A stretch of 35,885 nt of DNA from the NCBI GenBank assembly GCA_002256685.1, contig NQJH01000001.1:1-35885 (forward strand), in the 5' to 3' direction. The notes under the pieces were generated by a model. It worked only from the letters and a program-made list of their open reading frames with translations. It was not told the origin of the DNA and did not search any database. A program made the translations under genes and the position numbers. This document shows, in pieces, positions 1 through 35,885 of this stretch; the first letter of the stretch is position 1, and every line of letters starts with the position of its first letter. The stretch comes from Methylococcaceae bacterium NSP1-2. GTDB lineage: Bacteria > Pseudomonadota > Gammaproteobacteria > Methylococcales > Methylomonadaceae.

Positions 1-153
1 AAGTGTTGACACATCATTATAAATCTTTATGGGTGGATTAAAATGTACAAATCTTGGTTTTTCGGGTTTAGGAAGTTCCCTAGAAAAGAAAATCGCTTAC
101 AAATGGGAAGAATTCCCGCAAAAAATGATAAGTTCATAACAATAAATTTCCAT

Positions 154-306
154 GTATAAAAACCTCGCAAGTTTATATACATGCGGACTTTTTACTAAGA
201 ACTTAACTGAGTTTAATAAAACGCTGGTTAAGTTTTAGCAAAAAGTCAGCGTGTATAAATCACTCAAACCTGCGAGGTCTTTAAGACCTTGCAGGTTTAT
301 TTATAC
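154..306. repeat. MITE-like palindromic element
   Basis: The segment begins with TGTATAA and ends with TTATACA. It folds on itself as a long imperfect inverted repeat: the stretch from about 173 to 209 pairs with about 227 to 260. The right arm holds a further near-perfect palindrome at about 266-298, built on AAACCTGCGAGGTC and GACCTTGCAGGTTT. There is no open reading frame of note and no obvious target-site duplication. This looks like a non-autonomous, MITE-like or REP-like element. Bases 1-153 contain only short chance reading frames, and I recognise nothing else there. Confidence 0.6.
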
Positions 307-316
307 AGTCAGATTT

Positions 317-336
317 ATTGATATGAGCTTATCAAT
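317..336. repeat. Small inverted repeat upstream of the acetyltransferase gene
   Basis: ATTGATA (317-323) and TATCAAT (330-336) are perfect inverted arms around a 6-nt centre. They lie 56 bases before the start of the next gene, where an operator or promoter could be. There is no further evidence of function. Confidence 0.3.
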
Positions 337-391
337 TAATACTCAAAACATTATCAATGTCATTGCACTGATAAAAAATGGTTAATTTATT

Positions 392-1564
392 ATGATGAAA
401 CTTGAAATTATTGATAATATTCTGGATTTTGAAAAACTAATCCCCGCTTGGGATAAAATATATAACGCGCTTTCTTTACAACCTCCTTTTTCTGTCAGTG
501 ATTGGAATTTAACGTGGTGGAAACATTATGGTAAAGACAATCAATTATTTATTTTAACTATTTATCAGGATAATGAACTTTGCGGCATTGCACCTTTATA
601 TATTCAGAAAAAAAATGGCATAAAAACCATTAAATTTCTGAGTTCAGGTGAATCAGATTATTTGGACTTTTTATTTCTACCAGAGCGAGAAAAAGAATGT
701 CTTGCTTTTATTTTTGATTATCTTTTTAAACAAAAAAACTGGGATATATTGGATTTAACTGATATTCCAGAACAATCTGTATTAGCTCAAAATTACACTG
801 AACTTCTTTCCCCTTTATCCACAGCAGGAATGACGCTGCTTCCTGATATTATTTGTCCTTATCTGCAATGGGAACAAAGTTATGATGAGTTCTTAAAATC
901 GAAAAGTAGTAACTTTCGTTATGATTTAAAAAGAAAACTTAAACGAGCAAAGCAGTTAGGCGAGGTTTCTTTTCGAGTAATTGAAAATATGGATGACTGT
1001 ATTAGCTTCGCTAAAATTGCAGAAATTTATCAGAAACGCTGGGAAAAAAAAGCAACGGACTCTATAATTCGTAGCGATATTGGTCAACAATTTTTGGAAG
1101 AAATGTGCAAAATTTGGGAAACTAAAAAATATCTAAAAATACCTGTCATGACAATAAATGATAAACCAGTGGCTTTTTGCTTAGGGTTTATTGAGCATAA
1201 TAAATTTTATTACTATATTCCTTCATTTGATACCGAATTTGTTAATATTTCCCCTGGAAATCTATTGATAGAATTTATTGTAGAAAACTTTCAAAATTTA
1301 GGAATTACTGAACTTGATTTTATGAAAGGAGAAGAATCCTACAAATTGAAATGGAGTTCTACTTTCCGCACAAATTATCGACTACTCGTTGCTAATAATT
1401 TAATAAAAAGTAAACTTATTTATTTAAGCCAATTAAATTATATTAAGTTTAAAAACATAGCAAAAACTTCAGAAACTTTGCGCTGGATACGTTTCGATTT
1501 GTTGGGAAAAATAAAATATTTATTGAAGACAATAAGTAATAGTACGTTGACGCATAAAAACTAA
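392..1564 (+). CDS. GNAT/FemAB-like acyltransferase (CelD/BioF2-like, Acetyltransf_6 type)
   Basis: The 390-residue protein fits the Acetyltransf_6 family of acyltransferases, often found in exopolysaccharide clusters and annotated as CelD-like or FemAB-like. The family signature is the C-terminal stretch LDFMKGEESYKLKWSS (about residues 317-332). Upstream of it is the basic segment SSNFRYDLKRKLKRAKQ, followed by an acyl-CoA-type fold with the strand KFYYYIPSFD. No signal peptide or TM segment is visible, so it is probably cytoplasmic, acting on a sugar or lipid precursor. The gene is distinctly more AT-rich than the rest of the window. It stands alone, convergent with the NRPS locus, so its pathway partner may lie upstream of the window. 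The start at the first of two adjacent ATG codons is arbitrary; no clear Shine-Dalgarno site precedes it. The fold is fairly sure, the substrate unknown. Confidence 0.8.
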   Translation: MMKLEIIDNILDFEKLIPAWDKIYNALSLQPPFSVSDWNLTWWKHYGKDNQLFILTIYQDNELCGIAPLYIQKKNGIKTIKFLSSGESDYLDFLFLPEREKECLAFIFDYLFKQKNWDILDLTDIPEQSVLAQNYTELLSPLSTAGMTLLPDIICPYLQWEQSYDEFLKSKSSNFRYDLKRKLKRAKQLGEVSFRVIENMDDCISFAKIAEIYQKRWEKKATDSIIRSDIGQQFLEEMCKIWETKKYLKIPVMTINDKPVAFCLGFIEHNKFYYYIPSFDTEFVNISPGNLLIEFIVENFQNLGITELDFMKGEESYKLKWSSTFRTNYRLLVANNLIKSKLIYLSQLNYIKFKNIAKTSETLRWIRFDLLGKIKYLLKTISNSTLTHKN

Positions 1565-1575
1565 TAACTTGAAAC

Positions 1576-1680
1576 CGTCATTGCAGCAGAGAGCGTATAG
1601 TGAGGATTCACCGCAATCCAGAAGCCAAGGATGGCATGGACAGTCATATCCTCGGATTGCCCTCGCTTCGTGATGTGGCT
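1576..1680. repeat. REP-like intergenic repeat
   Basis: The stretch starts with CGTCATTGCAGC and contains GCAATCC (1613-1619) facing GGATTGC (1654-1660), with CCAAGGAT/ATCCTCGG arms inside. It ends in CCTCGCTTCGTGATG. This is a degenerate copy of the CGTCATTGC...GCAATCCAG type of dispersed palindrome common between genes in many gammaproteobacteria. It sits between two convergent genes. Confidence 0.55.
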
Positions 1681-1723
1681 ACACTAAACTAGACACACTA
1701 ACTTAACCTGAGTTCGACATAAA

Positions 1724-1739
1724 AAAAAGCAGCCTTTTT
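1724..1739. terminator. Possible weak bidirectional terminator
   Basis: AAAAAG (1724-1729) and CTTTTT (1734-1739) form a 6-bp AT-rich stem with a CAGC loop. On the minus strand the stem is followed by more T residues. It lies about 80 bases past the stop of the thioesterase fragment, between convergent genes, so it could serve both sides. The stem is weak. Confidence 0.3.
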
Positions 1740-1815
1740 AAAAATCTGAAAGGATATGAAGTTGTTCATACCCAAATTATTTCAAAAAAGACTACCCAAA
1801 ATGATTTTACATTAA

Positions 1816-2223
1816 CTATTCTGTGCCACCACCCATTGCTTTATCCATACAAGCTATTATTTTTTCAGCTAGGATTTTGACATGAGGCTCTGCACACAAC
1901 TCATGATGCGCTCCAGTAACCTGATGAACCTCTAGTTTATCCCCCAAAAGTTCTTTCCATGCTTGTTCTGGAGAGGCAAAACTAAAAAACATTGATCCCC
2001 TGTCAGATGCTTGAAATAAGGTCACACGGTTATTATAAGTTTTTAGCTGATAACCCTTACGACACGCTAAGTCAGGACCTAACGCATAAATGTGAGGTTT
2101 GAAATCGATGTCGGTGTATCGATCCTTTTTTGTTTGCAGATAATCAATTTTATTTTTAACCAGCTCCAAGAATTGGCTTGGCTTCAGTTTAAAAAACTTT
2201 TGGATAATTCGACGATAGGGCAA
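1816..2223 (-). pseudogene. NRPS thioesterase, C-terminal fragment (frameshifted from the gene at 2189-5797)
   Basis: This reading frame carries the C-terminal half of a type I thioesterase domain, which would release the finished peptide from the NRPS. The motif VTGAHHELCAEPHV (about residues 102-115) matches the G-x-H...EPHV region that holds the catalytic His. The frame has no proper start; its first listed codon is a TTG, and in-frame sequence extends upstream as PEEQLLPYRRIIQ. The N-terminal half of the same domain, with the catalytic Ser in GFSFGG, is in the other frame of the preceding gene. Between them, a stretch that normally holds the strand and catalytic Asp (of the LLALxD type) is missing. 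It is best read as a broken TE, not a separate gene. Confidence 0.75.
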
Positions 2224-5200
2224 TAACTGTTCTTCGGGTCACTTGGTGTCCATTTGTAAGTAGTTGGCAAGCCATTTCATAGGCAATCATGCCACCAAAA
2301 GAAAATCCAATTAAATAGTAAGGTCCTTGCGGCTGTACCTGTTGCATTTCCTTAATATAGTGGCTAGCCAGTTCTTTCAATGTGGGCAGCTGGAGAGACT
2401 GATCACTAATTACCGCTGCCATGCCATAGCGCAGAAAATAGAGCGGCTGATCCTTTCCCAAATGTCGTGTCAAGTCTTCCAGTATGACGGTGTGAATTGC
2501 AAATAGGGGGGGACGCGAACCTTGGGTCTGAATGGGAATAAGAGAATACCATGAAGGTTGCTGCTCGCCTGACGATATTATTTTTCCCAGGGCTTCAATT
2601 GTTGGAGATTGGTAAAATGCACCTAGGGGTAAGTCAATATCGAATAGTTTATTAACTTCAACAATGAACTTAACCGCTAACAAGGAATGCCCACCCAACT
2701 CGAAGAAATTATCGTGAATACCAACACGATCAATCCCCAATGTATTACCCAAAATATCGGCTAGCCGTTGCTCTACTTCATTGCGTGGAGCAATAAAACC
2801 AGCATCCATAATCTGTAGACTGGTATCAGGTGCTGGCAATGCTTTTCGATTCAATTTGCCATTAGGGGTAAGTGGCAGAGCATCAAGGAACATAAACGCA
2901 GAAGGGATCATGAACTCAGGCATTCTCTCCTTAAGGAAGTCGCGTAACTCGGAGATACTTGGCGTGACATTGTCTTTTGGCACTAGATATGCCACTAACC
3001 GCTTTATCCCACCGTCTTCGTGTACCAACACGGCAACTTCACGCACCGCTGGGTGTTCCAATAGCTTCGCTTCGATATGCCCTAGTTCAATCCGAAAGCC
3101 GCGTATCTTGACTTGGAAGTCGTTACGACCAAGGTATTCAATAGTGCCGTCAGCCAACCAACGAACTAAATCGCCCGTTTTGTACAGCCGTGGGTTAGAG
3201 TCTTCTGAGAACGGGTCGGCAACAAATTGTTCTTCAGTCAGATCGGGGCGTTTGAAATAGCCTCTCGCTACGCCCGCTCCGCCGATGTAAAGTTCGCCTG
3301 CCACGCCGATGGGAACAGGTTGTTTAGTGGCATCGAGTATATAAATGCGAGTGTTAGCAATGGGACAACCGATGGATTGCCAACTCAGCGCATTGACGGA
3401 TGTTTCATGAATGGTCGAATTAACGGTAGTCTCGGTGGGTCCGTAGGCATTAAATAATGTTGGACGATAACTTTTGCGTTCAAACCAAGCGGCTAACACG
3501 TTGCTGTTCACTGCTTCGCCACCTATTATGTTCAGGCGAATAGTGGAGGGGATAGTAACGTGTTCTTCTTGAATCAATTGTTGCCAGAATGCAGTGGGTA
3601 GTTTAACAACGGTGACGGCATTCTTTTCGCACAATGCCCAAAAATTGTCTGCACCCGATAGCCAGTTGTCGCTACTCGATGCCCAGTCGTCGCTGCGTAG
3701 TACTAATCCAGCACCCGAAGATAAGGTAATAAATATCTCTTGTACCGACACGTCGAAAGCTATTGGAGAAAACTGTAGCATTCGGTCTGTAGCACTCATA
3801 GCGTAACGCTTTCTTATGTCAGTAATCATACTGCACACGCCGCTATGCTCGATCATCACGCCTTTGGGTTTTCCAGTAGAGCCAGAGGTGTAAATTATGT
3901 AAGCTAGGTGTGTTGGAGTAAGCCCTATATCGTGGCAGTTTAGGTTGGTGCTAGGCTGAGTTGCCCACGGAGGTGACTGCGCGTCCAGATCGATTACTGG
4001 CAATGTTTTTGCTAGGTTCACAAACAGATTTTCGAGCCGACTGTGCGTTAGCAAAGCAATAGGCGCACTGTCCTCAATAATCGTGGTGAGCATGTCGATT
4101 GGATAGGACGGATTCAGTGGCACATAAGTACCGCCCGCCTTGAGAACAGCCAATAGTCCGACTAACATATTCAAACTGCGCTGGACGCAGATGGCGACCA
4201 TCACTTCTGGTTTAACGCCCAATTCGCGCAGGTAATGTGCCAATTGGTTGGCTTGCGCATTCAGTTCGGCGTAGGTGAGTTGCTTGCCTTCATACACCAC
4301 CGCCACCGCCTGTGGAGTCTTCGCTACCTGTTCTTCAAACAGTTCGTGGATACATTTATCTTGCGGATAGTCAGCGTTAGTGGCATTCCATTCGACCAAT
4401 AATTGCTGACGTTCAGGTGCGGTAAGTAGCGGTAATTCAGCAATGCTTGTTTCTGGGTGCGCGACTATGGCTGCCAGTAATATTTGAAAATGCCCCGCCA
4501 GTCGGGTAATGGTTTCCGCATTGAATAAATCCGTGCTGTATTGAATCGTACCCGTTAGACCATCGGCATGTTCGACTAATGAAAGCACCAAATCAAACTT
4601 GGCAGTCTCCTTGGTTACCTTTAATTTGTTAATCGTTAGATTAGGCAGTTGCATGTCGTGCTGCACGCTAGTGGATTGTTGCAAAACGAACATGACTTGA
4701 AACAACGGATGACGGCTCATATCGCGTTGTATTTGCAATTCAGCGACCAGTTTCTCAAAGGGCATGTCTTGATGTGCGTAGGCACTTAAGCAGACCTCGC
4801 GCACTCGACTTAACAACTGGTTAAAACTGGGCGACCCTGATAAATCGGTGCGTAATACCAGTGTATTGATAAAAAAACCTATTAGATTTTCAATTTCCTG
4901 CTGATTACGACCCGCAATCGCCGTGCCGACCACAATGTCATCCTGACGGCTGTAACGGTGTAATAGCAGTTGAAAAGCCGCTAATAGGGTCATGAATAAA
5001 GTCACGTTTTGCCGTTGACTCAAGGTTTTTAAACCTTGGGTTAGTGCGGCTGATAAGTGAAAGGTTTCTCGCGTACCCTGATAAGACGGCTGCTTCGGAC
5101 GGGGTTTATCCGTCGGTAATTCCAGTGTGGTCAGCTCAGCCAGTTGGGTTTTCCAATAGCTGATCTGTTTTTCCAATACTTCACCCTGTAGCCATTCCCG

Positions 5201-5797
5201 TTGCCAGACCGAATAATCCGCATACTGAATGGGCAGTTCAGGTAACGTACTCGTTTGACTTTGGCTAAACGCGGTGTAAAGACTTGCCAATTCTCGCCTA
5301 AACACGTCCATAGACCAACCATCAGACACAATATGATGGATGGTTATCATTAGGACATGTTCCTGAGCGGATAGCTTGATTAGCAAGGCTCGCATTAACG
5401 GAGCTTGTTTGAGATCAAACGCTTTGTTTGCTTCTGCATCGAGAATACCTTGGACTTCACTGTCTCGATATTCTTGAGGCTGTGCCGATAAGTCCATCAA
5501 GGTACATTCAAAAGGCAGAGCTGCCATGATGACTTGAAGCGGTTCGCCGTCCTGTTCAATAAAGTAAGTACGCAATACTTCATGACGAGTGACAATCTCA
5601 TTAAGGCTCTGCTGCAATGCAGACACATTCAGCTCGCCGTTGAGTTGAACGCACCAAGGCATATTATAATTACCACTCTCTCCCAGTAGGCGATCCAAAA
5701 ACCATAGCCGTTGTTGGGCGAATGAGGTGGGAAAAGTGTATGTGTTATCAGCAGATTCTTGTAAAGAATCATCGTCATTTTGTTCTTGATAGCTCAT
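2189..5797 (-). CDS. NRPS module 4: C-A-PCP plus N-terminal part of a thioesterase (gene broken in the TE)
   Basis: This is a 1202-residue terminal NRPS protein. The condensation domain (about 20-450) has SFAQQRLW, IHHIVSDGW (His154, His155, Asp159), IGFFINTLV and HQDMPFEKL. The adenylation domain (about 485-990) has VLKAGGTYVPL, YIIYTSGSTGKPKG, FDVSVQEIF (Asp682 is the alpha-amino-binding residue), NAYGPTETTVN, YKTGDL and NGKLNRK (Lys981). The carrier domain has GGHSLL (Ser1038, phosphopantetheine site). The thioesterase begins near 1095 and shows GFSFGG (Ser1166); it leaves frame after GHQVT (1183-1187) and stops 15 residues later, with the rest at 1816-2223. The start of the TE also looks short around FAIH, where a glycine loop is expected. 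The gene starts 19 bases after the preceding NRPS stop, so the two are probably co-transcribed. Its first 23 residues are a polar, acidic extension. The substrate is not predicted. Confidence 0.9.
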   Translation of the reverse strand: MSYQEQNDDDSLQESADNTYTFPTSFAQQRLWFLDRLLGESGNYNMPWCVQLNGELNVSALQQSLNEIVTRHEVLRTYFIEQDGEPLQVIMAALPFECTLMDLSAQPQEYRDSEVQGILDAEANKAFDLKQAPLMRALLIKLSAQEHVLMITIHHIVSDGWSMDVFRRELASLYTAFSQSQTSTLPELPIQYADYSVWQREWLQGEVLEKQISYWKTQLAELTTLELPTDKPRPKQPSYQGTRETFHLSAALTQGLKTLSQRQNVTLFMTLLAAFQLLLHRYSRQDDIVVGTAIAGRNQQEIENLIGFFINTLVLRTDLSGSPSFNQLLSRVREVCLSAYAHQDMPFEKLVAELQIQRDMSRHPLFQVMFVLQQSTSVQHDMQLPNLTINKLKVTKETAKFDLVLSLVEHADGLTGTIQYSTDLFNAETITRLAGHFQILLAAIVAHPETSIAELPLLTAPERQQLLVEWNATNADYPQDKCIHELFEEQVAKTPQAVAVVYEGKQLTYAELNAQANQLAHYLRELGVKPEVMVAICVQRSLNMLVGLLAVLKAGGTYVPLNPSYPIDMLTTIIEDSAPIALLTHSRLENLFVNLAKTLPVIDLDAQSPPWATQPSTNLNCHDIGLTPTHLAYIIYTSGSTGKPKGVMIEHSGVCSMITDIRKRYAMSATDRMLQFSPIAFDVSVQEIFITLSSGAGLVLRSDDWASSSDNWLSGADNFWALCEKNAVTVVKLPTAFWQQLIQEEHVTIPSTIRLNIIGGEAVNSNVLAAWFERKSYRPTLFNAYGPTETTVNSTIHETSVNALSWQSIGCPIANTRIYILDATKQPVPIGVAGELYIGGAGVARGYFKRPDLTEEQFVADPFSEDSNPRLYKTGDLVRWLADGTIEYLGRNDFQVKIRGFRIELGHIEAKLLEHPAVREVAVLVHEDGGIKRLVAYLVPKDNVTPSISELRDFLKERMPEFMIPSAFMFLDALPLTPNGKLNRKALPAPDTSLQIMDAGFIAPRNEVEQRLADILGNTLGIDRVGIHDNFFELGGHSLLAVKFIVEVNKLFDIDLPLGAFYQSPTIEALGKIISSGEQQPSWYSLIPIQTQGSRPPLFAIHTVILEDLTRHLGKDQPLYFLRYGMAAVISDQSLQLPTLKELASHYIKEMQQVQPQGPYYLIGFSFGGMIAYEMACQLLTNGHQVTRRTVIALSSNYPKVF

Positions 5798-5816
5798 AGG
5801 TTCATTATTTTATTGG

Positions 5817-6578
5817 TTAACGTTTGCGCGGTAATACTTTAATCGCAGTCCTAACATTGTCAGGAATTTTTTGTTCTAGTGTATTTTCCAATTTTACTGA
5901 TAACTCCGCAATAGTGGGGGCATCAAACAATGAAGACAGCGGAAATTCAATTTGATAGTGTTTATTAATACGCACAATCAACTGCACTGCCAATAATGAA
6001 TGACCGCCTAATTCAAAGAAATTATCATGAATACTAATTTGGTCAATATGAAGAACTTCTTGCCAAATAGTAACCAGTTTTTCTTCAATCGGAGACCGTG
6101 GCGGCACATAAGAATGTCTGACTTCAGCGTGGCTTTGATCGGGTTCAGGCAATGCTTTTCTGTCTAGCTTACCATTAGGAGTAAGCGGCAGGGCATCGAG
6201 ATACACAAATGTTGATGGAATCATGTACTCTGGTAATAGCGGCTTAAGAAAGTCTCGCAACTCAACAGTACTTGGTACTTCCGTATTGTGCGCTATCAAA
6301 TAGGCTACCAAGCGTTTGTCCCCAGTAGCTGGTTCGTACACGCCAACCGCCACTTCTCGTAGTTGCTGATGCTGACATAACGTAGCTTCTATATCGCCCA
6401 GCTCAATACGAAATCCGCGTATTTTTACCTGAAAGTCATTGCGTCCAAGGAATTCTATGGCACCGTCTGCACGCCATCGTGCAAGATCGCCGGTCTTGTA
6501 CATATAGGTTTCGGGTTCGCTGACAAATGGGTCAGTCAGAAAGCGTTCGGCTGAGTTCGGGTTTGCCCAAGTAGCCAC
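5817..6578 (-). pseudogene. NRPS module 3, end of A3 and PCP3 (frameshifted fragment)
   Basis: The 253-codon frame continues A3 after a frameshift near 6555. From about residue 9 it reads AERFLTDPF, then YKTGDLARW, RNDFQVKIRGFRIELG and NGKLDRK (the A10 lysine near 137), followed by a carrier domain with DNFFELGGHSLL (Ser194). It ends in IKVLPRKR and a stop, a natural protein boundary: the next NRPS protein starts 19 bases on. Residues 1-8 are out-of-frame sequence, so the listed start is not real. The A-PCP linker here (HAEVRHSYVPPRSPIEE) is almost the same as the one after A2, which shows that the two modules share a recent duplication or conversion. Confidence 0.8.
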
Positions 6579-7647
6579 ATGCTACGCCAGCACCGCCGAT
6601 ATAAAGTTCGCCTGTTATCCCTATGGGTACTGGTGCGTTGTTAGTGTCAAGAATATAGATTTGTGTGTTAGCAATAGGACGACCAATAGGCGGCAATATC
6701 TCCCAATCTTCATACTTTTCGGGTAGCGTAAATGCTGTGACCACATGGGTTTCAGAGGGACCATACTGATTGATTAGATGACATTCACGAAGACCCGCGA
6801 AAAAGTCGCTGATCTCAGGTGTAATACGCAACTGTTCGCCAGCGGTGATAACTTCTCGAAGACAGTCTGGATAATGTCCCACGGCAACCGCTGAACGAGC
6901 CAGATGTTCAAGTGCGATGAAGGGCATGAATAGCCGCTCAACACGTTTCTGCTCCAGATATTGTAACAATATCCACGGATCACGGCGTGCCTCTTCACTA
7001 ATTAGTACCAACAAGCCGCCACCGCACCAAGTGGAAAATAGTTCTTGAAAGGAAACATCGAAACTAATTGGGGAATATTGAAGCGTACAAGCGGTGGATG
7101 CTACTCGCGCATTGTTCATCTGCCAGATAATCAGGTTAACCAAGGCTCGATGAGGCATGGTTACGCCTTTAGGCTGCCCTGTAGACCCAGAGGTATAGAT
7201 CACATAAGCAAGATTGGCTGGGGTAAGTCCTATTTCGTGATGATTCAAATTGCTGGTTGGCTGACTCACCCACAAAGATGGAGCGACATCTAAATCAATT
7301 ATTGGCACGGTTTTTGTTATGTCACTAAACAAACTTTTGAGCTTACCTTGCGTAAGTAACGCCACTGGCGCACTGTTTTCGAGCATGAATAATAAGCGTT
7401 CTTTTGGGTAAGCGGGATCGATTGGTACATAAGCCCCACCTGCCTTAAGAATAGCCAACACGCCCACTACCATATTCAAGCACCGATCAACACAGATAGC
7501 GACCCGTGCATCGGGCTTAACGCCTAACGCACGAAGGTGATGCGCTAGCTGGTTAGCTTGGGCGTTCAATTCAGTATAGCTGAGTTGGCTATCTTCATAC
7601 ACGACTGCCACCTTGTGTGGCGTTTTTGCGACTTGCGCCTCAAACAA
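6532..7647 (-). pseudogene. NRPS module 3, N-terminal part of adenylation domain A3 (fragment)
   Basis: The 371-codon frame covers A3 motifs A1 to A6: VAKTPHKVAVVYED, ILKAGGAYVPIDPAYP, YVIYTSGSTGQPKG, FDVSFQELF (Asp197, Val198, Gln201), the strand EVITAGEQL and NQYGPSETHVV (293-303), then ELYIGGAGVACGYLGKPEL. It then runs out of frame (SRTLSD, stop) where TAERF is expected, and the next fragment resumes the domain. Upstream, it is cut from C3 by another frame break near 7697. In-frame codons WNATKTDYPKDKCVHEL precede the listed TTG start, so that start is only the end of the deletion scar. The domain is closest to A domains with long FMPFIAL and NQYGPSE signatures; I do not assign the amino acid. 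Confidence 0.8.
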
Positions 7648-10600
7648 TTCGTGGACACATTTATCTTTGGGATAGTCAGTTTTAGTGGCATTCCATTTGG
7701 GTGTGCGACGACGGCGGTCAATAGGGTTTGAAAATGCCCTGCCAGTCGCGCTATGGTGTCACTGGTGAATAAGTCGGTGTTGTATTCAATCGTCCCCGTT
7801 AAACCATCCGCCTGTTCCCGCAATGAAATGGCTAAATCAAATTTGGCAGAGTCATGGGGGATGCTGAGTTTATTAACGGTTAGCCCTGTTAAGTCAACGT
7901 CTTGCTGGTCGGCAGGTTGTAACACCAGCAGGACCTGAAATAGCGGATTTCGACTCATATCGCGTTGCACTTGCAATTCTGCAACCAGTTTTTCACACGG
8001 CATCTCTTGGTGCGCGTAGGCATCCAAACACACCGCCCGCACACGGCTTAACAGTTGTTCAAAACTGGGTGTGCCTGATAAATCGGTACGCAATGCCAGT
8101 GTATTGACAAAAAAACCAATCATATTTTCAAGTTCTTGCCGATTGCGACCTGCAATCGCCGTCCCAACCACGATGTCCTCTTGCCCACTGTAGCGGTGTA
8201 ATACCACTTGAAACGCCGCCAATAGTGTCATGAATAAAGTGACGTTTTGCTGTTGACTCAGCGTTTTTAAACCCTGCGTCAGATCGGCGGACAAGTGAAT
8301 CGCCGCTTTCGTACCTTGATAAGATTGCTGTTTAGGACGCGGTTTATCGGTGGGTAATTCCAGTACCGTCAACTCCGCCAATTGGCTTTTCCAATAACTG
8401 AGCTGTTTTTCCAACACTTCGCCTTGTAACCATTCGCGTTGCCAAACCGCATAATCCGCATATTGAATCGGCAGTTCAGGTAATTCAGCGGTTTTATTTT
8501 GGCTAAACGCGGCATAAAACGCGGCTAATTCCTGCCGAAACACCCCCATAGACCAACCATCAGAGACAATGTGGTGAATGGTGACGAGCAGAATATGTTG
8601 TTGTGCCGATAACTTAATCAACAAAGCACGGATTAACGGGGCTTGTTTTAAATCAAAGGCTTTATTTTCTTCGGTCTGTAAAATAGCTTGGCTTTCGCTG
8701 TGCTGTTGCGGTTGCGGCAATGCCGATAAATCGATTAACGGGCATTCAAAAGGCATGGATGCTTTAATAACTTGAATCGGTTCAGCATCCTGTTCAGCAA
8801 AATAAGTGCGCAATACTTCATGTCGAGCAACAATCGCTTTCAGACTTTGTTGCAAGGCTGGCACATTCAGATCGCCGTTCAACTGTAGTACTCTCGAAAT
8901 ATTGTAAAGCCCACTCGCTCCCAGCAGCCGATCTAAAAACCATAGCCGCTGTTGGGCGAAGGAAGCAAGAATCGGCAGGTCGCGGTTAATGGTGGCAATG
9001 GGTGTGTACACTGCGGATGTTTGTTCAAGCATGGCAGTTAATAACGTGGCTAACCCTGCAATGGTTGGCTCTTCAAACAACAAGTACAGTGGAAAATCAA
9101 GTTGATAGTGTTTGTTAATACGCACCAGCAACTGCATTGCCAGTAAGGAATGTCCGCCTAATTCAAAGAAATTATCATGAATGCCAATCTGGTCAATATT
9201 AAGAATATCTTGCCAAATAGCGACCAGCATTTCTTCAATCGGAGATCGTGGCGGCACATAAGAATGTCTGACTTCAGCATGGCTCTGATCTGGTGCGGGC
9301 AATGCTTGGCGATCCAGTTTGCCATTGGGTGTAAGCGGCAAGGCATCGAGGAACACAAACGCAGAAGGGATCATGAATTCAGGTAGGTGTGGCTTAAGAA
9401 AGTCTCGCAGTTCCAAAGGGGTTGGGATGACCGTTCCTTGCGGCACTACATAAGCGGCAAGGTGTTTGTCGCCTGAAACACGCTCATACACACCAACTAC
9501 CGCTTCGCGTAGTTGAGGATGTTGGCGCAATGCTGATTCTATTTCGCCAAGTTCGACGCGAAATCCGCGTATTTTGACTTGGAAATCATTGCGCCCTCGA
9601 TATTCAATTGTACCGTCGGCTAACCAACGCCCCAAGTCACCCGTCTTGTACATCATCGCGTCGGCTTGTGCGCTGAACGGATCATGCACAAAGCGTTCCG
9701 CAGTCATTTCTGGTTGGTTCAAGTAACCACGACCCACTGGCGCACCGCCAATATGAATTTCTCCCACCACACCAATGGGTACGGGTTGTTGGTAGCTATC
9801 CAAGATGTAAATTCTGGTGTTCCAAATGGGTTTTCCAATGGGCATGGAACGGTCGCGATAATACTCAAGGTTAGGCGGCACTTGGTAATAGATAGCAGTA
9901 CCCGCACATTCAGTCGCGCCATAATTATTGACAATTTCTGGGCGTGGTTTTGAAAGTGCCAACAACTGGGAAGGGTTCATAGGCTCGCCTGCCAACGTTA
10001 TGCGCCGCAGTCTGCTCAGATGACCATCGGCATTGACAGTAATCAAGGCATTCAGTCCGCTCTGGGTAATATTTATCATGCTGACGTGTTCTTTTACTAG
10101 CAAGCCCATAATCGCCTGCGAATCAAACGGCTCGGTTGCTAATACCAGTCTAGCTCCAGCGAGTAACGCACTGAAAATAGCTCGTTGCGTAAAGACATAA
10201 GCACAGGATGTGACTATCAGAACAGCATCATTAGATGAAAGTTGAGATTCATGAATATGCCAAGTAATCAGATTTTGTAAACCTTTATGTAGTACGCAAG
10301 TTCCCTTAGGTTTTCCCGTAGAACCAGAGGTGTAGATGATATATGCTAGACTTTCAGGATTAAGTCCTACCTCGTTATTATTCAAATTGCTAACAGGCTG
10401 ATTTGCCCATAAAGCAACGGTTTCGTGTAGATCGATTATGGGTAACGTTTCCGCTATATCCGCGAACAGTGGTGCAAATTTACTTTGAGTCAACAAGGCA
10501 ACGGGGTTGCTGTCTTGAAGCATGAATGCAATGCGTTCTTCTGGGTAGGCAGGATCAAAAGGCACACAAGCTCCACCCGCCTTAAGGATAGCCAGCAATC

Positions 10601-13361
10601 CAACCACCATATCTAAAGAGCGTTCCACACAGATACCCACCCGTACTTCTGACCCTACGCCAATAGTGCGTAGATGATGCGCCAGTTGGTTGGCTTTAGC
10701 GTTGAGTTCGCCATAAGTCAGAGGTTGGTCTTGATAAACTGCTGCCACTGCTTGAGGTGTACGTTCAACCTGTTGTTCAAACAATGAATGAATGAAGTGG
10801 GCATCGGGAAGCTCTACGGTCGTAGCATTCCATTCCACCAACAATTGTTGGTTCTCGGATTCAGTTAGCAGGGGTAATTCGGATAGACGCGCTTCTGGGT
10901 GAGCGATGATACCTTCAAGCAACATTTGAAAATGCCCGATTAGACGGGTAATGGTTGCAGCCTCGAATAAATCAGTTGCGTAAGTTATATGGCATTCAAT
11001 ACCCTCAGACGATTCAAATACATAAAGAGCGAGGTCGAATTTGGCACTCTCTTCAATCGTTAAAAGGCATTCGACACTGAGATTATTGAGCTGTAGTTCA
11101 GTCTGGTCGGTATTTTGCAATACGAACCAGACCTGAAACAGTGGATTACGACTTCGGTCAGGTTGCAGACGCAGCTCTTGGATTAGTTTCTCAAACGGCA
11201 TATCTTGGTGGGCAAAAGCACCCAGTGTCACCTCTCGCATTTGCATCAGTAGTTCATGGAAACTCGGATTACCTGACATATCCGCACGCATTACCAAGGT
11301 GTTGACGAAAAAACCGATTAAGCTTTCAAGTTCTAAACGACTCCGCCCAGCACTTGCTGTACCGATTACAATGTCGTCCTGACCACTATAGCGGTGTAAC
11401 AAAACTTGAAAAGTTGCTATCAAGGTCATAAACAAGGTCACGCCTTCTTGCCGATTCAGGGCTTTCAATCCCTTGACTAAATCGGGCGACAGGCTGAATT
11501 TCTGTTGTTCCCCACAGAGTGACTGTACCGCTGGACGTGGTTTATCAGTGGGCAATTCCAGCGTACTGACATCCGCTAGCTGCGTTTTCCAGTAATCCAG
11601 TAGCTGTTCCATTGCCTCGCCTTGTAGCCATTCCCGCTGCCAGACGACATAGTCGGCATACTGAATCGGCAGTTCAGGCAAGGGAGAGGGCTGTCCCTGA
11701 CTTAACGCTGCGTACAGTGCCGATAACTCGTGTACGAATACATCCACTGACCAACCATCAGAAATGATGTGATGGAAAGCAAATAAGAAAATGTACTCTT
11801 CCTTTCCTAATCGTAGCAATTGAGCGCGTAGCAGTGGACCTCTTTTCAGATTGAAAGCAGCTGTCTTATTCTCCTGAACCAGCCGTATCAGCTCAGATGC
11901 TTTGCGTTCTTCGGAATACTCACAAAAATCCACTATCGGCAAAGGCATTGAAAGTGACGATTGGATTACCTGCATCGGTATACCATCTTGCTCGGTGAAA
12001 TAGGTGCGCAGTGCCTCGTGACGGTGAATAATTGTGTTTAGGGCAAGTTCCAAGGCATCGACATCCAGTCTTCCCCGAAGTCGTTGCACCCTATAAATAT
12101 TGTAGTTTGCGCTGGTCTCTTTTAACTTATCCACAAGCCACAATCCCTGTTGTGCAAAGGATAATGGGGAAATGAATTGGTCGATAGCTGAATCGGCTTT
12201 CTCTGTTGCTGAAATAGTTAAAGACTTGTCAGTCTTGTAAACTGATCGCTGCTGAGTAGTAATACGTTTGGGTCGGTTTGATATTCCCGCTTCTGTATTT
12301 TCAATGAGCTTCGCCAATTCCTCAATAGTTGGAAACTTAAACAGGGAGTCGAGCGAAATTTCCACAGATAATTGTTCATCAACACGAACGATTACCTGCA
12401 TGGCGAGTAATGAATGCCCGCCTAAATCGAAGAAATTGTCGTGAATGCCGACACGATCAATCTTCAAAACATCGTGCCATATCTCGGCTAACTGGTTTTC
12501 CACTGGACTGCGTGGAGCGACAAAGTCAACTTGCAGATTCTGATTGCTTTGATCTGGTGCTGGCAAGGCTTTGCGATTCAATTTGCCATTGGACGTAAGC
12601 GGCAGGGCATCGAGGAACACAAAGGCTGAAGGAACCATGAATTCTGGTAACTTGGGCTTAAGAAAATTTCGCAGCTCCGAAGGAGTTGGATTAGAAGTAT
12701 CTTGGGATACCAAATAGGCGACTAGGCGTTTGTCATCAGGAATGGGTTCATACACATCAACTACTACCTCGCGTAGTTGCGGATGCTGACGCAACGCCGC
12801 CTCGATTTCACCTAGTTCAATACGGAAGCCCCTGATCTTGACTTGGAAATCGTTGCGACCAATGTATTCGATGGTGCCATCAGCCAACCACCGTCCCAAG
12901 TCGCCAGTTTTATACATTTTTGCATCGGCTTTTGAAATGAACGGGTCGTGTACAAAACACTTTGCTGTCAATTCTGGTTGATTCAGATAACCACGCCCGA
13001 CTGGCACACCGCCTATATAAATTTCTCCCGATACGCCAATCGGTACTAAGTGCTGGTGGCTATCTAAAATGTAAATACGGGCGTTAGCAATTGGCTTGCC
13101 AATCGGTACGGATCGATTGTGGTATTGTTCAAGATCAGAAGGTACCCTATAAAACGTAGCGGTAGCGGTACACTCAGTTGGTCCGTAGTTGTTGACAAAT
13201 TCTGGGCGAGGTATTGGTAGTTCTAACAGATTAGAGGGTTGCATCGGTTCACCACCCAGAAAAACACGGCCCCGGTGGAGGTTCCGGGGCCGTGCAGTCG
13301 AGCGTGCTATTTCGGAGGAAACTCCCCCAGGGGAGACGCTCGGGAGTGGTCGGGAGATCAA
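7566..13361 (-). CDS. NRPS central part: end of A1, PCP1, C2-A2-PCP2, C3 (large fragment of a broken gene)
   Basis: The order in 1931 codons is: residues 1-30 from a GC-rich foreign segment; end of A1 from about 32 (VFLGGEPMQPS, NNYGPTEC, YKTGDLGRW, NGKLNRK); PCP1 (DLGGHS, Ser317); C2 about 398-845 with FHHIISDGW (530-537), where the usual SxAQxR motif reads SFAQQGLW; A2 about 855-1360 with YIIYTSGSTGKPKG and NNYGATECAG; PCP2 (Ser1405); C3 about 1465-1885 with IHHIVSDGW (1595-1603). A2 has Tyr-Val-Phe-Thr at 1055-1058 where A1 keeps Phe-Asp-Leu-Thr, so the conserved Asp that holds the substrate amino group is Val. The C-terminal tail after AHPNG is out-of-frame translation past a deletion. 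The listed TTG start lies in foreign sequence and is unlikely to be used. C domains look like the LCL type; no epimerase domain is present. Confidence 0.9.
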   Translation of the reverse strand: MISRPLPSVSPGGVSSEIARSTARPRNLHRGRVFLGGEPMQPSNLLELPIPRPEFVNNYGPTECTATATFYRVPSDLEQYHNRSVPIGKPIANARIYILDSHQHLVPIGVSGEIYIGGVPVGRGYLNQPELTAKCFVHDPFISKADAKMYKTGDLGRWLADGTIEYIGRNDFQVKIRGFRIELGEIEAALRQHPQLREVVVDVYEPIPDDKRLVAYLVSQDTSNPTPSELRNFLKPKLPEFMVPSAFVFLDALPLTSNGKLNRKALPAPDQSNQNLQVDFVAPRSPVENQLAEIWHDVLKIDRVGIHDNFFDLGGHSLLAMQVIVRVDEQLSVEISLDSLFKFPTIEELAKLIENTEAGISNRPKRITTQQRSVYKTDKSLTISATEKADSAIDQFISPLSFAQQGLWLVDKLKETSANYNIYRVQRLRGRLDVDALELALNTIIHRHEALRTYFTEQDGIPMQVIQSSLSMPLPIVDFCEYSEERKASELIRLVQENKTAAFNLKRGPLLRAQLLRLGKEEYIFLFAFHHIISDGWSVDVFVHELSALYAALSQGQPSPLPELPIQYADYVVWQREWLQGEAMEQLLDYWKTQLADVSTLELPTDKPRPAVQSLCGEQQKFSLSPDLVKGLKALNRQEGVTLFMTLIATFQVLLHRYSGQDDIVIGTASAGRSRLELESLIGFFVNTLVMRADMSGNPSFHELLMQMREVTLGAFAHQDMPFEKLIQELRLQPDRSRNPLFQVWFVLQNTDQTELQLNNLSVECLLTIEESAKFDLALYVFESSEGIECHITYATDLFEAATITRLIGHFQMLLEGIIAHPEARLSELPLLTESENQQLLVEWNATTVELPDAHFIHSLFEQQVERTPQAVAAVYQDQPLTYGELNAKANQLAHHLRTIGVGSEVRVGICVERSLDMVVGLLAILKAGGACVPFDPAYPEERIAFMLQDSNPVALLTQSKFAPLFADIAETLPIIDLHETVALWANQPVSNLNNNEVGLNPESLAYIIYTSGSTGKPKGTCVLHKGLQNLITWHIHESQLSSNDAVLIVTSCAYVFTQRAIFSALLAGARLVLATEPFDSQAIMGLLVKEHVSMINITQSGLNALITVNADGHLSRLRRITLAGEPMNPSQLLALSKPRPEIVNNYGATECAGTAIYYQVPPNLEYYRDRSMPIGKPIWNTRIYILDSYQQPVPIGVVGEIHIGGAPVGRGYLNQPEMTAERFVHDPFSAQADAMMYKTGDLGRWLADGTIEYRGRNDFQVKIRGFRVELGEIESALRQHPQLREAVVGVYERVSGDKHLAAYVVPQGTVIPTPLELRDFLKPHLPEFMIPSAFVFLDALPLTPNGKLDRQALPAPDQSHAEVRHSYVPPRSPIEEMLVAIWQDILNIDQIGIHDNFFELGGHSLLAMQLLVRINKHYQLDFPLYLLFEEPTIAGLATLLTAMLEQTSAVYTPIATINRDLPILASFAQQRLWFLDRLLGASGLYNISRVLQLNGDLNVPALQQSLKAIVARHEVLRTYFAEQDAEPIQVIKASMPFECPLIDLSALPQPQQHSESQAILQTEENKAFDLKQAPLIRALLIKLSAQQHILLVTIHHIVSDGWSMGVFRQELAAFYAAFSQNKTAELPELPIQYADYAVWQREWLQGEVLEKQLSYWKSQLAELTVLELPTDKPRPKQQSYQGTKAAIHLSADLTQGLKTLSQQQNVTLFMTLLAAFQVVLHRYSGQEDIVVGTAIAGRNRQELENMIGFFVNTLALRTDLSGTPSFEQLLSRVRAVCLDAYAHQEMPCEKLVAELQVQRDMSRNPLFQVLLVLQPADQQDVDLTGLTVNKLSIPHDSAKFDLAISLREQADGLTGTIEYNTDLFTSDTIARLAGHFQTLLTAVVAHPNGMPLKLTIPKINVSTNCLRRKSQKRHTRWQSCMKIANSAILN
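13260..13294 (-). terminator. Strong GC-rich hairpin with T-run inside the NRPS gene
   Basis: CACGGCCCCGG (13265-13275) and CCGGGGCCGTG (13284-13294) form a perfect 11-bp stem with an 8-nt loop. On the minus strand it is followed by TTTTT (13264-13260), the form of an intrinsic terminator facing the NRPS direction. The T-run itself belongs to the NRPS codons for VFL; the stem comes with the foreign segment. If real, it would stop transcription of the downstream NRPS modules. Confidence 0.5.
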
Positions 13362-13385
13362 GGCACGATTTTGCCGTCAGTAAGA
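13265..13385. other. GC-rich, structured foreign segment replacing the A1 core
   Basis: About 115 bases much richer in G+C than both flanks interrupt A1 between MAFDLT (upstream side) and RVFLGGEPM (downstream side). Comparison with A2 shows that roughly 60 to 65 codons of A1 are missing here, so this is a replacement, not a simple insertion. Besides the terminal hairpin it holds CGAGCGT/ACGCTCG arms (13299-13305 and 13336-13342), with two mutually exclusive inner hairpins: GGAG-GAAA-CTCC (13314-13325) and CTCCCC-CA-GGGGAG (13322-13335). Junctions cannot be set to the base. It could be a transposed element remnant, horizontally acquired DNA, or a chimeric assembly join. Confidence 0.65.
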
Positions 13386-14806
13386 TCAAAAGCCATTGAT
13401 GTTACGAGTAAAACGGTATCTTCACACGAAAGACGTGTCTCTTTGATGTACCAAGGCAGTAGGTTTTGTAAGCCTCGATGTAGAACGCAGCTTCCCTTTG
13501 GTTTTCCAGTCGATCCAGACGTGTAGATTACATAAGCCAGATTTTCAGGAGTCAGTCCTACACTACTGTGCTCAGGGTTGGTATCAGGCTCATTCGCCCA
13601 CGCGGGAAACTCGGTTGATAGATCAAGTATTGAAGGGCATTTTGCTATATCCGAGAATAGTTCTTCGAACTGTCCTCGTGTCAGTAATACCAGCGGCGCA
13701 CTGTCTTCGAGCATATATGCCAAGCGTTCTTTGGGATAGGCGGGGTCAAGTGGCACATAAGCACCCCCAGCCTTAAAGACAGCAAGCATTCCAATTATCA
13801 TAGTAGCTGAGCGTTCAAGACAGATAGCCACCAACACCTCTGGTTTAACGCCCAATTTTCGCAGGTGGTGTGCTAATTGGTTGGCTTGTGTATTCAGTTC
13901 AGCATAGGTGAGTTGCTTGCCTTCATGTACCACTGCCACTGCTTCAGGCGTGCGTTCAACCTGTTGTTCAAACAATGAATGAAGGAAGTGGGCATTGGGA
14001 AACTCTACGGCTGTATCATTCCATTCCACCAATAATTGTTGGCACTCGGATTCAGTTAGCAAGGATAATTCGGACAGCCTTGCTTCTGGGTGAGCGACAA
14101 TGCCGTTGAGCAGGGTCTGAAAATGACCGATTAGACGGTCTATGGTCGCGGTTTCGAATAAATCAGTGGCGTATTTTACACTACCTATCAGCCCGTGCGG
14201 AGTTTCCGATAGTTCGATGGTGAGGTCACATACAGCAGTGCCAGTATCGACATTCGGGATAGACTGTGGCTTATCATGAAATATGAACATGACCTGAAAC
14301 AGTGGATTGCGACTGCTGTCATGTTGAGGATTGAGAGTCTCGACCAGTTTTTCAAACGCTATATCTTGATTGGTGTATGCCCCTAGCACGACTTCTCGCA
14401 CCTGTATCAGTAGCTCACGAAAACTTGGATTGTTTGAAACATCAGTACGCAATACCAAAGTATTAGCGTTTTCAGGCTCTAAACGACTAGGTTGTTCAGC
14501 ACTCAATGTACCGATTACAATGTCATCTTGACCGCTATAGCGATGTAACAGAACTTGAAAAGCCGACACTAGGGTCGAGAATAAGCTCACACCTTCGCAC
14601 TGACTTAGGGATTTCAGTTCCTCGGTCAAGTCGAGTGACACGTTAAATTGCTGAGTCCTGCTGTTGAATGACTGTACTGCTGGACGCGGTCTATCGGTGG
14701 GCAATTCTAAGGTTGGCGCATTTGCCAGCCGTACCTTCCAATAATCCAAAAGCCGTTCCATTGCTTCGCTATTACCTATACTATCGATCTGGTCTTTCAT
14801 AATCAC
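13358..14806 (-). CDS. NRPS module 1: truncated C1 and first half of A1 (fragment)
   Basis: The 482-codon frame starts in mid-condensation domain. Residue 15 onwards (AMERLLDYWKVRL) aligns with the region just after the C4 motif of C2, so about 170 residues, including the catalytic HHxxxDG motif, are absent. The C domain also reads PENANTLVLR (111-120) where the others have LIGFFVNTLV, so a short segment around IGFF is lost. C motifs NQDIAFEKL and RNPLFQVMF follow. A1 begins near 277 with FEQQVERTPEAVAVV, FKAGGAYVPLDPAYP and YVIYTSGSTGKPKG (427-438), and reaches VTSMAFDLT (468-476) before running into the foreign segment and a stop. The listed start is a GTG; an ATG two codons on is as likely, and neither has a good ribosome site. 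Without its catalytic His the C1 remnant cannot condense. Confidence 0.8.
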   Translation of the reverse strand: MIMKDQIDSIGNSEAMERLLDYWKVRLANAPTLELPTDRPRPAVQSFNSRTQQFNVSLDLTEELKSLSQCEGVSLFSTLVSAFQVLLHRYSGQDDIVIGTLSAEQPSRLEPENANTLVLRTDVSNNPSFRELLIQVREVVLGAYTNQDIAFEKLVETLNPQHDSSRNPLFQVMFIFHDKPQSIPNVDTGTAVCDLTIELSETPHGLIGSVKYATDLFETATIDRLIGHFQTLLNGIVAHPEARLSELSLLTESECQQLLVEWNDTAVEFPNAHFLHSLFEQQVERTPEAVAVVHEGKQLTYAELNTQANQLAHHLRKLGVKPEVLVAICLERSATMIIGMLAVFKAGGAYVPLDPAYPKERLAYMLEDSAPLVLLTRGQFEELFSDIAKCPSILDLSTEFPAWANEPDTNPEHSSVGLTPENLAYVIYTSGSTGKPKGSCVLHRGLQNLLPWYIKETRLSCEDTVLLVTSMAFDLTDGKIVP

Positions 14807-15093
14807 TCAATTTCACTTTTCAAAATATTAGGATAAGAATAATTGATGATGGGTCAAATCTGCAACTTGGCGCAAGTCCTTCTTCCGTGTAGCAACCCAA
14901 TCAATAGAGGTATTTTTCCAAGATGATAGGTTATAAGAAATACAGGTTTTACCCACTACCGCTTTTTCCTCTTCAGTTAGTAAACACTTTAGATATAGAG
15001 ATTAATAGCGATTACTAAAAAAGCTGGAAGTTTTCCCTGTTATTGTGTCATTATTTACAATATTACTCAAAGCCAAAATCAAATCATTATCCT
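14807..15093. other. Divergent intergenic region between NRPS and EPS operon
   Basis: This region separates the first NRPS codon (minus) from the first EPS gene (plus), so promoters for both should lie here; I find no convincing -35/-10 pair. On the minus strand about 14837-14995 is free of stops for some 55 codons (it includes SSWKNTSIDWVATRKKDL) but has no start codon and resembles no family I know. It may be a gene remnant or chance, and it does not resemble the missing half of C1. Confidence 0.4.
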
Positions 15094-16473
15094 ATGCGAC
15101 TTTATCCGCATCCATTATTCCACTTGATACAGCAAATACTTACGCCGGTAACTGCTGTCATTACATTTTTTTTAGTTTGTTTCTTTGACAAAGTTCCTGT
15201 TGCTGATGATAAAAACATAGCGTTGGCGGTTGTCATTTTTCTGATAGTTGCACAATTACTAAATGACATTGATGTTGAGCTGTCTTGTAAAAATGTCCCC
15301 ACTCATATAGGTAGCTTGATTCTTCTACGTTGGTTTATTGTAGTGGCAATATTAATAACACTCGGTTACGTTACGGGTTTTTCAAAGTTGTTTAATCCTT
15401 ATGTTCTATTGCAATGGACGACCATAACTCCCCTTGTTTTGATATTGATGCACTTAACAGTACGCAGCTTATTTTATCGATTTTTTGTTTTTCAGGAGTC
15501 GTTTGATAAAGCAGTGATTGTGGGTGTTAATGAATTGAGTGTCGCACTTGCCAAAAAATTGCTAGAACAATCGAATTATGAAATTGATTGTCTGGGTTTT
15601 TTTGATGATCGTTGTAGAACACGCTTGCCCAATAATCAAGCACTGTTAGGGGATATAAAAAGTACTTGTCAATTTGTTAGAGAACAAAAGGTTAAAGTTG
15701 TCTTTATTGCCTTACCTATGTCACTACAGGATCGCGTCAATGCGGTATTGGAAGGTTTACGCGATACCACAGTTTCTGTTTATTATTTGCCCAATTTCCT
15801 TATGATTGATATGATTCAATCAAGGTCTTTTGATGTTGAAGGCGTTCCAGTCATCGCACTCTGTGAAAGTCCATTTACCGGCTATAAAGCCATTGTCAAG
15901 CGATTATCTGATATAGTGTTATCTATTCTTATCCTGCTATTGGTTAGTCCTATCTTATTAGTATGTGCTATTGGTGTTAAACTGAGCTCACCAGGTCCAA
16001 TATTGTTTCAACAAAAACGCTATGGATTAGATGGTGAGGAAATTAATGTCTATAAATTTCGCAGTATGACGGTTTGTGAAAATGGTAAAGATGTTAAGCA
16101 GGCAACCCGCAATGATGCTCGTGTAACACCTTTTGGTAATTTTTTACGAACCAAATCACTAGACGAATTGCCGCAGTTTATTAACGTGTTGCAGGGTAGA
16201 ATGAGTATCGTAGGTCCACGCCCTCATGCCGTTGCTCATAATGAACTATACCGAAAACAGATTAAGGGCTACATGATTCGCCATAAAGTTAAACCGGGTA
16301 TTACTGGTTGGGCGCAGGTAAATGGTTCTCGTGGCGAAACCGACACCATCGAGAAGATGGAAAAACGCATTGACTACGATCTTGATTATTTACGAAAATG
16401 GTCGCTAGCTATGGATTTACTTATTATTCTGAAAACAATAGGTGTTGTTATTAAAGATGAAAATGCTTATTAA
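15094..16473 (+). CDS. Undecaprenyl-phosphate sugar-1-phosphate transferase (WcaJ/EpsB-like)
   Basis: This integral membrane enzyme starts EPS repeat-unit assembly by moving a sugar-1-phosphate, usually glucose-1-P, from its UDP donor to undecaprenyl phosphate. The N-terminal half has four to five TM segments and a Rossmann-like region (AVIVGVNELSVALAKKLL). The C-terminal third is the catalytic Bac_transf domain: KRLSDIVLSILILLLVSP, SSPGPILFQQKRYG, KFRSM, the LDELPQFINVLQGRMS stretch, GPRPH and KPGITGWAQVNG. From the ATG at 15094 the protein is 459 residues, normal for the family. A TTG 17 codons upstream (15043) is in frame, but the intervening sequence is not family-like. It heads the EPS operon and its 3' end overlaps the next gene. 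Confidence 0.9.
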   Translation: MRLYPHPLFHLIQQILTPVTAVITFFLVCFFDKVPVADDKNIALAVVIFLIVAQLLNDIDVELSCKNVPTHIGSLILLRWFIVVAILITLGYVTGFSKLFNPYVLLQWTTITPLVLILMHLTVRSLFYRFFVFQESFDKAVIVGVNELSVALAKKLLEQSNYEIDCLGFFDDRCRTRLPNNQALLGDIKSTCQFVREQKVKVVFIALPMSLQDRVNAVLEGLRDTTVSVYYLPNFLMIDMIQSRSFDVEGVPVIALCESPFTGYKAIVKRLSDIVLSILILLLVSPILLVCAIGVKLSSPGPILFQQKRYGLDGEEINVYKFRSMTVCENGKDVKQATRNDARVTPFGNFLRTKSLDELPQFINVLQGRMSIVGPRPHAVAHNELYRKQIKGYMIRHKVKPGITGWAQVNGSRGETDTIEKMEKRIDYDLDYLRKWSLAMDLLIILKTIGVVIKDENAY

Positions 16474-17257
16474 TAGAACTGTGCGTATTTTCGTCGCATT
16501 CGTGATGGCTTTTTGCTTGGTAAGTGCTGTGCGTGCCGAATATCTCATTGGCACGGATGATGTTGTTCAAGTTAAAATCTACGGCTACGATGATCTGACG
16601 ACCTCCATGCGGGTTTCCGAAAATGGTCGTATTGTTTTTCCGCTGATAGGCGAAGTAGAAGTCGGTGGACAAACAGAATTTGAAGCGGCGCGTAAAATCA
16701 CTCAACTATTGGCAAAAGGTGGTTTTATTCAAGATGCCAATGTCACCGTGACAGTGTTTGAATATAAAAATCAACAAGTCTCGGTACTCGGACAAATTAA
16801 AGCACCGGGTATTTATGTTCTGAAATCAAAAACCACACTGGTTGACATGATTGCTATGGCGGGAGGTCTTGCTGAACTAGGTGATAATCGGGTTATTATC
16901 ACCCGACTGATTAATGGCAAACCGGTAAAACTGGAGGTTGATTTGCGTGCTGCCTTAGAATCACCTGAGCATAGCGAAAAAATTTTTATCGAAAGAGGCG
17001 ATGTTATTTATATTCCCAAAGCCCCTGTATTTTATATCTATGGCGAAGTTCAGCATTCGGGCAGTTTTCATCTCGAACCCAACATGACAGTTGCTCAGGC
17101 ATTGTCGTTGGGCGGTGGATTAACGCCACGAGGCACACTGCGCGGTATTGTTGTTGAGCGGCGTGATGTTAACAATGCGTCTAAAACAATTGATGTTGAA
17201 TTGTCCGATAAAGTATTAAAGGACGATGTTATCGTCGTTGACGAACGGTTGTTTTGA
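16457..17257 (+). CDS. Polysaccharide export protein, EpsE/Wza-like
   Basis: This periplasmic or outer-membrane protein is expected to pass the polysaccharide through the outer membrane. A signal peptide is clear (INRTVRIFVAFVMAF then VSAVRA, cleavage before EYLIG). There is no lipobox cysteine, unlike Wza. The Poly_export domain follows (YLIGTDDVVQVKIYGYDDL, GRIVFPLIGEVEVGG), then two SLBB-type beta-grasp repeats (VSVLGQIKAPGIYVL and FYIYGEVQHSGSFHL). About 266 residues agrees with the EpsE subgroup of exosortase-linked EPS clusters. The start at ATG 16457 (or 16463) overlaps the end of the previous gene by 17 (or 11) bases, suggesting translational coupling. An upstream in-frame GTG at 16442 is less likely. 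Confidence 0.88.
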   Translation: MKMLINRTVRIFVAFVMAFCLVSAVRAEYLIGTDDVVQVKIYGYDDLTTSMRVSENGRIVFPLIGEVEVGGQTEFEAARKITQLLAKGGFIQDANVTVTVFEYKNQQVSVLGQIKAPGIYVLKSKTTLVDMIAMAGGLAELGDNRVIITRLINGKPVKLEVDLRAALESPEHSEKIFIERGDVIYIPKAPVFYIYGEVQHSGSFHLEPNMTVAQALSLGGGLTPRGTLRGIVVERRDVNNASKTIDVELSDKVLKDDVIVVDERLF

Positions 17258-17258
17258 T

Positions 17259-18662
17259 ATGAGTTTGCAACAATTATTGCTTATTTTCTGGGCGCGTAAA
17301 GGACTGGTTGTTGCCTATTTATTAGTGACCATGATAACAACCTTGATACTGAGCTTGAATACCCCTAAACAATATGTTGCCAGTACTTCGTTGGTCTCAG
17401 ACCAGCCAGGTACTAATCCCATTACGGGTGAGCAACTACCGACTCAGTTAACAGCAGGGTATATGGCAACTCAAACGGATATTATTAAAAGTCCTATGGT
17501 AGCCATGACTGCTGTCGATATTTTAGGATTGATCAACGACAAAACGCTACAAGCCTCTTTTAAAAAAGACAATGAAGGTGGTGATCTTCGTCATTGGATT
17601 GCAGACGGTCTGATGAAAAAACTAGAAGTAATACCTTCGCGTGAAAGTAGTATTCTCAGTATTGATTTTTCAGCAACAGACCCCGAATTTGCAGCAAAAG
17701 CCGCCAATGCCTTCGCTCAAGCCTACATTCAAGTGTCTAATGAGTTAAAACGTCAACCCGCTCAACAAACTGCCGATTGGTTTGAAGAACAATTAAAAGT
17801 GTTACGAGAGCGCGTGGAAAAGACGAGAGAGGTGTTGTCCGATTTTCAACAAACGCATGACATTATCGCAACCACTAATGAAAGGATCGATTTAGAAGAT
17901 GCTAAGTTGGCTGAGCTATCCAATCAATTAGTTAAAAATCAACTGGAAACCACCGATCTTTTGTCTAAAAGGAAACTATTAACAGAAAGCTTAATGAATC
18001 CAGAATCATTAAAGTCATTGCCTGAAATATTAAGTAGTCCAGTTTTGCAAGGATTGAAAGCCAGTCTTGCTAGTAGCGAAGCAAAATTTGCCGATTTGTC
18101 ACTGCGTTTTGATCGCAACCATCCTCAGTATCGGCAGGCGGCAGCAGAAATAGCCGATTTAAAGAAGCAAATTAAAGCGGAAATGAATACTGTGTTACAT
18201 GGTTTCAATAGCAATATTGAAGCGTCAAAAAATCGGGATATGAGTCTTGCGAACGCGCTGTCTAATCAGAAAGCCAGAGTGCTACAGCTTAAAAAACAGT
18301 ATAACGAAATTGAAACACTGCAACGTGAGGTTATCAATGCGCAGACTGCTTATGATGCCGTTAATCAACGTTCTATTCAGATGCGTATGGAAAGTGAGAT
18401 AAGGCAATCGAATATTGCGGTCTTAGATGCAGCGATGCCACCAAAAACAGCTGCTAAACCCCAGATAAAGTTAAATATGATTCTCTCGGTTCTTCTAGGA
18501 GCAATATTGGGAGTAGGTGCTGCGTTGTTTGCAGAAATTATGGATCGGCGAGTACGTTCTCCCGCTGATATTATTGGGGCGTTAGATTTACCGGTTTTTG
18601 GTGTTATTACGGCTGATCGCCCTTCTAAAAAATTTCCTTGGTCATTTGGAGTGCGCTCTTGA
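17259..18662 (+). CDS. Chain-length determinant protein, EpsF/Wzz-like
   Basis: This inner-membrane polysaccharide co-polymerase sets chain length and couples synthesis to export. The N-terminal TM (LVVAYLLVTMITTLILSL, near residues 15-32) is followed by the Wzz motif NTPKQYVASTSLV. A long periplasmic region with coiled-coil stretches covers about 165-370, and the second TM near 410-430 comes after the proline-containing DAAMPPKTAAKPQIK, typical of the family. The start at ATG 17259 lies one base after the preceding stop. An upstream in-frame extension to 17226 overlaps the EpsE-like gene and is not family-like. The kinase domain is in the next gene rather than fused. Confidence 0.88.
   Translation: MSLQQLLLIFWARKGLVVAYLLVTMITTLILSLNTPKQYVASTSLVSDQPGTNPITGEQLPTQLTAGYMATQTDIIKSPMVAMTAVDILGLINDKTLQASFKKDNEGGDLRHWIADGLMKKLEVIPSRESSILSIDFSATDPEFAAKAANAFAQAYIQVSNELKRQPAQQTADWFEEQLKVLRERVEKTREVLSDFQQTHDIIATTNERIDLEDAKLAELSNQLVKNQLETTDLLSKRKLLTESLMNPESLKSLPEILSSPVLQGLKASLASSEAKFADLSLRFDRNHPQYRQAAAEIADLKKQIKAEMNTVLHGFNSNIEASKNRDMSLANALSNQKARVLQLKKQYNEIETLQREVINAQTAYDAVNQRSIQMRMESEIRQSNIAVLDAAMPPKTAAKPQIKLNMILSVLLGAILGVGAALFAEIMDRRVRSPADIIGALDLPVFGVITADRPSKKFPWSFGVRS
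18648..18651 (+). promoter_or_regulatory. Ribosome binding site that sets the epsG-like start
   Basis: GGAG lies 7 bases before the TTG at 18659, which overlaps the stop of the preceding gene in TTGA. This favours TTG 18659 over the upstream TTG at 18638, which has no such site. Confidence 0.6.
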
Positions 18663-19486
18663 AATCATCAAATATAGGCGATTTACTGGTCAAGGAAGGC
18701 AAAATCACTCAAGCAGAAGCAGAGAAAATTTTGCAATTGCAACAACAACAAGGACTGCGCTTTGGTGAAGCTGGCAAAGCTTCAAAATTAATCAGCGAAA
18801 AAGATATTCAGCACGCCTTATCGCAACAATTTAATTTTCCGTTTTTAACTAACACTAATAGTGGGCTAAGTCAGAATTTGATTGCTGCTTATCAGCCATT
18901 TAGTCCACAAGTAGAAACATTACGCACTATACGCAGTCAGTTAATGTTACGCTGGTTTCATGATGACAAAAAAACTTTAGCAATAGTAAGCCCAAATAAT
19001 ACAGAAGGGCGTAGTTACTTTTGTGCAAATTTGGCAATTGTATTTGCTCAATTAGGTCAACGTACATTGTTAATTGACGCTAATTTACGTCAACCATGCC
19101 AACATTTATTGTTTAATTTGGGCGAGGGTCAGGGTTTGTCGGATTTTTTAGCTAATCGAGTGAATACTTCAGTGATTAGAAAAATACTCGAACTGCCCGA
19201 TTTATCGATATTACCAGCAGGAACAATTCCGCCTAATCCGCTGGAGATTATTAGTCGGGGTCTAAATAATTGCTTAGAAAAGCTTGCTTTAAACTACGAT
19301 GTCATTTTATTAGATACGCCTGCTGTCTCACAAGGCTCTGACGTACAACTACTTGCCCGAGGTGCTAGCGGCGCACTGTTGTTGGCAAGAAAACACCAAA
19401 CACGACTTGCTGATATGGAAGCCATGAACGCGTTTCTTGAAAAGTCAAGCGTTGTTTGCGTTGGTGCCATCATTAACGATTTCTAA
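18659..19486 (+). CDS. EpsG-like BY-kinase relative (CpsD/Wzc C-domain family) with N-terminal MshEN-like domain
   Basis: This cytoplasmic P-loop protein probably pairs with the EpsF-like protein to regulate EPS chain length. The N-terminal 70 residues (IGDLLVKEGKITQAEAEKIL, LISEKDIQHALSQQFNFPFL) match the GSPII_E_N/MshEN-type helical module seen in EpsG proteins. The ATPase core follows. Its Walker A region reads SPNNTEGRSYFCANLA, with Arg where most P-loops have Lys (a feature I recall from the EpsG subgroup). Walker A' is TLLIDANLRQP and Walker B is DVILLDTP. The protein ends just after the fold, and no C-terminal tyrosine cluster is present, so autophosphorylation of the usual kind is doubtful. 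It overlaps the previous gene by four bases and starts with TTG. Confidence 0.85.
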   Translation: MKSSNIGDLLVKEGKITQAEAEKILQLQQQQGLRFGEAGKASKLISEKDIQHALSQQFNFPFLTNTNSGLSQNLIAAYQPFSPQVETLRTIRSQLMLRWFHDDKKTLAIVSPNNTEGRSYFCANLAIVFAQLGQRTLLIDANLRQPCQHLLFNLGEGQGLSDFLANRVNTSVIRKILELPDLSILPAGTIPPNPLEIISRGLNNCLEKLALNYDVILLDTPAVSQGSDVQLLARGASGALLLARKHQTRLADMEAMNAFLEKSSVVCVGAIINDF

Positions 19487-19515
19487 CAATACGGGTAGCT
19501 GAGTAAAAAATAGCG

Positions 19516-19545
19516 TAATACTCCAAGAGTTTTCGGAGTAAATAA
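19516..19545 (+). other. Short hairpin between the epsG- and epsL-like genes
   Basis: TACTCC and GGAGTA form a 6-bp stem around a 10-nt loop in the only sizeable gap (92 bases) of the EPS operon. It has no T-run, so it is not a convincing terminator; it might stabilise or process the transcript. Confidence 0.3.
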
Positions 19546-19578
19546 GTGTTTTTCCAACAAATTATGGCAACGCAATAG

Positions 19579-20817
19579 ATGGGAAATATTCTAACGACTC
19601 AGGCAAAAACAAAGCGAATTATCCGTCATGTCATCATTATGGGTGGAATAAGTTTACTAATAAGTCAAAAAGTTTTAGCAGCGGCACTGTTTGATCACAT
19701 TGTTCAACCTTATGTGGGAACACAGCTGATTTATGATAGTAACCTGTTGCGCTTACCTAAAAATTCACTCCTTGGAACGGTTAATAGCAAAGGCTCTTTT
19801 ATTGAGCAACTTAAAGCAGGACTCGCGATAAACTGGCAAATAAGTCAACAACAACTGAAGGTCGATGCGAATATTAATCAAAATTGGTTTTCAACATTTA
19901 ATACGCTTAATTATACAGGTTACAATGTATTAGCCCAATGGGATTGGCGGCTAACACAGAAATTAAAAGGTGAACTAAGCTACAACAACAGTTTAGTATT
20001 AGGTTCATTTCAGCAAATGAACGCACTAATAAATAACTTAAGAAACCGAGAAATTTATGTGGCTAACGGGGCTTATGAGATATTGCCTGATTGGTTTTTA
20101 CGCGCTGGATTTACTCGTGACAGCACAAGCTATCCAGCGAGAGAACTACAAATAAATGATTTAGTGGAAAACCGCATAGATTTTGGTTTTCGTTATGCTA
20201 ATCCTCTCGAGAACATGGTGGGTTTTCATGTTACCCTAACCGATGGAAAATACTCTAACCGTGCTGAGTCTTCAATTCTTGATAATGCCTACACTCGAGT
20301 AGATTACAACCTAGAAGGCGTGTGGAATTACAGTGTAAAAACCCGAATTAGGGGACAAATAGGCTACACGTCTCAAACCTTTGAGCATATAAAAAGCCGT
20401 AATTTTTCCGATATAATCGCTACAGGTGATATTTTATGGCAGGCTACTCGTAAATCATCGCTGTACCTAGAATTTTGGCGAGACATCTCCGCTGCCGATA
20501 ACTTAACGGCTAGTTTTCAGCTAAACCAAGGTGTTAGGCTAACGCCCGCTTGGACATGGTCAGAGACACCTATGATTCAAGTTGAATTACCGATTTCCTA
20601 TGAGCAACAAAGCTCTCTTGGTGCACTTGACTTTGGCAATACATCGATTCCTTTGCAACAAGCTAATAATTCAATGATTCAGCTTAATTTAAATTATACG
20701 CCGATACCCAATGTCAAAATGACCGCATTCGCGCTTTATGAAGAGCGTCGATCTAATAACCCATTACAGAGCTACCAGCATCAATCGGTTGGACTTACTA
20801 TGAATGTCAGTTTCTAA
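19579..20817 (+). CDS. Outer-membrane beta-barrel EPS protein, EpsL-like
   Basis: The 412-residue protein has a signal peptide (basic start, then VIIMGGISLLI, SQKVLAA). Many short amphipathic strands with alternating aromatic residues follow, for example LKVDANINQNWF, LKGELSYNNSLVLGS and KMTAFALYEERRSN, ending in VGLTMNVSF with a C-terminal Phe typical of outer-membrane barrels. The opening after cleavage (VQPYVGTQLIYDSNLLRLP) resembles the EpsL family found next to EpsE/F/G in exosortase-linked EPS clusters. It probably forms or supports the export channel. Its stop overlaps the next start (TAATG). The barrel nature is clear; the family name is from recognition, not a search. Confidence 0.78.
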   Translation: MGNILTTQAKTKRIIRHVIIMGGISLLISQKVLAAALFDHIVQPYVGTQLIYDSNLLRLPKNSLLGTVNSKGSFIEQLKAGLAINWQISQQQLKVDANINQNWFSTFNTLNYTGYNVLAQWDWRLTQKLKGELSYNNSLVLGSFQQMNALINNLRNREIYVANGAYEILPDWFLRAGFTRDSTSYPARELQINDLVENRIDFGFRYANPLENMVGFHVTLTDGKYSNRAESSILDNAYTRVDYNLEGVWNYSVKTRIRGQIGYTSQTFEHIKSRNFSDIIATGDILWQATRKSSLYLEFWRDISAADNLTASFQLNQGVRLTPAWTWSETPMIQVELPISYEQQSSLGALDFGNTSIPLQQANNSMIQLNLNYTPIPNVKMTAFALYEERRSNNPLQSYQHQSVGLTMNVSF

Positions 20818-22325
20818 TGCACCTATTAGGATTTAATGGTTCACTCAAAATGACAAACCTGCTATCAATATCTTTCTTTAAGACATATTCAGCATGGCTA
20901 CTGCTACCGTTTTTAGGCATTTTTTTTGGTGTACTCGCGTCTACTGCTGACCCACTTGCTATTGGCATGAGTGCATCCTCTTTCATTGGTATCGCACTAC
21001 TCAGTAAACCGACATGGAATGTTGACCTGATTATTGTCTTAGGCTTATTTGTCTCTGGACTTGTCACGTTGTTTTTTGGTGATCTAGCGACCAAGATGAT
21101 GTGGGGAGTGTCTATTTTAGGCTTTGTGTTGCTGATGACTGCTTTTTACCGATTGATAACGACACCACAACTGATTAAATCTACGCCCGCTTTTGTTTGG
21201 ATAGCGTTGTTATTTTTTATTTACACGCTAGTCGATAGCGTTTTACAGCTCTATACAGCAAAAGAAATAATTGGTGGCTTTAAGCGTTACTTTCAAGCAT
21301 GGGGCTTGTTGTTTGGCCTGTGCTGGCTGGATTTTAATAAAAAAAATGTCGATCGATGGTGTCTACTGGTGCTGGGTATTTGCTTGCTACAAGCCCCTTT
21401 TTGTCTGTATGAAAAGCTTGTTTTAGTCCCGTTTCGCGAAGGTTATGTTGAGTCTCTTCCAGGCTTAGAGGCGATTGATGTCGTAGCAGGGACTTTTGGC
21501 GCGCTTATGTTGGGCGGCGGCAATAGTGCTGAAATGGCGGTCGCATTGATTATGATGTTTGCTTTTCTGTTGGCGCGGTATCAAGCAAATATGATGCCTA
21601 GCAAACAACTACTGTGGCTTTCTCTATTATTGTTATCACCACTGGGAATGGGTGAGACTAAAATTGTCGTTATTTTTTTTCCACTGATGATCGCAGTGCT
21701 TTATCGTAAAGAATTTCTCTCTCGTCCACACTATCTAGTCGTTGCGTTAATTTTTGGCACACTATTCACCGCTATCACGCTTAACGTCTATATGATTATT
21801 AACAAAACGACATTGGATGGATTAATTTTTGATACGCTTAAGTACAATGTTTATGAAGTTGGCTACGGCAGTTTTTATCTTAATCGTACTACCGTACTGA
21901 CTTTCTGGGCGGAGCATCAAAGCTCTGCTAATCCACTCTCTTTTTTATTTGGCAATGGCTTAGGTAGCACGCAAGAGGGCGATTCTTCAGGTCCTGGCGG
22001 TCATATCAGTATGCGCTATCCGAGTTCTGGTCTTGGTTTTACGGGAGCAGCAATGCTGTTGTGGGAACTCGGTGTTTTTGGTGTGAGTCTGTTTTTGTTG
22101 ATGATAGCACTGGCGTGGCGTTGTGCGAATCGAGTGATAAAAGTAGCCGTTGATCCCGTAGCACGCGCTGATGCGACTGCCATTCAAGCGGGACTTTTTT
22201 TATTTGCTATTTACCCGTTCTATTTGAATTCACTATTCAATCAATTTAGTTTTCAAATGCTCTTTACGTTCATGCTAGGCTATCTAGCATGGCTACATAA
22301 ACAATCTGTCGAGAATGAATCATGA
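20817..22325 (+). CDS. Multi-TM EPS polymerase-like protein (Wzy/O-antigen ligase type)
   Basis: The 502-residue protein is strongly hydrophobic, with about ten to twelve TM segments and a large extracytoplasmic loop (about residues 320-410) containing LFGNGLGSTQEG and GPGGHISMRYPSSGLGFTG. This layout, and its place between export genes and a flippase, fits the Wzy/O-antigen-ligase group, which joins repeat units in the periplasm. No single catalytic motif can be pointed to. The start ATG at 20817 overlaps the previous stop; an ATG at 20850 (MTNLLS) is an alternative just before the first TM. Its end overlaps the next gene by four bases. Confidence 0.7.
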   Translation: MHLLGFNGSLKMTNLLSISFFKTYSAWLLLPFLGIFFGVLASTADPLAIGMSASSFIGIALLSKPTWNVDLIIVLGLFVSGLVTLFFGDLATKMMWGVSILGFVLLMTAFYRLITTPQLIKSTPAFVWIALLFFIYTLVDSVLQLYTAKEIIGGFKRYFQAWGLLFGLCWLDFNKKNVDRWCLLVLGICLLQAPFCLYEKLVLVPFREGYVESLPGLEAIDVVAGTFGALMLGGGNSAEMAVALIMMFAFLLARYQANMMPSKQLLWLSLLLLSPLGMGETKIVVIFFPLMIAVLYRKEFLSRPHYLVVALIFGTLFTAITLNVYMIINKTTLDGLIFDTLKYNVYEVGYGSFYLNRTTVLTFWAEHQSSANPLSFLFGNGLGSTQEGDSSGPGGHISMRYPSSGLGFTGAAMLLWELGVFGVSLFLLMIALAWRCANRVIKVAVDPVARADATAIQAGLFLFAIYPFYLNSLFNQFSFQMLFTFMLGYLAWLHKQSVENES

Positions 22326-23845
22326 GTGATAACCCTTATTCGGGTTCTGCAGTTAAACGCAGTGCAGGTCATTTTCTTGTTGGAAAAATTGTTTCTGCAC
22401 TGCTAACGTTTACTATTTTGCTATGGTTAGTCCGTTTATTAAACGTTCCCGACTATGCCACCTATGTCACTTTAGCAGTAAGCTTAGATATGACACTCTT
22501 TATCTCTGGCATCGGACTTCCTTGGATGGAATCACGCTATTTGCCTGAATTTCGACTACATGCCTCTAAAACAATACTGATTCGTTTTATTGTGCAATTG
22601 ATACAATCTCAGGTAGCACTGCTACTATTGGTTGCTATTTCAGCATGGCTCTGCTTGGATTGGTTACTGTTAAAAATGAACATGACAGCTTATTCGGAGG
22701 TCGTGCAACTCTGTCTAATAATGCTGGTTGTGGACGGTACGGGTCGCCGTCTTCGCGATAGTACCTTAAGTGCGCTACTACAACAGGGCTTAGCTCAAAT
22801 CAGTTTAGTGATTCGTAACTTATTATTTATCATAGCCTTGGCTATACTGGTTTATAGCGGCGAAGTCAGTTTGATTCATGTAATCACTGCTGACCTGTTA
22901 GCTGCGTCAGTTAGTTTATTAATTTCGCTGGTCGGGTTATGGCGACATTTAAAACGTATCAATATCAGTGAAAATCCCAACTGGATAGCACCTAAGTGGT
23001 CACAAATGTGGGCAGTGGCAAGAAATATGTATTTCAGTTCAATGGTCACACAAGCGTATAGTTCACAAGTATTTACCCTGATTATTCGCTACAATCTTGG
23101 CGTAGAAGCGACTGCCGCTTTTGGCTTTTTACGCAATCTCTACAGCCAAGTGACGAGTTATTTACCTGCAACCTTGCTATTTGGCTTGATACGCCCCAAA
23201 TTGATTGCCTCCTATGTTGGCGATGGGGGTATTGTTGAACTCACTCGTAATGCTAACATCATCGGTAAATTTAGCCTGTTTGTTCTCATGCCACTGCTAG
23301 TGTTTGCTTGGTTGATGGGCGAACAGTTAGTCGCACAGTTAAGCGGCGGTAAATTTCCACAATCTGGCTATTACTTGGCAGGGTTACTGTGTGCCGCAAT
23401 ACCATTGAGTCAACGGCAAATATTAGAGACGGTGGCGGTACTCACTGGCAACAGCCATCTGTGTAATTACGCCTCGCTACTGGGTATTTTGACCTTGCCC
23501 ATGGCTTATGGACTCATACAAATTGGTTTTGATTTGTGGGCACCGATTATTGCCACTGCGTTGGGCAATCTACTTTTTTGTAGTACGATAGCTAAAGGTG
23601 TAACGAAAAACACCTTATATCACGCCGACTTATTAGGATATTACAAAATGCTGTTAGCGGCACTGCTTGGCTATTTAGCCAGTATGCTGATAATTTTTCC
23701 CGCGCAGGGTTGGGTGTCGATTATTGCAGTAGCAATATTGGCATGTTGCACTTTTTTACTAGCGGCGGCGATTATAAAACCTTTCTCAGAAACTGAGCGG
23801 TTACGCATTAATCAGCTTATCAAACGTAACTTATTTATATGGTAA
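22322..23845 (+). CDS. Wzx-like polysaccharide flippase (MOP superfamily)
   Basis: The 507-residue membrane protein has about 12 to 14 TM segments. The N-terminus (SAVKRSAGHFLVGKIVSALL, then LWLVRLLNVPDYATYV) matches the start of Wzx-type transporters, where the first helix is followed by a conserved LxxxDYxxY pattern. It would flip undecaprenyl-linked repeat units to the periplasm for the polymerase encoded just before it. It starts in an ATGA overlap with the previous gene, and its stop lies inside the next gene's first codons, so the genes are likely translated together. Confidence 0.82.
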   Translation: MSDNPYSGSAVKRSAGHFLVGKIVSALLTFTILLWLVRLLNVPDYATYVTLAVSLDMTLFISGIGLPWMESRYLPEFRLHASKTILIRFIVQLIQSQVALLLLVAISAWLCLDWLLLKMNMTAYSEVVQLCLIMLVVDGTGRRLRDSTLSALLQQGLAQISLVIRNLLFIIALAILVYSGEVSLIHVITADLLAASVSLLISLVGLWRHLKRINISENPNWIAPKWSQMWAVARNMYFSSMVTQAYSSQVFTLIIRYNLGVEATAAFGFLRNLYSQVTSYLPATLLFGLIRPKLIASYVGDGGIVELTRNANIIGKFSLFVLMPLLVFAWLMGEQLVAQLSGGKFPQSGYYLAGLLCAAIPLSQRQILETVAVLTGNSHLCNYASLLGILTLPMAYGLIQIGFDLWAPIIATALGNLLFCSTIAKGVTKNTLYHADLLGYYKMLLAALLGYLASMLIIFPAQGWVSIIAVAILACCTFLLAAAIIKPFSETERLRINQLIKRNLFIW

Positions 23846-25074
23846 AACCAATGTCAATTCGACTCCTGTATATAACTGCCGAAGCTTTTCCAACGTATCA
23901 TGCTGATCTGGCGGTTTTATTCGGCAAGTACTTGCCGCGCTTAGGGCTATTTACCGACATAGTAACCGAGGCAAACTCCTCTGATACCTCAAAATCCACC
24001 ATTAACTGGGACGGTGGTGAAGCATTGCTTTGTCAAGTGCCAGCTAACCGAGGTTTCTACCACATTGTTAAATTTATGCACAATGTAAACAGTTTACTGC
24101 GTTGTGATTCACAAAAATACGATGCGATACAAGTACGTGACTTGCCAGTCGCTGCTTTATTTGGCTTAATCATTGCTCGTTACAAAAAATTACCTTTTTA
24201 CTACTGGATGTCGTATCCACAATCAGAAGGACAAATACATCGTGCTAAATCGCGGGGCTGGCGTGCAGGTATACGGTATTTTTTCCCTTTAATACTAGGG
24301 CATATCGGTAAATTTATACTTTATAAGATTGTCATGCCCTACGCGGATCACAACTTTGTACAAAGTACCAAAATGCGTGAGGATTTAGTGCAGCTCGGCT
24401 TACCTTTTGAAAAAATGACTCCTGTGCCAATGGCGGTAGACTTAGATACCGCTAAAATTGAAGACATACAGCCCATCAATGATGTCAGACTGGCAGGTAA
24501 ACGCGTGGTTATTTATATGGGTACTTTAGGTCGCAATCGACAAATCGAAGTGCTATTTGAAATGCTCGCCTTAGTCAGAAAAAAACTGCCTGATATTTTG
24601 TTAGTTATTGCTGGTAGTACCGAAGATGCGGGACATTTAGCGTGGTTAAAAAAAGAAGCAGAACGTATTGGAGTGAATGATGCGATTGTGTGGACAGGAT
24701 GGATACCGATGTCTGAGGCATGGCGTTATGCGCGGACAGCTGAAGTCGGACTGTCGCCCGTTCCAAGAGGTTTTTTGTTAGATATGGGAATTCCCACTAA
24801 AGTACTTGAATATATGGCTCTTAATGTTCCCGTGCTATGCAACGACAATCCTTATCAAGAACAAGCTGTTAAAGAAAGTGGTGCAGGGCTTTGTGTCAGT
24901 CTAAGCGCAGAAAACTTCGCCGAAGCCTTGCTGGAATTATTAGAAAATACCGCCCAGCGCAAACGTATGGCAACAATGGGGCGGCAATATATCACCGAAT
25001 TTTGGAATTATGAAAAACTAGCGGCGGATGTTTTTACTGTTTATCAGAATTTGCTAAAGCCTCATAGTATTTAA
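23839..25074 (+). CDS. Glycosyltransferase family 4 (GT-B fold)
   Basis: The 411-residue protein has two Rossmann-like halves. The C-terminal half shows the nucleotide-sugar site: VIYMGTLGRNRQIEVLFEML, a mid-domain WTGWIPMSEAWRYARTAEVGLSP, and MGIPTKVLEYMALNVPVLCN with the conserved Glu of the GT4 EX7E-like region. It is cytoplasmic or membrane-peripheral and adds a sugar to the lipid-linked EPS unit; donor and acceptor cannot be told from sequence. It overlaps the flippase gene by seven bases. An alternative start is ATG 23851. Confidence 0.85.
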   Translation: MVKPMSIRLLYITAEAFPTYHADLAVLFGKYLPRLGLFTDIVTEANSSDTSKSTINWDGGEALLCQVPANRGFYHIVKFMHNVNSLLRCDSQKYDAIQVRDLPVAALFGLIIARYKKLPFYYWMSYPQSEGQIHRAKSRGWRAGIRYFFPLILGHIGKFILYKIVMPYADHNFVQSTKMREDLVQLGLPFEKMTPVPMAVDLDTAKIEDIQPINDVRLAGKRVVIYMGTLGRNRQIEVLFEMLALVRKKLPDILLVIAGSTEDAGHLAWLKKEAERIGVNDAIVWTGWIPMSEAWRYARTAEVGLSPVPRGFLLDMGIPTKVLEYMALNVPVLCNDNPYQEQAVKESGAGLCVSLSAENFAEALLELLENTAQRKRMATMGRQYITEFWNYEKLAADVFTVYQNLLKPHSI

Positions 25075-25084
25075 GGAAAATACA

Positions 25085-25363
25085 GTGAGTCAATCATCAA
25101 AAGGCGAATTAATCGTAAAAAGCGTAGCGACGGCTGTCGTTGCAACCACTATTGTAGAAACGGGTCTAGGTTTTAGTAAAACCCTCGCTAAGCAGCCTAT
25201 TATTTTGTTTGGTTTAGGTTTAGTAGCCGGCTATTTTACCCATAAATACCGTAAAGAAATTATCACACTTGCGGGTCATACTACTGAACAAAGCAAAGAT
25301 TTTATCCTGCAACAAAAAAATAATGTCAGCGAGTTGTTGGCAGAAATTCAAGACAATAAATAG
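25085..25363 (+). CDS. Small single-TM protein, paralogue of the protein at 33148-33408
   Basis: The 92-residue protein starts at GTG with a good AAGGAA site seven bases upstream. It has a polar N-terminus, one TM segment (PIILFGLGLVAGYFTHKY), a positive patch KYRKEI, and an amphipathic tail (KDFILQQKNNVSELLAEIQ). The same plan and many identical residues occur in the small protein beside the P-type ATPase. It superficially resembles YtxH-like proteins. As the last gene of the EPS operon, 10 bases after the glycosyltransferase, it may anchor or organise a membrane complex; that is inference. No catalytic or metal-binding residues (Cys/His clusters) are visible. Confidence 0.75.
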   Translation: MSQSSKGELIVKSVATAVVATTIVETGLGFSKTLAKQPIILFGLGLVAGYFTHKYRKEIITLAGHTTEQSKDFILQQKNNVSELLAEIQDNK

Positions 25364-25453
25364 AGAGCAATAAATATTCACCCCGAATTTGAGTGACTTA
25401 TGGATTCCAAGGTTTAAGTTAAAACAGCTATTTATTTCAAAAACGGCGATTAT

Positions 25454-26479
25454 TTACTTATTATTCAAAAGTTTAACTATTTCATCAGCCGCAAGTTTGT
25501 GGGCAACTGGATTCCAATGACCATCCATCGGTAGAAAATCCATGCGTTCGCGCTGTTCATCCCAATGGCGTTTAAACACAGGCTGCATGTCCACTACATC
25601 AAGTTCCTGTTGCAAAGCCAGTTTTGAGAACAATTGACGATCATTTGTATTCCATGACCGTTCACGATTTTTAGAATAAATGGCTTTGCGATCACCATCG
25701 AGCAAAAACACCACGCGGAAACCATTTGCAGCACTTAGCAAGCGAAGCTCTGAAAAATAGTAGTTAAGCACCAACGCTTTTTTTGTTGAGAGGTCGTCCG
25801 TTTTATTAACCTGTGGCGTATTGCCACGAACGGACTTCAATGCTTTCGATGCCCAATCTGGAAACTTCAGGTTGTAGTAAAGGTAACGAATCAATGCTGA
25901 CTTCAAGAGTCGCTTTTTATTAGGCGATTCGGTGTAGGGGTCATGTGTCACAGAGACATCTGTTTCATTAGTCACAAAAAAGCCACTGTGTCCTACGCTA
26001 GGCTTTGAAAGCAGTTGAGATAAATCGAATGGCTCAACAAAGAGTACCACGACAGCAGGTTTAATTTGTGGCGCAAAGTATTTAAGAATGTCCAGCGTGT
26101 CTGCCAAACCATTACCCGAAGCGGCTATTGCCTGAACTTTCTTTGGAAATTTTTCCTCTAAACGCCCTTGAACAGTGTCTGGAAAGTCAAGCATGAAACT
26201 TTCGATATAACTGTCGCCAATAACAAGCACCCCGCCTTTTTCCGATGAATCTGGCGAGTTGTTGAATCCCAGACTATTAGTAGTGCCAGTTCGAGCAGTT
26301 CCCATCGCCCACCCGTGAGACTCAACGTAATCTTGATTTGGAAGACAGCGAGCAAATGGTTTTTCAATGCTGGTTGCCTCCATACGCATACCAGAATTAA
26401 CTGGCAGGAAGCGTAGCAAACCTTCCAGCATGGCAAGACAAACAAGCACACCCAAACTAATACCAAGAAAAAAGCGCAT
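25454..26479 (-). CDS. SGNH/GDSL-like protein, probable partner of the MBOAT acyltransferase
   Basis: The 341-residue protein has an N-terminal membrane anchor (FFLGISLGVLVCLAMLEGLL) and an extracytoplasmic SGNH-like domain. Block I is VLVIGDSYIES (about residues 84-94), with the nucleophile Ser after GD. The block V region is PMDGHWNPVAHKLAADEI near the C-terminus, with Asp and His in DGHWN. This is the arrangement of AlgJ/AlgX-like and DltD-like proteins that finish O-acetylation of exported polysaccharides. It starts 12 bases after the MBOAT gene and so is surely in the same transcript. Confidence 0.8.
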   Translation of the reverse strand: MRFFLGISLGVLVCLAMLEGLLRFLPVNSGMRMEATSIEKPFARCLPNQDYVESHGWAMGTARTGTTNSLGFNNSPDSSEKGGVLVIGDSYIESFMLDFPDTVQGRLEEKFPKKVQAIAASGNGLADTLDILKYFAPQIKPAVVVLFVEPFDLSQLLSKPSVGHSGFFVTNETDVSVTHDPYTESPNKKRLLKSALIRYLYYNLKFPDWASKALKSVRGNTPQVNKTDDLSTKKALVLNYYFSELRLLSAANGFRVVFLLDGDRKAIYSKNRERSWNTNDRQLFSKLALQQELDVVDMQPVFKRHWDEQRERMDFLPMDGHWNPVAHKLAADEIVKLLNNK

Positions 26480-26491
26480 AGCGACTGTCAG

Positions 26492-27964
26492 TTAGAAATT
26501 GAAATAGAGAAACTCTGATACACCACGAGTCTCACTAATTGCTAGAAGTATGAAAGTGATAACGAGGGCGAATCCTAGAACCACACCGCCGATACCACCG
26601 TTTAGTCGCTCCTCGTAGGATGGGAGGATGCCTTTACCAAGCATTATATAAGCATTGGGTACGAAGAATGCAATTGCCGCACAAGCAGCAATCCATACAG
26701 CGCACTCGTCAATGTCCATGATTCGATTAATGCCAAGTAAACTGTCACTCGAAGAACCGTTGAATGTCCCCATTGTCATTGCGTGTAGAATGTTGAGGGC
26801 AATATCTATAGAGGTGGCACGAAAGAACACCCAAGAGACGACCACAGCCACGAAGGTCAGTAACCAACCAAGAGAAGTAATGGTAATATTTTGCCTTTCA
26901 CCTAATAGATGGCGAATAGCATGATTGATAATCAAGTAAATGCCATGCAACGCACCCCAGATAACAAACGTCCAGCTTGCGCCATGCCACAAGCCACCGA
27001 GGAGCATAGTCGTCATTAAATTGATATGTCGCCGTGTTGCACCAAGACGATTCCCACCTAGCGGTATATACAAATAATCACGCAGGAAGGTAGAGAGCGT
27101 GATGTGCCAGCGTCGCCAGAAATCAATAATGGATCGCGCCTTGTAAGGTGAATTAAAGTTAATCGGCAGAATAATACCAAACATATAAGACAAACCGTAA
27201 GCCATATCCGAATAGGCTGAAAAATCAAAATAGAGCTGAAAGGTATAGGCAAGTGAGCCGCACCACGCTTCAAGAACAGTAAGATTAGCATAATTAAGAT
27301 CAAATACAGGACCTACAAATTGAGCAACGCCGTCTGCTAGTATGACTTTTTTAAACAACCCAATGATAAAAAATAGCGTTCCAACCACTAAGCGACCACG
27401 AGAAAAAATGTGTGATTCAGCTCGATCAAACTGAGGCATCATGTCTTTGTGATGCAGAATCGGTCCTGCTATTAAATGCGGGAAGTAGGTAACAAACAAT
27501 CCGTAGTTTTCCGCTTTATATTCACGAATTTTCGCCACATGGCAATCGACCAGATAAGCGATTTGCGTAAAGGTGAAAAATGAAATACCAATGGGTAGCG
27601 TGATGCCAAGTGGTGTGTAATCAGCCCCGACCACCCATGCTAGACTCTGGGCAAAGAAATTGAAATACTTGAAAAAGCTCAACAAGCTAAGATTGAACAC
27701 CAGCCCCGTGATTAACGCTATCTTTGCTTTGCGATCGTTTTTCGCTTCCTTTTCTCGGCTAATCCACTGACCTATCAAGTAATTCACTACGATAGAACCC
27801 AGTAACAAGGGCAGGAAATTGATATTCCAGTAAATGTAAAAACCGATGGATGCCAGTAGCAGGAAGACAATAGACAAACGTAAGGAAAATTTCGAAAGGA
27901 GAAAATATCCAAGTAATGCTAAAGGCAAGAAGGCAAAAACAAATAGAAAAGTATTGAATAGCAT
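26492..27964 (-). CDS. MBOAT O-acyltransferase (AlgI-like)
   Basis: The 490-residue multi-TM protein of the membrane-bound O-acyltransferase family would carry acetyl or acyl groups across the membrane for polysaccharide modification. The conserved middle region reads YFDFSAYSDMAYGLSYMFG, then FWRRWHITLSTFLRDYLYIP (RRWH motif) and GGLWHGASWTFVIWGALHG, which contains the invariant His of the family. The length is usual for AlgI-like proteins. With the SGNH gene downstream it forms a standard two-gene acylation unit, and its position opposite the EPS operon suggests the EPS as substrate. Confidence 0.92.
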   Translation of the reverse strand: MLFNTFLFVFAFLPLALLGYFLLSKFSLRLSIVFLLLASIGFYIYWNINFLPLLLGSIVVNYLIGQWISREKEAKNDRKAKIALITGLVFNLSLLSFFKYFNFFAQSLAWVVGADYTPLGITLPIGISFFTFTQIAYLVDCHVAKIREYKAENYGLFVTYFPHLIAGPILHHKDMMPQFDRAESHIFSRGRLVVGTLFFIIGLFKKVILADGVAQFVGPVFDLNYANLTVLEAWCGSLAYTFQLYFDFSAYSDMAYGLSYMFGIILPINFNSPYKARSIIDFWRRWHITLSTFLRDYLYIPLGGNRLGATRRHINLMTTMLLGGLWHGASWTFVIWGALHGIYLIINHAIRHLLGERQNITITSLGWLLTFVAVVVSWVFFRATSIDIALNILHAMTMGTFNGSSSDSLLGINRIMDIDECAVWIAACAAIAFFVPNAYIMLGKGILPSYEERLNGGIGGVVLGFALVITFILLAISETRGVSEFLYFNF

Positions 27965-28008
27965 CTACAAATCAATCGCTAGTTTGGACTTAAGGGTATT
28001 GCGCTAGA

Positions 28009-28037
28009 AGTATACTGAACATGTATAATCATTACAA
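28009..28037 (-). promoter_or_regulatory. Predicted sigma-70 promoter for the MBOAT-SGNH pair
   Basis: On the minus strand TTGTAA (28037-28032) and TATACT (28014-28009) are separated by exactly 17 bases, about 45 bases before the MBOAT start. The -10 matches five of six consensus bases and the -35 four of six. It implies separate expression of the acylation pair from the upstream glycosyltransferase gene. Confidence 0.5.
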
Positions 28038-28043
28038 TTTAAC

Positions 28044-29381
28044 TTACACGCTTTGCCACACGCCAATAAGTTCATCTACATAAGTCGATGTGGATTTTGG
28101 TTGTTGCGCTTGAGTGCTGAGATGCTCAATCAAATGCGGTTCATTAATCAGGCGGAACAATTGTTCTGACAATGCCATTACATCGCCGGCTTTAAACAAT
28201 AAACCGTTGTCTTCGTGGCGGATAACATCGGATAGCCCCGCAAAGTTTGATGCAACCACAGGGCAACGCGCCGCCTGTGCAGAATAAACCACTAACGGGG
28301 TATTTTCGTACCACAATGAGGGCACAACCAATACATCTAAATCAGCTAACACGTCCGCAATATTCGCATTAGGAAACGTGCCACAAAATTCTATCGCATT
28401 ATCATTACCTGCAAGTTGCTTTAATCCGTTGGCATAATCAGGAAAATCTGTTGGACTTCCATATATTTTTAAAATCGCTCGCCCAGATGCTAAGGTTTTA
28501 AACGCCTCGATTAGAACATGACAACCTTTATGTGTAGCCAGTGTGCCGATAAAACCAATTCTTAACGGTTGTCGGGGTGATGATCTCAGAGTATTAGTTG
28601 CCGTCACATCAATACCGAAAGCAGATTGTAGAATGCGTTCGGGCAAAACCCCGTATTTAACTAACCGCTCCGTCATCAACGCGGTGGGACTGACAATACG
28701 ATTTAATTGATTGAGTCTAGCCATATTAACGCCCAATCGATTACCCGCCGCTTTTACTTCTATTCGATGCGGATAAGCGGGCATCACGCCTATTTGAGTT
28801 AGATACACTAAAAAATCGACTAAGGGAGTCGGTAAATAGCGTGCTATTTTGCCCAGTAGACCTTTGCGGGTATTTTGAACAAAATGTTTAACGCAGTTAC
28901 CCGAATAACGGCTAGGTCCTGAACACAACTGACCATCGCACAATAACAGCTGAGCGGTGCTACAAATCGTCCAGAAATCGGTCGGTGTCATAAAAGCGGG
29001 AATACCCGCTTCTACCGCTTGTTCAATTAATCCTGTCCCTAAGCGATGCAAATTAAAAAAATGCACTACATCAGGGTTGAAACTGTCGAGAATTTGGCGA
29101 AAATACTGAGCGGCGAGGTGATTATCATAATCGATTTCCAGCAGCGAAGTCTGATTACCCATTGGCGTATAGGTATGATGAAAACGGTAGACGTGCAGAC
29201 CCTCAAAATAATATTCATCACATCTATTCGCATCATTTAACGCGTGAGGTGCTGGATAACCTGTTAAAACGCGCACCTCATGACCACGCTTAAGCAGTTC
29301 GCGGGCGACTGAATAAGTGAGTATTTCAGTACCAGCGGCAAATTGCGGAAAAAACTGATGAACAGTGAGTAGTATTTTCAT
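28044..29381 (-). CDS. Glycosyltransferase family 4
   Basis: The 445-residue GT-B protein has the N-terminal pattern LLTVHQFFPQFAAGTEILTYSVARELLKRGHEV, typical of GT4 enzymes, and a C-terminal donor site: RIGFIGTLATHKGCHVLIEAF, FCGTFPNANIADVLADLDVLVVPS and WYENTPLVVYSAQAARCPVVAS. The usual second Glu region reads VVYSAQAA instead of the commoner VxxEAxA. A cysteine-rich stretch in the middle (STAQLLLCDGQLCSGP, NCVKHF) is found in some GT4 enzymes and may bind a metal; that is a guess. It lies with a sugar epimerase gene and probably contributes to the same polysaccharide. Confidence 0.85.
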   Translation of the reverse strand: MKILLTVHQFFPQFAAGTEILTYSVARELLKRGHEVRVLTGYPAPHALNDANRCDEYYFEGLHVYRFHHTYTPMGNQTSLLEIDYDNHLAAQYFRQILDSFNPDVVHFFNLHRLGTGLIEQAVEAGIPAFMTPTDFWTICSTAQLLLCDGQLCSGPSRYSGNCVKHFVQNTRKGLLGKIARYLPTPLVDFLVYLTQIGVMPAYPHRIEVKAAGNRLGVNMARLNQLNRIVSPTALMTERLVKYGVLPERILQSAFGIDVTATNTLRSSPRQPLRIGFIGTLATHKGCHVLIEAFKTLASGRAILKIYGSPTDFPDYANGLKQLAGNDNAIEFCGTFPNANIADVLADLDVLVVPSLWYENTPLVVYSAQAARCPVVASNFAGLSDVIRHEDNGLLFKAGDVMALSEQLFRLINEPHLIEHLSTQAQQPKSTSTYVDELIGVWQSV

Positions 29382-29395
29382 ATCATTGGAAAGTA

Positions 29396-29430
29396 GTCAG
29401 GCTAAGTTTCTAGCAAAAAGTTAGCCTGAC
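29396..29430. repeat. Hairpin element sharing its loop with the MITE-like element
   Basis: GTCAGGCTAA (29396-29405) and TTAGCCTGAC (29421-29430) form a perfect 10-bp stem around a 15-nt loop. The segment 29402-29427 is nearly identical, allowing one inserted base, to 228-252 in the element at the window start. No T-run follows on either strand, so it is not an ordinary terminator. It lies between two co-directional genes. Confidence 0.5.
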
Positions 29431-29434
29431 TCTA

Positions 29435-30370
29435 TTAAGATTTAGCCAGTTCGCTTTCCATCCACGCGGCAGTGCGGATTAGACCATTTGTCATAGAGGT
29501 TAACGGAGTCCACTGCAATTGTTCTTGTGCTAATTGATTGCATAATACGCTCACCGGTACATCAAATGGGCGAGCAGGTAAATAGCGGCAAGCGATGGAT
29601 TTTCCTAACACATTTTCCAACAAGACAATCAGTTCGTTTAAGCTGATGCCTTGCCCTGAGCTAATGTTAAAAACGCTGTGTGAACCGGTATAGTTCACTG
29701 CTTTAACAAACGCTTCTGCGACATCGCTGATGTGAATGTAATCGCGCGTGACACTGCCATCACCCCAAATCTCAATCGGTATGTCCTTAAGGGCATGGTG
29801 TAAAAAAACACCGACTGCACCTTGTGCGGTTTCTATGCGTTGCCGTTCACCATAAGGATTGGCAACGCGCAAGGCAATCGATTGAATGCCATGTAAGCTC
29901 TCAAACATGCGCAAATATTTTTCAATCATCAGCTTGGTAATGCCATAAGAAACCAGCGGATCCGTCGGATGCTGCTCATCAATGGGCAAATATTTTGGTA
30001 TACCGTACACCGTACCACCCGAAGAGATAAAAATAATCTTTTGAACCTTGTTAGCCACCATTGCATTGAGCATTTGCAGTGTGCCTACCACATTGCTCTG
30101 TACGTCATAAATGGGATCATCATTAGAGCTTTTAGGTAAGGTGGTAGACACTAAGTGCAGCACGACATCCATGCCTTCAATAGCGGCATTTAAATCGTGA
30201 TTACTCAGAATGTCCCCTGTCATCCATTCGACGGCTTCGTTATCAGCAAACTTTCGATAAGGTTCAACGCGAGGTCGCTCAAAAATTCTAAGTTCATGAC
30301 CTTCCAGTAATAAACGATCCGCGATAGTTGAACCAATAAAGCCACCGCCGCCAAAAATAACACATTTCAT
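29435..30370 (-). CDS. NAD-dependent epimerase/dehydratase (GalE/WbpP-like, extended SDR)
   Basis: This 311-residue soluble enzyme of the extended short-chain dehydrogenase family probably interconverts or modifies a UDP- or GDP-sugar for polysaccharide synthesis. The NAD site is VIFGGGGFIGSTIADRLL (residues 4-21). The catalytic region is ISSGGTVYG with YGITK (Tyr-x-x-x-Lys), and substrate-side motifs are RVANPYGERQR and WGDGSVTRDYIHISDVAEA. The length is usual. GalE-type 4-epimerase is the best guess, but the exact sugar is open. A GAGGAAG site lies about 12 bases before the ATG. It precedes the GT4 gene with a 53-base gap carrying a hairpin. Confidence 0.85.
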   Translation of the reverse strand: MKCVIFGGGGFIGSTIADRLLLEGHELRIFERPRVEPYRKFADNEAVEWMTGDILSNHDLNAAIEGMDVVLHLVSTTLPKSSNDDPIYDVQSNVVGTLQMLNAMVANKVQKIIFISSGGTVYGIPKYLPIDEQHPTDPLVSYGITKLMIEKYLRMFESLHGIQSIALRVANPYGERQRIETAQGAVGVFLHHALKDIPIEIWGDGSVTRDYIHISDVAEAFVKAVNYTGSHSVFNISSGQGISLNELIVLLENVLGKSIACRYLPARPFDVPVSVLCNQLAQEQLQWTPLTSMTNGLIRTAAWMESELAKS

Positions 30371-30389
30371 TTTTTTTATACTTCCTCAA

Positions 30390-30415
30390 ACGTCCAGAAC
30401 TTAATATCTGGACGT
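30390..30415 (-). terminator. Hairpin after mscL
   Basis: ACGTCCAGA (30390-30398) and TCTGGACGT (30407-30415) make a perfect 9-bp stem with an 8-nt loop, about 30 bases past the mscL stop and 20 bases before the epimerase start. Only TTTGAGG follows on the minus strand, so termination would be partial at best; the site may instead protect or process the mRNA. Confidence 0.45.
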
Positions 30416-30445
30416 AACTTGTTTAAGATGATAAGACTAGGTCGA

Positions 30446-30862
30446 TTATTTTTTCAGCAAATCGCGGATTTCTGTTAACAATATTTCTTCGTTGCTAGGT
30501 ACTTTTACAGGTTCAGCAGCGGCTTCTTCAGCTTTTTTCTTCATTGAGTTCATCAACTTAATCACTAAAAAGATAATTGCCGCCACAATGGTAAAATCAA
30601 TGACGGTTTGAATAAACTTTCCATAGCCGATAACAACAGCAGGGACATCAATGCCCGCCGCCGTTTTCGTGGCTTCTTTAAGGGTAATTGCTAAATCAGA
30701 AAAGTTGACTCCGCCTAATAGCACGCCGATAGGCGGCATAATGACATCAGCCACAATCGATGACACAACCTTTCCAAAAGCACCACCAATAATGACACCG
30801 ACCGCCATATCAACGACATTACCTTTTAGTGCAAACTCTTTAAATTCTTGTAGCATACTCAT
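30446..30862 (-). CDS. mscL: Large-conductance mechanosensitive channel MscL
   Basis: This 138-residue inner-membrane channel opens under membrane tension to release solutes on osmotic downshock. The hallmark N-terminus is clear: [20 protein letters not shown], then [20 protein letters not shown] with the conserved pore helix TM1. Periplasmic loop and TM2 ([18 protein letters not shown]) follow, and the C-terminal helix ends in [13 protein letters not shown]. The start ATG at 30862 is preceded by AGGAG eight bases upstream, which settles it over the longer frame that runs to 30946. The length matches the family (about 136). Confidence 0.96.
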
Positions 30863-30950
30863 AGTAAACGCTCCTAAGTTTGTAATTAGATATTGAATTT
30901 GTATCGGCAACACTTTGTTGTCTAACAAATTATCGCACAAAATCACCTGT

Positions 30951-32243
30951 TCACACTGTAGCGATAATCACCACCTGAGCAAAGCCACCGCCGACCGTGC
31001 GAAAATTGGTAGTTTGCCCTTGATATAACCGGCTACTGGCTAATAATATTTGTTCCCCGTAAGTATACAAACGTAGATCAAATTTAAGCGTTGTTGACGG
31101 TAAGTGTCGCTCGCTGGGTGGCACTAAGGTTTGCGCAACATAATCACTGTGCAGAATCTCTGAAAATACTCGCTTAGTGAGTTTATCACCGCGATAAACC
31201 GCTTTGCTACCGTAGCCTTTATTGGGTTTGAAAAATAGTTGCTTACGCTTTGCCCACAGGGTTTCGGCATCATTTTTATCAACACAGATGGTCGGCGCAA
31301 TACCGGCTAACAACGTGTTTATGGTGTCGCACTCCACACCTAATTCTTGTAATAGATTCCGATTTGTTAATATCGCTAAGTTTCTTTTATCGGCGTACAG
31401 CGCGTGTGCCCTTGGATGAGGCGTAACCACCACAGCGTTAGCAAGATAGGCTGCGCGTAATGCTTGTTGTGCCGGTTCATCGAAGCCAAAATCCGTTAAG
31501 CGATTATAGATAAGATCAATCCGTAAATTACCATGCCAAACAGCATTATCACGGTAAATAAGCGCGCTAGGATCACAGACAACTGCGTTAATGTTATGCC
31601 GTTCAAAAAGTGTCTGAAATAAAATAAATTCGGGTAGTAAATATTGGCTATCTGGATTTTCATCGACTATAGCAATAGAACGTAACGGTTGTTGACCGCG
31701 TTCCAGCTGCCATTCGTTATGAAACATGGCGATAAAAGCGGCTTCTGGATCAGCTGTTTTGTGAGTTGTTAATTCAGTATGGATGGTTTTTTTCGATTGT
31801 ATTAATAAGGCGTTGAGTAACGCACCACCCGCATTGGTATTAATTTCTATCAGTTGTGAACCGGTTGGCGTTAAATGAAAATCGTAACCCAGAAAAACGC
31901 CGTGTGCTTTAGGAATAAACGTGGCTGAGTGCGGTGAGTAGGCTAAAACATGTTCTTGATAACTAGGTAAAGCAATCACTTTTTCTATTGCGGCAATAAG
32001 ATGACGCTGTTTTTCAATAATGGTGTCGCAAACAAACACCGCCACATCGGCGAAAAGATGCGGACGGTCTTCCACCAGCATTTGATAGAGCCTTGCGTTA
32101 CCCTGTTTAACTAAGTTGGCGCGTAAAGCGTCTTTATCGATTGCAATACAACGACACTGGTCATTAAGCTGTTGGGCTTTCTGCTCACAGGTATAATCGA
32201 AGTCAAGTTGACCGGTAGTTTTAGAAAGGTTGGGCGATTTCAT
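30951..32243 (-). CDS. ATP-grasp-like protein of unknown substrate
   Basis: The 430-residue soluble protein resembles the ATP-grasp group that includes glutathionylspermidine-synthase-like and circularly permuted members. Motifs that support this are [33 protein letters not shown] (a Lys and Gly-rich nucleotide-binding stretch) and [30 protein letters not shown] (acidic and Asn metal-binding region near the C-terminus). Such enzymes ligate a carboxylate to an amine with ATP. The substrate is not evident. It is the first gene of the minus-strand group, 88 bases upstream of mscL, and has no obvious ribosome site. I do not recognise a named gene. Confidence 0.65.
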
Positions 32244-32339
32244 GAGTTACGAACAAAGGTTCGGAATAAACAGCGGTTATGGGGCTGATGAAGATAAACC
32301 ACAATGTACATTTGGGCTATGATTATTTAATAAGTTGAG

Positions 32340-32395
32340 GCAGCGTGTTTTCGCTGCTATGTCTTATAACGCATAAACTACGTTATATAACATAG
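32340..32395. promoter_or_regulatory. Inverted repeats in the divergent intergenic region
   Basis: Two structures lie in the 277 bases between the ATP-grasp gene and the metal cluster. GCAGCG/CGCTGC (32340-32345 and 32352-32357) is a small hairpin. A longer imperfect dyad follows, CTATG...TATAACG (32357-32371) facing CGTTATA...CATAG (32381-32395), with 12 of 15 paired positions around a 9-nt centre. The second is of the size and symmetry of a transcription-factor operator. No regulator gene is adjacent to name it. Confidence 0.4.
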
Positions 32396-32520
32396 TTTAA
32401 TAAAAATAACAGGCGGTTGATTTTTAAAAGGATAATTAAATCAATCAGTTATTTTTTTGGCATTAGTTATGCTTTTATATCGCCATATTTAGCCATTTAA
32501 TTGTATAACAGAGGTGAAAA

Positions 32521-32760
32521 ATGAATCAGGAATTAGCACAGTCAGACGTTAAAAGAAACAATAGCGGTTCTTTGCTATTGGGAACTGGTTTAGCAGTGGC
32601 ATCGATGATTTTAGTCCCCGCATTGGCTATGCGGCTGGGTTTAGGTGCGAGTTTGACAGGAGCGTTAAGAATCGCATTAATGAAAGCATCAAGTCGTGCC
32701 GTCTGTGGTAGCCCAACAACGCCTAATGAATCAACTTTGTCAGATAACAGTTGTCGCTAA
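32521..32760 (+). CDS. Small membrane protein of unknown function
   Basis: The 79-residue protein is preceded by a strong GAGGTG site five bases before the ATG. After a polar N-terminus there is one hydrophobic stretch (SLLLGTGLAVASMILVPALA) followed by a semi-hydrophobic amphipathic segment (LGASLTGALRIALMKA) and a polar tail with two Cys. I do not recognise a family. The good ribosome site and its position as the first gene of the metal cluster argue that it is real. Confidence 0.6.
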   Translation: MNQELAQSDVKRNNSGSLLLGTGLAVASMILVPALAMRLGLGASLTGALRIALMKASSRAVCGSPTTPNESTLSDNSCR

Positions 32761-32775
32761 GTCTTGCCATACCAA

Positions 32776-32882
32776 TAAACTTTGTTAATCGTGGAATCTT
32801 CAATAAATTAGATGAATGCTCTGTTACCAGCGGTTTAGGGAATGGTCTCGCTTTCTGTTGTTGTCAAAGGTAAACTTTGTTA
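32776..32882 (+). repeat. 12-bp direct repeat upstream of the metal-binding protein gene
   Basis: TAAACTTTGTTA occurs at 32776-32787 and again at 32871-32882, 95 bases apart. The second copy falls inside the spacer of the predicted promoter, so the pair could be binding sites for a regulator. Chance cannot be excluded in AT-rich DNA. Confidence 0.35.
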
Positions 32883-32889
32883 GCATAAT
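32861..32889 (+). promoter_or_regulatory. Predicted sigma-70 promoter for the metal-binding protein gene
   Basis: TTGTCA (32861-32866) and CATAAT (32884-32889) are 17 bases apart, each with five of six consensus matches. The start site would be near 32896, about 38 bases before the ATG at 32934. Confidence 0.55.
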
Positions 32890-32933
32890 AAATGAACTAA
32901 CATAAGGAATGGGTTAACTAAATAGGTTTTACC

Positions 32934-33107
32934 ATGAGCGAAGCTAAAAAAACGTGTGATCTTTGCGGCTTGACCGTTGAAGTACCAAATTTCACGTTAA
33001 AAACTAAAGAGGGCGAAAAATCATTTTGTTGCGAAGGCTGTCTAGGTATTTACCAGATGCTACATGAAATTGAAGAGACGAGTGAATCCGACAACAAGCA
33101 GTCGTAA
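32934..33107 (+). CDS. Standalone CxxC/CCxxC metal-binding mini-protein (like the PF12156 domain of P-type ATPases)
   Basis: This 57-residue gene reads MSEAKKTCDLCGLTVEVP, then SFCCEGCLGIYQMLHEIEE, and ends in a polar tail. The pattern C-x2-C-G-L-x-V ... F-C-C-x-G-C-x-x-x-Y matches the N-terminal metal-binding domain that precedes HMA in CcoI/FixI-type copper ATPases (the PF12156 or TRASH-like type), here as a separate protein. The five Cys could bind Zn2+ or Cu+. It has its own predicted promoter and an AGG-containing leader, and lies 41 bases before the small TM protein and upstream of a P1B ATPase. It may be a chaperone or sensor for that pump; the family match is by eye. Confidence 0.8.
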   Translation: MSEAKKTCDLCGLTVEVPNFTLKTKEGEKSFCCEGCLGIYQMLHEIEETSESDNKQS

Positions 33108-33147
33108 TTATTCGCTACTCATTCACATAATTTAAGAAAAAATAAAT

Positions 33148-33408
33148 ATGAAACACGCTAAAGTAGCTAACGAAATCATTAAAGGGTCTATGACTTCAGC
33201 AACGATACACAGTGGGAGAAGATTGATGGGTAATATTGCTAAACATCCAGTGTTAGTTTTTGGCTTAGGGGTAGCAGCTGGCTATCTGGTTTACAAATAC
33301 CGTAAAGAAATCGTTTCTAGTACGACTAAAGTCGTGGATGCGGGTAAAGATTTTGTCTTACAACAAAAAGAAAATCTGGAAGACATTATTGCGGAAACCA
33401 AGGAATAA
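33148..33408 (+). CDS. Small single-TM protein, paralogue of the EPS-operon protein at 25085-25363
   Basis: The 86-residue protein has an N-terminal amphipathic part, one TM (PVLVFGLGVAAGYLVYKY), then the positive motif KYRKEI and a tail KDFVLQQKENLEDIIAETKE. Shared with its paralogue are K-x-P, (L/V)FGLG, AGY, KYRKEI, KDF, LQQK and a final acidic amphipathic helix. Layout and size recall mycobacterial PacL (DUF1490) scaffolds, which also sit beside P1B ATPases, and YtxH-like proteins, but no direct homology can be shown by eye. Starting at ATG after a weak AAGAAAA site, it probably acts as a membrane anchor or scaffold. Confidence 0.78.
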   Translation: MKHAKVANEIIKGSMTSATIHSGRRLMGNIAKHPVLVFGLGVAAGYLVYKYRKEIVSSTTKVVDAGKDFVLQQKENLEDIIAETKE

Positions 33409-33438
33409 TAAATCCGCACCGCTTAACTCATCATCAAT

Positions 33439-33482
33439 GGATGTCTTTCTGTCAGTTACTGTCAGGGCATCCTTTTTGTTTT
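33439..33482 (+). terminator. Intrinsic terminator after the small TM protein gene
   Basis: GGATGTC (33439-33445) and GGCATCC (33466-33472) form a 7-bp stem with one G-U pair, followed by TTTTTGTTTTT. It lies 30 bases after the previous stop and runs to the first possible start of the next gene, so it may separate the two or act as an attenuator. Confidence 0.5.
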
Positions 33483-33483
33483 T

Positions 33484-34119
33484 ATGACTCGCATCACTAT
33501 GTCTATTCAAAAAGAATTTGTACTGCGTTATCAAATAGACGGGCATGTCAGGTTTCAAATACCCGCGCGGATTTGTGAAACGACTATCGCTAAAGCAATC
33601 ACCGATGGCATTTTGGCAATAGACGGTGTGTATCGCGTCAATCTCTATCGTAACCAACATAAATTGTCGATTCGTTTTCAAGAATCAGTGTGTGATTTTA
33701 AGACACTGGCACGGCAACTATCTGAGTTGCTTGCTGATTTAGAAAAAAACGGTGAGTTTGAGCAAAAAACGGTTGCCGAAACGGGACGAATCTTGGCGTG
33801 GAAAGAACGCGCCAAAGCTAAATTAAATAGTTTTAAAGCCACGCGCTGGGCGAAAGAAAAATACGGCGATGTGAAAGAAACCGTGCAGGCGGCTAAAATC
33901 ATTACTAAGTTGGGTATGAAAAAACCCTCAGCGTTTGTTAATGATCCCGAAAAAGCCATGATTGATTTTTTCAATGATATTTTGGTGCTGTTTCTCATTA
34001 GACTCCATTGGACAAATATCACCCAACAATGGTTATTAAAGCCGCTTAAATATCGTTATGAATGGATGGCTTTATTTTATATGTTCTTCTTATTGGTACG
34101 TTCGCGTAAAAAGAAATAG
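33484..34119 (+). CDS. HMA2-type (heavy-metal-associated-like) protein with C-terminal TM segments
   Basis: The 211-residue protein has an N-terminal ferredoxin-like HMA2 domain: LRYQIDGHVRFQIPAR, then AIDGVYRVNLYRNQHKLSIRF and a helix. It lacks the CxxC of true HMA domains. A long basic helical middle (about residues 85-150: WKERAKAKLNSFKATRWAKE) follows. The C-terminus is hydrophobic (FFNDILVLFLIRLHW and WMALFYMFFLLVRSRKKK), probably two membrane-associated helices. Such HMA2 proteins commonly accompany P1B ATPases with an extra N-terminal HMA2 domain, as is the case here. The role is unknown; docking with the ATPase is possible. The start at ATG 33484 abuts a terminator T-run, so ATG 33499 may be the real start. 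Confidence 0.75.
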   Translation: MTRITMSIQKEFVLRYQIDGHVRFQIPARICETTIAKAITDGILAIDGVYRVNLYRNQHKLSIRFQESVCDFKTLARQLSELLADLEKNGEFEQKTVAETGRILAWKERAKAKLNSFKATRWAKEKYGDVKETVQAAKIITKLGMKKPSAFVNDPEKAMIDFFNDILVLFLIRLHWTNITQQWLLKPLKYRYEWMALFYMFFLLVRSRKKK

Positions 34120-34141
34120 TTTTTGGTACGCAGTGAATCAC

Positions 34142-34160
34142 TGTTATTAAGTTAATAACA
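34142..34160. promoter_or_regulatory. Perfect 19-bp palindrome
   Basis: TGTTATTAAGTTAATAACA is a perfect 9-1-9 dyad, 150 bases before the P-type ATPase start. It has operator-like form. It may instead be a small RNA hairpin at the end of the HMA2 gene. Confidence 0.4.
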
Positions 34161-34176
34161 CACGTTGTGCAGGAGT

Positions 34177-34198
34177 AAAACAGCTTTAGCTGTTTTTT
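34177..34198 (+). terminator. Intrinsic terminator after the HMA2 protein gene
   Basis: AAAACAGC-TTTA-GCTGTTTT is a perfect 8-bp stem (34177-34184 and 34189-34196) ending in TTTTTT, 57 bases past the stop. It works in the plus direction. Confidence 0.6.
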
Positions 34199-34200
34199 AG

Positions 34201-34220
34201 CCAATAGCTAAAGCTATTGG
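34201..34220. repeat. Second hairpin of a tandem pair
   Basis: CCAATAGC-TAAA-GCTATTGG is a perfect 8-bp stem with a 4-nt loop, directly beside the terminator and built on the same centre (AGC-TTTA/TAAA-GCT). The two resemble a dimeric palindromic repeat of the kind scattered between bacterial genes. Confidence 0.45.
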
Positions 34221-34310
34221 ATTCCTGTCATTGCTTAATACTTGGCTAAAACCCTCGGAGGTTTATCCAACTACCTCGCTACACACACTCACTCTGAGAG
34301 TTCTACAGTC

Positions 34311-35885
34311 ATGGACATGCAAACCTTCACCCCGACACACTACAAGCTCATTCACCAATTAACCAGACGAATCAGAATCATTTCGCCTGTGTTAAAAAAC
34401 GATGCTGAACGCAGCACCATTTTTGAAATCATTCTCAAAAAAAGACCTGAAATAAAAAAAGTTCGTTCAGTCGTTGCCTTGGGTTGTGTGATTATTGAAT
34501 TCGATCCAGCAGGATTGCCGAAAAAGAATTTATTTATTTTACTAGATGCCGTGTTGGGCAATATTGCTCAAAGGCAGGATAGTTCTCACACACCGCATAA
34601 AAAAGTATTCGATGGCAAAGTAAACGAAATAGACCTCGCGGTGGAAGGCATGAGCTGTGCCTCATGTGCCTTGCTGATTGAAATGGTACTCAAGCGTGAT
34701 GCCAGAGTAAAACAAGCCAGCGTTAATTTCGGCACATCCACGCTTACGGTACACGGGCAATTATCCAAAGCCGATGTAGACGAAAAAGTAGCGGGGTTAG
34801 GTTATAAAACCTATGCAATGGACACACTATCGCAACGCAGAAACTTAATAGATAAAGAATACCAACGCATTGCCGATGCTAAACGCCGTTTTATCTGGTC
34901 TAGTGTATTAAGTTTTCCTGTCGTCGTGGTCGGTATGAGTATGCCCAGTACCCGCTGGTTACATTGGATGCAGTTCGCGCTCACCACGCCTGTGGTGTTT
35001 TGGGCAGGTCGGTCATTTTTTATCAAAGCGTGGCGATTAGCCAAACAACGCACGGCGAATATGGATTCACTGATTGCCTTGGGTGTGGGTTCAGCTTACG
35101 GCTACAGCTTACCCGCGCTACTCAATCGCAGAGGACATCTGTATTTTGAAGCAGGCGCTGCAATTATCAGCTTTGTATTATTGGGGCGATTTTTAGAAGA
35201 ACGTGCCAAAGGCAAAGCGGGTGAAGCGATACGCCAATTGGTCGATTTACAACCGCAAACCGCTACCCGCATAACCGATGATAAAGAAACCATTGTTGGT
35301 ATTGATGACATCATCATTAATGACATCCTATTAGTCAGACCCGGTGAAAAAATTCCTACTGACGGTATTGTGATACAAGGGCTATCCACCGTTGATGAAT
35401 CAATGGTGACGGGCGAAAGTGTGCCAGTCATTAAAGACATTGGCAATAAAGTTATTGGCGGTTGTGTGAATGGTAGCGGCGTGTTACGCATACGCGCCAC
35501 CGCTGTCGGCATGGATACCGTATTAGCGGGCATTGTTCACATGGTCGATCAAGCACAATCCACTAAATTACCGATACAAAAACAAGTCGATAGAATTTCA
35601 GCGGTGTTTGTGCCGTCCGTGATGGTGTTGTCTGGATTAACAATGGCAGGTTGGTTATTGGTCGGTGCGCCGTTTGGTTTCGCGTTTGGCAATGCAATTA
35701 CTGTATTACTGATTGCTTGCCCTTGTGCATTAGGTTTAGCAACACCTGCCGCGATTATGGTCGGTGCTGGACAAGCAGCGCGGGAAGGCATTTATATTCG
35801 TAACGGCGAAAGCTTAGAAACTGCCGCTAAACTCAACGTTATCGTATTCGACAAAACGGGAACGATTACCGAAGGCAAACCCAAA
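34311..35885 (+). CDS. Cu+-type P1B ATPase (CopA-like) with N-terminal HMA2 domain, 3' end outside window
   Basis: This membrane pump expels or delivers metal with ATP; 525 codons are visible before the window ends. Residues 10-85 form an HMA2-like domain without CxxC ([20 protein letters not shown] ... [16 protein letters not shown]). A second, true HMA domain carries GMSCASC (Cys116, Cys119). TM helices begin near 195, with the conserved NMDSLIALG (250-258). The actuator domain has PGEKIPTDG and [12 protein letters not shown]. The metal-binding CPC motif (470-472) lies in [16 protein letters not shown], and DKTGT (Asp514) is the phosphorylation site. CPC with GMSCASC points to Cu+ (P1B-1 group), though HMA2-bearing relatives may have other ions. 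It follows a terminator and palindrome, so it may have its own promoter. The start could be ATG 34311 or 34317. Confidence 0.93.

Follow-up and report, generated by a model that had tools for sequence, protein, structure and literature searches.

A free 57-residue PF12156/TRASH-type protein in a conserved block with a P1B-1 copper ATPase in Methylococcales

The window analysed here, 35,885 nucleotides long, is a complete contig from a Methylococcales MAG that stands close to Crenothrix. It carries a block of five genes in the order A79, B57, C86, D211, and a P1B-1 copper ATPase (E), the last of which is truncated by the contig end. The features of the block are:

32521-32760, + strand: A79, small membrane-type protein of 79 aa with one hydrophobic stretch (21-homologue alignment)
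32858-32886, + strand: promoter-like block TTGTTG-17-TAGCAT, kept in the window and five relatives
32934-33107, + strand: B57, free PF12156/TRASH-type protein of 57 aa (ORF, profile, alignment, dN/dS)
33148-33408, + strand: C86, protein of 86 aa with one hydrophobic stretch and an amphipathic GKDFVLQQKENLEDI tail (ORF, homologues)
33484-34119, + strand: D211, HMA-like membrane protein of 211 aa; a start at 33499 is likelier by homology
34182-34220, no strand assigned: dispersed palindromic repeat in the D211-ATPase gap, at 18 genome places with up to 3 mismatches
34311-35885, + strand: E, P1B-type copper ATPase, 525 of ~816 aa up to the contig end

The second gene of the block, B57, is an ATG, 57 codons, and a stop with boundaries exactly at 32934-33107 (+), and translates to MSEAKKTCDLCGLTVEVPNFTLKTKEGEKSFCCEGCLGIYQMLHEIEETSESDNKQS (57 residues). 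As the frame is open for just 4 further codons upstream (61-aa frame), the ATG is nearly forced, and an AGG(T) Shine-Dalgarno-like stretch precedes it in most of the six sequences formed by the window and five close relatives. Cysteines at positions 8, 11, 32, 33, and 36 form a C-x2-C ... C-C-x2-C pattern that the window contains once, against no occurrence in 100 order-1 shuffles (ORFs of at least 50 aa). All five cysteines are invariant in an alignment of 29 members from Methylococcales and Nitrosomonadales, as are I39, Y40, M42, L43, and E45 within the nearly invariant GIYQMLHE stretch that follows the last cysteine. Thus, both the standalone 57-residue domain and the cysteine layout proposed in an earlier note on this DNA hold. 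A short frame such as this could be a chance ORF or an unexpressed remnant without function; we give this next to no probability, since it is refuted by a dN/dS of 0.05-0.13 against three close relatives, which indicates strong purifying selection, by conservation as far as Nitrosomonadales, and by the invariant cysteines.

Profile comparison assigns B57 to PF12156 (ATPase-cat_bd) with 30.7 bits against a cut-off of 27, and with 27.8 bits in the genome search; the lack of any profile match, which the earlier note had named as a ground for dropping its proposal, did not occur. All 29 diverse homologues match the same family, and B57 covers only positions 1-40 of the 86 in the profile. The domain is unfused, a 57-aa ORF with its own stop rather than the N-terminus of a P-type ATPase, and consists of a single domain and a short polar tail without a DNA-binding region. 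An archaeal TRASH profile is matched by 23 of the 29 homologues at E-values up to 0.1. PF08394 is matched by nine at the same limit; among the scores listed, the best is 25.8 against a cut-off of 27 (locus L080), and B57 of the window gives no match. The AlphaFold model comprises two strands and one helix (mean pLDDT 77.7). Its fold matches are weak (best E 0.13). Ribosomal zinc fingers of L24e type, a MYM/TRASH domain, and the NosL copper chaperone are among them; although none is significant alone, they agree in suggesting a TRASH-superfamily treble clef. Solved structures gave chance-level sequence matches only. B57 is a real gene and a member of the PF12156/TRASH family.

B57 is not isolated, because it sits 40 nt upstream of the next gene in a conserved block, and the free-standing gene of the earlier note is thereby set aside. 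The near-consensus promoter ascribed to it gives weaker support: a TTGTCA-17-CATAAT site (10/12 consensus) is present at 32861-32889, but a consensus scan finds 3 sites of this grade versus 5.7 in shuffles, and the CATAAT -10 hexamer is not kept in relatives. This site overlaps, with an offset of 3 bases, the TTGTYR-17-TAGYAT block that is common to all six aligned sequences, the window included, and that is, judged by conservation, the more credible promoter. We therefore replaced the lone gene with its own promoter by a block-level promoter, the conserved block upstream. From the gene spacing, this element would drive B57, C86, D211, and possibly the ATPase, and we infer that the block is co-transcribed.

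The gene order is kept across 78 B57-bearing loci, which come from two overlapping locus sets so that some genomes are counted twice. Where the contig leaves room, C86 lies downstream of B57 in 74/75 loci, D211 in 72/73, and the ATPase in 43/44; A79 is found within 1 kb upstream in 65/76 loci. In full-length loci, the ATPase is usually followed on its 3' side by a membrane protein of the DsbD_2 family (PF13386). The same block is found in relatives from Nitrosomonadales, where A79 lies ~4 kb upstream, the gap after it being filled by genes for an FtsX-like permease, an ABC ATPase, a multi-span protein, and a TlpA-like thioredoxin, and where the D211 and ATPase ORFs overlap in several loci. A search for plasmid-borne copies returned one weak match for B57, an archaeal ATPase, and none for D211.

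Three of the partners are small proteins that belong to no described family. A79 matches no known family in Pfam; it shares the stretch LLLGAGLAxASMILxPALAxRxGLGASLTGALRIALMKAS and 15 invariant columns among 21 aligned homologues. C86 likewise has no significant Pfam family. D211 consists of an N-terminal HMA-like ferredoxin domain, a linker, and C-terminal hydrophobic helices; the best matches to its HMA-like fold include CopZ, RAN1, and MerP, yet this domain carries no conserved CxxC and the protein is poor in cysteine.

Several further elements were observed around the block. The 39-nt double palindrome at 34182-34220 forms a strong hairpin (-28.8 kcal/mol in a 65-nt context) and is present at 18 sites of the 2.7-Mb genome (up to 3 mismatches) versus 0 in a reversed control; L033 and L034 carry different inverted repeats in the same D211-ATPase gap. 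A second C86 homologue of 92 aa (E 2e-17) is encoded at 25085-25363 (+) behind polysaccharide-type genes, and L035, L037, and L038 have such a copy ~3 kb upstream of A79. A divergent gene at 30951-32243 (-) encodes a 430-aa protein with a weak match to circularly permuted ATP-grasp, close homologues of which flank the block in several relatives.

The ATPase within the window shows an HMA_2-like domain followed by an HMA domain and the CPC motif, while the YN(x)4P and MxxSS regions lie beyond the contig end. Full-length homologues contain all three elements of the P1B-1 signature (CPC, YN(x)4P, MxxSS) and score above the TIGR01525 and TIGR01511 (copper ATPase) cut-offs; the L033 homologue, for instance, reads YNVVAIP and MALSSVSVIVNSLRL and passes TIGR01511. 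The N-terminus of these homologues is made up of an HMA_2-like domain and a CxxC HMA domain, and a domain search found PF12156 absent from it. In a midpoint-rooted tree of 53 rows, in which some fused rows are long-branched, the operon ATPases group with two paralogues in a clade of 100/100 support. This clade is sister to the group with E. coli CopA (support 95/94), and the ATPases with a fused PF12156 domain fall on the opposite side, all ten fused rows being joined at 93/87. Paralogues of the operon ATPase occur in several genomes of the order (L111, L112); that of the MAG itself appears in two pieces (G000:C343:4879-7271) with a TGA inside the second.

The domain type had been named correctly in the earlier note as that of the N-terminus of CcoI/FixI-like ATPases, whereas its tie to CcoI/FixI does not stand. 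B57 shares both the PF12156 family and the C-x2-C ... C-C-x2-C layout with the fused N-terminus of CcoI-type P1B-1 ATPases and could on these grounds be a detached CcoI/FixI domain serving cbb3 oxidase assembly, but the distribution of the genes makes this very improbable. Among 151 Methylococcales genomes, 110 encode short free B57-like proteins, all listed matches lying in short frames, and a profile search found fused PF12156 frames of 502-834 aa in 11. The cbb3 gene ccoN exceeds the cut-off in 10 genomes, all of two other families, f7 and f8, and 9 of these have the fused CcoI ~1 kb from ccoN. None of the 10 has free B57, and none of the 110 free-B57 genomes has ccoN above the cut-off, a pattern that follows families, so that the 151 genomes are not independent events; in the genome of the window (MAG 88% complete) the best ccoN match, 3.1e-6, is below the cut-off. 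As free B57 occurs without ccoN across the order, cbb3 assembly is removed as the role of the free protein. Moreover, free domains separate from fused domains in a comparison of only 44 columns, B57 matches only the first 40 of the 86 profile positions, and the partner ATPase lacks PF12156 and falls into a different clade beside CopA. A split CcoI is rejected on the ATPase tree together with the absence of ccoN.

Both forms can coexist: G075 and G234, the latter from another family of the class, have free and fused PF12156 proteins, and in G234 (L130, L131) the free-B57 block is accompanied by two fused PF12156 ATPases that differ from each other. Of 369 genomes sampled across the class, 26 show matches, which are free in 6 and fused in the rest. 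We also considered a strict tie to particulate methane monooxygenase; pmoA-type genes are found in 122/151 genomes of the order, and the tie is not supported as a rule, since several of these lack B57, such as G009, G011, G037, G058, G061, and G147.

A second free PF12156 protein, B2, is encoded in the same genomes, between prmA and dusB where the locus spans both. It resembles B57 in length (~58 aa) and in its identical cysteine layout, but has no adjoining ATPase and forms its own clade. In 13/14 loci, B2 adjoins an undescribed membrane protein of ~175 aa, 65-90% identical and with no Pfam or NCBIfam match (B2 and its neighbour at 411-587 and 601-1128 in L002; further loci L145-L157).

One of the closest counterparts of B57 is archaeal. 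Sulfolobus metallicus has CopM proteins with a TRASH domain, 56 and 71 aa long, whose genes are co-transcribed with that of the copper-induced CopA (PMC3595675). Like B57, CopM of the copTMA cluster is a small, unfused protein of TRASH type whose gene accompanies that of a CPC-type copper ATPase. B57 differs in being bacterial and of PF12156 type, with Arc_trans_TRASH below the cut-off, and the block differs in its additional A79, C86, D211, and DsbD_2 protein. Further, no CopT-type regulator was seen in the neighbourhood of B57. In another reading, B57 is a copper sensor which uses its TRASH domain to regulate the operon or the pump. TRASH domains are known from metal-responsive regulators such as CopT (PMC3595675), and the first N-terminal site of Rhodobacter capsulatus CcoI, whose motif differs from PF12156, is reported mainly to regulate the ATPase activity and to take copper from other donors (PMC8475189). 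With its single domain, short polar tail, and no DNA-binding region, B57 is nonetheless an improbable sensor.

Free metal-binding domains and small membrane partners of P1B ATPases also have bacterial precedents. According to database annotation, the N-terminal domain of E. coli CopA is additionally made as a free Cu(+) chaperone, CopA(Z), which, as proposed for B57, presents the N-terminal metal-binding domain of a pump in trans. CopA(Z) has an HMA fold and arises by frameshifting within copA, whereas B57 is a TRASH protein with its own gene. PacL1 is a small membrane protein that holds a P1B ATPase in platforms (PMC9374683). C86 and A79 resemble it as small single-span membrane proteins beside such an ATPase, but the CtpC partner of PacL1 is P1B6-like and that of B57 is P1B-1. 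The likeness of C86 to PacL is one of layout only: neither a Glu/Ala repeat nor a C-terminal metal motif was seen, and membership in the PacL family was rejected (DUF6110 best E 0.044 in 2/24 members; DUF1490 none). The open-access literature searched, studies on copper in methanotrophs included, yielded no description of the block, and PF12156 was not found by name in it. The kind of gene is known, free TRASH copper chaperones having been described in archaea; what is new to us is a free domain of PF12156 type in a conserved bacterial block that also encodes three undescribed small partners.

B57 is part of a fixed conserved block with a P1B-1 copper ATPase and is not linked to a cbb3 oxidase. 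In the reading we favour and consider reasonably probable, B57 is a Cu(I)-binding treble-clef protein whose target in trans is the copper ATPase encoded three genes downstream. As a small cytoplasmic protein, it would bind a metal ion, most likely Cu(I), via the C-x2-C ... C-C-x2-C cysteines, and either hand copper to the ATPase or gate its activity. This would parallel in trans the role ascribed in cis to the additional N-terminal site of CcoI-type pumps. The small membrane proteins A79 and C86, together with D211, may provide the membrane platform on which B57 acts. The ligand is read as copper because of the ATPase family, not from B57 itself, and we infer that the cysteines bind Cu(I), that B57 contacts the ATPase, and which way the copper passes. 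Against a copper role, the ATPase has a CxxC HMA domain of its own, which a CopZ-like chaperone could load with copper.

Structural zinc is common in treble clefs, and B57 might instead be a structural zinc adapter that docks A79, C86, D211, and the ATPase into a membrane complex without carrying metal. The resemblance of its fold to ribosomal L24e and to MYM/TRASH zinc fingers speaks for such an adapter, as do the GIYQMLHE stretch, which lies outside the metal site, is nearly invariant, and looks like an interaction surface, and the precedent of PacL proteins as small scaffolds of P1B ATPases. We nevertheless regard it as rather unlikely, as the fifth invariant cysteine beside the treble-clef set would be superfluous for structural zinc and the TRASH relatives whose genes accompany copA are regarded as copper chaperones.

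The surroundings of the block fit the favoured role of B57 in copper handling: a DsbD_2 gene downstream and, in Nitrosomonadales, TlpA-like thioredoxin and ABC genes upstream provide a copper-site context, and neighbours of the TlpA-like, DsbD_2, and NosL types are expected around copper-site assembly. In the distant gammaproteobacterial genome G396, a more distantly related free TRASH gene lies between TlpA-like and DsbD_2 genes, followed by NosL (108.8 bits; region L092 1474-2890), with the operon ATPase not adjoining.

To our knowledge, the route by which cytosolic copper reaches the cuproenzymes of methanotrophs is poorly understood. As a speculative extension, which we think unlikely as it stands, B57, A79, C86, D211, the ATPase, and the DsbD_2 protein would together make up a complex dedicated to copper export. 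This complex would supply methanotroph cuproenzymes of the periplasm or the intracytoplasmic membranes, particulate methane monooxygenase among them, and B57 would be its copper gate on the cytosolic side.

Within one order, PF12156 occurs both fused, alongside a cbb3 oxidase, and free, without one; consequently, annotation should not treat PF12156 as a marker of CcoI. The block is widespread in Methylococcales and pairs a free TRASH protein with a CopA-side copper pump. Together with its three small proteins without a described family, it offers a short list of candidate genes.
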